DNA of 64,000 bases from Bacteroidota bacterium (GTDB lineage: Bacteria > Bacteroidota > Bacteroidia > B-17B0 > Aurantibacillaceae). How positions within the stretch are numbered: position 1 is the stretch's first letter; each line of letters begins with the position of its first letter. The stretch spans positions 124,001-188,000 of the forward strand of contig JAFDXR010000005.1 of the NCBI GenBank assembly GCA_018267825.1, read 5' to 3'. The translations under genes and the position numbers were made by a program. Under the pieces are notes generated by a model. It had not been told where the DNA came from and ran no database searches. It was given only the letters and a program-made list of their open reading frames with translations. Positions 1 through 64,000 of this stretch are shown piece after piece.

Positions 1-41
1 GTAGAAGTTCATCGGTAGTGGGGTAATGTAGTATTTAAAAT

Positions 42-518
42 ATGAAACCAGTTATAAAAATTGCAATTTTCTTAATGTTGTCCTTTACACTCAAGGCTCA
101 TACCTACACATGTAGAGATACAATCATAGTATTTATCAAAAATTCAAATTATTTAAAGAATCTAAGTAAGAATTTTGATAAGGGACGATATAAGAACGAC
201 ACAGTCTATTTCGTACGAAAAGGAAAAGTTGCTAAGACTTCAATTGACGTATTAACAGCTTTTAACAAGAGTGCCTTTTATTCTTGCAAGGACAAATCAA
301 AATTTAAGTACTCAATGTTCTATAATGTGAAAGGCAAATTGATTGCTGAAACCATCTGGAAACTTGAGGGTTTCCTCGGTTCATATAGGGAATACTATGA
401 AAATGGGAAGTTGAAGGTTTCAGGTGAATACAATGGTGACCAGAAAACGGGAATATGGCGTGAATATGATGTCAATGGGAACGTTATTAAAGAAAAGAAT
501 TACAACACTCCTGGGTAA
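42..518 (+). CDS. secreted MORN-repeat (YwqK-like) protein
   Basis: 158 residues. Residues 1-19 form a hydrophobic signal peptide ending near KAH, so the product is probably exported. The middle is unrecognised. Residues about 100-155 hold two to three MORN-2 type repeats (YREYYENGKLKVSGEY and GIWREYDVNGNVIKEK). MORN-2/YwqK proteins are often labelled antitoxins by automatic annotation, but the repeat is only a structural module and no toxin partner is seen here. It starts 42 bases into the window, so an operon upstream cannot be judged. The stretch is AT-rich like the methyltransferase gene that follows and unlike the genes after position 5145. Function unknown. Confidence 0.7.
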   Translation: MKPVIKIAIFLMLSFTLKAHTYTCRDTIIVFIKNSNYLKNLSKNFDKGRYKNDTVYFVRKGKVAKTSIDVLTAFNKSAFYSCKDKSKFKYSMFYNVKGKLIAETIWKLEGFLGSYREYYENGKLKVSGEYNGDQKTGIWREYDVNGNVIKEKNYNTPG

Positions 519-722
519 TGTATCACTAAATAACTTTTGAGGAAATTGTACCCGGTGGTGGATAGCACCAGCTACATGCGAAGCAACCTGCCGGACACCA
601 GTCTAATCGGTAGCTCTCTTTTCGAGATCTATCAATACAATACGAATTATGATCGCATTTTCAAAAAACTCAGTGATAATTCCATCAAAACGTATTCTCT
701 TAGTAGGAGTCTATCGTTGAAA
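519..722. other. intergenic, no convincing gene
   Basis: An open frame starting at a TTG at 537 runs into the end of the convergent methyltransferase gene. It has no start context or recognisable domain. Its first part (about 545-640) is more GC-rich than its surroundings and could be the remnant of an older gene, but nothing supports calling it. Confidence 0.4.
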
Positions 723-3700
723 TCACTCAATTATTTTTTTGACTATTTTATCTATTTCCCTCATTTCTGTTGAGAGATGTTTTTTTATTGCTACTCGTAT
801 TCGACCCAAATGTATTGCACTTAATTCCTGCTGTGGGGAATTGTCTTTTAAAAATTTAGCAGTTTCATTTTGCGCCCTTTGCCCAAGCTCAGCAAGCTTA
901 AGGTGTGTTTCAATGTTTTCATCAAATTTTGGGTAGTAAATATCTAAGATCTTCTTATGCACATCTCTGGCTCCAAACAAACCTTTTGTTTGAAAATCTT
1001 TCATCAACTCATTAGGAAGGCTAGAGTTAAGGATAGCTACTAAATAATTGGCTTCTTGACTTGAATCCGTAAAATATACATACCCTTTACTTTCAACTAA
1101 GAAGGGAAGTGCGAGTTTGCTTCTATCAACAACTGTCGCATTAGCATCTTTGGCTGACGCGTTGTACATCACCAAATATCTCGAATCTAGATTTTGTTCG
1201 GTCAATTTATTTTGCCAATTCAAATAATCTTCACTACTAATATTTTGATTTTTTTCAGTGCGATTACTTGCCCACACATTTTCCGTATTTTGAAACCACT
1301 TGGAGGCATTCAAAAACCCTTGCCTCATAAGATTTGTTGCGGAGTGCAATTTAATCTCTTGGCTACCCTGTTGGTTTTTTTTGATGGTTATGGGTAAGAC
1401 AACTAAATCAGGTTTGTATAAAGCAAAAGGTAATATGCTTTTCGAAAGAGCGGTCAGAAATAAAAATTGACTTTCTATCTTTCCGCTGAAATCTAAACCT
1501 TTCCAGGGGGCTTTTGCATCGGGTTGGATTGCATCAGAAGTTTTGATATTTATGGTTCTATCAATAAAATCAGGAGGAGTGTCCTGGGTCAGTTGCACAA
1601 AATAAAAAGTTCGGGGCACAATGGTGGCACCTTGTTTAAATAATTTTTTATAGGGGTTTATTTTTCCGCTTGTACTTGTTTTCTTATTTGAGAATGCGGA
1701 TGATTTGCCCTGTTTACTATAAAACCATTTGGTTTCCTGCTCGGATAATTTTGTTATGGCTTCTTTGTAGCTGCAATTATGTTCTGTTAGACGCCCACTA
1801 AACGATAACCCCTGCAAACCTGATGCAGGAATTTTTTTCGATACAGCCCTTGTATCTTTTTCCGTAAAAAGTACACAGCTAGGGATGCGGAATAATGGAG
1901 AAACATCATTTAAATCCCAGATATTCGTTAGCCTTACATTTTTTGCAACTCCGGAACGGGTATTTTCATGATGATCAGCACTAAAAAAACTACGTGGTAA
2001 AACAAAAGCCAGCTTCCCTTCTTTCTTTAAAAAGTAATTTGTACAGTAAACTAAAAATATTGCAGCAATTTCTAAATGGGGGTAGTTGGCAACTCGTGCA
2101 GGCTTTACATTATGAGTTTCAGCCAGGGCATTTAAAGTATCTTGATATTCCTCGTTGCGAATACTACTGTATGTAAACCAAGGCGGGTTGCCTACAATAT
2201 AGTCGAACTTGCCGGATAAAAAATATGGTTTGTAGAGGTTTTGCAAAATAAATTTCCAAATACTATCACGACCTTTTTCCTTTACTACTTTTAAACTTTC
2301 ATAAATTTTATAGAAGCTATCGTATATCAATGGGCTGAAGCCACCTTGCTTTAGATTATTTCTAATCACTTTTTCAAAAGCTTCCGGGGTTTCTTTTTGT
2401 TTGCCCATCGTTTGTTCTGCCAATTCTTCACATATATCAAGAGCATCATCAAAAAGTTTCATGTCTTCCAATATCTGAGAACTTAAAATAAGTTTCTCCT
2501 TATCAATCATCATTCTAAATGAGGTCCCAAATAAGTCCTGAACGCCATCAGGCGCGAGCAATGTGTTTGCCAATATTACATTTAAGTGAATTGGTTTTTT
2601 AGCATGTGTAATTTCTTTACCTAATGCCAACAGTACAGTCGTTTTCGCTATTTGTACACTCAGAGGATGAATGTCTATGCCGTAAATTGTGCCGTTTAAT
2701 TCATCCACTGTAATTTTCGGATGCAACTTTTTCAACCGGTGAATGGATGCTCTAAGGAAAGAGCCGCTCCCACAGGAAGGATCTAAGATTTTGTTACCTG
2801 GTTTAAAATCGAATTGGTTTACGACGCGTTCACATAGCCAGTCAGGCGTGTAATATTCTCCAAGGGCATGACGAGTGTCAAGATCTATCAATTCCTGATA
2901 TACACCCTTTAGAATATCTTCGTCAACGTTATTAAAGTCGAATGTGGAAATTTCCTGTGCGATTAAACGAAATACGATTTTGAGTTTTGAAAAGTTGCGA
3001 TCAGATTTTACCCAATGGAAGAAGTCATTATCTACAAAGTTTTGAATGTTGTATTTATCAAAAATACTTCCTTCCAAGATGGCATACATTTCTTTTTCAT
3101 CAATGTAATCATCATGGCTGACTACCGTGTATGCAAGCATTTTGGCAAACACACTTAAGTAAGTATGTATTACAAAACTGCTATCACTATCATTGTATGA
3201 ACCATAAGCAATGCTTAAAAACTTACGCCATTGCTCGTATGACACTTGCACTTCACCTTGTTTTTTTGCTTCACTAAATACATTTAAAATTTGCCTATAG
3301 CACTCAATAAATGTATTTGATTGATAACCAAATGCCTCTTCAATAGCTTTCAGAGAGGCATGTTGCTTCTCAGCTTTAAACAAATAACGATCAATCCAAT
3401 AATAGAAGTCGTCAGTATTCTTTTCGGTTAGAGTAAAGGACGCTGATTCTATTTCTGTTAACTTTAATTCATCTTCATTAAGACTATCCAGTTTATCAAG
3501 ACAACTAACATCTAGTGCGAAAATTTTCCAGTTAATAAAGTCGGAGGCAATAAGAGTATAATTGTATCCCTCACCGGAATTAAATTTGCCAAGTAAGTAA
3601 CCGGCCAATTGTTCTTTGGCATGGGATAATGATGTTTTAAGTGAATTTTCAAACTCAATAATTATCCTGTTGTAAAGCGTATCAGCACTTCCTTTATGCA

Positions 3701-3899
3701 TTTTATCTTTGCGAGGAATTTTAAAAATGGCTGTTTCAGCACCTGAACTAATTTTATCTATCAGTTGCGCTATATCAGCATTGTGAGCATAAAGTCTGTT
3801 TAATAAATCCTTGAAAGCTTCCTTTTTAGTAAGCTCCTTGTTGGCAGCTTTAACTTTTTTAAAGTAATCGAGTATATGTTGATCTTTGCTTTTTGACAT
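723..3899 (-). CDS. Eco57I-like N6-adenine DNA methyltransferase, possible type IIG enzyme
   Basis: About 1058 residues. The SAM motif DPSCGSGSF lies near residue 380 and the N6-adenine catalytic motif NPPW near residue 570, with the spacing of the N6_Mtase/Eco57I class. The C-terminal third looks like a target-recognition region. Residues about 60-130 resemble a PD-(D/E)xK-like N-terminus (SADTLYNRIIIEFENSL followed by a QLAGYL helix), but the usual E-x-K appears as E-F-E, so nuclease activity is doubtful. No separate restriction or specificity gene is present. The ATG at 3899 is preferred because AAGGA precedes it by five bases; an in-frame ATG at 3932 would add 11 residues. Composition is AT-rich, suggesting acquisition. 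It could be a single-chain restriction-modification enzyme, an orphan methylase or a BREX/DISARM-like remnant. Confidence 0.85.
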   Translation of the reverse strand: MSKSKDQHILDYFKKVKAANKELTKKEAFKDLLNRLYAHNADIAQLIDKISSGAETAIFKIPRKDKMHKGSADTLYNRIIIEFENSLKTSLSHAKEQLAGYLLGKFNSGEGYNYTLIASDFINWKIFALDVSCLDKLDSLNEDELKLTEIESASFTLTEKNTDDFYYWIDRYLFKAEKQHASLKAIEEAFGYQSNTFIECYRQILNVFSEAKKQGEVQVSYEQWRKFLSIAYGSYNDSDSSFVIHTYLSVFAKMLAYTVVSHDDYIDEKEMYAILEGSIFDKYNIQNFVDNDFFHWVKSDRNFSKLKIVFRLIAQEISTFDFNNVDEDILKGVYQELIDLDTRHALGEYYTPDWLCERVVNQFDFKPGNKILDPSCGSGSFLRASIHRLKKLHPKITVDELNGTIYGIDIHPLSVQIAKTTVLLALGKEITHAKKPIHLNVILANTLLAPDGVQDLFGTSFRMMIDKEKLILSSQILEDMKLFDDALDICEELAEQTMGKQKETPEAFEKVIRNNLKQGGFSPLIYDSFYKIYESLKVVKEKGRDSIWKFILQNLYKPYFLSGKFDYIVGNPPWFTYSSIRNEEYQDTLNALAETHNVKPARVANYPHLEIAAIFLVYCTNYFLKKEGKLAFVLPRSFFSADHHENTRSGVAKNVRLTNIWDLNDVSPLFRIPSCVLFTEKDTRAVSKKIPASGLQGLSFSGRLTEHNCSYKEAITKLSEQETKWFYSKQGKSSAFSNKKTSTSGKINPYKKLFKQGATIVPRTFYFVQLTQDTPPDFIDRTINIKTSDAIQPDAKAPWKGLDFSGKIESQFLFLTALSKSILPFALYKPDLVVLPITIKKNQQGSQEIKLHSATNLMRQGFLNASKWFQNTENVWASNRTEKNQNISSEDYLNWQNKLTEQNLDSRYLVMYNASAKDANATVVDRSKLALPFLVESKGYVYFTDSSQEANYLVAILNSSLPNELMKDFQTKGLFGARDVHKKILDIYYPKFDENIETHLKLAELGQRAQNETAKFLKDNSPQQELSAIHLGRIRVAIKKHLSTEMREIDKIVKKIIE

Positions 3900-4291
3900 G
3901 CTATTCCTTTTAGATTTATTTTCAAAGGCCAAGATTGCACCTGCCGGATGTCTGGTAACTCATTAAATTATTTATATAAGTCTTAATTGTCTAATATAAG
4001 ACTTATACTGGCATTAATTCATTACTATCTCAAAAAATATCCACATCTTAATTTTAGCAGCAAAGTCAGCCACGTTTTCTTGAAACGTTTGCATATGAGA
4101 GCTTCTAGGAGGATAATGATCATCAGAGGATGGATTTCTTTTGTTAGATTTAGATAAAGAAACTTATACTTCTAAATCAGATTTTTCCAAAAATAATAAG
4201 AAGCTAAAAGTAAAGTGATCTATATAAGTGGTAAGGGAAGAGAAATTCACATAAACTTTCAATTTTTTTAAATTTGACCAAAATAAAGTCG
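3900..4291. other. AT-rich intergenic region upstream of two divergent genes
   Basis: About 390 bases between the divergent methyltransferase and membrane-protein genes. The only clear structure is the perfect 11-bp inverted repeat at 3975-4007. No TAnnTTTG promoter, RNA gene or reading frame is recognisable. Confidence 0.5.
3975..4007. promoter_or_regulatory. perfect 11-bp inverted repeat, possible operator
   Basis: Arms TATAAGTCTTA (3975-3985) and TAAGACTTATA (3997-4007) are perfect reverse complements around an 11-base spacer. The element is 75-108 bases upstream of the methyltransferase start. No T-run follows, so it is not an obvious terminator. The 22-bp centre-to-centre spacing would suit a dimeric DNA-binding protein, for example a restriction-modification controller or the methyltransferase itself. 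That role is inference. Confidence 0.4.
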
Positions 4292-4702
4292 ATGGAAGAT
4301 CAAGAATTAGCTATTCAATGGCAGCAAAAAGGTCATAATACAAAAAGGTCAATTATAAAACAGTTAACTAATTTTGCAGTTGCAACAATCGGATTTGCCA
4401 CTTCTGTTTTATTGCTTAACAACGAAAAAGTTCCTATTATCAGTAATGAACTTTCAAGATGCTGGTTTTTTAAAGCTATCATTTTAGTGTTTATAGCACT
4501 GAGTATATTTTTGGCAGAGTTTTTCGTATTGATGAGAATTGAATTTTCTTATTCGGAAGCATTAGGAACGGATGAGAATGTAAGAACATGGAAACATGTT
4601 GACAAATGGCATTTGATTTTTTATTGGGTTCTAGCATTCGCAATCCTAATATATATTAGCAGTTTAGCAGCATTTTTTTTGGCGGTATTAAACGCTCTCT
4701 AG
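4292..4702 (+). CDS. small membrane protein, three transmembrane segments
   Basis: 136 residues from the ATG at 4292 (an in-frame TTG at 4274 would add six). A charged, Gln-rich N-terminus (MEDQELAIQWQQKGH) is followed by three hydrophobic spans: residues about 31-48 (NFAVATIGFATSVLLL), 64-86 (FKAIILVFIALSIFLAEFF) and 110-135 (LIFYWVLAFAILIYI onward). No family recognised. It sits alone between the divergent methyltransferase and the tRNA terminator and shares the AT-rich composition of that block, so it may be cargo of the same acquired segment. Confidence 0.6.
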   Translation: MEDQELAIQWQQKGHNTKRSIIKQLTNFAVATIGFATSVLLLNNEKVPIISNELSRCWFFKAIILVFIALSIFLAEFFVLMRIEFSYSEALGTDENVRTWKHVDKWHLIFYWVLAFAILIYISSLAAFFLAVLNAL

Positions 4703-4821
4703 AAGATAAGTCAGTAAATATGATTCATTCTTTGTCAATATATTTATTACATAATTTCATTTTGAGACGAATATGTTTTACCTATGTTTTACCTTTAAAC
4801 AATATTGGAGAATTCAAAGAA

Positions 4822-4858
4822 ATAAAAAACCCTTGAAGTCTTTGACTATCAAGGGTTT
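4822..4858 (-). terminator. rho-independent terminator of the tRNA-fMet transcript
   Basis: On the minus strand AACCCTTGA pairs with TCAAGGGTT (9 bp, 12-base loop), followed by TTTTATTT. It starts five bases after the encoded CCA of the tRNA, exactly where the transcript should end. Confidence 0.85.
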
Positions 4859-4862
4859 CCGT

Positions 4863-4937
<75 letters not shown>

Positions 4938-4976
4938 ATATCTTTTAAGTTTATGTCTAAACTTCAATCTGAATTT

Positions 4977-5052
4977 TACCCCTGTGCCGGAGCTCTGCTC
5001 CGAGCATCCTCGTCATCTTTGATGACGGGACTCTATCGCGCAATATCTTTTA
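4977..5052 (-). repeat. interrupted copy of the tRNA-fMet 5' end carrying two hairpins
   Basis: Plus-strand 5031-5052 repeats 4926-4947 (21 of 22 bases: the tRNA 5' end plus its immediate leader), and 4977-4984 (TACCCCTG) repeats the adjoining tRNA bases 4918-4925. In the tRNA these two blocks touch; here they are separated by 46 bases (4985-5030). Read on the minus strand the insert contains CGTCATC-AAA-GATGACG and CGGAGC-AGA-GCTCCG, two perfect hairpins in tandem. The copy lies between the tRNA promoter and the tRNA, so it should be part of the primary transcript. It lacks an anticodon and T-arm, so it is not a second tRNA. Confidence 0.75.
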
Positions 5053-5087
5053 TTCTTTGAGGTAAATTGTCTTTCAGAATTGCGGTG

Positions 5088-5119
5088 CAAAGATATAATT
5101 CCTTTCTTTGTAATCCAAA
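5088..5119 (-). promoter_or_regulatory. promoter of tRNA-fMet
   Basis: On the minus strand TTTG (5119-5116), 20 bases, then TATCTTTG (5095-5088) is a full match to the Bacteroidota sigma factor consensus TTTG-N19-21-TAnnTTTG. It is the best promoter in the window. Transcription should start near 5083 and read through the element at 4977-5052 into the tRNA. Confidence 0.8.
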
Positions 5120-5144
5120 TTACTTATTAACAATCTCGGAAATT

Positions 5145-6023
5145 ATGCATAAAGCAGGCTTTGTCAATATTATCGGTTGTCCCAACGTTGGCAAATCCAC
5201 GCTACTCAACGCCCTGGTAGGCGAGCGTCTCAGCATCATCACCTCCAAAGCCCAAACCACGCGCCATCGCATCATGGGCATTGTCAGCGGCGATAATTAC
5301 CAGGTTGTATTCTCCGATACACCGGGCATTCTGAAACCCAATTACAAACTCCAGGAAAAAATGATGCAGTTTGTGATCGAAGCACTCAGCGATGCGGATG
5401 TATTTCTGCTTATTACCGATGTATTCGAAGACATTGAACTTCAGCCGGAGTATGTTGAGAAACTAAGCAAAACCAAAACACCCATCCTGCTCCTCATCAA
5501 TAAAATAGATGCATCTACCCAGGAGAAAGTAGAGGAAAAAGCAGCCCAGTGGCGCGAACGCCTTCCCAATGCCCAGATTCTGGCCATATCCGCCCTGCAG
5601 AAATTTAACCTCGACATGGTCATGAACCGCATTGTGGAGCTGCTGCCTCCCGGCGAGGCTTTCTACGAAAAAGATACACTCACCGATAAACCCGAGCGTT
5701 TCTTTGTGAGCGAAATTATCCGCGAGAAAATTCTGTTGAACTACAAAAAAGAAATTCCCTATAGCGTAGAGGTTATCGTCAACTCGTTTAAAGAAGAAAA
5801 AAATATCATACGCATCCAGGCCGATATCCTTGTAGAACGCGACAGTCAGAAAGGCATTATTATCGGTAATAAAGGCGAAGCCCTTAAAAAAGTAGGCATG
5901 CAGGCCCGCAAGGAAGCCGAAGCTTTCTTCGGAAAACAGATTCACCTCGAACTGTTTGTGAAAGTAGCCAAAGACTGGCGCAATGATGACAAACGCCTGC
6001 GCAACTTCGGTTACAGCGGCTAA
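5145..6023 (+). CDS. era: GTPase Era
   Basis: 292 residues. N-terminal GTPase with G1 GCPNVGKSTL, switch-region KAQTTRHRIMGI, G3 DTPG and G4 NKID; C-terminal KH domain (IIIGNKGEALKKVG). Era binds the 3' end of 16S rRNA and assists 30S maturation at the membrane or cytosol. The ATG at 5145 is chosen because the conserved Era N-terminus begins MHKAGFVNIIG; an upstream TTG at 5067 would add 26 unrelated residues. The next gene is der, so two ribosome-assembly GTPases lie in tandem, separated by a gap with der's own promoter. Confidence 0.97.
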   Translation: MHKAGFVNIIGCPNVGKSTLLNALVGERLSIITSKAQTTRHRIMGIVSGDNYQVVFSDTPGILKPNYKLQEKMMQFVIEALSDADVFLLITDVFEDIELQPEYVEKLSKTKTPILLLINKIDASTQEKVEEKAAQWRERLPNAQILAISALQKFNLDMVMNRIVELLPPGEAFYEKDTLTDKPERFFVSEIIREKILLNYKKEIPYSVEVIVNSFKEEKNIIRIQADILVERDSQKGIIIGNKGEALKKVGMQARKEAEAFFGKQIHLELFVKVAKDWRNDDKRLRNFGYSG

Positions 6024-6070
6024 AACAAGCCCTTTTCTCAGTCAGTATCAGCATTTTAGTTTCTTTTGAC

Positions 6071-6078
6071 TATATTTG
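6071..6078 (+). promoter_or_regulatory. promoter -7 box of der
   Basis: TATATTTG matches the Bacteroidota -7 consensus TAnnTTTG, 18 bases before the GTG start of der. The predicted transcript leader is about 12 nt. A matching -33 TTTG is not clear. Confidence 0.55.
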
Positions 6079-6096
6079 CAGCCTTAAATCAGTATC

Positions 6097-7404
6097 GTGC
6101 CAAACATTGTAGCCATAGTAGGAAGACCGAATGTCGGAAAATCGACCTTGTTTAACCGTCTCACCGAGAGCCGCCAGGCCATCGTTGACGAAACAGCCGG
6201 GGTAACCCGCGACCGCCACTATGGTAAAACCCAATGGAATGGTATTGATTTCTCAATCATCGATACCGGCGGATATATTCATGGCAGCGACGATATTTTT
6301 GAAGCCGAAATCCGTAAACAGGTACAGATTGCCATCGACGAGTCTACCACCCTGCTTTTCCTGGTCGATGTAAATGACGGCGTAACCGACTTCGACAAAG
6401 AAGTAGCTATGCTGATCCGTCGCAGCAAAAAGAAAACATTTTTGGTTGCCAACAAAGTTGATAACCACGAGCGTATTGCCTATGCGGCCGAATTCTACGC
6501 CCTGGGCCTGGGCGACGTATATACCATCTCAGCCATCAGTGGTTCGGGAACCGGTGAGCTCCTCGATGATCTCGTGAAATCTTTTCCCGAAGATACAGGC
6601 GCCATTGAAGATGAAGGCTTACCGAAAATTGCCGTGGTAGGACGCCCGAATGTGGGTAAATCATCGCTCACCAATGCTTTGCTGGGCGAAGAACGTAATA
6701 TTGTAACGCCCATTGCCGGCACCACCCGCGACACCATCAACACCCGCTATAATAAATACGGGTACGACCTTTTACTGGTGGATACTGCCGGAATGCGAAA
6801 AAAAGCAAAGGTTCACGAAGACCTGGAGTTTTACAGCGTGATGCGTACCATCAAAGCCATTGAAAGCTGCGATGTAGCCGTGCTGCTGATCGATGCCACA
6901 CAAGGTATTGAATCGCAGGACATGAACATCATTCACCTCGTGGAAAAAAACCACAAAGGCCTGGTGATCGTTGTAAACAAATGGGACCTGATCGAAAAAG
7001 ATCATAAGACCACCAAAAAATTTGAAGAGGAAATAGCTCAGAAAATAGCGCCATTCAAGGATGTGCCGATCATTTTCACGTCTGTCGTTGAAAAACAGCG
7101 TATCATGAAAGTGATTGAAACAGCCATGACGGTTTATGCCAATAAAACACGGAAAATACCTACACGCGAACTCATTGAGTTCTTTGTGCCGCTTACACAG
7201 AACTATCCGCCTCCGGCTGTGAAAGGAAAATTCGTGAAGATCAATTACGTAACCCAGATCAAAGGCACCTGCGCCTTTGTATTCTTCTGTAACCTGCCGC
7301 AATACCTGAGCGATTCATACAAACGATTCCTGGAAAATAAGTTCCGTGAACACTACGATTTCACCGGTGTTCCGCTTTCATTCTATTTCCGCAAGAAAAA
7401 CTAG
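6097..7404 (+). CDS. der: ribosome biogenesis GTPase Der (EngA)
   Basis: 435 residues with two GTPase domains in tandem: G1 GRPNVGKSTLFNRL, DTGG and NKVD in the first; GRPNVGKSSLTNAL, DTAG and NKWD in the second; then a KH-like C-terminal domain. Der acts in 50S subunit assembly. Length is normal for the family. The start is GTG at 6097, which gives the canonical N-terminus PNIVAIVGRPNVGKS. It follows era by 73 bases. Confidence 0.97.
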   Translation: MPNIVAIVGRPNVGKSTLFNRLTESRQAIVDETAGVTRDRHYGKTQWNGIDFSIIDTGGYIHGSDDIFEAEIRKQVQIAIDESTTLLFLVDVNDGVTDFDKEVAMLIRRSKKKTFLVANKVDNHERIAYAAEFYALGLGDVYTISAISGSGTGELLDDLVKSFPEDTGAIEDEGLPKIAVVGRPNVGKSSLTNALLGEERNIVTPIAGTTRDTINTRYNKYGYDLLLVDTAGMRKKAKVHEDLEFYSVMRTIKAIESCDVAVLLIDATQGIESQDMNIIHLVEKNHKGLVIVVNKWDLIEKDHKTTKKFEEEIAQKIAPFKDVPIIFTSVVEKQRIMKVIETAMTVYANKTRKIPTRELIEFFVPLTQNYPPPAVKGKFVKINYVTQIKGTCAFVFFCNLPQYLSDSYKRFLENKFREHYDFTGVPLSFYFRKKN

Positions 7405-7430
7405 AATCATGGATCGCGTCTTGAACGTCT

Positions 7431-7619
7431 ATGAGTCTACGTCACATTGTAGCCCGGGGTTCCGGCATCATCGGCCTGGCTAGCATCCGCACCTGGTTTC
7501 CTGAAAATCGTAAAACAGTTGAGTTTACTTCTGCCGACAGAATCGGATTGGATAACACGTTCACAACATCTGCGTTCGATTACACCGCGGACATCCTGAA
7601 ACGGCTCGGAAATTCTTAA
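7431..7619 (+). CDS. small uncertain ORF after der
   Basis: 62 residues, starting ATG at 7431, 26 bases after der. The N-terminal stretch IVARGSGIIGLAS faintly resembles a Rossmann-fold glycine loop (GxxGxxG), as in the first strand of an epimerase, but the rest shows no domain. Another frame starting ATG at 7410 closes after 24 codons. It could be the decayed end of a lost gene or a chance frame. I do not recognise it. Confidence 0.25.
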   Translation: MSLRHIVARGSGIIGLASIRTWFPENRKTVEFTSADRIGLDNTFTTSAFDYTADILKRLGNS

Positions 7620-7640
7620 GGGTTCATCGCCTGCTTCCGG

Positions 7641-8408
7641 TTAAATATAACCCCTCAGGCTGTACACTATATAGCCCGTTATTTCGTGTACAATCAGGCA
7701 CAGGCGGTTAAGCGCCTCATCATTCGGAATAAAACAATAATCGATTTCGAACTTGCGGTCACCGGTAAATTTATTGGTTACAAAAGGTGTGAGCCGGGTG
7801 AAGCCCGCTTTATTATAACAGCCCAGGGCCCGCCGCATGTGAAACGACGAGGTAACCAGCAAAATACTTCCTTTAAACTGCAAACTGTCCAGTACCTTTT
7901 TTGAAAATACGGCATTCTCATGTGTGTTTTTGGATTCGGATTCCATAATGAGCACACTATCCGGTATACCAATATGAACAAGGAACCGATGCAAATAAAC
8001 TGCCTCTTTCAGGTGCGGTAAACTGATGCTCCCTGACCCCCCGGAGATCATGATCTTTTTTACACGACCCTTTTTATACAGCTCCAGCGTTTGCATAAGG
8101 CGGTCGGCACCGGGCCCGAAATCGAAACGATTCTGGCGTTCATCAATCCGTCCCATACCACCCAACACCAGGGCCAGATCGTACTTCGTGTTTTTCAGGT
8201 AAATATCATCGTCTTCATATTCCCAGGCACGCACCAGCTCATCGGTAAGAAACGAATTGGAACATACATAAAGCCCTACCACGATAACAAGTCCCAGGCG
8301 ACGATATGGCGTGTACCATATTTTTTTTAGCAGCACTACCAGTAATACAAAAAGCCAGGTAAACGGCGAGATGAGGAATGCGAGTATTTTGGATAAATAA
8401 AAAAACAT
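7641..8408 (-). CDS. YdcF/SanA-like DUF218 membrane protein
   Basis: 255 residues. Two N-terminal membrane spans (residues about 4-27 and 36-55) precede a DUF218 domain with the family landmarks VLGGMG, ADRLMQTLELYKKG, the metal/phosphate-like motif ESKNTHENA and VTSSFHMRRA. Relatives in E. coli (ElyC, SanA, YdcF) act in the envelope and are linked to lipid-carrier or peptidoglycan homeostasis; the exact reaction is not settled. It is divergent from the aminopeptidase gene at 8457, 48 bases apart. Confidence 0.85.
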   Translation of the reverse strand: MFFYLSKILAFLISPFTWLFVLLVVLLKKIWYTPYRRLGLVIVVGLYVCSNSFLTDELVRAWEYEDDDIYLKNTKYDLALVLGGMGRIDERQNRFDFGPGADRLMQTLELYKKGRVKKIMISGGSGSISLPHLKEAVYLHRFLVHIGIPDSVLIMESESKNTHENAVFSKKVLDSLQFKGSILLVTSSFHMRRALGCYNKAGFTRLTPFVTNKFTGDRKFEIDYCFIPNDEALNRLCLIVHEITGYIVYSLRGYI

Positions 8409-8436
8409 AAGCTGCTTCCGGCAAATATAGAGATTC

Positions 8437-8444
8437 TATTTTTG
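8437..8444 (+). promoter_or_regulatory. promoter -7 box of the aminopeptidase gene
   Basis: TATTTTTG fits TAnnTTTG and ends 12 bases before the ATG at 8457, giving a predicted leader of only about 8 nt. Confidence 0.5.
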
Positions 8445-8456
8445 TAAATTTAATGC

Positions 8457-9467
8457 ATGATCCGGCGCAGCATTCTCATTCTATGGCACCTTACTTTACT
8501 GACCCTTCTGAGCCTGGCCATGCTGTATCACAATACCAGTATTTACCTCTTTTATCAGGCACGCGGGCAGGCGCATATATTGCTCAACACAGAACCTGCC
8601 GACGAATACCCCACCACCCATAAGCTCACCGAACAGCAACAGCAGAACCTGGCACTCGTTGAAAAGATACGAAGCTATGCACAAGACAGTCTTGGTTTTG
8701 TGCCCACCAAAAGCTACCGGCGCGTGTATGACCAGGGCCAGGAACCTATCCTGTGGGCCATCACAGCCAGCAGCGACACCATGCTCAAAGCGTATTACTG
8801 GCATTTCCCGCTATTGGGAACAGTTTCCTATAAGGGATTTTTCGAAAAGGAAAAAGCGCTGCATGAACTGAATCACCTCAGCGCTCAGGGCTACGACGTA
8901 GAGTTGCGGCCTGTTTCGGCCTGGAGCACACTGGGCTGGTTCCATGATCCTGTTCTGAGTGATATGCTCAAAATGCCGAAGGGTACGCTCTGCAACCTCC
9001 TGTTTCACGAACTCTTTCACAGCACCTATTATGCACCTGGTAGTGTCGAGGAAAACGAAAACCTCGCTACATTCATCGGTGAGAAAGCCACACTCCAGTT
9101 TCTGAAAAACGATACCACCAGCCTGAATCAATACCTTGCGCGAAAACATGACAGTCGCCTGTTTCACGACTACCTGGTTTCAGGGTCCAAAAAACTGGAG
9201 GCGTTTTATGCGAAACATCCTGTAAGCCGGGTGCAGAAACTGAAAGTGCTGTTGCAGCTTGCCAATGGTATCGACAGCCTGCCACTCCGGAATAAGCGCC
9301 GGTATGAACATGAAAAGCATGACATCATGCTTTATAAAAATGCCTATTTCATCGGATTCAATCAGTACCACAAAGAGCAAGACTCACTGGAAACGGCATT
9401 TAACAAAATTTATAAGGGTAACCTGCGAAATATGGTCCTTTATTTGAAACAAAAAAGCGGCAAATGA
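8457..9467 (+). CDS. predicted zinc aminopeptidase (Aminopep family, PF10023-like)
   Basis: 336 residues. An N-terminal membrane anchor (residues about 7-27) is followed by an envelope-facing domain. The gluzincin-type motif HELFH is at residue 184-188, and the downstream glutamate of ENENLATFIGEKA (about residue 204) completes the metal site. The sequence GTLCNLLFHELFHSTYY and the ENE-x-LA-x-F pattern are those of the predicted aminopeptidase family; family members are little studied. The gene stands alone between divergent ydcF-like and the TlpA-like gene, which has its own promoter signal. Confidence 0.8.
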   Translation: MIRRSILILWHLTLLTLLSLAMLYHNTSIYLFYQARGQAHILLNTEPADEYPTTHKLTEQQQQNLALVEKIRSYAQDSLGFVPTKSYRRVYDQGQEPILWAITASSDTMLKAYYWHFPLLGTVSYKGFFEKEKALHELNHLSAQGYDVELRPVSAWSTLGWFHDPVLSDMLKMPKGTLCNLLFHELFHSTYYAPGSVEENENLATFIGEKATLQFLKNDTTSLNQYLARKHDSRLFHDYLVSGSKKLEAFYAKHPVSRVQKLKVLLQLANGIDSLPLRNKRRYEHEKHDIMLYKNAYFIGFNQYHKEQDSLETAFNKIYKGNLRNMVLYLKQKSGK

Positions 9468-9468
9468 C

Positions 9469-9476
9469 TATTTTTG
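9469..9476 (+). promoter_or_regulatory. promoter -7 box of the TlpA-like gene
   Basis: TATTTTTG, with TTTG 22 bases upstream at 9443-9446, lies 19 bases before the ATG at 9496. It begins just past the stop codon of the preceding gene. Confidence 0.5.
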
Positions 9477-9495
9477 CTTTAATACGATCCGATTT

Positions 9496-11049
9496 ATGAA
9501 GAAATTTTTATACTCCGCATTATTGTTTTCGGCCTTTACAGGCCTGCATGCACAAATTGCAAAAAACAGCAAGCCCATGCCGACGGCTGATGGCTATGAC
9601 ATCCGTATCAATTTCAAAAACTGCCGCGATACCGTTGTATACCTTGCCAAATATGTGTTCGACAAGCAATATCTGGTAGACACCTGCAAGAAAGTGGTTA
9701 AAGGCAATATTGTATTCAAAGGTAAAACGCCGCTCGATAAAGGTATTTACTTCCTGGTGAGCCAGGAGAAAGGCCGTTACTTTGATTTCTTTGTCAATGA
9801 AAATGAAAAGTTCAACCTCGCGACCGATACCAGCGACATGGTGAAAAGCCTGAAATCGCTTAACTCTAAGGAAAACGAGGATTTCTTCACGTATATCAAA
9901 TACATTTCTGAAAAAAACAAAGAGTTTGTGAATTTAAAAACACAGACCAAAGGCATGAATTCTAAGGATTCCCTGAAGTTCATGACCGAAAAATCGAAAG
10001 CCCTGAATGAGGCTGTAAGTGGCTACGAAAAACAATTCATGGAGTCGCACAAGGGACAATACCTCTACGATGTGATCAACCTGAAAGTAGAAAAAGAAGC
10101 CAAGGCAGCCGATATACCTAAGGCTAAAAACAACCGCCCCGACAGTGTTTGGGCTTACAACTATTATAAATCACACTTCTGGGAAGGTGTTAATTTTGGC
10201 GACGACCGGATCCTTCGCACCCCTTTCTTCGGTGAAAAACTGAAACGCTATTTCAATAGTGTAATCGTGCAAAACCCGGATACCATTGGCGTGGAGATTG
10301 ACCGCATGATGAAGCAAACCAGGATGGGTTCAGACATGCATAAATTCCTGCTGGCGTATTTCATGCCTACCTATGAGCAGTCTAAGATCATGGGCTTCGA
10401 TAAAGTGTTTGTGCACCTCATCGACACCTATGTGCGCACCGGACAGGCCAGCGATATTTATGATGAGAAAACCATTGAAAAAATCAAACAACGTGGGGAT
10501 ATCCTGAAACCCCTCCTGCTTGGCAGCCAGGCCCCGGATCTGCTCATGATCGATACCACAGGCCATAAAGCCATCAAGCAAATGGGCTTCGACACCGTAA
10601 AAACGAGCCAGGGTGCAACCGATTTATATTACAAAAACATTCAGAATCTGGCACAAACATTTGTACCGATGTATGGTGTAAAAGCCGACTACCTCGTTTT
10701 AGTTTTCTGGGATGTGGATTGCGGTCACTGCCAGACAGAAATTCCGAAACTGCTGGAAGAGTATCACAAAATCAAGGATGACAAATACGACATTAAAGTA
10801 TTTTCGGTGTATACCCAACACGACTACGATAAATGGCACAAATATATCCTGGACCACAAACTCGATTGGATGAACGTATACGATGGCGTACACATCAATA
10901 ATATCAAGGAAAAGTACGACATCTACTCCACACCTGTTATTTATGTACTGGATCGCAACAAAGTGATCAAAGCCAAACGCATCACTCACGAAAATCTCAG
11001 TGATATTGTGAAAGCTATGGAGCGCGAGTACAAAAGCGAGAAAAAATAA
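9496..11049 (+). CDS. periplasmic TlpA-like thioredoxin with DUF4369/DUF5106-like regions
   Basis: 517 residues. Signal peptide at 1-19 (cut near LHAQ). Residues about 30-120 resemble the DUF4369 beta domain common in Bacteroidota TlpA proteins, followed by a helical DUF5106-like middle. The C-terminal thioredoxin fold starts near residue 390 with VFWDVDCGHCQTEIP; the redox pair is CGHC at 409-412, and the cis-proline is in IYSTPVIYVL. Expected to act as a periplasmic thiol-disulfide oxidoreductase; the substrate is unknown. Monocistronic: own promoter and a strong terminator right after the stop codon. Confidence 0.88.
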   Translation: MKKFLYSALLFSAFTGLHAQIAKNSKPMPTADGYDIRINFKNCRDTVVYLAKYVFDKQYLVDTCKKVVKGNIVFKGKTPLDKGIYFLVSQEKGRYFDFFVNENEKFNLATDTSDMVKSLKSLNSKENEDFFTYIKYISEKNKEFVNLKTQTKGMNSKDSLKFMTEKSKALNEAVSGYEKQFMESHKGQYLYDVINLKVEKEAKAADIPKAKNNRPDSVWAYNYYKSHFWEGVNFGDDRILRTPFFGEKLKRYFNSVIVQNPDTIGVEIDRMMKQTRMGSDMHKFLLAYFMPTYEQSKIMGFDKVFVHLIDTYVRTGQASDIYDEKTIEKIKQRGDILKPLLLGSQAPDLLMIDTTGHKAIKQMGFDTVKTSQGATDLYYKNIQNLAQTFVPMYGVKADYLVLVFWDVDCGHCQTEIPKLLEEYHKIKDDKYDIKVFSVYTQHDYDKWHKYILDHKLDWMNVYDGVHINNIKEKYDIYSTPVIYVLDRNKVIKAKRITHENLSDIVKAMEREYKSEKK

Positions 11050-11077
11050 AACACCCGTTCAGATTTTTTTAAAACAG

Positions 11078-11104
11078 AAAGCTGTCCTTTGGGCAGCTTT
11101 TTGT
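11078..11104 (+). terminator. rho-independent terminator after the TlpA-like gene
   Basis: AAAGCTGTCC pairs with GGGCAGCTTT around a TTT loop (one G-T pair) and runs into a T-rich tail. It ends about 30 bases before the next start codon. Confidence 0.85.
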
Positions 11105-11133
11105 ATTTTTAATCTTTATAATAAAATATCCTC

Positions 11134-13767
11134 ATGAGAAAAATTTATCTATTGGCCTTAAGCATTTTTCTGATCGGCACTGTCATCCAGGCACAGGTTA
11201 CTATCAATGTGAAGGTACTGGGCGTGTCTGTATCTTCGAACCTCGATTGTGATGCAGGCGGCTCCGACAACAGCGATTTTTTATTTGAGTTCAGGGCTAC
11301 TGATAACTCCCCTTTTGCCAATTCCAATAACTCACCCGTTGCAGGCAGCATTGGTTCCTGCAATTACGTATCGATCCCGGAGGCCAACGGCCCCTATACC
11401 GTTACCCCGGCTGCACCGGCGGGTGCTTCGTTTAACCCCAGCAATGGTTTATTTTTCAGTCATTTCTATACCTGCAAAAAAGACATTCCGGGAACCTTGA
11501 GTATCGTGTGGCGTGCCTACGAAAACGACGACACCTCCACGCCATCAACCACACCGGTTGCTGATGGACAAACAGCCCCTCAGGGTAATATTTTTAATAT
11601 CCCGACAAGCTCCGGCACCTATACCGTGCAGTATACAGCGACCTCACCGGATGCAGGATGCCCTCAGACATATACTATTTTCTTCCAGGTGGTGCGAAGC
11701 GTAGGAAGTTTCAACCCATTAACCATCAACGATATTGATGGCAGTGTGGTATGTACAGGAAATACTACAGGTACTGCCAATCCTACCATCATTGGTGGTT
11801 CAGGTACCATTACCTACGACTGGAGCAATGACGGCACCGGCGATTTCGATGATCCGGCAAGCTTATCGGGCCTTGCAGCGGGGACATATACACTGGTTGT
11901 GAAAGATGCTCTTGGCTGTACAGACACCAGTACCGCCATTGTACAGTCGCAACCCCTGCCAACGGCCTTATCCTTTGTAACGTCTACAAATGTAATGTGT
12001 ACCAAACAGTCTTATCCATTTGCCGTTAGTTTGCAAAGCGGTGTAACCTACAACTGGTCTTATAACAGCGGCGGCATGGTTATATCCGGAAGCAGTACAG
12101 AAACAGCTACACTCATGCCACTGGCAGGAGCGCCGTCAGGAACACTCAACATCTTTGCCCAGAACAGTTGCAGTGTTTCACCGACACTTACTCTGGCCAT
12201 TACCGTAAATCAGACACCTACCCTGAGCATTACCGGCAACAACACCGTTTGCGACAACAGTACAGAAGTATTGACCGGCAGCGGCGCCAGCACCTTTACC
12301 TGGAGCACCGGAAGTAATTCCAGCTCGGTTACCGTTGGACCTGCGGGTACCAGTGTTTATACACTCAGTGGTACCAGCAATGGCTGTGTTGGTTCCTCTA
12401 CATTTACCATGACCACTATACCCTCTCCCACAGCTCAGATAACTGGCCCGACAGCGGCTGTATGCCCCGGCACAACAGTAACTGCCACTGCCAGTGGTAA
12501 CGGAGTATATTACATCTGGAGTGATGGCTTTATTGGTGCATCACACACATTCTCCAACACCTCTACAGTGGTATATACGGTTACTACAACCTATACCAAC
12601 AGCTGTATTTCCCAGCAGACTTATACGCTTAATATTAACCCGACACCAACCATCAGTATAGCCGGAAATACAGGCGTGTGCGATGGCACTGTAAATACCT
12701 ATACTGCCAGCGGTGCCGATACCTACAGCTGGAGCACCACATCTTCACAACCCACCACGTCCGTTACTGTGACCACACCGGTAACATTAACCGTTATAGG
12801 CACAAACACCACTACAGGATGCAGCGCTTCTGCATCCCAATCGGTTACCGTATATCCTAACCCTGTTCTGGCTGTGACCGGAAATACTGCCGTTTGCAGC
12901 GGTTCATCGACCGTTATACACGTCAGTGGTGCTGATTTTTATGCCTGGAGCAATGGTGCAACATCGGGTACCGAAACCATTACCCCAACATCTACCGAAA
13001 CCATTACCATTAAAGGAACCAACCTGACCGGTGGCTGCCAGGATTCAGTAGATGTCGTGATCAGCGTCGTACCAAAACCAAATATTACAGTAACCGGTGC
13101 AGACTCCATCTGCAGGGGACAGTCCACCGTATTATCCGCTACAGGCGCTGCCAATTACAACTGGAGTACTTCAGCCACAACATCCACGATTGCTGTGACA
13201 CCAACCGTTACAACAACTTACACGGTAAGTTCAAACAATGGTAGTTGTAGCGATACAAAAATGCACACTGTAACTGTAAATCCTTTACCGGCCATCGACT
13301 TTTCACTGGGTGATGTTTGTCTCAATGATCCGGCATTCGCACTGAATGCTACTCCGAGTGGGGGAACATATTCAGGAACCGGCGTTACCGGCTCCAGTTT
13401 TGACCCGATGACCGCCGGGGCAGGACCACATGTTGTAACCTACAGCGTAACCAACGGTCATGGCTGCCCTGCCACATCCCAGGCCACACTCACCGTGCTG
13501 GTTTGTGCCGGTGTAGAAGAATTAAGCACTGCCGGAACAAGCATACTGGCTTTCCCGAATCCAACCAACGGCACCCTGAATATTCATGCTGCTGAAAACA
13601 TAAAATTGGTTCAGGTAGCCGATATCAACGGCCGGATGGTAAAACTACAGGAGCTCCGGGCTACGGAAACTACGCTCGACATGTCTGATCTCAGTGAAGG
13701 TGTTTACCTGGTAAAAGTGACATTACACAACGGTGCGGTCAAACAGCTGAGAATTCTGAGGAATTGA
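11134..13767 (+). CDS. large T9SS-exported surface protein with Ig/PKD-like repeats
   Basis: 877 residues. Signal peptide 1-20 (cut after VIQAQ). From about residue 370 the protein is a run of near-80-residue repeats of the type NTVCDNSTEVLTGSGASTFTWSTG, each with one Cys pair, a Y/F-x-W core and a TYT-type strand; these are Ig/PKD-like SprB-type units. The last 75 residues form a T9SS type A sorting domain (AFPNPTNGTLNIHA, VADINGRMV, LSEGVYLVKV). It should be secreted through the T9SS and attached to the cell surface. Likely an adhesin or matrix protein; ligand unknown. Strikingly Thr/Ser/Gly-rich. Followed by a strong terminator. Confidence 0.85.
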   Translation: MRKIYLLALSIFLIGTVIQAQVTINVKVLGVSVSSNLDCDAGGSDNSDFLFEFRATDNSPFANSNNSPVAGSIGSCNYVSIPEANGPYTVTPAAPAGASFNPSNGLFFSHFYTCKKDIPGTLSIVWRAYENDDTSTPSTTPVADGQTAPQGNIFNIPTSSGTYTVQYTATSPDAGCPQTYTIFFQVVRSVGSFNPLTINDIDGSVVCTGNTTGTANPTIIGGSGTITYDWSNDGTGDFDDPASLSGLAAGTYTLVVKDALGCTDTSTAIVQSQPLPTALSFVTSTNVMCTKQSYPFAVSLQSGVTYNWSYNSGGMVISGSSTETATLMPLAGAPSGTLNIFAQNSCSVSPTLTLAITVNQTPTLSITGNNTVCDNSTEVLTGSGASTFTWSTGSNSSSVTVGPAGTSVYTLSGTSNGCVGSSTFTMTTIPSPTAQITGPTAAVCPGTTVTATASGNGVYYIWSDGFIGASHTFSNTSTVVYTVTTTYTNSCISQQTYTLNINPTPTISIAGNTGVCDGTVNTYTASGADTYSWSTTSSQPTTSVTVTTPVTLTVIGTNTTTGCSASASQSVTVYPNPVLAVTGNTAVCSGSSTVIHVSGADFYAWSNGATSGTETITPTSTETITIKGTNLTGGCQDSVDVVISVVPKPNITVTGADSICRGQSTVLSATGAANYNWSTSATTSTIAVTPTVTTTYTVSSNNGSCSDTKMHTVTVNPLPAIDFSLGDVCLNDPAFALNATPSGGTYSGTGVTGSSFDPMTAGAGPHVVTYSVTNGHGCPATSQATLTVLVCAGVEELSTAGTSILAFPNPTNGTLNIHAAENIKLVQVADINGRMVKLQELRATETTLDMSDLSEGVYLVKVTLHNGAVKQLRILRN

Positions 13768-13787
13768 TTTACCGTTTCCATTATCTG

Positions 13788-13825
13788 AAAGCCTGTCGAA
13801 CGAAAGTACCGACAGGCTTTTTTTT
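13788..13825 (+). terminator. rho-independent terminator after the surface-protein gene
   Basis: AAAGCCTGTCG and CGACAGGCTTT form an 11-bp stem with a short A-rich loop, followed by eight T. It reaches into the stop codon of the convergent crcB gene. Confidence 0.9.
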
Positions 13826-14177
13826 ATTTGGAAAACACAAAGAATACGGCGGTACAAAGCATAATGCTGAGAATCACATTGGCCGCCGCCCAGCCATACA
13901 AATGCTGCCTGAGCAGCTCGAAGGTTTCGAAACTGAAGGTGGAAAAGGTACTGAGACCACCACAGATTCCCACAAGGATAAACAAGCGATACTGTTCCGG
14001 AACCGCCTGGCGCGTTTCATACATATAAAGGAGCCCTGAAAAGAGAAGACAGCTCGTTATATTGGCGCAAAAAGTAGCGTAGGGCAACTGAAGAGCCATT
14101 CTGCTGAATAAAATTCCAAACCCGTAACGGATCAGGCTGCCGATTCCTCCGCCCGTAAATACAAGCAAATAGTTCAT
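13824..14177 (-). CDS. crcB: fluoride efflux transporter CrcB (Fluc)
   Basis: 117 residues, four membrane segments. N-terminal GGGIGSLIRYG and the signature GICGGLSTFSTFSFE are diagnostic of the Fluc channel family, which exports fluoride as a dual-topology dimer. The ATG at 14177 gives the standard N-terminus (MNYLLVFTGGGIGS); an open frame continues upstream but would overlap the ispG promoter and start region. It is a single copy here, convergent to the surface-protein gene and divergent from ispG. No fluoride riboswitch is evident upstream. Confidence 0.93.
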   Translation of the reverse strand: MNYLLVFTGGGIGSLIRYGFGILFSRMALQLPYATFCANITSCLLFSGLLYMYETRQAVPEQYRLFILVGICGGLSTFSTFSFETFELLRQHLYGWAAANVILSIMLCTAVFFVFSK

Positions 14178-14239
14178 ATACCGCTTTTTAATCCATGTAA
14201 ACTTAACGATAATTACCATAACAAAAAACGAATATTCCC

Positions 14240-14247
14240 TATCTTTG
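14240..14247 (+). promoter_or_regulatory. promoter -7 box of ispG
   Basis: TATCTTTG is an exact TAnnTTTG. Its last base is only five bases before the ATG at 14253, so the transcript is expected to begin at or within a base or two of the start codon, i.e. to be leaderless. Confidence 0.6.
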
Positions 14248-14252
14248 CACCC

Positions 14253-16217
14253 ATGAGTATGCAGTCTTATCCATTGTACAGCAACAGCCTCACGGCTTAT
14301 AAACGTTTCCTGACCCGCGAGGTAAAATGCGGTGATATAGGCATCGGTGGCAATAATCCCATCCGCGTGCAAAGTATGACCACTACAGACACCATGGATA
14401 CAGCCGCTACTGTGGCTCAAAGTATACGTATGATCGAAGCGGGCTGTGAACTGGTAAGAATTACAGCTCCCAGTATCAACGAAGCAAAGAACCTGGAGCT
14501 CATTAAAAAAGAATTAAAAGCGGCAGGATATAACACCCCGCTGATCGCTGATATACACTTCACTCCGAATGCCGCCGAATGGGCTGCCCGCATCATTGAA
14601 AAAGTACGCGTCAACCCGGGCAACTATGCCGACAAGAAAAAATTTGAACAGATCGATTATACCGACTCTGCCTACGAATCGGAGCTGGAAAGAATTCGTC
14701 AGCGTTTCACCCCGCTTGTGAAAATCTGCAAGGAATATGGAACAGCCATGCGTATAGGTACCAATCATGGCTCACTGAGCGACAGAATCCTGAGCCGTTA
14801 TGGCGACACACCACTGGGCATGGTGGAATCGGCTTTTGAGTTTCTCCGCATCTGCGAAGACAACAGCTACCACAACATCGTTCTCTCCATGAAAGCGAGC
14901 AACACACAGGTTATGGTACAGGCTTATCGCCTGCTGGTGCAAAAAATGATGGAAACAGGGCGCAATTATCCGCTGCATCTTGGTGTAACAGAGGCCGGTG
15001 ATGGCGAAGATGGTCGCATCAAATCGGCCGTGGGTATAGGAACCCTGCTTGAAGATGGCCTAGGAGATACCATCCGTGTTTCACTTACGGAAGATCCTGA
15101 GTTTGAAATTCCTGTGGCCAAAGCCCTTGTTGATCGCTACAATACCCGTGCACAGGAACAACAGGCCATAGAACCTATCCGGGAAGAAAATAACAAAATC
15201 ATATTACCCTACAATCCCTATGAATATGAACGCCGTGTAAGCCATCCCGTTCTGAACATAGGCGGGCATAACGTGCCGCGAATCCTTGCAGACTTCAGCG
15301 AACGTGGGGCCATCACCCCCGCATCGTTTTTTGCGGTAGGCTACAACTATTCGGTACCACTCGACAAATGGAATATCGGGGATATGGCCTGCGATTACAT
15401 TTACGTGGGCGAGCATGAATTAACTTTCGAAATTCCGGGAACACTTGGCATTATTCATAACTCCGAACAATGGAAAACCATTGCAAATCCTGTACGGCAA
15501 TATCCTTTATTTTGCGGCAGTGAATTCTTCAGCTCCGAAAAAATATCGGGAGATCTCAACTTTATAGCCATCACTTACGATTCGCTCAGCCCTGATTTTA
15601 TAAGCCGCATCCGGGAAGCCGAACATATTGTTTTGATCGCCGATACGTTCAACGCCCATGCCATGGCTGAAATCCGCCGCATATTCATAAAGCTGGCCGA
15701 AAACAACATCACCCATCCTGTTATCATCAAGCGTAACTACAAAGACCTGAATGAACAGGATTTTCAGTTATTTTCATCGACCGATGCCGGGGCGCTGCTG
15801 CTCGATGGACTGGGCGACGGCTTATGGATCAAGCAACAGAACTGTGTTTCACCACAGGTTTGTAATTCAACAGCCTTTGGCATTCTGCAGGCCACCCGTA
15901 CCCGAATCAGTAAAACAGAATATATTTCCTGCCCGAGTTGCGGGCGTACCCTTTTCGATCTGCAGGAAACCACGTCGCGAATCCGCAGCGTGACCGATCA
16001 TCTGAAAGGGATCAAAATCGGCATTATGGGCTGCATTGTAAACGGACCGGGCGAAATGGCTGATGCCGACTACGGTTATGTAGGTACAGGAACCGATAAA
16101 ATTTCGTTATACAAAGGGAAAGAGGTTGTGAAGAAAAATGTACCCGCAGGCAATGCCGTAAATGAGCTGATCGAACTCATCAAAGAACATGGCGATTGGA
16201 TTGAGAAACCGGCATAG
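14253..16217 (+). CDS. ispG: 4-hydroxy-3-methylbut-2-enyl diphosphate synthase IspG, long form
   Basis: 654 residues. IspG makes HMBPP from MEcPP in the MEP isoprenoid pathway and carries a 4Fe-4S cluster. The N-terminal TIM barrel (VQSMTTTDTMDTAATV, IADIHFTPNAA, GVTEAGDGEDGRIKSA) is followed by a large inserted domain (about 260-540) and the cluster domain with Cys at about 560 and 563 (CPSCGRTL) and 594 (MGCIVNGPGEMADADYG). The insert is normal for Bacteroidota, Chlamydiae and plant enzymes, in contrast to the roughly 370-residue E. coli form. Divergent from crcB. Confidence 0.96.
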   Translation: MSMQSYPLYSNSLTAYKRFLTREVKCGDIGIGGNNPIRVQSMTTTDTMDTAATVAQSIRMIEAGCELVRITAPSINEAKNLELIKKELKAAGYNTPLIADIHFTPNAAEWAARIIEKVRVNPGNYADKKKFEQIDYTDSAYESELERIRQRFTPLVKICKEYGTAMRIGTNHGSLSDRILSRYGDTPLGMVESAFEFLRICEDNSYHNIVLSMKASNTQVMVQAYRLLVQKMMETGRNYPLHLGVTEAGDGEDGRIKSAVGIGTLLEDGLGDTIRVSLTEDPEFEIPVAKALVDRYNTRAQEQQAIEPIREENNKIILPYNPYEYERRVSHPVLNIGGHNVPRILADFSERGAITPASFFAVGYNYSVPLDKWNIGDMACDYIYVGEHELTFEIPGTLGIIHNSEQWKTIANPVRQYPLFCGSEFFSSEKISGDLNFIAITYDSLSPDFISRIREAEHIVLIADTFNAHAMAEIRRIFIKLAENNITHPVIIKRNYKDLNEQDFQLFSSTDAGALLLDGLGDGLWIKQQNCVSPQVCNSTAFGILQATRTRISKTEYISCPSCGRTLFDLQETTSRIRSVTDHLKGIKIGIMGCIVNGPGEMADADYGYVGTGTDKISLYKGKEVVKKNVPAGNAVNELIELIKEHGDWIEKPA

Positions 16218-16516
16218 AAAATGCTTTACAGGAATTTCACTTCCACGTTTCTGTTGATCTGATTTTTGGCTTCTGAGCATTTTCTTTGGTCTTTACAATT
16301 TTACAATAATTTACTTCCCCTTTCGGAATACCCCGTTTTGAATTTGCTGCATCAGTTTCAATCTGAACACAATTCAGAACCGCTCATAAATAAAGGGCTT
16401 TAAGCAAATTTCATTTTTTTGTTTCATCTGTCTTACCGTATTTCTACGAATTCGTAATACTGTATTTATACTGTTTTTATATTGTACAAATAAGGCAGTA
16501 TTTTCACTTCCGGGCT

Positions 16517-16588
16517 ATGGAACCAAAAAGGGATATGAATCAAGACACCACCTCCATGACCGAAAACAAAGAAATTCTGTTTATCTGA
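16517..16588 (+). CDS. possible 23-residue leader peptide
   Basis: ATG at 16517 opens a 23-codon frame rich in charged and polar residues (MEPKRDMNQDTTSMTENK) ending in EILFI. It lies 27 bases before the phased half-sites. No ribosome binding signal is clear; coding status is unproven and a chance frame is just as likely. Confidence 0.15.
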   Translation: MEPKRDMNQDTTSMTENKEILFI

Positions 16589-16614
16589 AGTTAATCGTCT
16601 TTACAATACAATCG

Positions 16615-16653
16615 TAGGTATAAATACCTATTTTGATAGGTAGAAACACCTAT
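16615..16653. promoter_or_regulatory. four half-sites in exact 11-bp phase, probable operator
   Basis: TAGGT at 16615, ACCTA at 16626, TAGGT at 16637 and ACCTA at 16648: alternating orientation, each start exactly 11 bases after the last. This makes two inverted repeats (arms TAGGTAT/ATACCTA, 2-base gap, and ATAGGT/ACCTAT, 6-base gap) one two-turn distance apart. The block ends about 40 bases before the first ATG of the response regulator frame. The arrangement is that of a cooperative dimer-of-dimers binding site; autoregulation by the LuxR-type regulator is the simplest reading. Confidence 0.6.
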
Positions 16654-16726
16654 TTATTTGGAAGTGTATTTCATTTTTTTCTATATTGTAAAAATGGCTG
16701 ATATAAACACAGGGGGCGATACGCTT

Positions 16727-17377
16727 ATGGATTCTAAAATAAAAATTGCTGTTGTTGATGATCAGCATCTGGTCAGAGAAGGCATTATTTCTCTTCTGAA
16801 AGAATACGAGGGTTTCGAGATTATTCTGGAAGCCAGTAACGGTCATGAGTTCGTTGAGCTTCTTCAGGATAGAAAACCGCAGGTTGTATTGCTTGATTAT
16901 GAAATGCCTGTTATGGACGGCAATGAAACCATACAGGTTCTGCAAAAACAATACCCCGATATAAAAATCATTGTCATCAGTGGCTATGACACAGAAGAAC
17001 TCATGATTCATCTCATGGAGAGAGGTGTTAATGCATTTCTGCAGAAAGACCGTCATGCCAATGAATTGATCGATGCTATTCATGTGGTGATGAATAACAA
17101 CTACTATTTCAACAACCGGATCTCCATGGTAATGCTGCGCCGCCTGGTGAACATGAAAAAACACAGTGCTGTTTCTGACCCTATTTCTCTCACTGAGCGT
17201 GAAATTGAAGTTGCAAAACTTGTCTGCCAGGAATTGAGCAACAAGGAGATTGCCGAAAAGCTTTTTTTAAGTCCCCGTACCATCGACAGTTACCGTGAAA
17301 AGCTTATGCAGAAAATCGGCGCCAGAAACACAGCCGGTATTGTATTATACGCCATTAAACACAACCTATTGGACTGA
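16727..17377 (+). CDS. orphan NarL/FixJ-type response regulator
   Basis: 216 residues from ATG 16727; an in-frame ATG at 16694 would add 11. Receiver domain: acidic pair VVDDQHLVREG, phospho-acceptor Asp in VVLLDYEMPVMDG, Ser in VISGYD and Lys in LQKDRHANEL. C-terminal LuxR HTH: LTEREIEVAKLVCQELSNK and LSPRTIDSYREKLMQKI. All key residues are present, so it should be phosphorylated and bind DNA. No histidine kinase lies in the window. The last 12 bases overlap the end of the convergent acyltransferase gene. Confidence 0.92.
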   Translation: MDSKIKIAVVDDQHLVREGIISLLKEYEGFEIILEASNGHEFVELLQDRKPQVVLLDYEMPVMDGNETIQVLQKQYPDIKIIVISGYDTEELMIHLMERGVNAFLQKDRHANELIDAIHVVMNNNYYFNNRISMVMLRRLVNMKKHSAVSDPISLTEREIEVAKLVCQELSNKEIAEKLFLSPRTIDSYREKLMQKIGARNTAGIVLYAIKHNLLD

Positions 17378-18454
17378 GTTCTGCCCTCCCGGTTTTGAAA
17401 AGCGATGCACCAGGCCCAGAGCAGGCTTCTCGATAAGAAACCAGGATAATACGGCAATGATCAGTGTTACAGACATGGTATATATCATACTTTCGTAACT
17501 TCCCAACGAAGGAAACAGGCATGCGAAGCATTGCTGAACAACGAATCCATAAATATAAATTCCGTAGGAGTAATCACCACCCGGTTTTACAGCAATCACA
17601 TAACGGTTGGAAGCCAGTATCAATAACGTATAGATCAGGAAAATGTAAAACAGAAATTGTGAGAAACCACTGTCGTCCTTAAACAGAAGCCACAACACCA
17701 GAAAAATAATACTGAACACTGGCCACAATACAATGTAACGACTGTATAAAAAAGCAACCGCGCCGGCCATAAAAAACAACAGGAGGTTTGATCCGTACTC
17801 TGTGAAAAAATAATCGAGCCACTCCTGCTTTTGCATATATACAATGGCGAGTCCTGCAAACAAGATCAGTACCAATAAGGGTTTCCGGAGCACCCTGCAA
17901 ATACCCAGCAATAGCATTACGATATAACAACGAACCTCAACGGGCAAAGTCCACAGCGAGCCATTCACTGTATGCGGAACGAGGTTTGTATCAAATACAC
18001 CGGGCAGATTGTAAGTTACGGTGTACAGCAAAGCATTTGTTCCCAGGTAATGCCATGTATCGGCCTGTGAAAAGTAGGCTGAAACTGTAAGTGTACTGAG
18101 CCACGGTCCGACTACGAAGACCGTCAGCAACAGGCATACCAATAAAGCGGGCCATATGCGAAAAACACGTTTCCATAAAAAATCGAGGGCATGCCTGGCG
18201 CGCAGATAGCTGCCACATACCAGGAACCCGCTTAAAAAAAAGAAAACATACACCGCCAGGCTGCCACTGTAGTCTGTGTGAAGAACAGCCCGCAGCGGCT
18301 CCTCTGAAGAGGCATGGAAAAGAACAAAGGAGTGCCCGAAGATAACACTCAGCGCAGCCAGTAAGCGGATCACATCGAAATTATTGCGCTCCCTGTCCAG
18401 AAGCACATCAAGTGTCTTATCCTTCGGTGCTATATAAGACAAAACACGTTTCAT
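17366..18454 (-). CDS. membrane acyltransferase 3 family protein (OafA/YrhL-like)
   Basis: 362 residues, about ten membrane segments. The motif DVIRLLAALSVIFGHSFVL contains the conserved His and preceding Arg of acyltransferase family 3; a second conserved Arg lies in VEVRCYIVMLL. Members transfer acetyl or other acyl groups to surface sugars or peptidoglycan in the inner membrane. The acceptor here is unknown. Convergent and overlapping with the response regulator by 12 bases; 18 bases after the 145-residue gene that precedes it. Confidence 0.85.
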   Translation of the reverse strand: MKRVLSYIAPKDKTLDVLLDRERNNFDVIRLLAALSVIFGHSFVLFHASSEEPLRAVLHTDYSGSLAVYVFFFLSGFLVCGSYLRARHALDFLWKRVFRIWPALLVCLLLTVFVVGPWLSTLTVSAYFSQADTWHYLGTNALLYTVTYNLPGVFDTNLVPHTVNGSLWTLPVEVRCYIVMLLLGICRVLRKPLLVLILFAGLAIVYMQKQEWLDYFFTEYGSNLLLFFMAGAVAFLYSRYIVLWPVFSIIFLVLWLLFKDDSGFSQFLFYIFLIYTLLILASNRYVIAVKPGGDYSYGIYIYGFVVQQCFACLFPSLGSYESMIYTMSVTLIIAVLSWFLIEKPALGLVHRFSKPGGQNSVQ

Positions 18455-18472
18455 ACCTGCAAATAAATATGG

Positions 18473-18910
18473 CTATAAATTGGGATTAATGGTTCTGAAC
18501 CATTCAAGTGCCTGTTCTTCGTTTGCAAAAACCTTTGCCGGATATGGGAAGCGGCGAAGTTTATAATAAAAATCAACCACAATACGTGTTGGAAGATCAT
18601 GAACAATAACAGCTTCTGCAACACAGGTGGGCTTTCTGCCAAGTTCTTTATAGAAATCATATTCACGCGCTTCCTGTGTAATATCCTGGCGCTGACCGGT
18701 GACCACTATTGTAAAATAGGGATTATCTCCCGTCATAGCAACATTGGTTTGTGATAGTTCAATCACATCCTCCACCTGCAGGACAACGTCATCCATGAAA
18801 CGGAATGCGATCACATTTCCTTGGTACAACGTCGCAGTTGCAATCCGAAGTTCCTGTGATCTGATTTCTTTCAGATCTAATGTTCTATTTTTTTCCTTTT
18901 CTGGTGTCAT
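18473..18910 (-). CDS. SpoIIAA-like/DUF7793-type protein
   Basis: 145 residues. No enzymatic motif. The order of blocks (a beta strand LQVEDVIELS, then PYFTIVVTGQRQDITQEARE, then a Cys/Ala-rich strand AEAVIVHDLPTRIVVDFYY, then PYPAKVFANEEQALEWF) matches the STAS/SpoIIAA-like fold seen in DUF7793 proteins. A distant paralogue lies at 31396. Its first 26 bases overlap the end of the upstream hexapeptide-transferase gene, so the two are co-transcribed. Function unknown. Confidence 0.6.
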   Translation of the reverse strand: MTPEKEKNRTLDLKEIRSQELRIATATLYQGNVIAFRFMDDVVLQVEDVIELSQTNVAMTGDNPYFTIVVTGQRQDITQEAREYDFYKELGRKPTCVAEAVIVHDLPTRIVVDFYYKLRRFPYPAKVFANEEQALEWFRTINPNL

Positions 18911-19493
18911 TCAACGTTTTGTATACGTCTTGTTGCTTTGGGCGATAGGCCGGAACTCTGCGAAGTGGTTCACAAGGTTTCAATGTGGCAAAACATTCTG
19001 CCGGAAGCTGCTGGTATAATTTTGTACCCTGGGTTTTCCAGGCAATCATTTCATCGGTTACGTCTTTCACGATTTTGGCAGGATTACCCACCACTACTTT
19101 CCGTTCCGGGATGATCATATCAGCCGGAACAAAACATAAGGCGCCGATCACACAATTGTCGCCAATCTCCACGTTATCCATCACCACGGCATTCATCCCT
19201 ACAAGCACATTGCGGCCTATAGTCCCTCCATGTATAATGGCACCATGTCCAATATGGGCCGACTCTTTCAGTAATACCGTTACTCCCGGGAACATATGGA
19301 TCGTGCAATTTTCCTGAACATTACAACCATCTTCAATAATAATCTGCCCCCAATCGCCACGAATGGCAGCTCCCGGACCAATATATACGTCTCTCCCGAT
19401 AATTACATTTCCGGTAACTGTTGCATTGGGGTGTATAAAGGACGATTTGTGTATAACGGGCTTATACCCGTTAAATTCGAACACGTTAGCCAT
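18885..19493 (-). CDS. PaaY/gamma-carbonic-anhydrase-type hexapeptide protein
   Basis: 202 residues. Residues about 10-150 form a left-handed beta helix of hexapeptide repeats (PNATVTGNVIIGRDVYIGPG, IGHGAIIHGG, IGRNVLVGMNAVVMDN, IGDNCVIGA). The His residues in CTIHMFPG, HIGHG and IIHGG occupy the metal positions of the gamma-carbonic-anhydrase/PaaY group, unlike plain acetyltransferases. The C-terminal 45 residues are extended and basic. Likely a trimeric cytosolic enzyme: carbonic anhydrase or CoA thioesterase/ligand-binding protein. No paa gene is nearby. Confidence 0.8.
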   Translation of the reverse strand: MANVFEFNGYKPVIHKSSFIHPNATVTGNVIIGRDVYIGPGAAIRGDWGQIIIEDGCNVQENCTIHMFPGVTVLLKESAHIGHGAIIHGGTIGRNVLVGMNAVVMDNVEIGDNCVIGALCFVPADMIIPERKVVVGNPAKIVKDVTDEMIAWKTQGTKLYQQLPAECFATLKPCEPLRRVPAYRPKQQDVYKTLNDTRKGKK

Positions 19494-19667
19494 GCTTAAA
19501 TATAAGTATTAAATACAATTTCGGGAGAATATATTTCGTTTTTTACTGAACCTCAGCCATTCTTTCCAATGCTTTCACTATCCTGCTTTTGAACAAACCC
19601 ATTTTACTTTTTTGTTCTTTTTTAGATTTCCGGATGCAAATTTATTGGTTATATTTACGATGATTCT

Positions 19668-20609
19668 ATGCAGGAAATTATAACTAAAATACCGCGGGAA
19701 GCCCTGTTGAGCGAACTCACCAAAGAACGTTTTGTGAGACATACCAACAATGGCGATAACGAGATTTATATTATTACCCATCATAATTCACCCCATGTTA
19801 TGATGGAAATTGGCCGCTTGCGTGAAGTTACTTTCAGACACGCCGGGGGAGGAACCGGAAAATCATTCGACATTGATGAATTCGACACCAGTGAGCATCC
19901 TTATCAGCAGTTGCTGGTATGGAATCCCGAAGACCAGGAAATAGTAGGTGCCTACCGTTTTATTCTATGCCGGGATGCTGAATACATCAACGGTGAAGTA
20001 AAACTTGCTACAACAGAACTCTTTCATTTCTCGGAGAAATTCTATAAAGACTACCTGGCCACCACCATTGAGCTCGGTCGTTCATTTATTCAACCCCAGT
20101 ATCAGCCGTCTGAGCAGTTCCGCAAAGGATTATTCAGCCTCGACAATCTGTGGGATGGCCTTGGCGCCATACTGGTCGATAATCCCGATATGGAATACTA
20201 TTTCGGGAAAGTAACCATGTACACCGATTTTAATGTTCAGGCCCGTGATTATATCCTCTCGTTCCTGAAATACTACTTCCCGGATCACCATAACCTGGTG
20301 ACCCCGATTCATCCGGTACACCTGAAAACAGATGTCAGCGAATTTCTGAATGAGATCAAAGGTCTCTCTTACAAAGATGGCCACAGCATTCTGAATAAGC
20401 GGGTACGGGCGCTTGGAGAGAACATTCCACCGCTTGTAAACGCTTACAGTAACCTGTCGAGCACCATGTTGTCATTCGGAACAGCCATTAATCCGACATT
20501 TGGTGATGTGGAAGAAACCGGAATCCTCGTAAAAATTTCCGATATTTATGCCAGCAAAAAAGAGCGACACGTCAATTCCTACATCCAGGAAAAGGCCAAT
20601 CGCCAATAA
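19668..20609 (+). CDS. GNAT acyltransferase, OlsB/GlsB-like (hemolysin-type)
   Basis: 313 residues. The core IGRLREVTFRHAG, DTSEHPYQQLLVWNPEDQEI, VGAYRFILCRD and ELGRSFIQPQYQ follows the acetyltransf_5 family (ornithine-lipid OlsB and Bacteroides glycine-lipid synthase GlsB). Such enzymes N-acylate an amino acid from acyl-ACP to begin aminolipid synthesis. The assignment to glycine or ornithine lipids is inference; the second acyltransferase (PlsC/OlsA/GlsA type) is not adjacent. Followed by engB after only nine bases, so probably one transcript. A TATATTTA sequence about 15 bases upstream of the ATG may be its -7 box. Confidence 0.75.
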   Translation: MQEIITKIPREALLSELTKERFVRHTNNGDNEIYIITHHNSPHVMMEIGRLREVTFRHAGGGTGKSFDIDEFDTSEHPYQQLLVWNPEDQEIVGAYRFILCRDAEYINGEVKLATTELFHFSEKFYKDYLATTIELGRSFIQPQYQPSEQFRKGLFSLDNLWDGLGAILVDNPDMEYYFGKVTMYTDFNVQARDYILSFLKYYFPDHHNLVTPIHPVHLKTDVSEFLNEIKGLSYKDGHSILNKRVRALGENIPPLVNAYSNLSSTMLSFGTAINPTFGDVEETGILVKISDIYASKKERHVNSYIQEKANRQ

Positions 20610-20618
20610 ACGCCCGGC

Positions 20619-21224
20619 ATGCAGATCACTAAAGCCATTTTCGTAAAAAGCAGTCCTGATGAAAAAGGCTGCCCTAAACCAGATAAACCGGAGTACGCGT
20701 TTATAGGTCGCAGTAACGTGGGCAAATCATCCCTGATCAATTCACTGTGCCATAAAAAGGATCTGGCCAAAACCTCTGCCAAGCCCGGAAAGACTCAGCT
20801 GATCAATCACTTCCTGATTAACGATACCTGGTACCTGGTAGATTTACCGGGTTATGGCTATGCCCGAACCAGCAAAAGCAATCTCGAAAAATTCGAAGCA
20901 CTCATCAGCGAATATATTATTACCCGTAAAAACCTCATCTGCCTGTTTATTCTGATCGACAGCCGACTGGAAATGCAGAATATTGATGCGGAATTTATGG
21001 AATGGTGTGCCGATAAAGAAATCCCGTTCTGTATTGTCTTTACAAAATCAGATAAACTGACCCGGAATCAGCTAAACACGAACATTTTCAAATACACCAA
21101 CCAACTGAAGAAAAACTGGGAAGAACTGCCGCCGTATTTTATCACCTCGGCCGAAACCGGTGCTGGGAAAGAAGATCTCATGAACTACATCGGGGAAAAC
21201 CTCCAATACTTTGTTGCGCCCTGA
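20619..21224 (+). CDS. engB: ribosome biogenesis GTPase EngB (YsxC/YihA)
   Basis: 201 residues, single GTPase domain: G1 GRSNVGKSSLINSL, T-rich switch SAKPGKTQLINHF, G3 DLPGYGYA, G4 FTKSDK. The YA-x-T after G3 and the short length are typical of the TrmE-Era-EngA-like EngB group, needed for 50S assembly. Third ribosome-assembly GTPase of the window. The stop codon is one base before the ATG of the next gene, so translation is probably coupled. Confidence 0.95.
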   Translation: MQITKAIFVKSSPDEKGCPKPDKPEYAFIGRSNVGKSSLINSLCHKKDLAKTSAKPGKTQLINHFLINDTWYLVDLPGYGYARTSKSNLEKFEALISEYIITRKNLICLFILIDSRLEMQNIDAEFMEWCADKEIPFCIVFTKSDKLTRNQLNTNIFKYTNQLKKNWEELPPYFITSAETGAGKEDLMNYIGENLQYFVAP

Positions 21225-21225
21225 T

Positions 21226-21555
21226 ATGCTTACCGACTGGCAACTCCTTCAAAATAAGCTGAAAGAACGTTTTGGCTCCGAAATGGAACACGACACGCTG
21301 CTGTTTATGATCGGCCTGCAGGAGCTTGGTAAACCTTATCAGAAATATAAAAAAGACCAGAAACTGGAAGTGATGCATATTGCTGTATGCACACTGCTGG
21401 AACCTTTTGGTTTTTATGAATATAAAGGCCGCGACGACGACGGATGGCCACATTGGGAACTGAAAGAATCGCTTCCGCACCTCGATGCCAAACAGCAGAA
21501 TAAACTCATCAACGAAGCTATTATTGATTACTTCAAGAGATCAGGTTTAATTTGA
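21226..21555 (+). CDS. conserved small cytosolic protein of unknown function
   Basis: 109 residues from ATG 21226, one base after the engB stop; an upstream TTG would overlap engB. Mostly helical and charged (GLQELGKPYQKYKKDQKLEVMHIAV, DDDGWPHWELKE). No domain recognised. The position directly after engB and coupled translation suggest a role in the same process or simply shared transcription. It is followed by a terminator that mainly serves the opposite strand. Confidence 0.7.
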   Translation: MLTDWQLLQNKLKERFGSEMEHDTLLFMIGLQELGKPYQKYKKDQKLEVMHIAVCTLLEPFGFYEYKGRDDDGWPHWELKESLPHLDAKQQNKLINEAIIDYFKRSGLI

Positions 21556-21561
21556 ATCCCA

Positions 21562-21586
21562 TAAAAAAAGCCCGCATGTGCGGGCT
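21562..21586 (-). terminator. rho-independent terminator (convergent gene pair)
   Basis: GCCCGC-ATGT-GCGGGC with AAAAAAA on the plus-strand left side, which is a T-run on the minus strand. It ends the minus-strand lipoprotein gene; on the plus strand it has only a short T-tail and would be weak. Confidence 0.8.
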
Positions 21587-21609
21587 TCTGTATAATATAC
21601 GGTGAGGTT

Positions 21610-21957
21610 TTATTTCACAGTGATTGTTTTGCTTACTTTCTGGCCTTCTTCCAGTTTTACGATGCCCTGACCGGTTAAGGTACCCGAAACAGCCGACACA
21701 TCGAGAATAGCAGGTAATTTAAAGGTATAGGTTGAAACCCCTCCACCATCAGAAACTCCCTGTGCCTTGAGATCGGCCTCCACTGTAGAACCGCTGCTGG
21801 TTTTTACATTCGCATAAAGCTTTACGGTGGCTCCGCCCAAAGCGTTACCATTGGCATCAATTGTTCTGATTTCCAGCTGGCAATCCGTTTTCTTTTCGCA
21901 TGAGCTGATCAGCAACACACACAATACAAGTGGCAGAATAAGAAATTTTAACTTCAT
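21610..21957 (-). CDS. small lipoprotein with carboxypeptidase-regulatory-like beta domain
   Basis: 115 residues. Type II signal peptide with lipobox LLISSC (Cys at about residue 21), so it is a lipoprotein. The mature part (IRTIDANGNALGGATVKLYA, then SDGGGVSTYTFKLPAILDV) looks like a single beta-sandwich of the CarboxypepD_reg/PKD-like sort often found in Bacteroidota lipoproteins. ATG 21957 is chosen since it begins the signal peptide (MKLKFLILPLVL). Divergent from the cyclophilin gene; function unknown. Confidence 0.75.
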   Translation of the reverse strand: MKLKFLILPLVLCVLLISSCEKKTDCQLEIRTIDANGNALGGATVKLYANVKTSSGSTVEADLKAQGVSDGGGVSTYTFKLPAILDVSAVSGTLTGQGIVKLEEGQKVSKTITVK

Positions 21958-22021
21958 CAGTTTTCGTTTTTCGTCAAAATGGATGATATTCGTATTAACA
22001 AATATAACAATTTTTTGAGAA

Positions 22022-22933
22022 ATGAAAGCTCCGGTATACATTTTATTGATTATAAGTGCCTGCCTGATGATTAAACCGTCAGCAGCCCAACCCCTGGCCT
22101 CACAAACGGCCGGTTTTTATGATACCGATCGGGCCGAAAAACAACGTAACCAGCAAATCGGCGAGCCCACTTTTTCAAAAGAAACGGTTGTCATTTCAAC
22201 AGAATTCGGCGAGATTAAAATAAAGCTGTTCAATGAAACGCCCCTGCACCGCGACAATTTTCTGAAGCTGGTAAAACAGGGTTTCTACGACAGCCTGCTC
22301 TTTCACCGCGTGATCGAACAGTTTATGATCCAGGGAGGCGACCCCTACAGCAAGCATGCCGGCCCCAATGTGATGCTGGGCGACAGCGATCTCCACTATA
22401 CTATACCGGCAGAGTTCAATCCGAAATTATTTCACAGAAAAGGCATGCTCTGTGCTGCCCGCGAAAGCGATGATAAAAACCCCACCAAAGCCTCTTCGGC
22501 CTGCCAGTTTTACATTGTACAGGGGCGCGTATTCAACGATCAGGAACTCAAAGCCCAGGAATACCGGCAAAACAAAGCCCTGCTTGCAAAAATCACGGCA
22601 GACATTATCCTCAATGATCCGGCAGCCAAAGCTCTCCAGGACAGGATACATGCCTATGAATCGGCCGGAAATAAAGACAGTATGGCCGTGGAAACAAAAC
22701 GCCTGGATGCCATGGTAAAAACGGTGTATGAGAAAACCGAACATTACACCTTCACACCTGAACAGGTACAGGCCTATAAAACAGTTGGCGGCACACCACA
22801 CCTCGACAGGAATTATACCGTATTTGGCCAGGTGATCGAAGGACTTGATGTGCTTGATAAAATAGCCGCTGTCGCTACCAATCGCCAGAATCGCCCGCTC
22901 AGGGATATTCGTATGAATATGCGGATTGAGTAA
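22022..22933 (+). CDS. exported cyclophilin-type peptidyl-prolyl isomerase
   Basis: 303 residues. Signal peptide 1-22 (cut after PSAAQ). Cyclophilin core: TEFGEIKIKLFNETPLHRDN, FHRVIEQFMIQGGDP with the catalytic Arg, SACQFYIVQGRVF and FGQVIEGLDVLDKIA. Between residues about 178 and 250 a charged helical insertion interrupts the fold before its last strands, making the protein about 100 residues longer than E. coli PpiA. It should act on proline bonds in the periplasm. Monocistronic. Confidence 0.9.
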   Translation: MKAPVYILLIISACLMIKPSAAQPLASQTAGFYDTDRAEKQRNQQIGEPTFSKETVVISTEFGEIKIKLFNETPLHRDNFLKLVKQGFYDSLLFHRVIEQFMIQGGDPYSKHAGPNVMLGDSDLHYTIPAEFNPKLFHRKGMLCAARESDDKNPTKASSACQFYIVQGRVFNDQELKAQEYRQNKALLAKITADIILNDPAAKALQDRIHAYESAGNKDSMAVETKRLDAMVKTVYEKTEHYTFTPEQVQAYKTVGGTPHLDRNYTVFGQVIEGLDVLDKIAAVATNRQNRPLRDIRMNMRIE

Positions 22934-23011
22934 TCTGTTTCCTGTTACAGGTTGCTTTGTCGTTCCGAAATAACAGCGATTCGACCCTGAAAACCCGGGG
23001 GAACAACTCAC

Positions 23012-23043
23012 GCAGATATGCGCAGATGAAGAACGCGCAGATT
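23012..23043. repeat. three CGCAGAT units
   Basis: CGCAGAT occurs at 23012, 23022 and 23037 within the 199-base gap after the cyclophilin gene. Tracts of this kind (ACGCAGAT-type short repeats) look like a non-coding intergenic repeat; there is no hairpin or gene in the gap. Confidence 0.4.
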
Positions 23044-23132
23044 TACGCAAATGCAGGATAGGATTGCTGAAACATCTGCAGGAACCCATTCAAATTAAAA
23101 CCGTAAAACCTAAAGGGATTTCGTATGGCCTG

Positions 23133-24275
23133 TCAATAGGCCTTCACATTACCATTCTTAATAATGTAATCCACGCCATTGATGCTGAATTTTTTTCCGG
23201 TGGTCTGTTTCATCAGATCCGTAATATCCTGTTCGATGGTGTGAACCGAGCCTTTGGTTTTATAGGCAATATTCAGGTAATCTTCGTTGATCTCCATGCC
23301 TTCGTATACCCCACAGAGTATCACATGTACAGGCACCTTGATACGGGGCAGCATTTTAATATCGCGCACCTTGGCCCAGTTGTCGGCGATCAGTATCACA
23401 TCCTGCACTTTACCACTCTTATTGATCCCGAATAATAAAGCTTCCACCACATTTTCAGGAGCATCGCCTCCCTGCCCTTTTTTAATGGTCATATCCATCG
23501 TAGCGATCAGTTCATCCACACTCCTGGCTTTGCAGTAATAAACACCACCCGTCGCGCCGATCTTTTTATCTTCATCGCGTTTACGATCGCCGTCATTAAA
23601 AAACGCGAAGCTCTGGCTCGTTGTGTCCTTCACGAAATGAAGTTTCAGCCAGGTGCTCACCTGTTGGGCATAAGGATACATGCTCCCTGTAAGGTCGGCC
23701 ACAATCAGTTTACTGCGCCATTGAGCATTACGCTGAAACACTTTTAAAACCACATTGTTCGCCGTATCAGCTTCTTTTGGCTGCAGATCGGCCTCGCTGT
23801 CGTCGCTGCGGCTTTCAAAAGCAAAATTCCCATTCCTGTCGTATACCTTATAATATCCGTTCAGGTAACCCTTCTTGTAATTGCCTTCTGCCTTGATGTT
23901 CCCGTTGGAGTGATACGAAATTTCGATCCCCTCCTTGACTCCGTTTTTATAGGTTTCGAAAAAATCTTTCCTGCACTTTTTAGAATAATAAGTAATCGGC
24001 CCGTCCAGAAGTCCGTCTTTGTAATAAGCCTCCTGCTCCACACAATCCGGAATATCATACCATTTTATTTCAAGTCCCTGTTTCTTATTATTCTTATAGG
24101 ACACTTCACTTTTCATGTCTCCATTGGGCCAGAACTCTACCCACACACCCTGTTTCAGGCTGTCTTTATCCAATACATTAATGGTATCGTTGTCGTGAAT
24201 GGTGTAGCTTATCATCGACTGGCCACGGAGGGCGCAGGCAAAACCGATGCTAAGTATGATAAGCAGGAACCTCAA
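23133..24275 (-). CDS. exported MORN-repeat plus von Willebrand A-like protein
   Basis: 380 residues. Signal peptide 1-18 (cut near ALRGQ). Residues about 30-155 hold five MORN-2 repeats (GVWVEFWPNGDMKSEVSYK, GLEIKWYD, GPITYYSKK, GIEISYHSNGNIKAEGNYK, GYYKVYDRNGNFAFE). Residues about 185-340 form a vWA-like domain: LIVADLTGSMYPYAQQV carries a MIDAS-type D-x-T-x-S, and ENVVEALLFGIN and VILIADNWAKVRD give the later strands. Known vWA domains bind metal and partner proteins. The pairing with MORN repeats is unusual. Divergent from pheS, 54 bases away. Role unknown. Confidence 0.75.
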   Translation of the reverse strand: MRFLLIILSIGFACALRGQSMISYTIHDNDTINVLDKDSLKQGVWVEFWPNGDMKSEVSYKNNKKQGLEIKWYDIPDCVEQEAYYKDGLLDGPITYYSKKCRKDFFETYKNGVKEGIEISYHSNGNIKAEGNYKKGYLNGYYKVYDRNGNFAFESRSDDSEADLQPKEADTANNVVLKVFQRNAQWRSKLIVADLTGSMYPYAQQVSTWLKLHFVKDTTSQSFAFFNDGDRKRDEDKKIGATGGVYYCKARSVDELIATMDMTIKKGQGGDAPENVVEALLFGINKSGKVQDVILIADNWAKVRDIKMLPRIKVPVHVILCGVYEGMEINEDYLNIAYKTKGSVHTIEQDITDLMKQTTGKKFSINGVDYIIKNGNVKAY

Positions 24276-24302
24276 GGTGATTCAATAAACAATAAAATTG
24301 AT

Positions 24303-24310
24303 TAATTTTG
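24303..24310 (+). promoter_or_regulatory. promoter -7 box of pheS
   Basis: TAATTTTG fits TAnnTTTG and ends 19 bases before the pheS ATG, implying a leader of about 15 nt. No attenuator or T-box is visible. Confidence 0.5.
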
Positions 24311-24329
24311 CAGGAATAACCAAGAAATA

Positions 24330-25358
24330 ATGCTTGAAAGAATAAACAACATATTAGCTGAAGTTGAAGAGTTCACTGCGCAAAGCAAAGAACAACTCGA
24401 AGAGTATCGCATCAAATGGCTGAGCAAAAAAGGCCAGATCTCAGAATTGTTCGAAGACTTTAAAACAGTGGCTCCCGAGGTAAAGCGTGAGATGGGTCAG
24501 AAACTGAATGAGCTCCGCAATAAAGCCCAGGAGAAAATCAACGATCTGAAAGAGAAATTTGAAAAAGATAATTCCTCTTCTGCAGCAGCTTCCATTGATC
24601 TGACACTTCCATCTGATCCTGCTATTCAGCTGGGTGCGCGACATCCCTTGTCGGTGGTAAAAAACCAGATCATTGATATCTTTTCACGCATCGGCTTCAC
24701 CGTGAGTGATGGTCGTGAGATTGAAGACGACTGGCATAATTTCACAGCGTTGAATACTCCCGAAAATCACCCGGCACGCGACATGCAGGACACGTTCTAT
24801 GTGCAGACCAATCCCGAGATTGTACTGCGTACGCAGACCTCCAGTGTGCAGGTGCACATTATGGAAAACCAGAAACCGCCGATCCGCACCATTTCGCCGG
24901 GACGTGTTTACCGCAACGAAGCAATCAGTGCGCGAGCGCATTGCCAGTTTCACCAGGTAGAAGGTTTGTATATCGATGAACAGGTTTCCTTTGCTGATCT
25001 GAAACAGACCTTACAATATTTTTCCAAAGAAATGTTTGGTGCCGACACCAAAATACGTATGCGTCCGAGCTATTTCCCATTTACAGAACCAAGTGCTGAA
25101 GTTGACATCAGTTGTACACTTTGTAAAGGCAAAGGCTGCAACGTTTGTAAATATACCGGCTGGGTGGAAATCCTTGGCTGTGGTATGGTAGACCCCCAGG
25201 TGCTTGAAAACTGTGGCATTGACAGCCAGAAATACAAAGGCTTTGCTTTTGGTATGGGTATAGAACGTATTACCATGCTCAAATACCAGGTTAAAGACCT
25301 GCGCCTGTTTTTCGAAAATGATGTCAGGTTCCTGAAACAGTTTACGCCGGCTGTATAA
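24330..25358 (+). CDS. pheS: phenylalanyl-tRNA synthetase alpha subunit
   Basis: 342 residues. N-terminal coiled coil (residues about 1-85) that binds tRNA, then the class II catalytic core: motif 2 PGRVYRNEAISARAHCQFHQVEGL, FTEPSAEVDIS and motif 3 GFAFGMGIERITMLKY. A Cys-rich insert CTLCKGKGCNVCKYTGW may bind zinc; it is of a type common in Bacteroidota PheS. Forms the alpha2beta2 enzyme; pheT is not in the window. Followed at four bases by a TPR gene. Confidence 0.96.
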   Translation: MLERINNILAEVEEFTAQSKEQLEEYRIKWLSKKGQISELFEDFKTVAPEVKREMGQKLNELRNKAQEKINDLKEKFEKDNSSSAAASIDLTLPSDPAIQLGARHPLSVVKNQIIDIFSRIGFTVSDGREIEDDWHNFTALNTPENHPARDMQDTFYVQTNPEIVLRTQTSSVQVHIMENQKPPIRTISPGRVYRNEAISARAHCQFHQVEGLYIDEQVSFADLKQTLQYFSKEMFGADTKIRMRPSYFPFTEPSAEVDISCTLCKGKGCNVCKYTGWVEILGCGMVDPQVLENCGIDSQKYKGFAFGMGIERITMLKYQVKDLRLFFENDVRFLKQFTPAV

Positions 25359-25362
25359 CTAC

Positions 25363-25683
25363 ATGGACAGGGCTTCGCGTCGGGATATGCTTTTGGAAAT
25401 GCTCGGTAAAGAGCCGAACGATCTGTTTCTGAATTATGCCCTGGCTATGGAATACATGGCCTCTGAAGAATTCGGAACCGCTGAAACCCAGTTACTGAAA
25501 GTTCTTTCAATAGACGCTACACACCTGCCTTGTTTTTACCAGTTGGGTAAAATATACGAGCAGCTCGGTACACCTGAAAAGGCCCTCGGCTATTATAAAC
25601 AGGGGCTTGCACTGGCACAGAAACAGGGCAATAAAAAAGCGCAGGGCGAACTCAACGAAGCCATCTGGCTGTTGGAGGACTGA
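25363..25683 (+). CDS. TPR protein downstream of pheS
   Basis: 106 residues with two to three tetratricopeptide repeats (DLFLNYALAMEYMASEEFGTAE, LPCFYQLGKIYEQLGTPEKAL). Cytosolic, no signal peptide. Four bases after pheS, so co-transcribed. TPR units bind partner proteins; the partner is not known. Its TGA is the first codon of a tandem 63-base repeat that carries two terminator-like hairpins. Confidence 0.8.
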   Translation: MDRASRRDMLLEMLGKEPNDLFLNYALAMEYMASEEFGTAETQLLKVLSIDATHLPCFYQLGKIYEQLGTPEKALGYYKQGLALAQKQGNKKAQGELNEAIWLLED

Positions 25684-25806
25684 ACGTTAAGAAAAAGTCC
25701 GGTGGACTTTTTTAGTGAAGGGCCAGTTTGCAGGGCCGACCACTGAACGTTAAGAAAAAGTCCGTTGGATTTTTTTAGTGAGGGGCCAGTTTGCAGGGCC
25801 GGCCAT
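25681..25806. repeat. tandem 63-bp repeat with terminator-like hairpins
   Basis: Two copies, 25681-25743 and 25744-25806, about 93% identical. Each has TGAACGTTAAG, then AAAAAGTCC and a matching GGACTTTTT (25692-25712) or GGATTTTTT (25755-25775, G-T pair retained) with a 3-base loop, then GGGCCAGTTTGCAGGGCC. The hairpin with T-run works as a terminator of the pheS operon in both directions. The second copy makes a double terminator or marks a mobile/repetitive element. Confidence 0.8.
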
Positions 25807-25862
25807 TGAAACATACGTATAAGAATAAAGTTCCCGATACAAACCATTCATTCAACATCAAC

Positions 25863-26459
25863 ATGGAATTAAAATTTGACTTAGTAGAAATCCTGAAAGT
25901 AAGCATGGTATTATTTGCCGTGATCGATATCATCGGCTCTATCCCTGTTATCCTGAGCCTCAAGCAGAAAGCCGGCGAGATCAATGCACTCAAAGCATCC
26001 TGGGTATCGATGCTCATCATGCTCCTGTTTCTTTTTCTGGGTAACTCCATCCTGGACCTCCTCGGTGTACGTGTCAAGGATTTCGCGGTGGCCGGTTCCT
26101 TTGTATTATTCTTTATTTCGCTCGAGATGATCCTTGGTATTAAAATCTACCGCGATGAGGTGCCTGCCACGGCTTCTGTTGTTCCACTGGCATTTCCGCT
26201 CATTGCCGGTACAGGAACCCTCACTACCCTGCTCTCCATCCGCGTCGAGTACAATGTACTGTCCATTATTATCGGCATTATACTCAATGTTGTTGTAGTT
26301 TACATTGTACTCCGCAACCTGAACCGTCTCGAAAAGCTGTTTGGTATCGGGGGCATTGCCATCATCAAAAAGGTATTCGGCATTATCCTGCTGGCCATGG
26401 CCATTAAGCTTTTCCGCACCAACATTGACCTTTCGGGAACTCATCTGGGGCTATTGTAA
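25863..26459 (+). CDS. MarC/UPF0056 family membrane protein
   Basis: 198 residues, six membrane segments. Family landmarks: FAVIDIIGSIPVILSL in the first span, AGSFVLFFISLEMILG, and PLAFPLIAGTGTLTTLL in the centre. MarC proteins were once thought to act in multidrug resistance, but their function is not established. ATG 25863 begins the typical N-terminus; the open frame upstream lies within the tandem repeat. It ends 16 bases before the SAM riboswitch promoter. Confidence 0.9.
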   Translation: MELKFDLVEILKVSMVLFAVIDIIGSIPVILSLKQKAGEINALKASWVSMLIMLLFLFLGNSILDLLGVRVKDFAVAGSFVLFFISLEMILGIKIYRDEVPATASVVPLAFPLIAGTGTLTTLLSIRVEYNVLSIIIGIILNVVVVYIVLRNLNRLEKLFGIGGIAIIKKVFGIILLAMAIKLFRTNIDLSGTHLGLL

Positions 26460-26474
26460 TTTCTAAATTAAGTG

Positions 26475-26482
26475 TATCTTTG
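26475..26482 (+). promoter_or_regulatory. promoter -7 box of the SAM riboswitch operon
   Basis: TATCTTTG is an exact TAnnTTTG. Transcription would begin near 26488, just ahead of riboswitch helix P1 (26502). Confidence 0.6.
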
Positions 26483-26499
26483 TACCACGTTCTTTTTTA

Positions 26500-26675
26500 A
26501 GCTTATCAAGAAAGGTTGAGGGATACGCCCTGTGAAACCTTACCAACCCTGGTTGTAGTGTTAAGTTTTGAATGTTCAGTGTTTAGTTGTTCTATATTAA
26601 ACACTAAGAACTTAAAACTAAAAACTCTTCTAGAAGGTGGGAATTCGTCTGGTTATAATACCAGGAAGATAGGTC
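26500..26675 (+). ncRNA. SAM-I (S-box) riboswitch
   Basis: The S-box core is plain: P1 5' strand GCTTATCAAG, AGAAAGGTTGAGGGATACG, CCCTGTGAAACCTTACCAACC with the conserved GAAACC and CAACC blocks, P3 of variable length (26550-26632), then AAGGTGGGAATTC, GGTTATAATACC and P1 3' strand GATAGG (26668-26673). It binds S-adenosylmethionine. It leads the transcript for a methyltransferase gene and metH. A terminator at 26725 follows, so ligand binding should stop transcription. Confidence 0.92.
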
Positions 26676-26724
26676 AGAGTGATTTACATGCAATTAAAAA
26701 AACAATTCTATTGTTATTATCATA

Positions 26725-26760
26725 AATCTCTTCTGGCTCGCTTGGAAGGGATTTTTTTTT
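26725..26760 (+). terminator. riboswitch-controlled terminator (attenuator)
   Basis: AATCTCTTC pairs with GAAGGGATT (one G-T pair) and is followed by nine T, only eight bases before the ATG at 26769. The 5' arm can pair instead with the riboswitch 3' strand (CCAGGAAGAT against ATCTCTTCTGG), giving an antiterminator when SAM is absent. A further hairpin AACAAT-TCT-ATTGTT lies at 26701-26715. Confidence 0.85.
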
Positions 26761-26768
26761 GAATACAC

Positions 26769-27533
26769 ATGAGTCAAAACAGCTTACATAGATTTTCTGA
26801 CCGGGTAGACAACTACGTCCGTTACCGGCCGCACTACCCGGAGGCTGCCTATGCATTCATGGAAACAGCAGGTTTATTAAATCCCGGTGCCTGTGTTGCC
26901 GATATTGGATCCGGCACGGGCATTTCGGCAAAGCCACTCCTCGAACGCGGTTATAGAGTTACAGGTATTGAGCCAAACGCTGATATGCGGCATGCCGCAG
27001 AAAGTATGCTAAGTAGTTTTCCAAATTTCAAAAGCCTGGAAGCTACTGCGGAAAACACGTCTCTTCCAGATCAGTCTATAGACATGATCCTGGCCGGCCA
27101 GGCATTTCATTGGTTTGACCGCGAACGCAGTCGCGTTGAATTTAAACGTATCCTGAAGCCCGGCGCCTCTGTGGTGTTGATGTGGAACGACCGCCGTACC
27201 GACACCAGCGATTTCCTGAAGGTCTACGAAGATTTTCTACAGATGTTTGGTACCGATTACAAAGAAATAAATCATAAAAACACCCAGGAAAAACAGGTCT
27301 TTGATGCTTTTTTTGGCGGATCTTATAAGCAAACCAGTTTCTATAACTTCCAGGACGTTGATTTCGCGGGCCTCAAAGGTCGTGTCCTGTCATCGTCCTA
27401 CATGCCCAATGAAGGCCACAAGGACTATGATTTTATGATCTACTGTCTCAAAAAAATATTTACGCGCTACCAGCAAAATGGTTTGGTGCGCCTCGATTAC
27501 GACACACAAATTTATTACGCTCCCCTGAACTGA
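26769..27533 (+). CDS. class I SAM-dependent methyltransferase in the Met regulon
   Basis: 254 residues, methyltransferase type 11 fold. SAM-binding motif VADIGSGTGISAKPL (about residue 41), the acidic residue in VTGIEPNADM, and motif AGQAFHWFDRERSRVEFKRIL. The FHW pattern and YRPHYPEA N-terminus place it with small-molecule methyltransferases; the substrate is unknown. It is the first gene behind the SAM-I attenuator and ends six bases before metH, so SAM shuts off both. That suggests a role connected to methionine or SAM metabolism. Confidence 0.85.
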   Translation: MSQNSLHRFSDRVDNYVRYRPHYPEAAYAFMETAGLLNPGACVADIGSGTGISAKPLLERGYRVTGIEPNADMRHAAESMLSSFPNFKSLEATAENTSLPDQSIDMILAGQAFHWFDRERSRVEFKRILKPGASVVLMWNDRRTDTSDFLKVYEDFLQMFGTDYKEINHKNTQEKQVFDAFFGGSYKQTSFYNFQDVDFAGLKGRVLSSSYMPNEGHKDYDFMIYCLKKIFTRYQQNGLVRLDYDTQIYYAPLN

Positions 27534-27539
27534 TCAACT

Positions 27540-30500
27540 ATGCCAGACATTAAAAAAGAACTCGAAAAACGCGTCCTTATCATCGACGGAGCCATGGGCT
27601 CGCTGATTCAGCAATACAAACTCACTGAAGAAGATTTTCGCGGTGAGCGCTTCAAAAATTTCCACAAAGATGTAAAAGGCAATAACGACCTCCTTTGCAT
27701 CACACGCCCCGATGTGATCGAAGAAATACATAAACAATATCTTGAAGCCGGTGCCGATATCATTGAAACCAATAGTTTCAGCAGTACCAGGATTTCCATG
27801 GCCGATTACGACATGCAGGATATCTGTTATGAGCTGAATCTGGCTGCCGCAAAAGTCGCAAGAAAAGCAGCTGATGAATACACTGCCAAAGACCCTTCAA
27901 AGCCGCGTTTTGTGGCCGGTGCCATGGGACCAACCACCAAACTGCTGTCGCTCTCACCGGATGTAAGCAATCCGGGCTTCAGGGCCATGACCTACGACGA
28001 ACTGGTGGCAGCCTATAAAGAGCAGGTGCAGGGACTTGTAGATGGCGGGGTTGATCTACTCCTGTTTGAAACCATTACCGATACCCTGAATTCGAAAGCC
28101 GGGCTTTATGCCGCTCAGCTTGTATTTGAAGAAACCGGGAAAAACCTTCCGGTGATGATCTCCGGAACCATTACAGATGCCAGCGGACGTACACTTTCCG
28201 GCCAAACCACCGAAGCATTCCTTAATTCCGTGTCGCATGTCGACCTGTTGAGTATCGGCCTGAACTGTGCCCTTGGTGCTAAAGATATGCGGCCATATCT
28301 CGAGGAGCTAAGTAATAAAGCTCCATTCTATATCAGTGCATATCCCAACGCCGGTTTACCGAACCAGTTTGGAGAATACGATCAGGACCCGCATGAAATG
28401 GGTCACCAGATCGAGGACTTTTTAAAAGCAGGATTTTTAAATATTGTTGGTGGCTGCTGTGGTACAACTCCGGCACATATCCGCAGGATTGCAGAACTCG
28501 CCAAAACTGTTTCCCCGAGAAAAAAACCGGAACCTGATGGCCTGATGCACCTGAGTGGCCTGGAACCACTGACCCTGCGACCTGAAAGTAATTTCATGAA
28601 CGTAGGCGAACGGACCAATGTAACAGGCTCAAAAAAATTCCTGCGCCTCATCAAAGAAGGCAACTATGAAGAGGCTCTTGCCATTGCCCGCGAACAGGTA
28701 GATGGCGGTGCGCAGGTGATTGACGTGAACATGGACGAAGGCATGCTCGACAGCGAAGCTGCCATGACTACATTCCTGAACCTGATTGCTTCAGAGCCCG
28801 ACATTTCGAGGGTACCTATCATGATCGATTCATCCAAATGGAGTGTGATCGAAGCCGGACTGAAATGCGTGCAGGGCAAAGCCATTGTCAATTCCATATC
28901 ATTGAAGGAGGGTGAAACCAAATTTATTGAGCAGGCCCATAAAATAAAACAATATGGCGCAGCCGTTATTGTGATGGCTTTTGATGAAGCTGGCCAGGCC
29001 GACACTCTGCAGCGCCGTATCGAGATATGCAAACGGGCCTACGATGTATTGACGCAAAAAGTACACTTCCCGCCACAGGATATTATTTTTGACCCGAATA
29101 TCTTCCCGGTAGCCACTGGTATGGAAGAGCACAGGCTCAATGCCCTTGATTTTTTCAATGCTACCAAATGGATCAAGGAAAACTTACCGCATGCCAAAGT
29201 CAGCGGGGGTGTCAGTAACGTGTCCTTCTCTTTCCGTGGCAATGATCACGTGCGCGAAGCCATACACTCCGCCTTCTTGTTTCATGCCATCAAAAACGGC
29301 ATGGACATGGGAATTGTAAACCCATCCCAACTGGTGGTATACGATGATATTGACAAAACACTTCTCGAACTGGTTGAAGATGTTCTGCTGAACCGTCGCG
29401 ATGATGCCACTGAGCGCCTTGTGGCACATGCCGAAACACTGAAAGGTGTTACCAAAGAGAAAACCGAAAAAGATGAGGCCTGGCGGAAAGGCACTGTTGA
29501 AGAGCGCCTGAGCCATGCCCTTGTTAAAGGATTGGTAGATCATATTGATGAAGATACCGAAGAAGCCCTTCGTAAACTCGGAAAACCCCTATACGTTATC
29601 GAAGGCCCATTAATGGCCGGAATGAATGTTGTGGGCGATTTATTCGGTAGCGGAAAAATGTTTCTGCCACAGGTTGTAAAAAGTGCCCGTGTCATGAAAA
29701 AAGCGGTAGCCTACCTGGAACCCTACCTGCAGGCTGAGAAAGAGGCCAACCGCAAGGCTGGCGTAGTGGGCGACGGAAGACAGAATGCCGGAAAAATTCT
29801 GCTGGCCACTGTAAAGGGCGACGTGCATGATATCGGGAAAAACATTGTAGGTGTCGTATTAGCCTGTAATAATTTTGAAATCATCGACCTTGGTGTGATG
29901 GTTTCTTCCGATAAAATTCTGGAAGAAGCTAAAAAACAGCAGGTAGATATCATCGGACTCAGCGGACTTATTACACCATCGCTCGACGAGATGGTGCATG
30001 TAGCCAAGGAAATGGAACGCCTGCAGTTTGACATTCCCCTGCTCATTGGCGGAGCTACCACGTCCAAAGTGCATACAGCCGTTAAGATCGCTCAGAATTA
30101 TTCACATCCTGTTGTGCATGTTAATGATGCCAGCAAATCGGTACCTGTAGCCAGCAACCTCATTTCAAAAGAAAACAGGCCGGCATTTATGGCCGAAATA
30201 TTAAAAGATTATGAGCGTGTACGCGAACAGAACCGGCAGGCACAGGGTCAGAATAAATTCATTCCGCTACAGGAAGCCCGCGCGAATAAATATAAAATCG
30301 ACTGGGATAAAACTCCGGTGACGGAGCCTGCATTTACCGGCGTTAAGACCTTTACGGATTATAGCCTGGCTGAGATTGCAGAATACATCGACTGGACGCC
30401 ATTTTTTCACAGCTGGGAAATGAAAGGATCCTACCCGAAAATTCTTGACGATAAAGAGCGTGGTGCAGAAGCCCGCAAATTATTTGCCGATGCAAAAGCC

Positions 30501-31226
30501 ATGCTCGAAAAAATAATCCGTGAAAAATGGTTACAGGCAAACGCCGTAGTAGGGATCTTCCCGGCCAATGCCATTTGTGATGATGATATCGAAGTGAACG
30601 ATATTACCCATCAGAACAGTATTCAGCTTCATACCATTCGCCAGCAAAGCAGGAAACCGGCCGGGCAGGCCAACGTAGCCATGGCAGATTTCATTCGTCC
30701 GAAAGAATCCGGCAAAGATTATATCGGTGCTTTTGCACTGACAACAGGCATTGGTATTGATGAACATGTAGCCCGTTTCGAAAAAGACCACGACGATTAC
30801 AGTGCCATTATGCTGAAAGCCCTGGCAGACAGGCTCGCAGAAGCCTTTGCAGAATGCATGCATAAGAAAGTGCGCACAGAACTCTGGGCATATTCGAAAA
30901 ATGAAACATTAAGTAACGAAGACCTCATCCGCGAAGCATATTCAGGTATCAGGCCTGCACCGGGCTATCCGGCTCAACCCGATCATACTGAAAAACTCAC
31001 GATCTGGAAATTACTCGATGTTGAGAAAAATACCGGCATTACACTTACCGAAAGCCTGGCCATGGTACCTACTGCAGCTGTGAGTGGCCTGTATTTTGCG
31101 CATCCCGAATCTCATTATTTCGGGGTTGGAAAACTGAATAAAGACCAGGTAGAAGATTATGCGCGCCGAAAACAGATGTCACTGGAAACCATAGAGCGCT
31201 GGCTCGGAAGCGTACTTGCCTATTAA
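27540..31226 (+). CDS. metH: cobalamin-dependent methionine synthase
   Basis: 1228 residues, full length. Homocysteine domain (1-330) with zinc Cys in GLNCALG and GGCCGTTP; methyltetrahydrofolate domain (350-610; [22 protein letters not shown]); cobalamin cap and Rossmann domain with the lower axial His in GDVHDIGKN (about 761-768), GLSGLITPS and [15 protein letters not shown]-dependent reactivation domain (900-1228; [12 protein letters not shown]). It methylates homocysteine using methyl-THF and B12. Expression is governed by the SAM riboswitch. No cobalamin riboswitch is seen. No separate metF in the window. Confidence 0.98.
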
Positions 31227-31395
31227 CCTGACAACACCACACTGAAAAACCGGGCGCATCATACAAACCCGCGAACAGCAGTGTCTGCGGGCACTTTGCC
31301 CGTCAAAATTGTTCCCTTGCTGAATTATGGATATTCATTTTGCTATACGTATAAACACGTTGGTTATTTGAATTATCTTTTATAAATTTAAATTT

Positions 31396-31779
31396 ATGAT
31401 GAGACGGTTTGATGCTCCCGCATACACAATGATCATCCACGACGATCAGTTGATTGAGTTTAAGGTCAAAAAAAATGTAACCCTACAGGAAAGCCATATC
31501 TGGGAAACCCGCGAGCTGGCCAGCAAATATATGCCCGGAAAAAAATTTGTGGTGCTGATGGAGGCGGAAGAAAATTTTGACGTGTCTGTAGATGCCCGCC
31601 GGGCAGGAGCCTCTGAAGAATATGCACGCGATGTAACAGCCCTGGCACTCTGTAGCAACCGCCTGCACGAAACCATCCTGGGAAATCTTTTCCTGAAAGT
31701 GAATAAGCCCGTTGTTACAACCCGCTTTTTTGATGACCGCGAAAAAGCTATCACCTGGCTCCGGAGTTTCCGGAAATAA
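31396..31779 (+). CDS. SpoIIAA-like/DUF7793-type protein
   Basis: 127 residues. Same block order as the 18473-18910 protein: a beta strand KNVTLQESHIWETRELA, then KKFVVLMEAEENFDVSVDARRAG, VTALALCSNRLHETILGNLFL, and PVVTTRFFDDREKAITWL. The family is STAS/SpoIIAA-like without enzymatic residues. It stands 88 bases before a TPR-SpoIIE phosphatase gene; the two could share a transcript, which would fit a partner-switch arrangement but is not proof. Function unknown. Confidence 0.65.
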   Translation: MMRRFDAPAYTMIIHDDQLIEFKVKKNVTLQESHIWETRELASKYMPGKKFVVLMEAEENFDVSVDARRAGASEEYARDVTALALCSNRLHETILGNLFLKVNKPVVTTRFFDDREKAITWLRSFRK

Positions 31780-31870
31780 CAACAGAGCCATTTCTCCGCG
31801 ACCGCATTCTTATTACAACGAATGGAATATGGCACTCCATTTTGTTCGGGGATTTTAGTATATTTAATTG

Positions 31871-33814
31871 GTGCATTTCAAAAAGACCCTCGCGATAATC
31901 CTATTCATGCTCGGCTTCCATGGGTTTACCCAAACGGACAGTATCCGCATGCAGTCCCTGATGACCCAGGCCAATAATGCTATTGATAACGGCGATTACA
32001 CCCTGGCCGAACAAAAAACCGATTCGCTTTATAAAGCTTCGCAATACAGTGGCAATAAATTCTGGCTGGCCGAATCGCATAATCTGAAAGGTATTATCTA
32101 CCGGGACCAGTCCAATCTGAAAGATGCGCTCGATAATTATATTGATGCCCTTAAACTCTTCGAGGAATTGAAGCTGACAAGGCGCATCCCCGGAATTCAC
32201 AATAACATCGGGCAGATTTATGCTGAAATAGGGGAATACAAGACGGCCCTGAGTTATTACTTCAAAGCGGAGAAGATCAACAAAAATCTCAATAACCTGA
32301 GTTCACTGGCCATCAATTACAATAACATTGCCACCTGCTACCAGAAACTCCAGCAATATGTTTCGGCCGAAGTATACCTGAAAAAATCACTGGCCCTGCG
32401 GCAACAGGAAAATGACAGCCTCGGCCTGGCTATGTCGTATCACAACCTGGGCCTTAATTACCAGCTCACACAACGCCAGGACTCTGCCATCAGGCTGTTT
32501 CACAAATCTCTCGACTATTTAAAAACCTATAACGAGAACATGGGGCATGCCTATAATTACCTGGAACTTGGCAATAGCCTCCTGATCCAGAAAAAATATG
32601 CTGAGGCTGAAAAATACCTGGTGAAATCGCTGGCTGTTTGTACCAAAAATAATTTCGATGGCGTCAGAATTGAGGTATACAAGCACTTGTATGAACTTTA
32701 CTTTGCCCTTCACGATTACAAACAGGCCTTTGAATACCAGAACGCTTACCTGGCCGCAAAAGAATCTTTGGAAGGCGATGAAAATAAAAATGAAATCCTG
32801 AAAAAGGAGCTTGAATATGAGTTTGCACGCAAGCAGGAGCTGCAGCGCATTGAAACCGCCAACCGCGAAGCCATTGCCGCCGCCGAAATGAAAAGCCAGA
32901 AACGCCTCACCTCCTACGCTATTATGGCGCTCATCATTCTTTCAGGACTGATTCTCCTGGTTTTCAGAAGCTACACACAAAAACGAAGGGCCAATTTCAT
33001 TATTACCCGGCAAAAAGAAATTGTGGAACACAAAAACAAAGAGATCCTCGATTCCATTAACTACGCCAAGTATATACAAAATGCGCTGTTGCCCACAGAA
33101 GCGGTTTTGCGTGAAACAAACCTTCGTTATTTTGTGATGTACAAACCGAAGGATATTGTAAGCGGTGATTTTTACTGGGTCCAGAACCTGCTGAGTGCCC
33201 CGTTGAATGATGATAAACACGGAGCTGTTCTGATTGCTGTCGCCGACTGCACAGGCCACGGTGTGCCCGGAGCCCTGGTGAGCGTGGTTGGAAACAATGG
33301 GCTAAACAGTTGTATCCGTGAATATAACATCACCGACCCGGCAAAAATTCTGGATAAACTTTCTGTGCTTGTTCAGGACACCTTTGATAAAAGTGAAAAT
33401 GAATTGAAAGATGGCATGGACATTTCACTTTGTGCCTATTACCCTCACAATAACACCCTGCAATGGGCCGGTGCCAATAACCCTTTATGGATAGTGAGAA
33501 ACAAACAGCTTATTGAAATAAAAGCCGACAAGCAACCTGTTGGGACCTTCATTGCCCCACATCCTTTTCACCAGCACGAAATACAGGTATTACCCGGCGA
33601 TCGCATATACCTGTTTACCGATGGTTTCGCTGATCAGTTCGGTGGGCCAAAGGGAAAAAAATTCAAATACAAACAACTCGAAGAATTACTGATTGCATCA
33701 TCCACATCGCCTGTTACTCAGCAGCAGGCTATTCTGCATGAGGCTTTTATGGCCTGGAAAGGCGATAAGGAGCAAGTGGATGATGTCTGTATATTTGGCT
33801 TTGAAATAGCCTGA
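31871..33814 (+). CDS. TPR sensor with SpoIIE/PP2C-type phosphatase domain
   Basis: 647 residues from GTG 31871 (TTG at 31868 is also possible). Signal peptide 1-19 (cut near GFTQT). Six to seven TPR repeats (about 25-300), a charged coiled coil, one membrane span (about 347-365, YAIMALIILSGLILLV), the linker SINYAKYIQNALLP, then SpoIIE phosphatase with metal Asp residues in GDFYWVQ, DCTGHGVPGA, DGMDISLC and FTDGFADQFGG. It likely senses a periplasmic signal and dephosphorylates a Ser/Thr-phosphorylated STAS-type protein in the cytosol. The start codon is weak and sits close after a TATATTTA sequence. Confidence 0.88.
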   Translation: MHFKKTLAIILFMLGFHGFTQTDSIRMQSLMTQANNAIDNGDYTLAEQKTDSLYKASQYSGNKFWLAESHNLKGIIYRDQSNLKDALDNYIDALKLFEELKLTRRIPGIHNNIGQIYAEIGEYKTALSYYFKAEKINKNLNNLSSLAINYNNIATCYQKLQQYVSAEVYLKKSLALRQQENDSLGLAMSYHNLGLNYQLTQRQDSAIRLFHKSLDYLKTYNENMGHAYNYLELGNSLLIQKKYAEAEKYLVKSLAVCTKNNFDGVRIEVYKHLYELYFALHDYKQAFEYQNAYLAAKESLEGDENKNEILKKELEYEFARKQELQRIETANREAIAAAEMKSQKRLTSYAIMALIILSGLILLVFRSYTQKRRANFIITRQKEIVEHKNKEILDSINYAKYIQNALLPTEAVLRETNLRYFVMYKPKDIVSGDFYWVQNLLSAPLNDDKHGAVLIAVADCTGHGVPGALVSVVGNNGLNSCIREYNITDPAKILDKLSVLVQDTFDKSENELKDGMDISLCAYYPHNNTLQWAGANNPLWIVRNKQLIEIKADKQPVGTFIAPHPFHQHEIQVLPGDRIYLFTDGFADQFGGPKGKKFKYKQLEELLIASSTSPVTQQQAILHEAFMAWKGDKEQVDDVCIFGFEIA

Positions 33815-33822
33815 CTCTGATT

Positions 33823-34680
33823 TTACTTTTTAATGATTTTCTGAGTACCGGTAATACGACCTTCGGCACTTACGAGGCGCAGGAGGTATACACCTTCAGC
33901 CAAAGCATCCAGTCCGATAGTTGCATCACTCACGCCCTGCAGTTCCTGCTTAAGCACTGTTTTACCATATACATCAAGCAACTCTACATAGCCGGCGCCG
34001 GCTGTGTTTCGCAGGGTAACGGATTCGTGTGCCGGGTTCGGAAACAATTCCACGGAATATGACTGCTGCTCTGTAATGCCTGTGGTAGTTGCTATACTCA
34101 CATTGTAATCTTCTGTTTCACCCCAATCCATAACATCTGCAGGCGTTGTGGATAAGTTGCAGGGAATAATAACATAGTTATTTGCCATGTTATAGTTGTC
34201 GTCTTCTACAAGCCTCACTCTGAATCGGGTTGTACCTGTAGCGGCTGTTGTAGGAATAGAAATAGCAGCTGTAAATGTCTGGATTGTCCCAACCGGAAGG
34301 CTACTATTAAACCAGATCTTTTCTCCCGCATCAAACACAAAATTCTGATTATAATCGATCCATGCAGCAGCACCGCAACCTCCCTGCAAATCAAGCTTCA
34401 CACTGAGGGTGTAAGTATTTCCACGCAGCAGCGTAGGAGCTGTAATACTGCTATTATAAGTGTAATGATCATTACCTGCCTGTGCATTGCTGTTGTTATT
34501 CAAAGTACCCAGTTGCACCTGAAGTATGGCATCAGGCACGGGCATGGCAGGAATACTGTTGGCAGGATCTGCTCCGTCATCGAAACCTGCTGCACAATAC
34601 GGAGCGGGGTTATTGGGTTGTGCATAGGCGCACTGCACGGCACTTAAACAAAGAACAAAAAAAAGCGAAGGGAGTCTCAT
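33823..34680 (-). CDS. T9SS-exported protein with GEVED domain
   Basis: 285 residues. Signal peptide 1-21 (cut after AYAQ). Residues about 40-200 form a GEVED-type beta domain (AWIDYNQNFVFDAGEKIW, RFRVRLVEDDNYNM, DWGETEDYNVSI). The last 75 residues are a T9SS type A sorting domain (ELFPNPAHESVTLRN, LDVYGKTVLKQE, LAEGVYLLRLV). Expected on the cell surface or secreted. Convergent with the phosphatase gene, 8 bases apart. Ligand unknown. Confidence 0.85.
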   Translation of the reverse strand: MRLPSLFFVLCLSAVQCAYAQPNNPAPYCAAGFDDGADPANSIPAMPVPDAILQVQLGTLNNNSNAQAGNDHYTYNSSITAPTLLRGNTYTLSVKLDLQGGCGAAAWIDYNQNFVFDAGEKIWFNSSLPVGTIQTFTAAISIPTTAATGTTRFRVRLVEDDNYNMANNYVIIPCNLSTTPADVMDWGETEDYNVSIATTTGITEQQSYSVELFPNPAHESVTLRNTAGAGYVELLDVYGKTVLKQELQGVSDATIGLDALAEGVYLLRLVSAEGRITGTQKIIKK

Positions 34681-35006
34681 AAAATTTATTTTTGTACAAA
34701 TTACTTGTTTTTATCTCTTACCTGCGCGGGCAAAGTAGTGATTCCCATCAATTGCTGTATGAATTTAAGACCCCGTTGAGTAGGCCTTTGCATTACAAAA
34801 ATGCAGAAAAAATGATCCTTTCATCCAGAACCCTTGCCAGATCGTCGTTCTAAAAGCATTGGGCGACTCAGGAATTTTATTATCATTTACTTTTGACAGA
34901 ATAATCATCCATAAAAAATTCATAACAAATCTTAAAAAATCCATAAGCGCGCAATTTCGGCCACGGGTGGCAAATCACTTCCTGCTTATATCACTATATT
35001 TGATCA
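34681..35006. other. intergenic region upstream of the export operon
   Basis: 326 bases between two divergent genes. Apart from the -7 box at 34995-35002 I see no gene, repeat or strong hairpin. Confidence 0.6.
34995..35002 (+). promoter_or_regulatory. promoter -7 box of the MacAB-like operon
   Basis: TATATTTG, exact TAnnTTTG, ends four bases before the GTG at 35007. The transcript is expected to begin at the start codon, so the first gene would be leaderless. Confidence 0.6.
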
Positions 35007-35675
35007 GTGATTCAACTTACTTCATTAACCAAATCCTATATCCTGGGCAAATCCTACTTTGAGGTATTAAAGGGTATTGATCTGACCATTGAAAAAGGCG
35101 AGTTTGTTTCCATTATGGGTTCTTCCGGGTCCGGGAAATCAACCCTGCTGAATATCCTTGGCATTCTCGATTCATACGATGAAGGTTCCTATACATTGAA
35201 CGGCGAGCTTATCGACCGTCGATTGTCCCAGACAAAAGCCGCGCAGCTGCGTAACCGCTACCTTGGCTTTGTTTTCCAGTCGTTCAACCTCCTTTCATTT
35301 AAAAATGCCATGGAAAATGTGGCACTCCCGTTATATTACCAGAAGGTTTCGCGGAAAGAACGAAACAAACTGGCTGAGGAATATCTTGATAAGGTAGGCC
35401 TTCTTCCCTGGAAAAACCATTTACCCAGTGAGCTTTCCGGCGGACAGAAACAACGCGTTGCCATTGCCCGTTCGCTCATTGCAAAACCTAAAGTTATTTT
35501 TGCCGATGAACCCACCGGAGCACTCGATACCACGACTTCTTACGAGATCATGAACTTATTTAAAGGTGTGAACGAAGAAGGCATCACCGTGGTGATTGTC
35601 ACACACGAGGACGATATCAGTAAAATGACCGACCGCGTGATCCGGATCAAAGACGGCATCATTGTAAATCAATAG
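35007..35675 (+). CDS. ABC transporter ATPase, MacB/LolD type
   Basis: 222 residues. Walker [14 protein letters not shown]-loop FVFQSFNLL, signature [14 protein letters not shown], Walker [14 protein letters not shown]-loop VTHEDD. Belongs to the small ATPases that power MacB-FtsX type permeases. Starts GTG at 35007, giving the usual [11 protein letters not shown] beginning. Five bases precede the first permease gene: an operon ATPase-permease-permease-adaptor. Confidence 0.95.
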
Positions 35676-35680
35676 AACCC

Positions 35681-36910
35681 ATGTTTGAACGCGACAACTG
35701 GCAGGAAATATTTCAGACGATCCGGCAGAATAAACTCCGGACATTCCTGACAGCGTTCAGTGTCGGCTGGGGAATTTTCATCCTTATCATTCTTCTGGGC
35801 TCAGGCCGTGGTCTCAAAAACGGCACCAATGCACAATTTGCTGGCGATGCGGTAAATACGCTCTGGATAGAACCCGGCACCACCAGCATAGCATATAAAG
35901 GTTACAAACACGGCCGTAAAATACCTTTGCTCAATGATGACTATGAGCTCATCCGTCAGAAAGTAAAAGACATCGAATTTAAATCAGCCGTATTTGATGC
36001 GACACCTATGCGCAATATGCGTGTGGGCAATGAACGCGCTAACTTCCTAGCGCGCCCCTGCCTGCCCGATCACCAGTTTCTCGAAAACGTCACCATGCTC
36101 GACGGACGTTTTATTAATGAGATTGACATACGCGATTTCAGAAAAGTATGCGCCATCGGAAAACCGGTTGTAGAAACACTTTTCAAGCACAGTAATCCAC
36201 TCGGGCAGTACATTGATGTGGATGGCATTGCCTTTAAGGTGGTGGGTGTATTTAAAGATGCTGCCGACCGCGACAATTACAGAATCTATATTCCCCTGAG
36301 TACAGCGCAGAAAGCCTACAATGCCAAAAACAACCTCAACACCATCTGGCTCAGCACCGGGCAGGTCAGCGTGGAACGGAGCCAGCAGATGGCCGAAGAG
36401 ATCAGAACACTTCTGGCGAGCAAACATGCCTTCAGCCAGGAAGACCTCAGCGCAGTATTCATCAACAATAACTCTGCAGAATTTAAACGGGTCATGAATG
36501 TCCTCGACGGCATTACTTCCTTTGTATGGATCATTGGTATTATGACACTCATTGCAGGCATCGTGGGCGTAAGCAACATCATGATGATTGTGGTGAAGGA
36601 GCGTACACGCGAAATCGGAATCCGCAAAGCCATTGGAGCCAGCCCGGGATCTATTGTTACACAAATTCTCCAGGAGTCGGTTTTCATTACGGCAATGGCC
36701 GGGTACCTGGGACTTATGCTGGGACTGGGGCTCCTGAGCCTTGTTAATAAAATAGGGATAGACAGTGATTATTTTAAACGGCCGGAAGTTGATTTATCTG
36801 TAGCAACTATGGCCACATTATTAATTGTACTGGCGGGTGCGCTGGCCGGATTTTTCCCGGCTATACGCGCCGCACGCATTGCACCGGTAGTTGCACTCCG
36901 AAGCGAATAA
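35681..36910 (+). CDS. MacB/FtsX-type ABC permease 1
   Basis: 409 residues. Four membrane segments: one near the N-terminus (FLTAFSVGWGIFILIILLGSG) and three at the C-terminus (WIIGIMTLIAGIVGVSNIMMIVV, ITAMAGYLGLMLGLGLL, LLIVLAGALAGFFPAI), with a large periplasmic MacB-type domain (about 50-270) between. Conserved ERTREIGIRKAIGA lies before the third segment. Shares its first 11 residues (MFERDNWQEIF) with permease 2, so the pair arose by duplication and likely form a heterodimer. Confidence 0.92.
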   Translation: MFERDNWQEIFQTIRQNKLRTFLTAFSVGWGIFILIILLGSGRGLKNGTNAQFAGDAVNTLWIEPGTTSIAYKGYKHGRKIPLLNDDYELIRQKVKDIEFKSAVFDATPMRNMRVGNERANFLARPCLPDHQFLENVTMLDGRFINEIDIRDFRKVCAIGKPVVETLFKHSNPLGQYIDVDGIAFKVVGVFKDAADRDNYRIYIPLSTAQKAYNAKNNLNTIWLSTGQVSVERSQQMAEEIRTLLASKHAFSQEDLSAVFINNNSAEFKRVMNVLDGITSFVWIIGIMTLIAGIVGVSNIMMIVVKERTREIGIRKAIGASPGSIVTQILQESVFITAMAGYLGLMLGLGLLSLVNKIGIDSDYFKRPEVDLSVATMATLLIVLAGALAGFFPAIRAARIAPVVALRSE

Positions 36911-36920
36911 AACAGGTATT

Positions 36921-38174
36921 ATGTTTGAACGGGATAACTGGCAGGAAATATTTGCCACGATCAAAAAAAATAAACTGCGCACCACACTTACCATGTTTGG
37001 TGTGTTCTGGGGTATTTTGATGCTCGTGATCATGCTTGGATCCGGCAATGGGCTGCGTCATGGTATTCTGCGCCAGTTCGAAGGCAGTGCCACAAACAGT
37101 TTTTACCTCTGGACCCAGGTAACGACCAAAGCCTATAAAGGCATGAAACCCGGGCGGCATTTCAATTACAATAATACCGATACAAAAATCCTCGAGCGTG
37201 ATCCTGACTTTATGGTTGTGTCGGCACAGAACCAACTGGGCGATTATAACGGACAGAACAATGTGGTGCATGGTCTGAAAACAGGTGCATTTGCGGTGCT
37301 GGGGCAATATCCGAACCTGGCACGCATCGAAAATATTGCTATCAGCAAGGGGCGCTATATCAACGAACTCGATATACGCGAAAAACGAAAAGTATGTGTC
37401 GTCAGTTCCAGGGTACTTGAAGCGCTTTTCACTCCCGATGAAAACCCCATCGGGCAGTACATCCGGATCAACGGTGTATTTTTCAAAATCATCGGAACCA
37501 CCACACCTGTGGGCAGCGGACAGGCCTACCGCGAATCGGCCAATAAAATCAGGATTCCTTTCACCACATTTCAGCAGGCATTTAACTACGGCGATATTGT
37601 AGGCTGGTTTGCCGTATTGGCAAGACCTGATCTGCCGGGCGAAAAGGTCGAACAAAAAGCCATTGACATGATGAAAGAACGCCATAAAATTTCACCGGAA
37701 GATATGCAGGCCGTTGGCCACTGGAACATGGCTACTGAATACGATAAAATTACAGGCCTCTTCAATGGCATTGAACTCCTGGTATGGTTTGTTGGCATCG
37801 GGACACTCATGGCCGGTGTAATTGGTGTAAGCAATATCATGCTTATAGTAGTCAAGGAACGTACCCGCGAAATAGGCGTGAAACGGGCGCTTGGAGCTAC
37901 CCCGTTCAAAGTTATTTCCCAGATCATCCTGGAAGCCCTCTTCCTCACCTCCATGGCAGGCCTTGCTGGTCTTGGCCTTGGTGTAAGCGCCATACACCTT
38001 CTGAACGAAGCCATACCTGTAACCGACGACAGCATGTTTGTAAACCCAACCGTTAATATTACCGTAGTCGTTTATGCACTGATGGTACTTGTATTATCGG
38101 GTGCGCTGGCCGGATTTATTCCGGCACGCAAAGCCGTCGCCATTAACCCCGTTGAAGCCCTGAGAGCCGAATAA
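36921..38174 (+). CDS. MacB/FtsX-type ABC permease 2
   Basis: 417 residues from ATG 36921. Same layout as permease 1 (N-terminal span, periplasmic MacB domain, three C-terminal spans; ERTREIGVKRALGATP) and identical first 11 residues. The periplasmic domain differs strongly, which fits two halves with different roles. Ten bases follow permease 1. It ends 18 bases before the adaptor gene. The ATPase has no fused domain, in contrast to E. coli MacB. Confidence 0.92.
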   Translation: MFERDNWQEIFATIKKNKLRTTLTMFGVFWGILMLVIMLGSGNGLRHGILRQFEGSATNSFYLWTQVTTKAYKGMKPGRHFNYNNTDTKILERDPDFMVVSAQNQLGDYNGQNNVVHGLKTGAFAVLGQYPNLARIENIAISKGRYINELDIREKRKVCVVSSRVLEALFTPDENPIGQYIRINGVFFKIIGTTTPVGSGQAYRESANKIRIPFTTFQQAFNYGDIVGWFAVLARPDLPGEKVEQKAIDMMKERHKISPEDMQAVGHWNMATEYDKITGLFNGIELLVWFVGIGTLMAGVIGVSNIMLIVVKERTREIGVKRALGATPFKVISQIILEALFLTSMAGLAGLGLGVSAIHLLNEAIPVTDDSMFVNPTVNITVVVYALMVLVLSGALAGFIPARKAVAINPVEALRAE

Positions 38175-38192
38175 TAAAAAAGAAAATAATCC

Positions 38193-39296
38193 ATGAAAAC
38201 GAACCGAAAACACTTTCTCTCTGCCCTGCCCCTCTGTATCACCCTCACCATAGGCTTTGCCATGATTTCGTGTTCCGGCGACAAAGGTCCGGTTACACAA
38301 ACCACACATGCCTTTGATACTTTGATTGTCAAAAAAACAGTAGCCACAGGAAGCATCCTGCCACGCAAAGAAGTAAACATGAAATCGCAGGTAAGTGGTA
38401 TTATTGAGAAACTATATGTACTGGCCGGACAGGAAGTAAAACAGGGCGATGTGATTGCAAAAATCAAGATCATTCCCAACATGCTGAATCTCGCCAATGC
38501 CGAGAACCGCGTGAATACGGCGCAGATCAATTTCGACAACGTGAAGATCGAATACGAGCGCAACAAAAGTCTTTTTGACCAGGGTGTGATTTCGAAAGCT
38601 GAATTTCAGCCCTATGAACTGCGCCTCAAATCATCGAAAGAAGAGATGGATGCTGCTCAAAATCAATTGCAGATTATCAAGGAAGGTGTGGCCAAATCAT
38701 CGGGTTCTGCAACCAATACACTGGTAAAGGCAACAATCTCGGGCATGGTACTGGATGTGCCTGTAAAAGAAGGCGGCCAGGTTATTGAAAGCAATACGTT
38801 TAACGAAGGCACTACACTTTGCAGTGTGGCCAATATGGGCGATATGATGTTTGAAGGAAAACTCGATGAAAGCGAAGTCGGAAAAATTCAGATCGGCATG
38901 CCCATCGAATTGACCGTTGGTGCGATTGACAAACAAAAATTTCCGGCTGCTCTCGAATACATCTCACCGAAAGGCGTAACCGAAAACGGTGCCATTCAGT
39001 TTGTGATCCGGGCCAAACTCTCTGCGATGAGCAGTGGCAATACGTTCCTGCGGGCCGGCTACAGCGCCAATGCCGACATTATTCTGGCACGTAAAGATAA
39101 AACACTGGCTGTTCCTGAAAAGGTGTTACAGTTTGAAGGCGAGAAAACCTATGTTTTGATCGACAAAGGAAATAATCAATCCGAAAAACGTTATCTGAAA
39201 ACAGGAATTTCCGACGGCATTAATATCGAAGTTCTGGAAGGGCTCACAAAGACCGATAAGATTAAAGTTCCGGAAGCGCCGATTGCCGGCCAGTGA
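38193..39296 (+). CDS. MacA-like periplasmic adaptor (HlyD family) lipoprotein
   Basis: 367 residues. Signal with lipobox AMISC (Cys at about residue 29). Biotinyl-lipoyl half (VNMKSQVSGIIEKLYVLAGQ and later ATISGMVLDVPVKEGG), helical hairpin (about 85-160), beta barrel and membrane-proximal domain (EKTYVLIDKGN). Bridges the ABC permease to an outer-membrane channel. No TolC-like gene lies in the window. Last gene of the operon. Substrate is not indicated; such pumps export macrolides, lipids or peptides. Confidence 0.9.
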   Translation: MKTNRKHFLSALPLCITLTIGFAMISCSGDKGPVTQTTHAFDTLIVKKTVATGSILPRKEVNMKSQVSGIIEKLYVLAGQEVKQGDVIAKIKIIPNMLNLANAENRVNTAQINFDNVKIEYERNKSLFDQGVISKAEFQPYELRLKSSKEEMDAAQNQLQIIKEGVAKSSGSATNTLVKATISGMVLDVPVKEGGQVIESNTFNEGTTLCSVANMGDMMFEGKLDESEVGKIQIGMPIELTVGAIDKQKFPAALEYISPKGVTENGAIQFVIRAKLSAMSSGNTFLRAGYSANADIILARKDKTLAVPEKVLQFEGEKTYVLIDKGNNQSEKRYLKTGISDGINIEVLEGLTKTDKIKVPEAPIAGQ

Positions 39297-39480
39297 TCCC
39301 TGTTTTGTGCTAAAAACCCTTTAAACGGTAAATACCCGCCCCTGATTACTTATTATTTTTGCAACAGTGAGAGTGCTTGGCAGGGTGGCATTGGTTTTTG
39401 TGTTTAGAGTAATGCCCCCTGCTTTTTATACCACTTTATGATTTCTGAACCATCACTCTATTTCAAAAATCGTTCAGGCA

Positions 39481-40305
39481 TTATTTCTTCAGGTGAATGA
39501 CTGCCCATTCATTTTTCGAATAAGACGCTACCCAGGTGAGACCGGCTTTTTCAGCGACGTCCCTGAGCTCAGCCACATCTACCGTAAAAAATCCACTCAG
39601 CAGCAGTTGCGCGCCAGGCTTCATCACACCGGCATAAACAGGCATGTCTTTTCTCAATACATTTTTATTGATGTTGGCCAATACAATATTGTAAGGTGCT
39701 TTACCGATCAGTAGTGCAGCATCGCCTTTCGCAAAACGGATGTGCGCGCACTGATTGATCTCCGCATTCTCCACCGAATTTTCAATACTCCAGTCGTCAA
39801 TATCAATACCATCTATATCGGTTGCGCCAAGCTTCGCTGCCAGGATTGCCAGCACACCGGTGCCACATCCCATATCCAGCACGCGCTGTCCCGACATGTT
39901 TAATCCGAACATCGTTTTACACATCAGCCAGGTTGTATCATGATGTCCTGTGCCGAAGCTCATTTTCGGAGTAATAATAATATCGTGTTTCACATGGGCC
40001 GGCTTTTCATGAAAATGCGCACGGATACAACACAGATCATCGACATACACCGGTGAGAAATTTTCCTCCCAGGTCTTGTTCCAGTTCTGCGTTTCAATTT
40101 CCTGTCGTGTGTAGTGATACGAGAAATCATCGAAAGCAAGGTCTGCCAGGCGTGATTCGTCGTCGGCCTCTTTTTGAATATAGGCTTCAAAGCCGGTGTT
40201 GGTGGTCGTAAAACTTTCAAAACCGAGATCAGCCAGCAAGGCAATCAGAATGTCTGTTCCGGGTTCCGGAGGATTTACCGTAAAGGTATATTGAATATAG
40301 TTCAT
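39481..40305 (-). CDS. prmA: ribosomal protein L11 methyltransferase
   Basis: 274 residues from ATG 40305, one base overlapping the tpiA stop (TGATG). SAM-binding motif VLDMGCGTGVLAILAAKLGA, the DIDDWSIENSVENAEIN acidic region and NIVLANINKNVL (the NxxxN motif) identify PrmA, which trimethylates ribosomal protein L11. The N-terminal FTVNPPEPGTDILIALLADLG is the substrate domain. An upstream in-frame ATG at 40329 would lie inside tpiA. Confidence 0.93.
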   Translation of the reverse strand: MNYIQYTFTVNPPEPGTDILIALLADLGFESFTTTNTGFEAYIQKEADDESRLADLAFDDFSYHYTRQEIETQNWNKTWEENFSPVYVDDLCCIRAHFHEKPAHVKHDIIITPKMSFGTGHHDTTWLMCKTMFGLNMSGQRVLDMGCGTGVLAILAAKLGATDIDGIDIDDWSIENSVENAEINQCAHIRFAKGDAALLIGKAPYNIVLANINKNVLRKDMPVYAGVMKPGAQLLLSGFFTVDVAELRDVAEKAGLTWVASYSKNEWAVIHLKK

Positions 40306-41063
40306 CAGAATGAATCGATGATCCTGCAAAAATCATCTGCTTTCAGCGAAGCGCCACCGATCAGGCCTCCATCTACATCTGCACAGGCAAACAGCTCGGG
40401 GGCATTCTGAGCGTTGCAGCTTCCGCCGTATAAAACGGGCATTTGCTGCGCTGTGGTCTTATCGAAAAGTTCGGCAAGCACCATACGTATATGGGCGTGC
40501 ATATCCTGGGCCTGGGCCGAAGTGGCTGTTTCGCCGGTACCTATAGCCCATACCGGCTCATAGGCCAGGATAAACTTCCCGATCTGCTCAGGCTTAAAAG
40601 CGCCTAAAACTTCCTTTACCTGGTTTTTCACCAGCTCATAGTGGCTGCCGTTTTTACGCTGCTCCAGTGTTTCACCAATGCAATAGATCGGTGTCAAACC
40701 GTGTGCAAAGGCTTGTTCGGCTTTCTTCACAAAATCGGCATGTGTTTCATGGAAATACTGGCGACGTTCCGAATGACCTACCAACACATATTTACAGCCC
40801 GTCGATTTCAGCATGCCTGCGGCTATTTCACCGGTATAAGCGCCTTTGTCGTGTGTGCTGCAATTCTGAGCACCCAGGTGCAATGTTGCTTTATGTTCAA
40901 TCGCTTTTTTCGTTTCGGTGAGAAAAGGAAACGGCGGGATCAGAATTTTCACAACGCCATCAGCGTCATTTACCCGTCCGGCCACAGCCGATGCCAGCTG
41001 AATGGCCTCAGGCAGGTTTGTATTCATTTTCCAGTTTCCGGCAACTATTTTCGGGCGACTCAT
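40305..41063 (-). CDS. tpiA: triosephosphate isomerase
   Basis: 252 residues, TIM barrel. GNWKMN (substrate Lys), LVGHSERRQYFHE (catalytic His), YEPVWAIGTGETATS (catalytic Glu) and YGGSCNAQNAPELFACADVDGGLIGGASL are all present. Interconverts DHAP and glyceraldehyde-3-phosphate. Overlaps the permease gene upstream by four bases (ATGA) and prmA downstream by one, so three unrelated functions are translated together. Confidence 0.98.
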   Translation of the reverse strand: MSRPKIVAGNWKMNTNLPEAIQLASAVAGRVNDADGVVKILIPPFPFLTETKKAIEHKATLHLGAQNCSTHDKGAYTGEIAAGMLKSTGCKYVLVGHSERRQYFHETHADFVKKAEQAFAHGLTPIYCIGETLEQRKNGSHYELVKNQVKEVLGAFKPEQIGKFILAYEPVWAIGTGETATSAQAQDMHAHIRMVLAELFDKTTAQQMPVLYGGSCNAQNAPELFACADVDGGLIGGASLKADDFCRIIDSF

Positions 41064-42136
41064 TTAAATCTTACACGCGGATCGAGAACACCATACACGA
41101 TGTCGACCACAATATTAATAAATACGAAGATGGTTGCAAATATAAGCGTTGCCCCCATCACCACAGGAAGGTCGTTTTTGGTTAAGGCTTCAAACACTTC
41201 GTTGCCGATCCCTTTCCAGCTGAAAATAATTTCTACAAACAAGGCTCCGGCCATTAAACCTGCAAACCAGCCCGAAATAGCTGTTACCACAGGATTGAGG
41301 GCATTCTTAAGTGCATGCTTGATAATGATTTTATAGAGCGAAAGGCCTTTTGCTTTGGCCGTACGGATATAATCCTGCGACATCACATCGAGCATAGAGC
41401 TGCGCATCAGCTGCACCACAATCGCCAGCGGTCGGATTCCCAGTGTAATGGAAGGCAGGATCAGGTTTTTGAACATCAGCTTTTCCCCATCCCATACGTC
41501 AATATCGTATAAACTTCCTGTCGGTGTAAGTCCTGTATAATCGCGTAATACATACCCGAAAAGCCAGGCGATAATAAGTCCCACAAAAAACGAAGGGGCT
41601 GCCATACCAAGTACAGCAAGCACAAGCGACATACGGTCGTAGAAACTGTTGCGGCGGATAGCACTTACAATACCCAGGAAAATACCAAGCACAGAGGCAA
41701 TCACAATCGATGAAAAGGCCAGTACAGCTGTTTCGGGAAGCGTTTCTTTAATAATATCCGAAACTGGTCGCTTGGAAATATAGGAACGGCGCAGGTAAGG
41801 TACTTTCAGCACCATTACTTTCTGCTTGCCCAAAGTCATCAGCGATTTCCATGAATATTTGGCCGGGTCGAGATACCAGTGGCTCTTTGTATTCACATAA
41901 TCGTGGATCGAAATCGGCGAAAGATCATTCAGGTACAGCGCATATTGCTCCATAATAGGGCGGTCGGTTCCCAGATCTTTATGGATAGCATCTACAGATT
42001 CTTTATTGGCATGCTGCCCCAGCATAATGGTAGCAGGATCGCCGGGCAATACATTAAACAGGAAAAAAATAACTGTAATCACTCCAAAAAGTACCAGGAT
42101 TCCATACAGTATTTTCTTAGTAATAAATTTGATCAC
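41060..42136 (-). CDS. DppB/OppB-like ABC peptide permease
   Basis: 358 residues, six membrane segments. N-terminal signature GVITVIFFLFNVLPGDPA and the EAA-loop region GLSLYKIIIKHALKNALNP, then VEIIFSWKGIGNEVFEAL mark the first permease of oligopeptide importers. The second permease, ATPases and binding protein are not in the window. It contains a longer than usual periplasmic loop (about 50-130). First gene of the tpiA-prmA operon. Confidence 0.88.
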   Translation of the reverse strand: MIKFITKKILYGILVLFGVITVIFFLFNVLPGDPATIMLGQHANKESVDAIHKDLGTDRPIMEQYALYLNDLSPISIHDYVNTKSHWYLDPAKYSWKSLMTLGKQKVMVLKVPYLRRSYISKRPVSDIIKETLPETAVLAFSSIVIASVLGIFLGIVSAIRRNSFYDRMSLVLAVLGMAAPSFFVGLIIAWLFGYVLRDYTGLTPTGSLYDIDVWDGEKLMFKNLILPSITLGIRPLAIVVQLMRSSMLDVMSQDYIRTAKAKGLSLYKIIIKHALKNALNPVVTAISGWFAGLMAGALFVEIIFSWKGIGNEVFEALTKNDLPVVMGATLIFATIFVFINIVVDIVYGVLDPRVRFK

Positions 42137-42242
42137 AACCCGTTAATTGTTAAACTGCTAAATAAGCAAAATATTTTAGTATTTAAAACTATATTTAGCT
42201 GAAAGGCGACCAAAAGCAGTCTATTAACTATGAAAAATTAAA

Positions 42243-42250
42243 TAACTTTG
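42243..42250 (+). promoter_or_regulatory. promoter -7 box of the patatin gene
   Basis: TAACTTTG, exact TAnnTTTG, ends five bases before the presumed TTG start at 42256, predicting a leaderless transcript with a TTG start. Confidence 0.5.
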
Positions 42251-42255
42251 CTTAA

Positions 42256-44568
42256 TTGTATAAAATAACGCCAAATAATCTCCGCGTCTTTGTTTTTATG
42301 CTGTGCCTTACCGGCCTGTCTTTTTCATCGTTCGCACAGAAAGTAGGACTGGTTTTGAGTGGTGGTGGTGCCAGTGGTATTGCACACATCGGGGTGATCA
42401 AAGCCCTTGAAGAAAACGGTATTCCCATTGATTATATTTCCGGCACCTCTATCGGCAGTTTAATAGGCGGGCTCTATGCCGCCGGCTACAGCCCCGGGGA
42501 AATTGAAAAACTTGTTCGAACCGAAAATTTCATCAAACTCACCAAGGGCGAGCTCACCTCCAGATACGGCTATTACCTTAAAAAAAGAGACGACTACGCT
42601 TCCTGGATCACATTTAAACTTCAGCTCAATGGCCCGCTGCTGAACAACCTGCCGACGAATGCCATTAATTCGGTACCCATCGACTTTTACCTGATGGAAA
42701 CCTTTGCCGGCGCCAATGCCCGCTCCCATTATAATTTCGACAGCCTCGTTGTTCCGTTCCGCTGCGTGGCTTCTGATATTGAAAAAAAACAAAGCGTAAT
42801 CTTCCGCAATGGCGACCTGCCTTCGGCGATACGTGCATCCATGAGTTACCCCTTTTATCTGCGTCCTATCCAGATCGACGGCAAACTCCTGTTTGATGGG
42901 GGGCTTTACAATAATTTCCCTACCAATGTGATGTACGATGATTTTTATCCCGACTTTATTATAGGCAGTTCCGTAACGGAGAACTCTGCTGTGCCGGGCG
43001 ACGACAATCTTTACCTGCAGTTGCGGAATATGCTCATGAGCAAATCCAACTTCGATAACATCTGCGACAATGGGATCATTATTGAGCCATGGGCCGAAGT
43101 CGGCATTTTTAATTTTGAAGATACGCGCCGCCTGATCGATAGCGGCTATGTGGCTACCATGCGCGTGATGCCGCAAATTAAAATGCATGTAAAACGCCAG
43201 GCCGATTCGCTGGAACTGGCCAGGAAGCGCGCCACATTCAGAGCCGCTGCAAATTCAGACAGCATCAGTTTCAACAAAGTGGTTGTAAATGGTGTACCTG
43301 AAAAAGGTTCGGAGTTCATTACCAAAAGCATTACCAAAAAGCGGCAGAAATTTACCATGAACCAATTGAAGCGCCAATACTTCAGGCTGATGGCCGATGA
43401 AAAAATCCGATCAGCCTACCCCACGGCCCGCCAGGACAGTGCTTCCGGACTATTTACGCTGACCCTGCGCGCGCGTAAGGACAAGCATTTTTTCCTCGAT
43501 GTGGGTGGTAACATTTCCAACAGGCCGATCAGTAATGTGTTTTTAGGTGTGCAGTATAACCAGCTCGGACGAATCGGATTTACAGCCTATGCCAATGGTT
43601 ACCTGGGTAAGCTCAACTCCAGTACGATGGGGAAAGTACGTTTCGATTTCCCGACACGAACGCCATTTTACCTGGAGCCTGTAGTTTCCTATTCGCGCTG
43701 GGATTATTACCGGAGCAGTGCTTTATTCTACAACCTCGACAAACCTGCTTACCTCATCCAGGAAGACGCCTATGGTGAATTAAACGTGGGACTGCCCGTG
43801 GGCAATATGTCGAAAGTTGTGCTGAGTGGCGGCTATGCTGAACTCAAGAACCGCTATTACCAGACTGATGCATTCACCAAGCTGGATACCACAGATGCTA
43901 CGGTGTTTGACTATGGATACACACAGCTCAGTTACCAGATCAATACACTGAACCGTAAACAATATGCCAGCGAAGGAACTTATATATCGGCACGGATTAA
44001 ATACGTAAACGGTCTCGAAAGTTATTATCCGGGCAGTACATCCATAGACAGTACCATCAGCATTCATGTGCCTGCTCACCAGTGGTTCAACGTTAAACTC
44101 GTGATCGATAAATACATCCGTCCGATCAAGTATTTTAAAATCGGGGTGTATGCCGAAGGTGTTTATTCGTCGCAGGACTTTTTCAAAAACTATACGGGGA
44201 CTATTTTATCGGCACCGGCATTTAACCCGATTCCCGAAAGCCAGACTCTTTTCATCGATGATTACAGGGCGCACCAATATGTTGCCGGTGGACTCAAAGC
44301 TATTACAAGCCCGTTTAAAAACCTCGATATCCGGTTTGAGGGTTATTTATTTCAACCTGTACTTTCGATTACGAGAACGGCTGACAATACTGCAAAATAC
44401 TCTACACCCTTTCTTTACCACCATTTCCTGGGCATGGGAGCCCTGGTGTTTCACTCGCCTATAGGTCCTTTAAGTATCGGGGTAAACTACTACGACAAAA
44501 ACGACAACAGTTTTTCGTTTTTCTTCCACCTCGGTTATACCATTTACAACAAACGCTCCAGCGATTAA
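42256..44568 (+). CDS. patatin-like phospholipase with outer-membrane barrel (PlpD-like)
   Basis: 770 residues. Signal peptide ending near FSSFAQ. Patatin domain: oxyanion GLVLSGGGASGIAHIG, nucleophile elbow GTSIGS (Ser about residue 73), acid DGGLYNNFP. Residues about 330-410 look like a POTRA-type linker, then a C-terminal TamA/BamA-type beta barrel (YTQLSYQINTLNRKQYASEG, the last strand FFFHLGYTIYN). The family secretes a lipase via its own barrel, though in Bacteroidota the patatin may stay in the periplasm. The start is TTG at 42256; internal ATG at 42298 leaves a short signal peptide. Confidence 0.9.
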   Translation: MYKITPNNLRVFVFMLCLTGLSFSSFAQKVGLVLSGGGASGIAHIGVIKALEENGIPIDYISGTSIGSLIGGLYAAGYSPGEIEKLVRTENFIKLTKGELTSRYGYYLKKRDDYASWITFKLQLNGPLLNNLPTNAINSVPIDFYLMETFAGANARSHYNFDSLVVPFRCVASDIEKKQSVIFRNGDLPSAIRASMSYPFYLRPIQIDGKLLFDGGLYNNFPTNVMYDDFYPDFIIGSSVTENSAVPGDDNLYLQLRNMLMSKSNFDNICDNGIIIEPWAEVGIFNFEDTRRLIDSGYVATMRVMPQIKMHVKRQADSLELARKRATFRAAANSDSISFNKVVVNGVPEKGSEFITKSITKKRQKFTMNQLKRQYFRLMADEKIRSAYPTARQDSASGLFTLTLRARKDKHFFLDVGGNISNRPISNVFLGVQYNQLGRIGFTAYANGYLGKLNSSTMGKVRFDFPTRTPFYLEPVVSYSRWDYYRSSALFYNLDKPAYLIQEDAYGELNVGLPVGNMSKVVLSGGYAELKNRYYQTDAFTKLDTTDATVFDYGYTQLSYQINTLNRKQYASEGTYISARIKYVNGLESYYPGSTSIDSTISIHVPAHQWFNVKLVIDKYIRPIKYFKIGVYAEGVYSSQDFFKNYTGTILSAPAFNPIPESQTLFIDDYRAHQYVAGGLKAITSPFKNLDIRFEGYLFQPVLSITRTADNTAKYSTPFLYHHFLGMGALVFHSPIGPLSIGVNYYDKNDNSFSFFFHLGYTIYNKRSSD

Positions 44569-44577
44569 GCAGTGTAT

Positions 44578-45510
44578 TTACAGGTTGTAGTAAAACCGCA
44601 GCCCGAAGCTGTGCTGCAGTTTGAATGAAGGATACAGTCCCATTTTAATACGGTCGTAAGATGGCATATAAAGCGCCTGAACGGTGTATTTCGGACTGAG
44701 TGTGAGATTCAGGCCAAGCCCTGCAAAAATGCCGGGACCAACACCTACAAAATATTTTGAACGTACGTAGTTATACGTATCCTGATTATACGGACTCATC
44801 AGGTCGATCTGCACCGGGTTGGTCGTGCTTGTGATAAAAGCCTGGTTTTTCAGGTATTTCACCATGGTGATATTGAGGCCTCCTTCTGCAAAAAAATTCA
44901 GCTTGTCGTTTGTTCCTAAAATACGCTGATACCCCAGCTGAAACATCAGGCGTTGTTCACCTCCGGTGACAACAAACTGATGCACTTGTGGCACACCCTG
45001 TATGCCATTGTTGGTGGTAACTGTACTGATGGAGAAATTGCCATTCACGGTAAGCTTGGTGCCATTGATATTCACTACCAGGGCTTCCTGTTTCGACAGA
45101 TTATAACGCATGTTTAAACCTACCAGGTAGGTGATGTTATAATGCATGTTAATGGGCATGTCGCTTTCGGTAAAGCTCCATTCATTATGATTTACATTAA
45201 GCGCCAAGGCAATCTGGTCAACGCCACCCAAACCACCACCGTAGTAATTTACAATCTGGTTGTACATAAAACTGTTGCCGAATGTATTGCGGAGTCCGTT
45301 TATATCGAGCCCATAGCCATCGTACATGCTCGCCGAATATTTGTTGGCCATATAGGTGCCTACGTATATCCCCAGGTGAAGTCCTTTTCCATCGTCTGTT
45401 GAAACCGCTGTAGAATCAGGCGAGTCGCTGTCTGATTGTGCATAGCCCCTGTGTCCCCCTATTACAAAAAGGCATAATAACCCGGCGTGATAAAATTTTC
45501 GCAAACTCAT
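44578..45510 (-). CDS. outer-membrane beta-barrel-like protein, unknown
   Basis: 310 residues. Signal peptide 1-24 (cut near GYAQS). The mature part has alternating polar/aromatic strands of 9-11 residues (LGIYVGTYMANKYS, NITYLVGLNMRYNL, RLMFQLGYQRILG, YTVQALYMPSYDR) and ends in LRFYYNL, which fits a small outer-membrane barrel. No family recognised. Convergent with the patatin gene, nine bases apart. Confidence 0.6.
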   Translation of the reverse strand: MSLRKFYHAGLLCLFVIGGHRGYAQSDSDSPDSTAVSTDDGKGLHLGIYVGTYMANKYSASMYDGYGLDINGLRNTFGNSFMYNQIVNYYGGGLGGVDQIALALNVNHNEWSFTESDMPINMHYNITYLVGLNMRYNLSKQEALVVNINGTKLTVNGNFSISTVTTNNGIQGVPQVHQFVVTGGEQRLMFQLGYQRILGTNDKLNFFAEGGLNITMVKYLKNQAFITSTTNPVQIDLMSPYNQDTYNYVRSKYFVGVGPGIFAGLGLNLTLSPKYTVQALYMPSYDRIKMGLYPSFKLQHSFGLRFYYNL

Positions 45511-45548
45511 ACATTAAATATAAAGAATACCCGCGACCTGCTCAATAT

Positions 45549-46058
45549 TTATTTAGGCGCCTTATATAAAGGCACTGTACTGCAGGGTTCGCCATACATC
45601 ATCGATTTCACAAAAGGCCGCAGGCCATTGGTAAGATGTACATAGGCATTGATGGGCACCGGGAGTTTGCTGCAACCTTTGATCACCACACGTTTATCGC
45701 GATACGCTTCAAAATCGATACGTTTCAGCGACTCCTCAAACAAAACGGTTTCCAGTGTATCGAGGTTTCCGAATACGGTGCGGGCAGCGAAGGGCTGTAG
45801 TTGAAGTGCCACGAGCATGTAAGCCCAGGTAGGCACAATAGCATCCGAAGAACAGGTTACTGCTACAAGTTTATCCTTGTATTTCGACCAGTCTTCCTGT
45901 TTAATATATTCCCTGAACTCTTTTTCTTTCAGGATCAGTTCATGAAACAACCAGGGTTTAATATCCAGCAGGGTACGTTCCCCTTTTGGGTAAAACTCTT
46001 CCAGGTCAATGGTTACAAGGCCACTGGAGGCTACCTTATTTACAATGCTGTCTTCCAT
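45549..46058 (-). CDS. DUF2480 family protein
   Basis: 169 residues. The sequence VTIDLEEFYPKGER, FREYIKQEDWSKYKDK, VTCSSDAIVPTWAYMLVA and KGCSKLPVPINAYVHLT is that of DUF2480, a Bacteroidota-restricted family. Conserved Cys in CSSDA, GCSK and EPCS could bind a cofactor. Third gene after sufE and the DUF59 gene; ten bases separate it from the latter. The linkage suggests a role in Fe-S assembly, which is inference. Confidence 0.85.
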   Translation of the reverse strand: MEDSIVNKVASSGLVTIDLEEFYPKGERTLLDIKPWLFHELILKEKEFREYIKQEDWSKYKDKLVAVTCSSDAIVPTWAYMLVALQLQPFAARTVFGNLDTLETVLFEESLKRIDFEAYRDKRVVIKGCSKLPVPINAYVHLTNGLRPFVKSMMYGEPCSTVPLYKAPK

Positions 46059-46067
46059 GATGTTTTT

Positions 46068-46397
46068 TTACATAAAGCCTAATTCCAGTTGAGCCACTTC
46101 GCTCATCATTTCTTTTGTCCACGAAGGCTCAAAAGTCAGTTTCAATTCCACGGATTTGATCCCGGGCAGGAGTTTCAGTTTACCTTCGATCTCTGCGGGC
46201 AGGCTTTCGGCAGCCGGGCAGTTGGGCGATGTGAGAGTCATAACAACCTGGAGATCGCTGTCGTCATTGAGATTCAGTTCATATATAAGTCCCAGTTCCC
46301 ATACGTCAACAGGTATTTCGGGGTCAAAGCAGGTTTTGATCTCATCGATCACACGCTGCATCAGTTCTGTATTCTTGGTTATAATGATCGCGCTCAT
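46068..46397 (-). CDS. DUF59/SufT-like Fe-S assembly protein
   Basis: 109 residues. MIP18/DUF59 domain with IKTCFDPEIPVDVWELGLIYEL and the Cys motif TLTSPNCPAAESLP. Such proteins (SufT, PaaD) help mature Fe-S proteins. Two bases past sufE's stop lie four bases before its start, so the two are co-translated. Cytosolic. Confidence 0.9.
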   Translation of the reverse strand: MSAIIITKNTELMQRVIDEIKTCFDPEIPVDVWELGLIYELNLNDDSDLQVVMTLTSPNCPAAESLPAEIEGKLKLLPGIKSVELKLTFEPSWTKEMMSEVAQLELGFM

Positions 46398-46401
46398 GTT
46401 T

Positions 46402-46824
46402 TCAGTTCTTTTGGCTAAGCGCCATTGCGTCGAGTTTCATTTGTTTAATCATGCTTACAAGGCCATTGGCGCGTGTGGGCGACAGGTGCTCTTTTAAGCC
46501 TATGGTATCGATAAATCCCAGGTCTGCTTTCAGGATCTGTTCGGGAGTCTGATCGGAAAGCACGCGAATCATAAGAGCCACCATGCCTTTGGTAATAATG
46601 GCATCGCTGTCGGCGGTATATATTACCTTACCATCTTTCAGTTCACTGTGAAGCCACACTTTACTCTGGCATCCCTTTATAATACGGTCGTCTGTTTTAT
46701 ACTGGTCCTGGATTTTGGGCAGTGATTTCCCGAGTTCAATCAGGTGCTCGTACTTACCTTCCCAGTCATCACCGAACATTTCGAACTCCTCTACGATTTC
46801 CTGTTCAATATCTGCGATTAACAT
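46402..46824 (-). CDS. sufE: cysteine desulfurase-activating protein SufE
   Basis: 140 residues. SufE fold with the active Cys in IIKGCQSKVW (about residue 51), the motif WEGKYEHLIELGKSLP near the start, and LSPTRANGLVSMIKQMK at the end. Accepts sulfur from SufS. First gene of the minus-strand trio sufE-DUF59-DUF2480. No sufBCDS in the window. Confidence 0.95.
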   Translation of the reverse strand: MLIADIEQEIVEEFEMFGDDWEGKYEHLIELGKSLPKIQDQYKTDDRIIKGCQSKVWLHSELKDGKVIYTADSDAIITKGMVALMIRVLSDQTPEQILKADLGFIDTIGLKEHLSPTRANGLVSMIKQMKLDAMALSQKN

Positions 46825-46961
46825 CTTACAAAGTTACGCTACTATTTTGTAATAATTCTAAATAATATCGCTTAATTATCTATTTGATTATTAGAATTTT
46901 ACCTTTATGTATTTTCTTTTCCCTCCCAAATCCGGCTTTTTTTGCACCTTTTTTAGGTTAA

Positions 46962-46969
46962 TAACTTTG
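46962..46969 (+). promoter_or_regulatory. promoter -7 box of plsX-fabH
   Basis: TAACTTTG, exact TAnnTTTG, with TTTG 17 bases upstream at 46941-46944. It lies 66 bases before the plsX ATG, giving a leader of about 60 nt. No FapR-type site recognised. Confidence 0.5.
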
Positions 46970-47035
46970 TGGGCTGCAAGTTGCGTAAATGGGGCTAAAT
47001 TGCTTTTTTAGCTGATTGTTATTGACGGACCTCAT

Positions 47036-47977
47036 ATGGTAAAAATCGGACTTGATATTATGGGCGGAGACTACGCCCCGAAAAATTGCCTGGATGGAGC
47101 TATTCAGGCCCTGGATGTGCTTCCTGCGCATGCCAAAATGGTACTTATTGGTGATAGTGATTATGCCAGAACCTATATAAAACAACAGGGTGCAGACCCT
47201 GAGCGTTTTGAATATGTGCATGCTACAGATGTGATCGAAATGGGAGAGCATCCGACCAAAGCATTTGCACAAAAACCGCAGAGTACGATCTCTGTGGGTT
47301 TCAAGCTTTTGAAAGACAACCAGCTCCAGGCATTTGCCAGTGCCGGTAATACCGGTGCCATGCTTGTAGGCTCTATGTTTTCCGTGAAAGCGGTTCCGGG
47401 TGTGATCCGTCCCTGCATTACATCCATGCTGCCAAAAGAAAACGGTGGTTTTGGTGTGATCCTGGATGTGGGCACGAATGCCGATTGCAAGCCGGATGTA
47501 TTATACCAGTTTGCTGTATTAGGATCGGTATATGCCCGCGAAGTTTATAAAATCAAGAACCCGAAAGTAGGCCTGCTCAATATCGGCGAAGAACCGGAAA
47601 AAGGAAATCTTGTTTCACAGGCAGCGCATCAGGCCATGAAAGACAGTAAAGATTTTAACTTCATCGGAAACATTGAAGGCACGGATCTTTTTGGTGACAA
47701 AGTGGATGTGATTGTCTGCGAAGGATTTACCGGGAATGTTGTACTCAAGGCTGCCGAGGCCTTTTACACCCTTATCAAGAAACGTAACCGCAGCGACGAG
47801 TATTTCGATAAATTCAACTATGAATTATACGGCGGAACACCTATTCTCGGTGTTAATGCCAATGTGCTTATTGGTCATGGTAAATCGAGTCCGCTGGCAT
47901 TTAAAAACATGCTCATGCTGGCTAATGATATTATTGCCTCAGACCTCAATGAAAAAATAAAACAAGTATTTCAGTAA
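47036..47977 (+). CDS. plsX: phosphate acyltransferase PlsX
   Basis: 313 residues. KIGLDIMGGDYAPKN at the start, AFASAGNTGAMLVGS, RPCITSMLPK, LDVGTNADCKP, LLNIGEEPEKGN and CEGFTGNVVLKAAE are PlsX signatures. It makes acyl-phosphate from acyl-ACP for phospholipid synthesis. Its TAA overlaps the fabH ATG by one base, so the two are coupled. The rpmF gene that often precedes plsX is not present. Confidence 0.97.
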   Translation: MVKIGLDIMGGDYAPKNCLDGAIQALDVLPAHAKMVLIGDSDYARTYIKQQGADPERFEYVHATDVIEMGEHPTKAFAQKPQSTISVGFKLLKDNQLQAFASAGNTGAMLVGSMFSVKAVPGVIRPCITSMLPKENGGFGVILDVGTNADCKPDVLYQFAVLGSVYAREVYKIKNPKVGLLNIGEEPEKGNLVSQAAHQAMKDSKDFNFIGNIEGTDLFGDKVDVIVCEGFTGNVVLKAAEAFYTLIKKRNRSDEYFDKFNYELYGGTPILGVNANVLIGHGKSSPLAFKNMLMLANDIIASDLNEKIKQVFQ

Positions 47978-48984
47978 TGATTAAAGCAGCCATTACCGCT
48001 GTAGGCGGGTATGTACCGGACTATATATTAACCAATGATGAATTATCCACCATGGTTGAAACCAATGATGAGTGGATTACTTCGCGTACCGGCATTAAAG
48101 AAAGAAGGATTCTCAAGGGTGAAGGTAAAGGCTTATCCGACATGTGTGTGCCGGCCATTGAAGAGCTTCTCAAAAAGCGCGGCATCACAGCAAAGGATCT
48201 GGATATGGTGATTGTAGGTACAATTACAGGCGATTACGGTTTTCCCTCTTCTTCTAATGTGATCTGCGATAAAATAGGCGCTGTGAATGCCTGGGGCTAT
48301 GATCTTTCCGCAGCATGTTCAGGCTTTATATATGCCCTGGCTACGGGCGCACAGTTTATTGAAACCGGCCGCTACAAAAAAGTACTGATCGTTGGTGCCG
48401 ATAAAATGTCTTCCATCATTGATTATACCGACCGCGCCACCTGCATTATTTTTGGCGACGGTGCCGGAGCTGTTTTACTGGAACCCACAGAAGAAGACCT
48501 GGGGGTTCAGGATTTTATACTCAAAGCCGATGGTGCCGGACGCAATTACCTCTGCATGCCAGCCGGCGGCTCCATGATGCCCGCTACCCACGAAAGTGTG
48601 GATGCCCGCAAACACTACGTATCGCAGGAAGGTCAGGCCGTTTTCAAATTTGCTGTAAAAGGCATGGCCGATGTAAGTGCAGAGCTCATGGAAAAAAACA
48701 AACTCACGGCAGATGATATAAACTGGCTGGTGCCACACCAGGCCAACAAACGTATTGTAGATGCCACGGCCAGTAGAATTAATCTCACTGACGAGAAAAA
48801 GATCATGATGAACATTGAGAAATATGGCAATACAACAGCCGGCACTATTCCTCTGTTATTATGGGATTATGAAAAACAACTGAAAAAAGGCGATAACCTG
48901 ATTATTTCTGCGTTTGGCGGTGGTTTTACCTGGGGTTCCGTGTGGGTGAAATGGGCCTACGACGGAAACAAATACGGCAAATAA
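47977..48984 (+). CDS. fabH: beta-ketoacyl-ACP synthase III (FabH)
   Basis: 335 residues. Catalytic Cys in DLSAACSGFIYALA, His in WLVPHQANKRIVDA and Asn in YGNTTAGTIPLLL. TNDEWITSRTGIKER near the start is standard. Starts fatty acid elongation by condensing acetyl-CoA with malonyl-ACP. Coupled to plsX by a one-base overlap. Confidence 0.97.
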   Translation: MIKAAITAVGGYVPDYILTNDELSTMVETNDEWITSRTGIKERRILKGEGKGLSDMCVPAIEELLKKRGITAKDLDMVIVGTITGDYGFPSSSNVICDKIGAVNAWGYDLSAACSGFIYALATGAQFIETGRYKKVLIVGADKMSSIIDYTDRATCIIFGDGAGAVLLEPTEEDLGVQDFILKADGAGRNYLCMPAGGSMMPATHESVDARKHYVSQEGQAVFKFAVKGMADVSAELMEKNKLTADDINWLVPHQANKRIVDATASRINLTDEKKIMMNIEKYGNTTAGTIPLLLWDYEKQLKKGDNLIISAFGGGFTWGSVWVKWAYDGNKYGK

Positions 48985-49061
48985 TTTCTTTTTTAATTTC
49001 CGGACATTGCGGCACGCGCTTTGCTTAAAACCTGCGACGAAACAAATACTATAGAAAAAAA

Positions 49062-49727
49062 ATGAAAAAAAACCTGTACAATGACCATTGGGAACTCGAT
49101 AATTCTGACAAGAATTTCACGAAGGTTTTTTTATTATTTGCATTCATCATCCTGATTTCCCAGATCCTGCAATTTGTCAATACAAAAATTATTGACAGTA
49201 AACACAATCAGAATCTGGAAGAACGCAATGCCATTGCCAGATCTTCTCAATCGGCAATTCTCTTTAATACCAATATACAAAGGGCCTTACTGAACCTGAT
49301 CATAACCAGCGACTCCATCGAAGTCAATGAAATGAAAAGACGGATTGCCAATTCGACCCGTAAACACGACCAGGCCGTTAAAACAATCAGCGATTCATAT
49401 ATGGCACTTGGCAAAAAAGATGATCCTTTACTGATTAACCTGCTGGAATCGGACGTTGCCTATAAAAATGCGGTGCTTACGTTCCAGGATCTTGTGTTTA
49501 AAGGCAAAAAGGATGAGGCGACCCAATTCAGAAACACAACCCTGAGACCTGCCCTCGAAACTTATCTGTCGTTTCAGGAAGACATGATGGCCGAAACAAC
49601 CAGTATGAACCTGATTCAAAGTAATGAGATAAATACCTATGCTACAATTTCAGGCTGGGTTTTGTTTATTATAGGTATTTCGCCATATATCTATATTCTG
49701 TTTGCCCTATTTAAGTTCTCAAGGTAA
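49062..49727 (+). CDS. four-helix-bundle membrane sensor domain without output domain
   Basis: 221 residues. Two membrane spans (about 22-42, VFLLFAFIILISQIL, and about 193-215, SGWVLFIIGISPYIYILFALF) frame a 150-residue all-helical periplasmic domain (NTNIQRALLNLIITSDS, RRIANSTRKHDQAVKTISDS), in the style of the 4HB-MCP sensory module. Nothing follows the second span, so no signalling output is attached. It may pair with another protein. The operon context is poor: own gap on both sides. Confidence 0.65.
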   Translation: MKKNLYNDHWELDNSDKNFTKVFLLFAFIILISQILQFVNTKIIDSKHNQNLEERNAIARSSQSAILFNTNIQRALLNLIITSDSIEVNEMKRRIANSTRKHDQAVKTISDSYMALGKKDDPLLINLLESDVAYKNAVLTFQDLVFKGKKDEATQFRNTTLRPALETYLSFQEDMMAETTSMNLIQSNEINTYATISGWVLFIIGISPYIYILFALFKFSR

Positions 49728-49732
49728 AACAT

Positions 49733-50800
49733 CTAGAGACCATGCTCACGATGCCTTTTAAAGAGTGCATCGGAGAGATTCATAAACTTGAGGTATATTT
49801 CCATGCCTCCCATACCGCGCGACACCTGCTTATACCGCGATACATTGTAGTCGAAAGAGAAACCCAATGCGTAGTTTCCGATGTCCATCATCAGCTGTGG
49901 AATAACGGCATCACCGATGCGATAATAAGCTCCCAGCGATAGCCCTGCTTCACTCTTGTTTCCTGTGATTTTTGTCCCATTCTTAAACCGATAGCGAACC
50001 TGTGTACCCAGATTAATTTCACTGGCGCTGGCCTGGCGCAGGTAAATAATACTTGGCAAAATGGAAATTGCGCTTCCTTTAATATCGATGCGTGAGGAAA
50101 TCTGCCCTACAAAGCGCATAGGCAACTGATAGGTAGATCCCGAACTGAAACGCTGTACAGGTTGTGCCAGGTGATGCACCGCGGCACCGATCTTCAGGCT
50201 GAATTCATCGTCACGGGTCAGATCAATGCTCTTGTTGGAATATTCATAGTTTAGCCCGGCCCCCATATCCGTATTAAAGAAAGAGGTATAGTTTACTGTT
50301 TCGCCGGATGCGAGGGTATTATCGAGTTTGCCGCCGGCATACTGCGAACCGTATGTAAGCGCATTGTAGTTTGCATTGTTTTGCGAAAAACCACCATAAA
50401 TCCCCGCCGACATACGACTGCCTTTACCCACGCGCACCACACCGCTCACATGTAATTGCGCCTGTGTAGTCGACAACTTGGCGGCTCCCGCTTTATCGTT
50501 GAACACATACATACCTACACCCAGATAAGCCGGCTTATTGCGGCGTTTCATCGTCACGGCGTCAAATGAAAAAGACATAGTTTGAAATGCATTACCCATG
50601 GATGCCCACTGATTGCGGTAATTGGCCACAGCACGCAGGTATCCGTTGTAAAACCCGGCATTGGCAGGATTCAGCCAGAGCGGTGCCTCCTGGATCTGCG
50701 AAAAGTGAATATCCTGTGCTCTGAGTTCAGTAAGCCCGTGCAGGCAACAAAGCATGACGAGGCAGGTGTTACGCAGCATGTTATGTTTCAGTATCTTCAT
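49733..50800 (-). CDS. PorP/SprF family T9SS membrane protein
   Basis: 355 residues. Signal peptide ending near LRAQD, then a beta barrel with the PorP/SprF signatures IHFSQIQEAPLWLNPANAGFY, YRNQWASMGNAFQTMSFSFD and LSVGAYYRIGDAVIPQLMMD-like strands, ending FMNLSDALFKRHREHGL. SprF-like proteins secrete or anchor the neighbouring giant protein with a gliding-type CTD; that partner is encoded just upstream at 50804. Confidence 0.9.
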   Translation of the reverse strand: MKILKHNMLRNTCLVMLCCLHGLTELRAQDIHFSQIQEAPLWLNPANAGFYNGYLRAVANYRNQWASMGNAFQTMSFSFDAVTMKRRNKPAYLGVGMYVFNDKAGAAKLSTTQAQLHVSGVVRVGKGSRMSAGIYGGFSQNNANYNALTYGSQYAGGKLDNTLASGETVNYTSFFNTDMGAGLNYEYSNKSIDLTRDDEFSLKIGAAVHHLAQPVQRFSSGSTYQLPMRFVGQISSRIDIKGSAISILPSIIYLRQASASEINLGTQVRYRFKNGTKITGNKSEAGLSLGAYYRIGDAVIPQLMMDIGNYALGFSFDYNVSRYKQVSRGMGGMEIYLKFMNLSDALFKRHREHGL

Positions 50801-50803
50801 GGT

Positions 50804-53302
50804 TTAGCGAATCAGTGTCACGTTTCCTTTTACAATTTTCTGCTCGTTATCGGCATTGGTATACTTCACGAGATAGGCATATACACCGGTTTGTGCGGGG
50901 CTTCCTCCAAAGCTTCCATCCCAGCCTTTGGATGGGTCTGCAGAATAAAATACGCGTTGTCCCCAGCGGTTGTATATTTCCATGGAGAAATTCCGGGCAT
51001 AGCGTGTACCCAGGGCATAGAACACATCATTGTTACCATCGCCGTTCGGTGTAAATCCTGTAGGCAATACCACATCCGATGTTTTCTCGCGGTAGTGAGC
51101 AATCACATGATCCGATTGGGTCAGATTGATAGAAACGCTGTCGGCCGTGGCACTTTGCGAAGGTGTATGATTCTGGAATTCCCAGTGATCAAACTCATAT
51201 AAAGTTGTATCGAGACACTTTGTTTCAAAGGTCATTTTTACGCCGCCAAAATAATTGCCCGACCATGTAAAATTATTCAGCCAGATGGTATTCAGTTTCA
51301 CATCGCCGGCTCCCACAGGGTCCACATCAACTGTAATCGGATACGGCCCAGTGACATTATAACAGCTTTTGATTTTGGATTCGATATAAGCACAGCGGTG
51401 CAGAATTTTATTTTTCAGCGTGTCCATATTGGTTTGCCACTCGCCCATGCTTCCACCCCATTTCCCGATCTGGCGGGGCATTTCAGGGGTCAGGATCGTT
51501 TTAAAGTGATTGTATTGATCAATGATGCTATCGCATTTGAAAGCGGTATTCAGGAGATCAGCATAGCGATTGATATACATGGATTTGAAATCAGGATTGG
51601 TCATGAGCTTCTTAAGAATATCCGGATGTCCTTCGTAAGGCCCGGCATTATTGAAAGTAGACTCATAGGCACAGGGATCTGCATCCATATCGGTGGTTGG
51701 TATACCTGAAAAATTCTCTCCCAGATCATACACATTATCCATGTCCCACATCCAGTAGCGCCATTTCTTTTTATCGCCCTGTGTGGCACGACCTCTCCAC
51801 CATGCCGAATTCCAATTCACAAAATCCGTGTTGACCACATACGAGTTGTAAACCATGTAATCGATAATGCTGTTAAAACTCAATTTACTGTTCACGTAAG
51901 CATAGTTTGCCGGCACTGTCATGGAATTACCCATCACAAAATTGTATAGATTCACCCATCCTGTATCGCTTCCATCGCGAATCTGGATACCGCCCCAATA
52001 AGCCAGGTTATCAATACTGTCCTGGGGCTGGTTATAATAATAATCGGTATAATCTGTTTCAAAAGCTTCGCGCAGTTCATAAACGCCCCAGTACTGGCCG
52101 TTTTTGAACATCAGTACATGGTGATTACGGCGACCGTCGAGATCCAGTTTTTTACGGAATGCATAGGTCTGAACAAAGGCATCGCGCATGTGGCACGACA
52201 GTTTGCTGCCGTTGTTGGATGACGAGTAATTGTCGGAGGCGGCGGCTTTCAGGATTACATGCTGAAAGGATTTTCGGTTACTCTTCCCCATTTTCCAGTC
52301 AACAAAAAACTGGTGATGTAATGCATCATTGTATCCATAATCATCTTTTATATAAACATCAATTCCGCGCTGGTTATAGGCCCAGGAATCGTTACCGTGT
52401 TTACCGGAAGAGCCATAGCCTTCTGTTATGAACTGGCCGTTTTCAAAATATTCGATATGCGTTTTGGGTGCATTTTGTGTACCATTCATGAGCTGATCAA
52501 GCGGCGAGCCCCCTGAAATGGAAACAACACCAAACGGACTGCTCACAGTTTCGTTGATCAGGTAGGTATTGGTTTCAATAAAGCTGGGTAATATAGAGGG
52601 ATTTGAGCTATAGCAGGTTGCTCTCAGTACGGTTGTAGCGGATACAGGAACGGCAGCAGCATACGCTGTAGATCCGGTGGTTGGTTCAGCGCCATTGGTA
52701 GTATAACGAATGGTAAGGCCGGTACCCGATACAGACATGATAACGTTTTGAGCGCCCGGATAAAAACCGGGACCAGGGCTCATCACAGGCGTGGGGGCAT
52801 AGCCATCGTAGGCTGTACCACTGTTGCTTGCATTGGGAGTAGGACTGGTGTATACTTTCCAGGTAGAGGAACCATCGGGTGTGCGGCCCCTGGAATGATC
52901 AGCCTGTGTTCGGCGCAACTGCAGGGAGTCGACTACGGCCCCCCCATTAGACAGGATGATCCAATCGCCTTTACATTGGGTCAGTTTGAAATTGGCATGT
53001 ACATCGCCACCGTATACATTTCCTTTGCCTGTAAACCACATGCGTATATAGCCGTTAGCGGCGACCGATGTTCCGGCCGGGATACTGAATTTGGTCATAT
53101 TGGCGGGATCATCGCTCAGAAACATACCCCCCAGATTAACCGACGAGCTCCCGCTGTTGTAAAATTCGACCCAATCGGAATTCTTTCCGAAACTATCTGT
53201 AAATCCAGATATATTGGACACAGAATATTCGTTGATCTTAACTTGTGCCTGCATGGTAAACGTAGCCATAACCAGGCTCAGAAAAGCGTAGATTTTTGTC
53301 AT
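50804..53302 (-). CDS. T9SS gliding-CTD protein with lamin-tail and CotH kinase domains
   Basis: 832 residues. Signal peptide 1-20 (cut after TMQAQ). Lamin-tail-like domain (about 20-130), chitobiase-type beta domain (about 165-250; IRYTTNGAEPTTGS), then CotH kinase domain (about 260-590; MFKNGQYWGVYELREAFETD, WMWDMDNVYDLGEN) and, at 745-832, a gliding-motility-type CTD (PTGFTPNGDGNNDVFYALG, EIYNRWGQRVFYS, GVYAYLVKYT). Bacterial CotH domains phosphorylate protein partners. Paired with the SprF-like gene three bases downstream. Confidence 0.9.
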   Translation of the reverse strand: MTKIYAFLSLVMATFTMQAQVKINEYSVSNISGFTDSFGKNSDWVEFYNSGSSSVNLGGMFLSDDPANMTKFSIPAGTSVAANGYIRMWFTGKGNVYGGDVHANFKLTQCKGDWIILSNGGAVVDSLQLRRTQADHSRGRTPDGSSTWKVYTSPTPNASNSGTAYDGYAPTPVMSPGPGFYPGAQNVIMSVSGTGLTIRYTTNGAEPTTGSTAYAAAVPVSATTVLRATCYSSNPSILPSFIETNTYLINETVSSPFGVVSISGGSPLDQLMNGTQNAPKTHIEYFENGQFITEGYGSSGKHGNDSWAYNQRGIDVYIKDDYGYNDALHHQFFVDWKMGKSNRKSFQHVILKAAASDNYSSSNNGSKLSCHMRDAFVQTYAFRKKLDLDGRRNHHVLMFKNGQYWGVYELREAFETDYTDYYYNQPQDSIDNLAYWGGIQIRDGSDTGWVNLYNFVMGNSMTVPANYAYVNSKLSFNSIIDYMVYNSYVVNTDFVNWNSAWWRGRATQGDKKKWRYWMWDMDNVYDLGENFSGIPTTDMDADPCAYESTFNNAGPYEGHPDILKKLMTNPDFKSMYINRYADLLNTAFKCDSIIDQYNHFKTILTPEMPRQIGKWGGSMGEWQTNMDTLKNKILHRCAYIESKIKSCYNVTGPYPITVDVDPVGAGDVKLNTIWLNNFTWSGNYFGGVKMTFETKCLDTTLYEFDHWEFQNHTPSQSATADSVSINLTQSDHVIAHYREKTSDVVLPTGFTPNGDGNNDVFYALGTRYARNFSMEIYNRWGQRVFYSADPSKGWDGSFGGSPAQTGVYAYLVKYTNADNEQKIVKGNVTLIR

Positions 53303-53461
53303 TGTAAACTAAACTATTAACTCTAAATATACCTTATTTTCAATTAATTAAGAAATAATTAACGCAGCAATCATGGACTCTTAATAAAGCATAAAACCGG
53401 TATTGGTTAATATTTGGTAAAATCAGGAGCTTTTGGGAGGGTGAATGTGGAGGATAAGCCT
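53303..53461. other. intergenic region between the CotH protein gene and purF-like gene
   Basis: About 160 AT-rich bases with no gene. A TTTG at 53432 is 26 bases before the -7 box, too far for the consensus spacing. Confidence 0.5.
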
Positions 53462-53469
53462 TAACTTTG
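53462..53469 (+). promoter_or_regulatory. promoter -7 box of the purF-like gene
   Basis: TAACTTTG, exact TAnnTTTG, ends ten bases before the ATG at 53480; predicted leader about 5 nt. Confidence 0.55.
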
Positions 53470-53479
53470 CATTCCCATT

Positions 53480-55381
53480 ATGAGCGACATCTTAAAACAC
53501 GAATGTGGTGTAGCCCTCGTCAGGCTTCTTAAACCATTGTCTTATTACAAAGAAAAATATGGTACCAGCCGTTACGGGTTGCACAAAATGTACCAGTTGA
53601 TGGAAAAAATGATCAACCGCGGACAGGACGGCGCCGGGGTTGCCACAGTGAAACTGGATGTAAATCCGGGGACCACTTACATCGACAGGATGCGTTCCAT
53701 TGAGAGCAAGGCTACACAGGATATTTTTTCACAGATCAATCAGCTTTATGTTGATGCGCAGCGACGCGATCCGGAGAACTACAAAAGTGTTGACTGGCAA
53801 AAAAACAATATTCCTTTTTTGGGTGAGTTATTACTTGGACACCTGCGTTATGGAACCTTTGGCAAAAACAGCATTCACAGCTGCCATCCGTTCAGGCGCC
53901 AGAACAACTGGATGTCGCGCAACCTGGTTGTAGCCGGAAATTTCAACCTCACCAATGTCGACGAATTATTTGAGCACCTGGTAGAGCTTGGACAGCACCC
54001 CCGTGAAAAGGCAGATACTGTAACCGTGATGGAAAAAATCGGCCATTTTCTGGATAAGGAAAATGATCGTTTATTCAAGGTCTTTAAGGAGCAGGGATTC
54101 GATAATGCAACCATCTCTCATAAAATACAGGAGAACCTGGATGTGGCTTCGATCTTGAGAGAGAGCAACAAAAAATGGGATGGAGGTTATGTGATGTGTG
54201 GGCTCATGGGGCATGGCGATGCATTTGTATTGCGCGACCCGAATGGTATACGTCCGGCTTATTATTATAAAGATGATGAAGTGGTGGTAGTTGCCAGTGA
54301 AAGGCCCGTGATTCAAACCGTTTTCAACGCGGCGCTGGAAGATGTAAAAGAGCTTGCACCCGGCCATGCGGCCATTATTAAAAAGAACGGAACATTCAGC
54401 GAGGAGATGATTGTGGAGCCGCAGGAACTGAAGGCCTGTTCATTTGAACGCATTTACTTTTCGCGTGGCAATGATGCCGATATTTACAAAGAACGTCAAC
54501 AGCTGGGCCGTTATCTTGTTCCACAGGTATTAAAAGCGGTGGATTACGACCTTGAGAACACCGTTTTCAGTTATATCCCGAATACCGCAGAAGTGGCATT
54601 CGGCGGGCTTGTTGAGGGTCTTGACGACTATGTGAACAAGCTGAAGGCCACAGAAATTTTAAAACTGGGAAGCCATGTGGCGGAACCGCAACTCAGTAAA
54701 ATTCTTTCCTTACAACCGCGTATACACAAGGTTATTCTGAAGGATGCCAAACAGCGTACATTTATTACAGACGACGAAAGTCGCGACAGTCTGGTGAACC
54801 TGGTATATGACATTACATACGATACTGTAAAAAAAGGTGTGGATAACCTGGTGGTGCTCGACGACAGTATTGTGCGCGGAACCACCCTCAAACAGAGTAT
54901 CCTGCGGATTCTTGACCGGCTGGAACCTAAAAAGATTGTGGTTTTATCATCGGCACCACAAATCCGTTACCCGGATTGTTATGGGATTGACATGGCTGTG
55001 CTGAAAAAATTTGTAGCGTTTGAAGCAGCCATTGCACTGATTAAGGAAACCGGTAAGGAATCGATTTTAAAATCGGTATATGAACGTGCGAAAGCGGAGG
55101 TTTTAAAACCAAAAGAAGAGCAGGTAAATGTTGTTCAGGACATTTACAGAACGTTTACAAACGAGGAAATTTCAAATAAGATTTCGGAACTGATCAAGCC
55201 TAAAGACCTGAAGGCTGATCTGCAGATTATATATCAAACCATTGAAGGCTTGCATAATTCCTGCCCGAAGAATACGGGTGATTGGTATTTTACCGGCAAC
55301 TACCCTACTCCGGGAGGTAATAAGGTATCGAACCGGGCCTTTATTAATTATATGGAAGGAAAAAATGTAAGGGCTTATTAA
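53480..55381 (+). CDS. amidophosphoribosyltransferase-like protein, long form
   Basis: 633 residues, against about 500 for usual PurF. N-terminal Ntn-type glutaminase: Cys9 after a short MSDILKHE propeptide-like start, HECGVALVR, LLGHLRYGTFGKN, GLMGHGDAFVLRDPNGIRP. C-terminal phosphoribosyltransferase with PRPP motif VVLDDSIVRGTTLKQSI and APQIRYPDCYGIDM. Extra segments near 20-110 and 150-200 explain the length. Likely the first step of purine synthesis, but a paralogue with another acceptor is possible because a canonical purF cannot be excluded elsewhere. Confidence 0.85.
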   Translation: MSDILKHECGVALVRLLKPLSYYKEKYGTSRYGLHKMYQLMEKMINRGQDGAGVATVKLDVNPGTTYIDRMRSIESKATQDIFSQINQLYVDAQRRDPENYKSVDWQKNNIPFLGELLLGHLRYGTFGKNSIHSCHPFRRQNNWMSRNLVVAGNFNLTNVDELFEHLVELGQHPREKADTVTVMEKIGHFLDKENDRLFKVFKEQGFDNATISHKIQENLDVASILRESNKKWDGGYVMCGLMGHGDAFVLRDPNGIRPAYYYKDDEVVVVASERPVIQTVFNAALEDVKELAPGHAAIIKKNGTFSEEMIVEPQELKACSFERIYFSRGNDADIYKERQQLGRYLVPQVLKAVDYDLENTVFSYIPNTAEVAFGGLVEGLDDYVNKLKATEILKLGSHVAEPQLSKILSLQPRIHKVILKDAKQRTFITDDESRDSLVNLVYDITYDTVKKGVDNLVVLDDSIVRGTTLKQSILRILDRLEPKKIVVLSSAPQIRYPDCYGIDMAVLKKFVAFEAAIALIKETGKESILKSVYERAKAEVLKPKEEQVNVVQDIYRTFTNEEISNKISELIKPKDLKADLQIIYQTIEGLHNSCPKNTGDWYFTGNYPTPGGNKVSNRAFINYMEGKNVRAY

Positions 55382-55393
55382 GCCTTATTTTTT
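55368..55393 (+). terminator. terminator at the purF-like stop codon
   Basis: TAAGGGCTTA and TTAAGCCTTA form a stem with one bulged G, followed by six T; the stop codon lies within the hairpin. It also covers the end of the convergent glycan operon. Confidence 0.65.
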
Positions 55394-57352
55394 CCATGGC
55401 CGTAATATCTGAATGAGCCTGAAATAGCGCTCCCACAACCTTTGCTGAGTTTTGAAATCGGTATGTTTTCTTGGAGGGGATGCCATGATTTTATCAAACT
55501 CCGTTTCACTCAATCCGAGTTTTTTCAGAACATACTCTTTTTCCTGCACCAGATCCTGTGGATCGTACAGAGGTTTTTGCAGTTCAAGCTTTGCCTCGCT
55601 TTTGGTTATCTGGCCAGAGCAAATGAGTGTTGACAGGTGGGCTTTTCGTTTATCAACATGAAATTTTGTTGGCAGAATATAGGCCTGGTAGAATTTTGTA
55701 AATATGGATTCGTAGTGTTTCCCGCCATAATCACGCCATCCTAATTCCTTTTTCAAAACATCTTTTGCCTGTTCTTTATGGTAGTCGATATAATTCAGAA
55801 CCTGAATAGATTCTATTTTCAAAAAAATCGAAAACCAGAATTTTTTCAGGAATGTGATATGCGGAAAGCTTTTGATTTTTGCTTTGCCATATTTTTCATT
55901 GATGTCGCGTATATTCGTAAAATCTGTTTTATCGAATACCCAACCTTTAGGCATAATGGCTTCGGTTGCGTAATTAAATCCGCTCAGCGTATACCTGATT
56001 TTGTACTTTGAGGCTATTTTATAAATCGTGGCGTAAATGGCGTGATCTGTCAAAGCTTCAATATCGATAACTCCCGCCCGGAGGTAAGCCAGCTGTAATT
56101 GCTTGAACTCTTCCCAGTTAATAACGTATGTTTGCAGGGAAAAGCCGAGTTTGTCGCATATCCGTTGAATATTTTCGACAGCCAGTTCACTGTTCCAGCC
56201 GTTATCAAAATGTACAACGAGAGGGCGTAGTCCCTGTTGATGTGCCCAATATGCAAGATAAGAACTATCTGTACCGCCACTGACCCCAAGTATACAATCG
56301 TAATCGTGGCCCTGTCCGTTTTTCTTTATTTCCTCTACTTTATGACGAATAAAATCCTGGCGTTTGTTCCAACTGCCAAGTTTTTGAGTTACTGTATCAT
56401 AGTACCTGCAGTAATTACAAATGCCGTATTGATCAAAGTAGATAGCCTCAACATCTTTACTTGTAAGGATGCAACGATTACAACACTGCTCTTCTCCGGA
56501 GCTGTAATAAAATACATTTTCCGGGGGTTTGACACTGGTTTTTGGCGTGGAAAATATCCTGCTCTTATAATGTTTTATAGCATTAAACAACCAATACCTG
56601 GTGGTTTTCTGAGGTCTTGATTCTTTAAAAGTCTGACTGATCTCAAAAAGCCCTTTATAGAAAGGGTTAGATTTTGATAAACTAATCCAGGGCCCATATC
56701 CGTTCAGGTAATTCAGATGCTTCTTCCAATTTACCTGATCTGCCTGGAAAATCATGCTGCTTGTAATTGAAAAAGGTGTAAGTACCCGATAGTAAAGGGG
56801 GTGCCTGGCAGGCGTTTTGTAAACTGATTTATCGGCATAATAAATATGCCAATACACACTATGATCCTGAATAATGAGTGGCTCATTTTCGGGACCGCAT
56901 TTGCAAACTGCGTGTTCATATTTATGAACAGATGTGTTTGCAATCCAGCTATTCTTCCGATACGATATTTTCATGTATACTATATCTATACACACATGAC
57001 TCTGATCGTAATAACAATCGTATTTCTCAGGCTTTTGCTCTATCCTGTGCAAAAAGTCCGGTGAAATTAAATCGTCATCATCTAATCTGATAAGATACTC
57101 GGGAGTGATATCTGCTTTATGTTGTGTTATGTAATCCAGTGCGAGTTGAATTTTCTCAACTTTGTTTAAATCATCGCCTTCTATATATACGAAGGGGTCT
57201 TTTATTTGGTTTTCACATTTATCTCCTACAACGATTGCCTTCCAGTTTTTGCTTTTCTGATTCAGGAGCGATTCATATGTCATCTTCCACAGTGAATCCC
57301 GCATATTGTTGCGAAACTTAACAGGTGTACGTGGAATGATGAATATAAACAT
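55385..57352 (-). CDS. fusion: glycosyltransferase-like domain plus N-acetyl-sugar amidotransferase (WbpG/PseA-like)
   Basis: 655 residues. Residues 1-200: GT-A-like (FIFIIPRTPVKFRNNMR, then RLDDDDLISPDFL at about 88-100, a DDDD metal site). Residues about 200-285: linker. From about 286: CCNRCILTSKDVEAIYFDQYG and CNYCRYYDT (Cys-rich zinc-like lead), PP-loop GVSGGTDSSYLAYW at about 354, then LKKELGWRDYGGKHYESIFT and FHVDKRKAHLSTLICSG, all typical of the amidotransferases (WbpG, PseA) that turn an N-acetyl group into an acetamidino group with ammonia supplied by HisH/HisF-like partners. Those partners are not visible in the window. Last gene of the glycan operon. Confidence 0.85.
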   Translation of the reverse strand: MFIFIIPRTPVKFRNNMRDSLWKMTYESLLNQKSKNWKAIVVGDKCENQIKDPFVYIEGDDLNKVEKIQLALDYITQHKADITPEYLIRLDDDDLISPDFLHRIEQKPEKYDCYYDQSHVCIDIVYMKISYRKNSWIANTSVHKYEHAVCKCGPENEPLIIQDHSVYWHIYYADKSVYKTPARHPLYYRVLTPFSITSSMIFQADQVNWKKHLNYLNGYGPWISLSKSNPFYKGLFEISQTFKESRPQKTTRYWLFNAIKHYKSRIFSTPKTSVKPPENVFYYSSGEEQCCNRCILTSKDVEAIYFDQYGICNYCRYYDTVTQKLGSWNKRQDFIRHKVEEIKKNGQGHDYDCILGVSGGTDSSYLAYWAHQQGLRPLVVHFDNGWNSELAVENIQRICDKLGFSLQTYVINWEEFKQLQLAYLRAGVIDIEALTDHAIYATIYKIASKYKIRYTLSGFNYATEAIMPKGWVFDKTDFTNIRDINEKYGKAKIKSFPHITFLKKFWFSIFLKIESIQVLNYIDYHKEQAKDVLKKELGWRDYGGKHYESIFTKFYQAYILPTKFHVDKRKAHLSTLICSGQITKSEAKLELQKPLYDPQDLVQEKEYVLKKLGLSETEFDKIMASPPRKHTDFKTQQRLWERYFRLIQILRPWKK

Positions 57353-57361
57353 AGTGAGGAG

Positions 57362-57769
57362 TTATTTTCGGGACATTAATCTATTTTTATAAAGCGAAGT
57401 GGAAAGTCCATGACTTCTGTCGGTATAGTATAATTCGGCGCCAAGTTCTGAGCCTGTAATTGGCCTATTCTTATAATCGGTCCCCAAAAACCGGATATCA
57501 ATTCTCTTCTCTTTCATAATGGCGAGCAGTTCTTCTTCCGAGTTGTATGTCAGAACTTCATCTACATAACGACAGCTTTTCATAATAAGAATCCGTTCTT
57601 CGAGAGTATATAATGGCGGCTGCTTTCCGGGATTTATTGCCTCCGAAATATTTGCAGCAGAATTGAGGGCTACAATAAGGTAATCGCAATGTTCTCTGCA
57701 TTCCATCAGCATAAGTACATGCCCTGCATGAAACATGTCAAAAACTCCACATGTGAATCCTATTTTCAT
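57362..57769 (-). CDS. HldE-C/RfaE-type nucleotidyltransferase
   Basis: 135 residues. Cytidylyltransferase fold with GVFDMFHAGHVLMLMEC (HxGH motif), KSCRYVDEVL and RFLGTDYKNRPITGSELG; final RSHGLSTSLYKNRL matches the STT-type end of the heptose/glycerol nucleotidyltransferases. Most likely adenylylates a heptose-1-phosphate, because a PfkB kinase and GmhA-like isomerase are in the same operon; glycerol-3-phosphate or other substrates are possible. Overlaps the epimerase gene by four bases. Confidence 0.85.
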   Translation of the reverse strand: MKIGFTCGVFDMFHAGHVLMLMECREHCDYLIVALNSAANISEAINPGKQPPLYTLEERILIMKSCRYVDEVLTYNSEEELLAIMKEKRIDIRFLGTDYKNRPITGSELGAELYYTDRSHGLSTSLYKNRLMSRK

Positions 57770-58686
57770 TTCAACTGTTGTATGATATAATCTTTTAACT
57801 CGTGTTCCGGTGCCCAGTTGAGAATTCTACGTGCTTTTGATACATCGGCAAATGTAATTTCCGATTCTCCTTCCCTTTTTTCAATGAACTGATAATCGGG
57901 TGAAATCATTTCCGCCAATTCCAGAATACTAAGCGTGGAACCATTTCCGATGTTAAACGCTGTATTTAACCTGTCGGGGTGAATGGCAGCAAGGTAATTG
58001 GCTTTCGCCAGATCATATACATGCACAAAATCGCGACGCTGCGAACCATCTCCTGTTACCAATGGCTCCTGACCATTCCTGTATCTGTGCAGAAAAATCC
58101 CAACAACACTGCTGTAGGCATTGAATTTATTCTCCGGATTAAAACTCCGTGGGCCATAGGGGTTAAAATAACGCAAATTGACATAATTGAGCGGATAGCG
58201 CTCGGCCAATAGCCGGAGATAGCATTCCACTTCATATTTCTGAAAAGCATAAGGACTCAGGCAATCTATTTTCTCCGATTCGGGGGTTGGGATCAGTGAC
58301 GGAGTTCCATAGATAGCACTTGAACTGCTGAACACGAATTTCGGATACCGGTTTTCCCGGATCATCAGTTCAATCAGATGCATGGAGTTAACCAGATTTT
58401 CATTGATGTGTTCTGTCACATATTCGAAACTTGGTTGAATTCGCGGTAATGCCGCCAGATGGAATATGCAATCGTAAGACTTCAGACTTTCCAGATTCTT
58501 TATGGAGCCTTCGATCATGGTAAAGCGATCGTTTGTACGATGTGCTTCGATGTTACGCGGGGTACCGGTACTGTAGTTGTCAATCCCTGTTATTTTCCAA
58601 TCTGTTTTACTCAACAGATAATCCAGCAGATTGGAACCAATAAAACCAGCTACACCAGTAATCAGTACATTATTTATCTGTTTCAT
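57766..58686 (-). CDS. extended SDR NAD-dependent sugar epimerase/dehydratase
   Basis: 306 residues. Rossmann motif LITGVAGFIGSNLLDYL, catalytic SSSSAIYG and the Y-x3-K pair in SPYAFQKYEVE, NLRYFNPYGPRS and RRDFVHVYDLAKAN. Acts on a nucleotide sugar. The neighbours suggest epimerisation of an NDP-heptose, but UDP-hexose 4-epimerase-type activity is equally allowed by the sequence. Overlaps the SIS gene by 17 bases. Confidence 0.88.
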   Translation of the reverse strand: MKQINNVLITGVAGFIGSNLLDYLLSKTDWKITGIDNYSTGTPRNIEAHRTNDRFTMIEGSIKNLESLKSYDCIFHLAALPRIQPSFEYVTEHINENLVNSMHLIELMIRENRYPKFVFSSSSAIYGTPSLIPTPESEKIDCLSPYAFQKYEVECYLRLLAERYPLNYVNLRYFNPYGPRSFNPENKFNAYSSVVGIFLHRYRNGQEPLVTGDGSQRRDFVHVYDLAKANYLAAIHPDRLNTAFNIGNGSTLSILELAEMISPDYQFIEKREGESEITFADVSKARRILNWAPEHELKDYIIQQLK

Positions 58687-59197
58687 GGATAATGTCTAAA
58701 ATCGTGTGGAGGATTGTCTGATGATAGCATTCAACAATACCATAGCTATTGGCATTCAGGTAAAAATTGATTTTCCCTTTTTTTACCAGTTTATTATCAG
58801 GCTGAAACCCGGTTAAAGTAATGACATTTTTATTGATGGTATTGGCATAATCAACGGCATTATTAATGTTCGGTGAGTTTCCGGAGCTGCTGATTGCGAT
58901 GAGTATATCGTCGGGTTTGTAATATACTTTAAGCCATTCGACCATGGCCAGTTCATACCCATAATCGTTGGCGAAGCAGGTAATCAATGCAGGATCTGTA
59001 AATGCAAAGGACTCATAACGCAGCACTTTGGCAAAATCTTCCATTAAGTGGGAGCAAATGGAATTTGATCCTCCATTGCCAATGAAAAAGATGCGCTTGT
59101 GCTTCCTGATCATGGAAACCGCTTCCAGAATCTGATCGTCGATAAGCCGGGAGTTCATAAACTCCGCGAACTTTGCTTTATAAGTAGTGAGTGGCAT
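58670..59197 (-). CDS. SIS-domain phosphosugar isomerase, GmhA-like
   Basis: 175 residues, one SIS domain: FIGNGGSNSICSHLMEDFAKVL and IAISSSGNSPNINNAVDYAN, plus QTILHTILDIIHE at the end carrying the GmhA-type helix. Family enzymes isomerise sedoheptulose-7-phosphate to heptose-7-phosphate. Overlaps both neighbours (20 bases with the kinase, 17 with the epimerase), so stoichiometric expression is likely. Confidence 0.88.
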   Translation of the reverse strand: MPLTTYKAKFAEFMNSRLIDDQILEAVSMIRKHKRIFFIGNGGSNSICSHLMEDFAKVLRYESFAFTDPALITCFANDYGYELAMVEWLKVYYKPDDILIAISSSGNSPNINNAVDYANTINKNVITLTGFQPDNKLVKKGKINFYLNANSYGIVECYHQTILHTILDIIHETDK

Positions 59198-60047
59198 GTT
59201 TCAATAATAAATCTTTAGTTACACTTTTTTCGTTGCATAGCCAGGTTGTAGATAAGCTGGCCGCCAGGGAAGGTAATAACAATTTATCTTTTAATCCCTG
59301 AATAGAAGAACATAATGAGGCAAAAGCGAAAAAAGTATCTCCGGCCCCAATGGTATCAACGATATTGGTTTTGAACGACATTCTTTTTTCAATATCATTT
59401 CCGTTTGTATAAACTGCCCCTTGTTTACCGGTGGTAACAAACAGGTGTTCGGTATTTAATTCATAGTTATATATATCCAGAATATCTGAATTCTGTGGGC
59501 TTGATATACGTCTGTTAATCTGTAAGCTGGCTTCTCTCAGGTCAATACAGGTGCTTTTCTTCCGATGTGATTTCCACTTTGAAATACGGTTAAATCCAAA
59601 ATTGTTTGAGTTTGTCTGACACATCAGATGGAATCCGTCATCGATATGAAGTTTATCGCAAAAGCCGTGGCCAAAATCTGCCACAATAACCACGTCATAC
59701 TTCGCCGTTTCCACTCTGATATCGGGAAAAGCTGCTGTATCGAACTTATTGATTTCTACGTGTTTTTTCTTATCACTGATATCGACATAGCGCGTTTTTA
59801 CAATCTCACTGTTCGTATTTGTAACAACATCAACCCGTTTCACAAAGTCGTGAATATGATTGGCAATGGCCTGTGCCCCACCCTGCTGGACTGTTTTGCT
59901 TCCTTCGAGTTTGAATACGGGACAGATCGACTTCATCGATTGTCCTTCGTAGGATACATCAACAAATTCATCGACAATGGTCTCGCCCACTACCAAAACG
60001 GTTAAATCTCTGGATTGCTGAATAAAATGGTTGATTTGATCGATCAT
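59178..60047 (-). CDS. PfkB-type sugar kinase, HldE N-terminal-domain-like
   Basis: 289 residues. VLVVGETIVDEFVDV near the start, VVIVADFGHGF, FVTTGKQGAVYTNG and the catalytic DTIGAGDTFFAFASL. It resembles the kinase half of HldE/RfaE and should phosphorylate a heptose-7-phosphate at C1, but in HldE the kinase is fused to the nucleotidyltransferase, which here is the separate gene at 57362. No GmhB-type phosphatase is seen. Confidence 0.85.
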   Translation of the reverse strand: MIDQINHFIQQSRDLTVLVVGETIVDEFVDVSYEGQSMKSICPVFKLEGSKTVQQGGAQAIANHIHDFVKRVDVVTNTNSEIVKTRYVDISDKKKHVEINKFDTAAFPDIRVETAKYDVVIVADFGHGFCDKLHIDDGFHLMCQTNSNNFGFNRISKWKSHRKKSTCIDLREASLQINRRISSPQNSDILDIYNYELNTEHLFVTTGKQGAVYTNGNDIEKRMSFKTNIVDTIGAGDTFFAFASLCSSIQGLKDKLLLPSLAASLSTTWLCNEKSVTKDLLLKHATHYL

Positions 60048-60061
60048 GATGAATTCGTATG

Positions 60062-61048
60062 CTAATTTAGTTTTTTTACAAAATTGACAATGCTTTCTTC
60101 GTTGAAAGCATAAGATAATGTGCGATTAGTAAGATTTGTCCTGAAACGTAATGTATCAATAAGGCCTTTTATTGGTGGTTTTCCGTTAAAAATGAGCAAC
60201 ACATCCGTTTGTGTGTATATCCCCATATGAACTGCCCCCGAGTGCTGCGTAATAATCAGACTTGCATTGCAGCATGTTTCAATAACCACCCGATTATCGG
60301 TTGAAAGACATACCTCTATATTTCCTTCGGAACTCAGTTCGGCCGACATGCTTGGGTGACCAGTGATGTAAACTTTCTCGAAGAAAGGGCTTACTTTCCG
60401 TGCGATGTCCAGATAGTCCCAGGGGCCGCCATTATTGGGTGTAACCGCATTTCCTTTTTTGCGCGGAAAAATAACACATGACTTTTCCTGCCTTGTCTGA
60501 TAAACCGGACGGATATTATATGTGTGTTGTCGGCCTTTTTTCAGTTGCCAGTTTCGAAACACATACCAATACATATCGTTATCTGCAATATTCAAGAAGG
60601 CTTTTCCACTGCTGCGGGCCTTTACAAAAAACTGATCTATTTCCTTCTGCACATCCGGTGGTGGGACGGTAGCATTGGAGCTGGAGGGAACTTCGGCGAA
60701 AAAATCACGGAGCTCATGATATGTATGTACAATAGGTTGCCCGTGGCCATCGACCAGAAATGCTTTATGCAAGGCCATACCACAGTAATGTATTTTCACT
60801 CCCTGCTGATGCAGATGACTTAGAAAAGGAAGGTTATGCAACAAGAAGTGACCAAACTCCCCTTTAAATGGGCCATAGTAGCACTCTTTCTCTCGCAGGG
60901 CCTGTTTATAGAAGCGATTGATGTCGCGGTAGGCTTTCCAGACAATTTTAGCATAATGCATCTTTCCAAACACATTAAGCGTTCTTTGCCCATACATAAC
61001 TGTTGTGGCGTCGTTGGGGAAAATATAGTTATGTTCTTCTGTGGTCAT
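60062..61048 (-). CDS. probable glycosyltransferase, GT-B type
   Basis: 328 residues. No N-terminal signal. The C-terminal half looks like a GT-B nucleotide-sugar domain: CVIFPRKKGNAVTPNNGG, VYITGHPSMSAELSS, and LIITQHSGAVHMGIYTQTDV, the last being the HSG-type motif of family 9/61-like transferases. The N-terminal half is unassigned. Two bases lie before its start and the GT4 gene's stop. Acceptor and donor unknown. Confidence 0.7.
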   Translation of the reverse strand: MTTEEHNYIFPNDATTVMYGQRTLNVFGKMHYAKIVWKAYRDINRFYKQALREKECYYGPFKGEFGHFLLHNLPFLSHLHQQGVKIHYCGMALHKAFLVDGHGQPIVHTYHELRDFFAEVPSSSNATVPPPDVQKEIDQFFVKARSSGKAFLNIADNDMYWYVFRNWQLKKGRQHTYNIRPVYQTRQEKSCVIFPRKKGNAVTPNNGGPWDYLDIARKVSPFFEKVYITGHPSMSAELSSEGNIEVCLSTDNRVVIETCCNASLIITQHSGAVHMGIYTQTDVLLIFNGKPPIKGLIDTLRFRTNLTNRTLSYAFNEESIVNFVKKLN

Positions 61049-61049
61049 T

Positions 61050-62159
61050 TTATTTCATAGCAGTTTGCCAAAAGTCGCTGCACTCCTCGGAGAAATTATC
61101 GACGTTATGTACCTCACACGCCATTTTCCGGCTTTGCTCCTGCATGGATTTCAGACTAAGCGGATTCTGCATGAGATGTATCATTGCTTCTGCCAAAGCT
61201 TCCGGTTTTTCTTCTGTTAAAATTCCGTTTACTTTATCCTGTACAAAAACATCTGTTTGTCCAACCCTGTAGGAAATAATAGCATTACCCGAAGCCATGG
61301 CTTCGAGCATAGAAAGAGATGTAAAGTTTTCATACATCTGTGTTGAAACAAAAACGGCTGAACGGTTCAACACCGTATTCAAGTGTTGCGAAAAGCCCGT
61401 TTTAATAATATCTGAAAGGCCTGCTTTTGAGATGAGATCACGAATCTCATGATCCATTTCACCGTTACCATACAATAAAAATTCCCATTCCCCGATTAGT
61501 TGCGCATTCTGCTTCATACAAATCGCAATGGCCTTCACAAAGTGATCGGGTCGTTTAAACATGGACAGACGGGCTGCAAAGACAATCGTTTTGGTTTTCT
61601 CTTCCGGAAAAAACCTTTCGTAGTTCGTAAAACAATAGGATGCTGCTTTGAAATACATATCGGATTTAAGCAAATGAACCGGTTCTTCCGCATTTTTATA
61701 CCAGGAATAGATCCCCGACAGATGGCCCTTTCCGATAAAGCGTTTTATAGCCAGATACCTGGGGTCCTCAAACTCAGGAGCAAAGCGGCAATCTATAATG
61801 TTCAGGGTAATTTTGGTGAGGTCTGAAATGAAATCATAGAGCGGTTCATAGTAACTATCGAAGTTGGCAATGTGTATTATTTTATACCCCCTGCGCTTGA
61901 TAATGGAATAAAGAGACAGACAAGAGATACTGTAACTGAAGCGATTATTTAAGGTCGGAAAGGTATAGATATGACGGCCCGGAAAACCGGGAAATAATTT
62001 CAGAATATTTTTTTTTCCCTGCCGGGTAGTGATGATGTCAAAATTATGGTAGCCCTTTTTCTGATTGGCAGCAATAAAGTCCACATAAAATCGTTCGACA
62101 CCACCAACTCCTGACACATCTCCGACCATTAGAAATATTGCTACCCGCTCGCGTATCAT
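61050..62159 (-). CDS. GT4-type glycosyltransferase
   Basis: 369 residues. GDVSGVGGVERFYVDFI at the start is the N-terminal acceptor loop; ETKTIVFAARLSMFKRPDHFVKAI and SLSMLEAMASGNAIISYRVGQTD are the GT4 donor site with the E-x7-E type pair. Cytosolic, retaining, NDP-sugar dependent. Follows the deacetylase-like gene after 111 bases, the largest gap in the operon. Confidence 0.88.
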   Translation of the reverse strand: MIRERVAIFLMVGDVSGVGGVERFYVDFIAANQKKGYHNFDIITTRQGKKNILKLFPGFPGRHIYTFPTLNNRFSYSISCLSLYSIIKRRGYKIIHIANFDSYYEPLYDFISDLTKITLNIIDCRFAPEFEDPRYLAIKRFIGKGHLSGIYSWYKNAEEPVHLLKSDMYFKAASYCFTNYERFFPEEKTKTIVFAARLSMFKRPDHFVKAIAICMKQNAQLIGEWEFLLYGNGEMDHEIRDLISKAGLSDIIKTGFSQHLNTVLNRSAVFVSTQMYENFTSLSMLEAMASGNAIISYRVGQTDVFVQDKVNGILTEEKPEALAEAMIHLMQNPLSLKSMQEQSRKMACEVHNVDNFSEECSDFWQTAMK

Positions 62160-62270
62160 TTTATCCTTTAATTGACCAAGCTTTGCTTTCTTAAACTGCC
62201 AACTCTATAATGGGCTTTAACGTTTTGAATTTTCAGTGTGCACACCAGCCTACAATTATAAAGTGTTCAG

Positions 62271-63005
62271 TTATCTGATACTAACTGTTCTCCGGTGTCC
62301 AAAAGCTCCTTCCGTTTCAAAAACCTGATCGATCGTTCTGTTAAAATTATCAAGCAGGGCTTTGTCCCATAATACTTCGGTATTTTGACTTCCATCTCCC
62401 ACCCACCACATGGGATGAATGAGTAACTGAATTCGGTTCTCGGTTGCTGATTTAAAAAGGTCCCAGGCCGGCAGATGCTTCCATACCATGTTGGAATCGG
62501 ATATATAAAAAATACCTTTCATATCGTCTTTATCATACGTATTGATAAAACCTTTCAATTTAAATTCATTTTTCAGAATTCTCGGCCCGGGTTGATGAAA
62601 GGATATGACTTTAATTTCACGTGAAAACATTTTTCCCAGAATCTCTGCTTCAACTTCAATCATTTCCTGAAGCGAACGGTCTATATCCGGATAAAAAGCC
62701 TCATCGTAATGCAGTGCCAACTGGTGACCGAGCTCAAGTATTCTTTCAACACAACGGTGGTTATGACGTCCGAACAGGTTGTAAACCGGCGATCTCAGCA
62801 TGACAAAAAAAGTTGATTTGACACCGAGTTGAAACTCTACTTCTGCTATTTTCATTGCGGCATCAAGGTCATTGTCGATATCATGCCGGAGCAGACATGA
62901 CTTTCCGGGAGGCGCAGGTTCATTAAAAAAAACAAAAGTGTAGCCGGCATCCAATGCTGTTTTCAATAAACTCTGATAACCGGAAACTGAAAATACTTTT
63001 TCCAT
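62271..63005 (-). CDS. polysaccharide-deacetylase-like protein
   Basis: 244 residues from ATG 63005, 10 bases after the methyltransferase stop. NodB-like pattern: CLLRHDIDNDLDAAMKIAE (the metal Asp of the DHD-type motif), ELGHQLALHYDEAFYPD and KVISFHQPGP, with LLIHPMWWVG near the end. Such proteins remove acetyl groups from sugars; the lack of a signal peptide and divergent motifs mean a cytosolic sugar-modifying role is more likely. An earlier in-frame ATG at 63089 would overlap the methyltransferase. Confidence 0.75.
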   Translation of the reverse strand: MEKVFSVSGYQSLLKTALDAGYTFVFFNEPAPPGKSCLLRHDIDNDLDAAMKIAEVEFQLGVKSTFFVMLRSPVYNLFGRHNHRCVERILELGHQLALHYDEAFYPDIDRSLQEMIEVEAEILGKMFSREIKVISFHQPGPRILKNEFKLKGFINTYDKDDMKGIFYISDSNMVWKHLPAWDLFKSATENRIQLLIHPMWWVGDGSQNTEVLWDKALLDNFNRTIDQVFETEGAFGHRRTVSIR

Positions 63006-63015
63006 CTGTTTTATA

Positions 63016-63897
63016 TTAGCTTTTCTTTGGAGTTCCCTGCATCGTAATTCCGTAATGATCCACGAACTCATGTGTAATCTCAAGTCCATTGTTACTGAAC
63101 CATGTTCTTATTTCTTCCACATCGTATCTTTCGCAATTCTGCGGGTGATACCAGTCATAATTGATTGCCGAATTTGCAGGAAAAGAAAAGTCGTTTGACC
63201 AGAAGCACTTCATAAAATAATGATAAATGAACCTCTGGAGGTCATATTCGCCGGCTTCAATTTTCAAAACATCGACCTGGGGTACTTTAATTTTGATATT
63301 GAGATCCGACAACATCTTCCCCAGTTCTGTTATCTGGTCGCATTTTTTAATAGCTTCCTCGTAACTCATACCTTTAATGGCATCACGGATATAATCATCA
63401 ACAAACTCCCGAACGGGCGCCTTTTTCTTATACACATAAATAGCTATAATACCATTGGCAGCCAGGTTATTCGTAACCAGGTTTTTGAACCCAAGCTCAG
63501 GGTTATTTGTATGGTGCAATACTTCCTGGCAATATATAAAATCGAATTTCCCGAATCTGGAATTATCTTCCAGCAGATCGGCCTGATGAGCCGCTATATT
63601 GTTGTAAGCTTTTAAATTGTTTCCCGCCACCTCATAAGCCACAAGATCGATTCCAGTAACCTGCGCTTCAGGTTTTGCATTTTCGCGCAACAAAGCTGTA
63701 ACTCTGCCGTTGCCGCATCCTGCGTCCAGAATCGTGTTTTTATCGGATAAAAACTGTCGAAACTCTTCGACTGACTTCCAGCCATTGCGATTGAGTATCC
63801 AGGTCTGTACTTCAGAGCCGGCTCTCAATGTCTCGGTAAAGGCGAGGTCCTGGTTATTCTCCCATTTATCTTTAAAGCTTGTTTTTGTATTATTCAT
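63016..63897 (-). CDS. class I SAM-dependent methyltransferase of the glycan operon
   Basis: 293 residues. ILDAGCGNGRVTALLRENA is the SAM site, GIDLVAYEVAGNNLK the acidic strand, and DFIYCQEVLHHTNNPELGFKNL the motif after it. Probably methylates a sugar or nucleotide-sugar intermediate. Its first eight bases overlap the stop of the partial epimerase gene at the window edge. Confidence 0.85.
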   Translation of the reverse strand: MNNTKTSFKDKWENNQDLAFTETLRAGSEVQTWILNRNGWKSVEEFRQFLSDKNTILDAGCGNGRVTALLRENAKPEAQVTGIDLVAYEVAGNNLKAYNNIAAHQADLLEDNSRFGKFDFIYCQEVLHHTNNPELGFKNLVTNNLAANGIIAIYVYKKKAPVREFVDDYIRDAIKGMSYEEAIKKCDQITELGKMLSDLNIKIKVPQVDVLKIEAGEYDLQRFIYHYFMKCFWSNDFSFPANSAINYDWYHPQNCERYDVEEIRTWFSNNGLEITHEFVDHYGITMQGTPKKS

Positions 63898-64000
63898 GGC
63901 TTATGCTTTTAATAAGTTTGTCGACTCCCATCTCAAAATTGATCGCAGGCGTGAACAAAATATGTTTCATTTTTTGAATATCTCCGATCAGGTTTTTAGG
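63890..64000 (-). CDS. NAD-dependent sugar epimerase, C-terminal fragment (continues beyond window)
   Basis: The last 36 codons of a gene that enters from the right edge: GDIQKMKHILFTPAINFEMG and VDKLIKSIS. This is the standard end of extended-SDR sugar epimerases/dehydratases (the D-x-x-K-A-x-x-x-L-x-W/F-x-P pattern). Stop TAA at 63890-63892 overlaps the methyltransferase start by eight bases. Too short for a specific assignment. Confidence 0.75.
   Translation of the reverse strand, partial: PKNLIGDIQKMKHILFTPAINFEMGVDKLIKSISHE

Follow-up and report, generated by a model that had tools for sequence, protein, structure and literature searches.

When a response regulator gene has a regularly spaced operator in front of it and no kinase beside it, which protein is likely to bind the operator, and which kinase is likely to control that protein? 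The question arises in a stretch of 64,000 nucleotides (the window) from the 4.82-Mb genome of a Bacteroidota bacterium (G000), in which the putative operator lies between a GcpE/IspG gene (stop at 16217) and a gene encoding a protein with Response_reg and GerE domains. An earlier note on this DNA listed four half-sites starting at 16615, 16626, 16637 and 16648, and argued that such regularity is unlikely by chance and that the 11-bp steps indicate a binding site. The four starts are as listed, and the span begins at 16615 but ends at 16652 rather than 16653. The layout is TAGGTATAAATACCTA-TTTTGA-TAGGTAGAAACACCTA, and consists of two 16-bp palindromes (TAGGT-N6-ACCTA) at a step of 22 bp. Features of the locus and of a related operon are listed in Table 1.

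Table 1. Features of the window locus and of the paralogous operon. Positions are those of the window unless a contig is named.
Feature	Position	Strand	Basis
Distal operator palindrome TAGGTATAAATACCTA	16615..16630	.	Sequence, window scan, recurrence in genome
Proximal operator palindrome TAGGTAGAAACACCTA	16637..16652	.	Sequence, window scan; 22 bp downstream of the distal palindrome
Possible -33 element TTTG	16657..16660	+	Sequence; consensus position inferred
Possible -7 element TATATTGT	16682..16689	+	Sequence; consensus from PMC9723704
NarL-type response regulator gene, locally orphan	16727..17377	+	Sequence, ORFs, Pfam
Four-gene operon, encoding in order a 103-aa protein, a 216-aa membrane protein, a HisKA_3 kinase and a regulator	about C2:120886-123350		

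With up to three mismatches allowed, the four-half-site pattern matches once in the window and never in 100 dinucleotide shuffles of it, which bears out the argument against chance. Elsewhere in the genome, it matches in one place, C2:120699, with two mismatches (up to three were allowed). The distal 16-mer, as such or reverse-complemented, is found again at other places in the genome. The genome scan that had been suggested did define a regulon, by way of the single palindrome: TAGGTRWWWWYACCTA has 18 exact copies in this genome, versus 0 for its reversed control and an expectation of 0.14 under an i.i.d. base-composition model. A looser pattern, TAGGTNNNNNNACCTA with one mismatch, shows no excess (135 versus 189 for the control), and the A+T-rich centre and exact arms therefore matter. 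Three identical one-mismatch sites, TGGGTATAATTACCTA, lie 4-5 kb apart on contig C30 of this genome (74423, 78234 and 83297), and may mark copies of a repeated gene, every one with its own operator.

Among 87 genomes of the family, counts of TAGGTRWWWWYACCTA are bimodal: at least 4 copies are present in 10 genomes, one in 11 and none in 66, while the control pattern reaches at most 2 per genome. The ten high-count genomes (G000, G030, G034, G062, G066, G067, G069, G070, G077 and G084) carry 4 to 27 copies each. The analysis of neighborhoods covered almost every exact site listed for these genomes; omitted were a few sites at the ends of contigs and a few others that were not listed. The sites covered form 90 groups, of which 84 lie outside predicted ORFs of at least 60 aa. 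Two palindromes within 60 bp of each other occur in 36 of the 90 groups, most often at a spacing of 24 bp (24 pairs), with other pairs at 23 (6), 22 (2), 25 (1) and 46-47 bp (3). The 22-bp spacing of the window is inside this range, but is not the rule. The recurring unit is the palindrome, not an 11-bp ladder of four half-sites, and exact 11-bp phasing is ruled out as a functional signal by exact-palindrome pairs that are 22-25 bp apart, mostly 24, in the ten genomes. Thus, of the earlier binding-site claim, the operator itself is very probable, but the exact ladder is not a conserved feature. In G337, G393 and G455, TAGGTA palindromes form pairs at 14 or 32-33 bp rather than at 22-25, which perhaps reflects a different regulator or binding mode. 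In a wider collection of genome contigs, matches to the single exact 16-mer are, by our own estimate, about as frequent as chance predicts for that volume; these matches were used only for loci L122 and L129, which hold the operon described next.

The match at C2:120699 lies about 2 kb upstream of the gene at C2:122715, which encodes the closest paralogue of the window regulator in its own genome (50%) and is the last gene of a four-gene operon (Table 1). A DUF3606 gene diverges on the other side of the operator. The operon kinase (~270 aa) is NarX/UhpB-like, with HisKA_3 and HATPase_c domains and no sensor domain detected by Pfam, and the paralogous regulator has Response_reg and GerE domains by Pfam. 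Neither the 103-aa nor the 216-aa protein matches a Pfam or NCBIfam family above cut-off. Of the 395 genomes sampled from the class, 55 encode the 103-aa protein, for which the predicted structure (mean pLDDT 79.8) gave no PDB match at E <0.001.

Of the ten high-count genomes, nine hold the operon; in eight, it is preceded by TAGGTA-type palindromes. G030 has two operons, and the palindromes before them have changed arms. In G034, whose genome is 75% complete, a related regulator is encoded near a site, and the 103-aa gene was not seen beside this regulator. Across the class, the 103-aa gene occurs in 4 of 6 genomes with at least five TAGGTA sites, versus 51 of 389 others (p 0.004). For the two exceptions, G455 and G337, genome completeness is 60% and 89%, and sites form pairs there at distances of 14, 32 or 33 bp. 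At three loci (L207, L202 and L208), three to four palindromes, some of them degenerate, stand in a row upstream of the operon at steps of ~23-25 bp.

The window protein likewise contains Response_reg (5.9e-26) and GerE (4.1e-17) domains by Pfam, in agreement with its earlier description as a LuxR-type regulator, and its alignment shows the conserved acidic residues and the sequence VVLLDYEMP. Its gene has alternative in-frame ATG starts at 16694 and 16727. Pfam scans of nine other proteins of the window, one encoded at 723-3932 and eight in the vicinity of the regulator, revealed no kinase. The statement that no kinase is nearby therefore holds locally, for these nine proteins, but not genome-wide, because the operon of the closest paralogue includes a HisKA_3 kinase. 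The kinase for the window regulator, absent beside its gene, is probably encoded elsewhere in the genome. The gene after the regulator is convergent and encodes an acyltransferase. A DUF7793 protein is encoded close to the regulator (18473-18910, minus strand); this family is a recurrent operator target in relatives, and no operator was found before the window's DUF7793 gene. The protein at 723-3932 (minus strand) is a large N6-methylase/Eco57I-type protein by Pfam, and type IIG restriction-modification models match among the window genes.

The window and operon regulators both carry RT(I/V)D in what is predicted to be their recognition helix. The window paralogue therefore probably uses the same operator and the same kinase as the operon, which we regard as the least certain step of our proposal. 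In a tree, the window regulator falls within a set of operon regulators that come from two families, a weakly supported placement (84/23). We also considered a code relating a recognition-helix residue to the operator arms, with D in the TAGGTA class and E or N in L192, L194, L206 and L315. We claim no such code, as D also occurs in other classes (L195, L200, L318 and L319), and E occurs in L129 with both arm types.

The position of the palindrome relative to promoter elements suggests how it might act. When 123 oriented promoters were aligned on the gene-proximal palindrome, TAnnTTTG (at most one mismatch) peaked at +23, where it occurs in 20 promoters; the average over the remaining offsets is 1.8 (p 3e-15). 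With a gene on one side only, 13 of 51 promoters have the +23 box. TTG is in excess directly after the palindrome, and the sites share no flanks except these promoter elements at fixed distance. In Flavobacterium, TAnnTTTG occupies -12 to -5, according to PMC9723704, and the palindrome would therefore span approximately -51 to -36 and adjoin the -33 box, a geometry that suggests an activator. The best box at the window locus, TATATTGT, lies 29 bp past the operator, versus the usual 23. It has two mismatches to TAnnTTTG and fits TAnnTTGY, a related -7 form given in PMC9723704; transcription from it would start near 16694.

Operators upstream of the operon differ between lineages. The 103-aa gene was found at 37 distinct loci. 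At 20 of them, GTR-N4-YAC palindromes lie at most 350 bp upstream, with 32 palindromes in total versus 0.47 expected by shuffling; the other 17 operon-type loci have none within this distance. The unbiased count omits L122 and L129, which were found through the operator itself, and gives 18 of 35 loci and 29 palindromes versus about 0.45 expected. Arm forms include TAGGTA, AGAGTA, ACCGTA, ATCCGTA, AGGGTA, GGGGTA and CCCGTA, as well as others. If the regulator binds the operator of its own operon, then the same variant is expected to be in use genome-wide. This is observed in G300, a genome of another family, whose operon has the form GGGTA...TACCC: 18 GGGTRWWWWYACCC sites are present versus 1 for the control, the commonest step between palindromes is 22 bp (5 of 8), and one target encodes, as in the window, a NarL-type regulator that stands alone. 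TAGGTA sites number 0 in G300, and the G300 form numbers 0 in the TAGGTA-type genome G070. Operon-operator and genome-wide variants are thus coupled in one genome, G300. By comparison, GAGTR...YACTC has 0 genome-wide occurrences in G072, whose own operon copies have a middle C that lies outside the pattern; CCGTR...YACGG has 4 in G031 (control 3), two of which are operon sites, and 2 in G016 (control 1), one of which is an operon site. Because variants in these three genomes are confined to the operon or little above control, broad regulons seem to be lineage-specific. G390 has its two operon sites only, and G274 has one GGGTA site.

The genes near sites in the ten genomes are diverse, and 52 of 67 target families were seen once. 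Families that recur in several genomes are the operon with DUF3606, DUF7793/SpoIIAA-like proteins, single receivers, PAS/sensor proteins, two uncharacterized families (of 160 aa and 80 aa), small membrane proteins (which we take to resemble PMP3) and large secreted proteins. PADLOC identifies the defense-related targets TmtA, PDC-S60, HEC-05, HEC-06 and PD-Lambda-5. At PADLOC E <1e-30, 5 of 63 target representatives are hits, versus at most 2 of 54 genes of the window, a small and housekeeping-rich control (one-sided p 0.29); enrichment in defense genes is therefore not claimed. Type IX sorting tails occur in 2 of 63 scanned targets. Some targets in G000 have eCIS_core, GH18 or tail-collar domains, and it is possible that operator sites control a contractile injection system. 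At one locus (L043, 3100-9308; G000:C32 near 178440 and 183807), sites flank genes with eCIS_core/endonuclease and GH18 domains. The targets further include a Pvc16_N protein.

We consider it likely that the two palindromes together serve as a tandem operator to which dimers of a NarL-type regulator bind, that the operon and the window paralogue belong to one regulatory family, and that activation is driven by the kinase. Operators, their genome-wide distribution, promoter geometry, operon conservation and, in G300, the coupled operator variants are the sequence evidence behind this proposal. Under the proposed mechanism, the membrane parts would receive a signal, and the kinase, which may be gated by the membrane and 103-aa proteins, would phosphorylate the operon regulator and perhaps also the window paralogue. 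Phosphorylated dimers would then bind TAGGTA-N4-TACCTA, one per palindrome, with two dimers side by side at pairs. Bound upstream of the -33 box, they would recruit polymerase to the adjacent -33/-7 promoter, and so switch on the operon (a positive feedback), the window regulator and scattered accessory genes. Binding, phosphotransfer, activation, the nature of the signal, and positive feed-forward or auto-control at the window gene are predicted components of this scheme. Several observations count against it: the -7 box lies exactly at +23 in just 20 of the 123 promoters, the window's own box is imperfect and at +29, variant sites are not enriched genome-wide in G072, G031 and G016, 17 of the 37 loci lack such a palindrome, the 103-aa gene is missing from G455 and G337 despite their five or more sites, and none was seen beside the G034 regulator.

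The palindrome could instead be the operator of a different, unlinked factor, for which the operon and the window regulator are mere targets. G455 and G337, with at least five sites yet no 103-aa gene, are consistent with such a factor, as are targets that are themselves regulators, namely receiver proteins and a LytTR protein. We nonetheless judge it improbable, because the operon keeps its operator across families while the arms change, with genome-wide sites that follow in G300, as predicted for a self-regulating operon, and because a NarL-type regulator would fit both the core and the heptamer. A still less probable explanation, to which we assign little weight, is the one implied by the earlier note, in which the window regulator alone autoregulates and the paralogous operon is irrelevant. 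The operator is immediately upstream of the window gene, and the recognition-helix residues common to both regulators would suit this explanation too. However, the regulon exists in nine other genomes of the family, the site-linked regulators are operon members in eight, there is no kinase beside the window regulator, and this regulator resembles operon regulators from other genomes (up to 52%) about as closely as it does the paralogue in its own genome (50%). That the palindromic, many-copy sites arose by chance or are a nonregulatory repeat (a mobile-element end, iteron or RNA hairpin) is already contradicted, and has a negligible probability, given 18 sites versus 0.14 expected, no common flanks beyond the promoter elements, 0 matches to the longer pattern in viral contigs, and a site sequence that changes with the operon lineage.

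Our preferred proposal, a kinase-driven NarL-type system, is of a kind already known. New are the operator, an operon with two uncharacterized families, and the finding that operator and regulon diverge together. We found no report of the operator, operon or regulon in literature that included subscription papers only in part, and the regulon, which extends across a group of little-studied bacteria, is apparently undescribed. Our impression is that, outside hybrid systems and T9SS control, little seems to be known about the operators of response regulators in Bacteroidota. A broader interpretation, which we offer tentatively and think rather doubtful as a whole, is an undescribed Bacteroidota two-component system in which the two uncharacterized families are likely sensor parts, dispersed accessory "conflict" genes are under its command through a single type of operator, and operator and regulator are rewired together by lineage. 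If true, such genes would include anti-phage systems (for example, PD-Lambda-5, GmrSD, TmtA and PDC-S60), contractile-injection components, surface proteins and further sensors. Since the operator, promoter geometry, candidate regulator, kinase and 90 site groups all come from sequence, the regulon is directly testable. The arm changes between lineages, followed by the sites in one case, provide a natural series for studying how regulator and regulon specificity change together, and the system gives a handle on two uncharacterized protein families that travel with a kinase.

Among known systems, NarX/NarL and NarQ/NarP of E. coli, which respond to nitrate, likewise pair a HisKA_3 kinase with a Response_reg-GerE regulator. 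The kinase here differs in being short and without a Pfam sensor domain, and two proteins without a family precede it. NarL and NarP operators consist of inward-facing heptamers in a 7-2-7 arrangement; here, the heptamers of one palindrome face outward across a 4-bp gap, and outer operator bases vary between lineages. Two of the window half-sites match the NarL/NarP heptamer TACYYMT, as given in PMC4886647, at 7 of 7 positions, and the other two match at 6 of 7; TACCTAT fits. The operon paralogue scores below the NCBIfam equivalog cut-offs for NarL (103.2 versus 250 bits) and NarP (99.6 versus 343). UhpA/UhpB and MctS/MctR are among the best NCBIfam relatives of the operon kinase and regulator, with MctS/MctR scores far under the curated cut-offs (95.8 versus 700 for MctS and 143.5 versus 300 for MctR). 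PorX/PorY with sigma-P, which act in type IX secretion, are also an example of two-component control in Bacteroidota. PorX has an output architecture different from the NarL/GerE type, to which the regulator described here belongs. At the fha promoter, dimers of the NarL-family regulator BvgA are arranged side by side on repeats of ~22 bp. The spacing here is 22-25 bp, with a strict palindrome as the unit, in another phylum and with other partners.

Follow-up and report, generated by a model that had tools for sequence, protein, structure and literature searches.

Can a single polypeptide both modify a surface sugar and transfer it? This question is raised by one gene in the window (the whole 64,000-nucleotide stretch of DNA analysed here), whose product was originally predicted to join a GT-A-like N-terminus, recognised by an LDDDD motif, to a PP-loop amidotransferase resembling WbpG and PseA. 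We examined the integrity of the gene, its two halves, its relatives and its neighbourhood.

The gene and its two domains

The frame encodes 655 amino acids, begins with ATG and has no internal stops, and is thus a single uninterrupted gene (Table 1). We considered an internal start that would yield a separate amidotransferase and rejected it, as codons 200-467 contain no in-frame ATG and a single TTG, at codon 255. The AlphaFold model of the protein has a mean pLDDT of 88.8, with most of the GT-A domain between 75 and 97. However, no fixed channel or domain-domain interface is visible in the model, because its pTM is only 0.62 and the linker is floppy. Taken together, sequence and structure prediction establish two intact domains in a genuine, recurrent fusion.

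Table 1. Features of the fusion gene and the adjoining cassette (window positions), and fusions of the same architecture in other assemblies
Feature	Location or accession	Strand	Remarks
Fusion gene, GT-A glycosyltransferase + WbuX/NASAT N-acetyl-sugar amidotransferase	55385..57352	-	closes co-directional cluster
GT-A domain, aa 1-266	56555..57352	-	AlphaFold model; VIA Z 15.7 to RmlT; 14 aligned relatives
LDDDD motif, aa 90-94	57071..57085	-	L90, D91, D93, D94 invariant
Flexible linker, aa 267-285	56498..56554	-	pLDDT under 50 at 267-278
WbuX/NASAT amidotransferase domain, aa 286-655	55388..56497	-	TIGR03573 profile; 8WEX fold
Zinc tetracysteine motif C291, C294, C312, C315	56408..56482	-	motif as defined in PMC10607449
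PP-loop SGGTDS, aa 358-363	56264..56281	-	motif as defined in PMC10607449
Nucleotidyltransferase like HldE domain II (HldC-like)	57362..57769	-	9 bp upstream of fusion
SDR epimerase/dehydratase, GalE/HldD-like	57766..58686	-	
SIS isomerase, GmhA-like	58670..59197	-	under GmhA cut-off
PfkB-type sugar kinase, HldA-like	59178..60047	-	under cut-off
328-aa protein, predicted GT-B fold nearest GT9 heptosyltransferases	60062..61048	-	3tov, WaaC, WaaF, TibC
L066 fusion, 667 aa	JACPOC010000041.1		groundwater Bacteroidetes MAG
L067 fusion, 658 aa	CAMAPT010000007.1		
L068 fusion, 662 aa	JAHEYK010000003.1		

The amidotransferase half agrees with the original prediction. Residues 289-623 match the WbuX profile TIGR03573 over nearly its full length (278.4 bits against a cut-off of 203.2; profile positions 2-343 of 344), and this domain is the sole WbuX copy of the source genome. 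N-acetyl sugar amidotransferases (NASATs) are defined by a tetracysteine zinc motif and an SGGXDS PP-loop, and little is known about how those that belong to acetamidino sugars work (PMC10607449). Both motifs are present, the former (CXXCXn[GN]XCXXC) with G310-I-C312 in its second part. LpNASAT (8WEX) was missed by a plain phmmer search of the PDB and was recovered by structure search alone, where it aligned with residues 284-627 (VIA Z 25.5 over 312 residues, rmsd 3.4; Foldseek E 1.7e-14). The domain thus shares its full-length profile, zinc motif, SGGXDS motif, fold and HisH/HisF partners with the NASAT family, which includes WbpG of Pseudomonas aeruginosa O5, WbuX of Escherichia coli O145 and LpNASAT. 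By analogy with this family, it would convert an N-acetyl to an acetamidino group using ATP. However, the characterised enzymes (WbpG, WbuX and LpNASAT) stand alone, whereas the window protein adds an N-terminal GT-A domain.

The N-terminal half is predicted to be a glycosyltransferase by its fold and not by its Pfam score. It scored below the cut-offs of both Glycos_transf_2 (PF00535; 16.8 bits against 23.3) and the rhamnosyltransferase family PF11316, and assignment to either was rejected. A profile built from 14 relatives nevertheless found a glycosyltransferase in the PDB, 5hea (E=2.8e-5), and the predicted structure matched, mostly over residues 1-192 or so, the GT-A enzymes RmlT, WrtF (VIA Z 15.1), TarS (14.9), TarP (14.5) and SpsA (14.4); Foldseek gave 6p61 at E 5.8e-7. 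Besides the motif residues listed in Table 1, W136, H164, Y187 and R189 are invariant across the 14 relatives, and inspection of the L068 fusion, which lies outside that alignment, found LDDDD there too. The domain therefore has the fold (aa 1-192, Z 14-16) and a DxD-type LDxDD motif in common with GT2-type GT-A enzymes (RmlT, TarS, TarP, SpsA, WrtF and 5hea), but is only about 13-17% identical to them and, as noted, falls under the Glycos_transf_2 cut-off. Unlike the RmlT/TarS/TarP/SpsA group, its own family is centred on Bacteroidota and consists of proteins of about 280 amino acids. Sugar transfer by this domain is a prediction from the chemistry of related families.

Ammonia partners of the amidotransferase

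Partners for the amidotransferase had been described as absent within the window, which is literally true and yet misleading. The same prediction had proposed looking beyond position 64000 for HisH/HisF-like genes, and both were found 6-7 kb further on, on the strand of the fusion (HisF2 at window-equivalent positions 70005-70769 and HisH2 at 70769-71380). They belong to a same-strand run of 23 genes, spaced by no more than 111 bp, of which the fusion gene is the last. With 343.5 bits, HisF2 exceeds the cut-off of the acetamidino-specific AglZ/HisF2 family (NF038364; 310), and it falls under that of histidine HisF. The Asp of the CLDVM region is the catalytic (cyclase) residue of histidine HisF. 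The histidine HisF of the same genome (contig C33) has CLDVM whereas HisF2 has CLLLK, and HisF2 therefore lacks the catalytic Asp. HisH2 matched the HisH profile TIGR01855 with 237.7 bits and retains the triad motifs GICLGMQ and QFHPEKS.

These scores, motifs and a gene string shared with the fusion liken the locus to the AglZ/HisF2 acetamidino system with its HisH, although here the partners are separated from the fusion by about 13 kb on its upstream side. In the L068 relative the genes adjoin, HisH and HisF coming directly after the fusion, and HisF/HisH homologues also occur within the clusters of L066 (genome G014, seen in L022) and L067. Some polysaccharide clusters (L021, L022, L066 and L088) hold multiple WbuX paralogues, with three full-length copies and one diverged copy in G014. 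This suggests that several amidotransferases may share a single HisH/HisF pair.

Recurrence in relatives

An identical GT-A + WbuX architecture was found in three other genomes (Table 1), two of which are shown to represent other genera of the host's bacterial family, and the linkers vary among them. Elsewhere the halves are separate adjacent genes (L025, L073, L079, L081 and L087) that overlap by 4-26 bp or lie at most 16 bp apart, the GT gene preceding WbuX in all but L025 of the five. The L073 cluster is collinear with the window across about a dozen genes, both running AsnB, GT4, SDR, methyltransferase, deacetylase-like, GT4, 328-aa GT9-like protein, kinase, SIS, epimerase and nucleotidyltransferase, then GT and WbuX; one fused gene therefore fills the place of two. 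Genes of this GT family are fused to or adjoin WbuX in 8 of 27 loci (the window locus left out), compared to 4.7% for the other genes there (binomial P 2.5e-5, a value that ignores relatedness among the loci). Outside the host's bacterial family the GT-WbuX fusion is rare, since among the over-cut-off WbuX matches listed for an even sample of 392 Bacteroidota genomes, all but that of the window lie in frames of at most 475 aa.

The four fusions, that of the window included, group in a single supported 12-member clade of the WbuX tree (98/83). Five further members have a gene of the GT family beside or near WbuX, one is fused to GT4, and in the last two (G004 and G015) WbuX is preceded by a GT4-like gene, either immediately or with one gene in between. 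Fused and separate forms interleave, with a minimum of three changes forced in the WbuX tree and of two in the GT tree, where L068 stands away from the window clade. Given these counts, a single origin of the fusion is not supported. Repeated fusion fits the trees, as does fusion with repeated splitting, and one gain followed by several splits remains compatible with them.

Other fusions of WbuX

Amidotransferases of this group had been taken to be separate proteins. This does not hold generally, as within the host's bacterial family WbuX is fused to GT4, GT2, AsnB and class-II glutaminase domains. Over-cut-off WbuX domains follow an N-terminal GT4 in L101, L104, L107 and L108, follow domains without family assignment in L103 and L105, carry a C-terminal GT2 in L115 (a frame ended by the contig edge), and are joined to a whole asparagine synthetase (AsnB) in L111. 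The pairing of amidotransferase and glycosyltransferase therefore arose with more than one GT fold and with either domain first. The GT4 and GT2 fusions resemble the window protein in holding both activities on one chain but differ from it in having an unrelated GT fold (GT-B) or the reversed order, and we found no paper describing them in the open-access literature.

The GT4-WbuX proteins at L107:6505-8604 and L108:7384-9483 lack most of the WbuX zinc cysteines and form a supported clade with the AsnB-WbuX fusions. The latter, in which an AsnB-type asparagine synthetase and WbuX make up about 1000 aa (L111:7026-10034, L112:2674-5688 and L113:7757-10396, the last ended by a contig edge), have also lost most of these cysteines. 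They are possibly amidotransferases with their own glutaminase, independent of HisH/HisF. Frames of about 675 aa combine a putative class-II glutaminase with a WbuX-like domain (L109:6541-8559, L110:6944-8989 and L114:6858-8912); a profile check on L109 gave its domain 139 bits, under the TIGR03573 cut-off. In other Bacteroidota families, too, comparably long frames contain WbuX matches that stay below this threshold.

The neighbouring heptose-like cassette

The genes next to the fusion appear to form a diverged heptose-type sugar-nucleotide block, heptose-like only. A true ADP-heptose pathway was rejected from the profile scores of GmhA (64.0 against 209.45), HldE domain I (38.4 against 345) and HldE domain II (73.1 against 181.5), and GmhB was matched weakly in the genome (85 and 55 bits; cut-off 149.6). 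A family profile search with the 328-aa protein returned no match; its predicted structure matched 3tov (E 1.1e-4) and WaaC (E 1.9e-4). The five-gene block (57362-61048) is mobile, its kinase being found in 18 of 87 genomes of the host's family, and is often adjoined by a 476-aa putative membrane protein that replaces GT and WbuX.

Relatives of the window GT lie inside a PfkB/SIS/epimerase/nucleotidyltransferase cassette without WbuX in four Flavobacteriales loci (L076-L078 and L085). Because of this shared cassette, and because the 328-aa protein folds like GT9 enzymes, the GT donor might be a heptose-like sugar that differs from the sugar modified by WbuX. The genomes G014 and G083 have the fusion, but no close relative of the cassette kinase turned up in their assemblies (threshold E 1e-40), and no cassette genes were seen near the fusion in either.

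Proposed function and alternatives

We consider it probable that the protein is a bifunctional enzyme of glycan assembly. HisH2 would hydrolyse glutamine and release ammonia, which HisF2, having lost the cyclase Asp, would relay onward; the C-terminal WbuX domain, with ATP, would then convert the N-acetyl group of a sugar to an acetamidino group. The GT-A domain, at the N-terminus, would attach to the growing surface polysaccharide a sugar belonging to the same glycan, and this would most likely be the WbuX-modified residue. The context gives good support to a shared glycan for the two domains; a shared target residue and the sequence of the two steps are our inference. It is probable that two steps in the building of the surface glycan are physically linked, because the ammonia partners belong to the gene string of the fusion and the halves are neighbours in relatives, and such coupling recurs, WbuX being fused in the same bacterial family to unrelated glycosyltransferases at its N-terminal (GT4) or C-terminal (GT2) side. 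The adjacent separate genes and repeated WbuX-GT fusions likewise lend support to the earlier idea that one polypeptide modifies and transfers.

Other explanations have to be weighed against this. An error of sequencing or assembly that joined two genes has a negligible chance of being correct, since three other assemblies contain the fusion too, with variable linkers, and nothing was found in favour of such an error. This recurrence and the GT-A fold of the N-terminus dispose of the two refutations that the original prediction named, a joined pair of genes and an N-terminus unlike any transferase. The domains might instead work on two residues, with the GT moving the heptose-like sugar of the cassette, WbuX amidinating another N-acetylated residue (either the acceptor or the sugar that follows) and the fusion coupling consecutive steps. 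The Flavobacteriales relatives and the GT9-heptosyltransferase-like protein of the cassette point this way, as does the fact that a heptose pathway alone supplies no N-acetyl group. However, a heptose donor would be more naturally used by the GT9-like protein itself, and the fusions of G014 and G083 do without a nearby cassette or close kinase homologue, so that we hold this explanation as a tentative one, more doubtful than not.

It is also conceivable, but in our judgement unlikely, that operon neighbours merged through loss of a stop codon and that the halves remain independent enzymes. Such a merger is mechanically easy because the separate halves overlap or nearly touch, and the low-confidence linker and the alternation of fused and separate states in the trees are in keeping with it. 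Against it, WbuX-GT fusions are repeated, with varied folds and on either side, beyond what random neighbours would give (yet AsnB fusions also exist), and GT and WbuX adjoin more often than other genes of the same loci do. Our preferred reading remains a bifunctional enzyme whose domains serve one glycan.

A broader proposal, which we regard as speculative and would not yet favour, is that coupling in cis is family-wide: WbuX would amidinate while the glycan is being assembled, acting on the donor destined for its own glycosyltransferase or on the lipid-linked product of that enzyme, and GT-A, GT4 and GT2 modules would have been swapped onto a conserved amidotransferase. If so, the same positively charged sugar would be placed in different linkages.

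We found no description of a glycosyltransferase-NASAT fusion in the open-access literature (PubMed Central), in agreement with the original remark that no example was known, and the GT-A + NASAT fusion thus appears to be undescribed within that literature. Acetamidino sugars bring positive charge to surface glycans (PMC10607449), and a natural fusion names the glycosyltransferase that partners an amidotransferase. A single protein allows substrate, step order and channelling to be tested, and recurrent fusions of this kind offer a route to donor assignment for otherwise uncharacterised glycosyltransferases.
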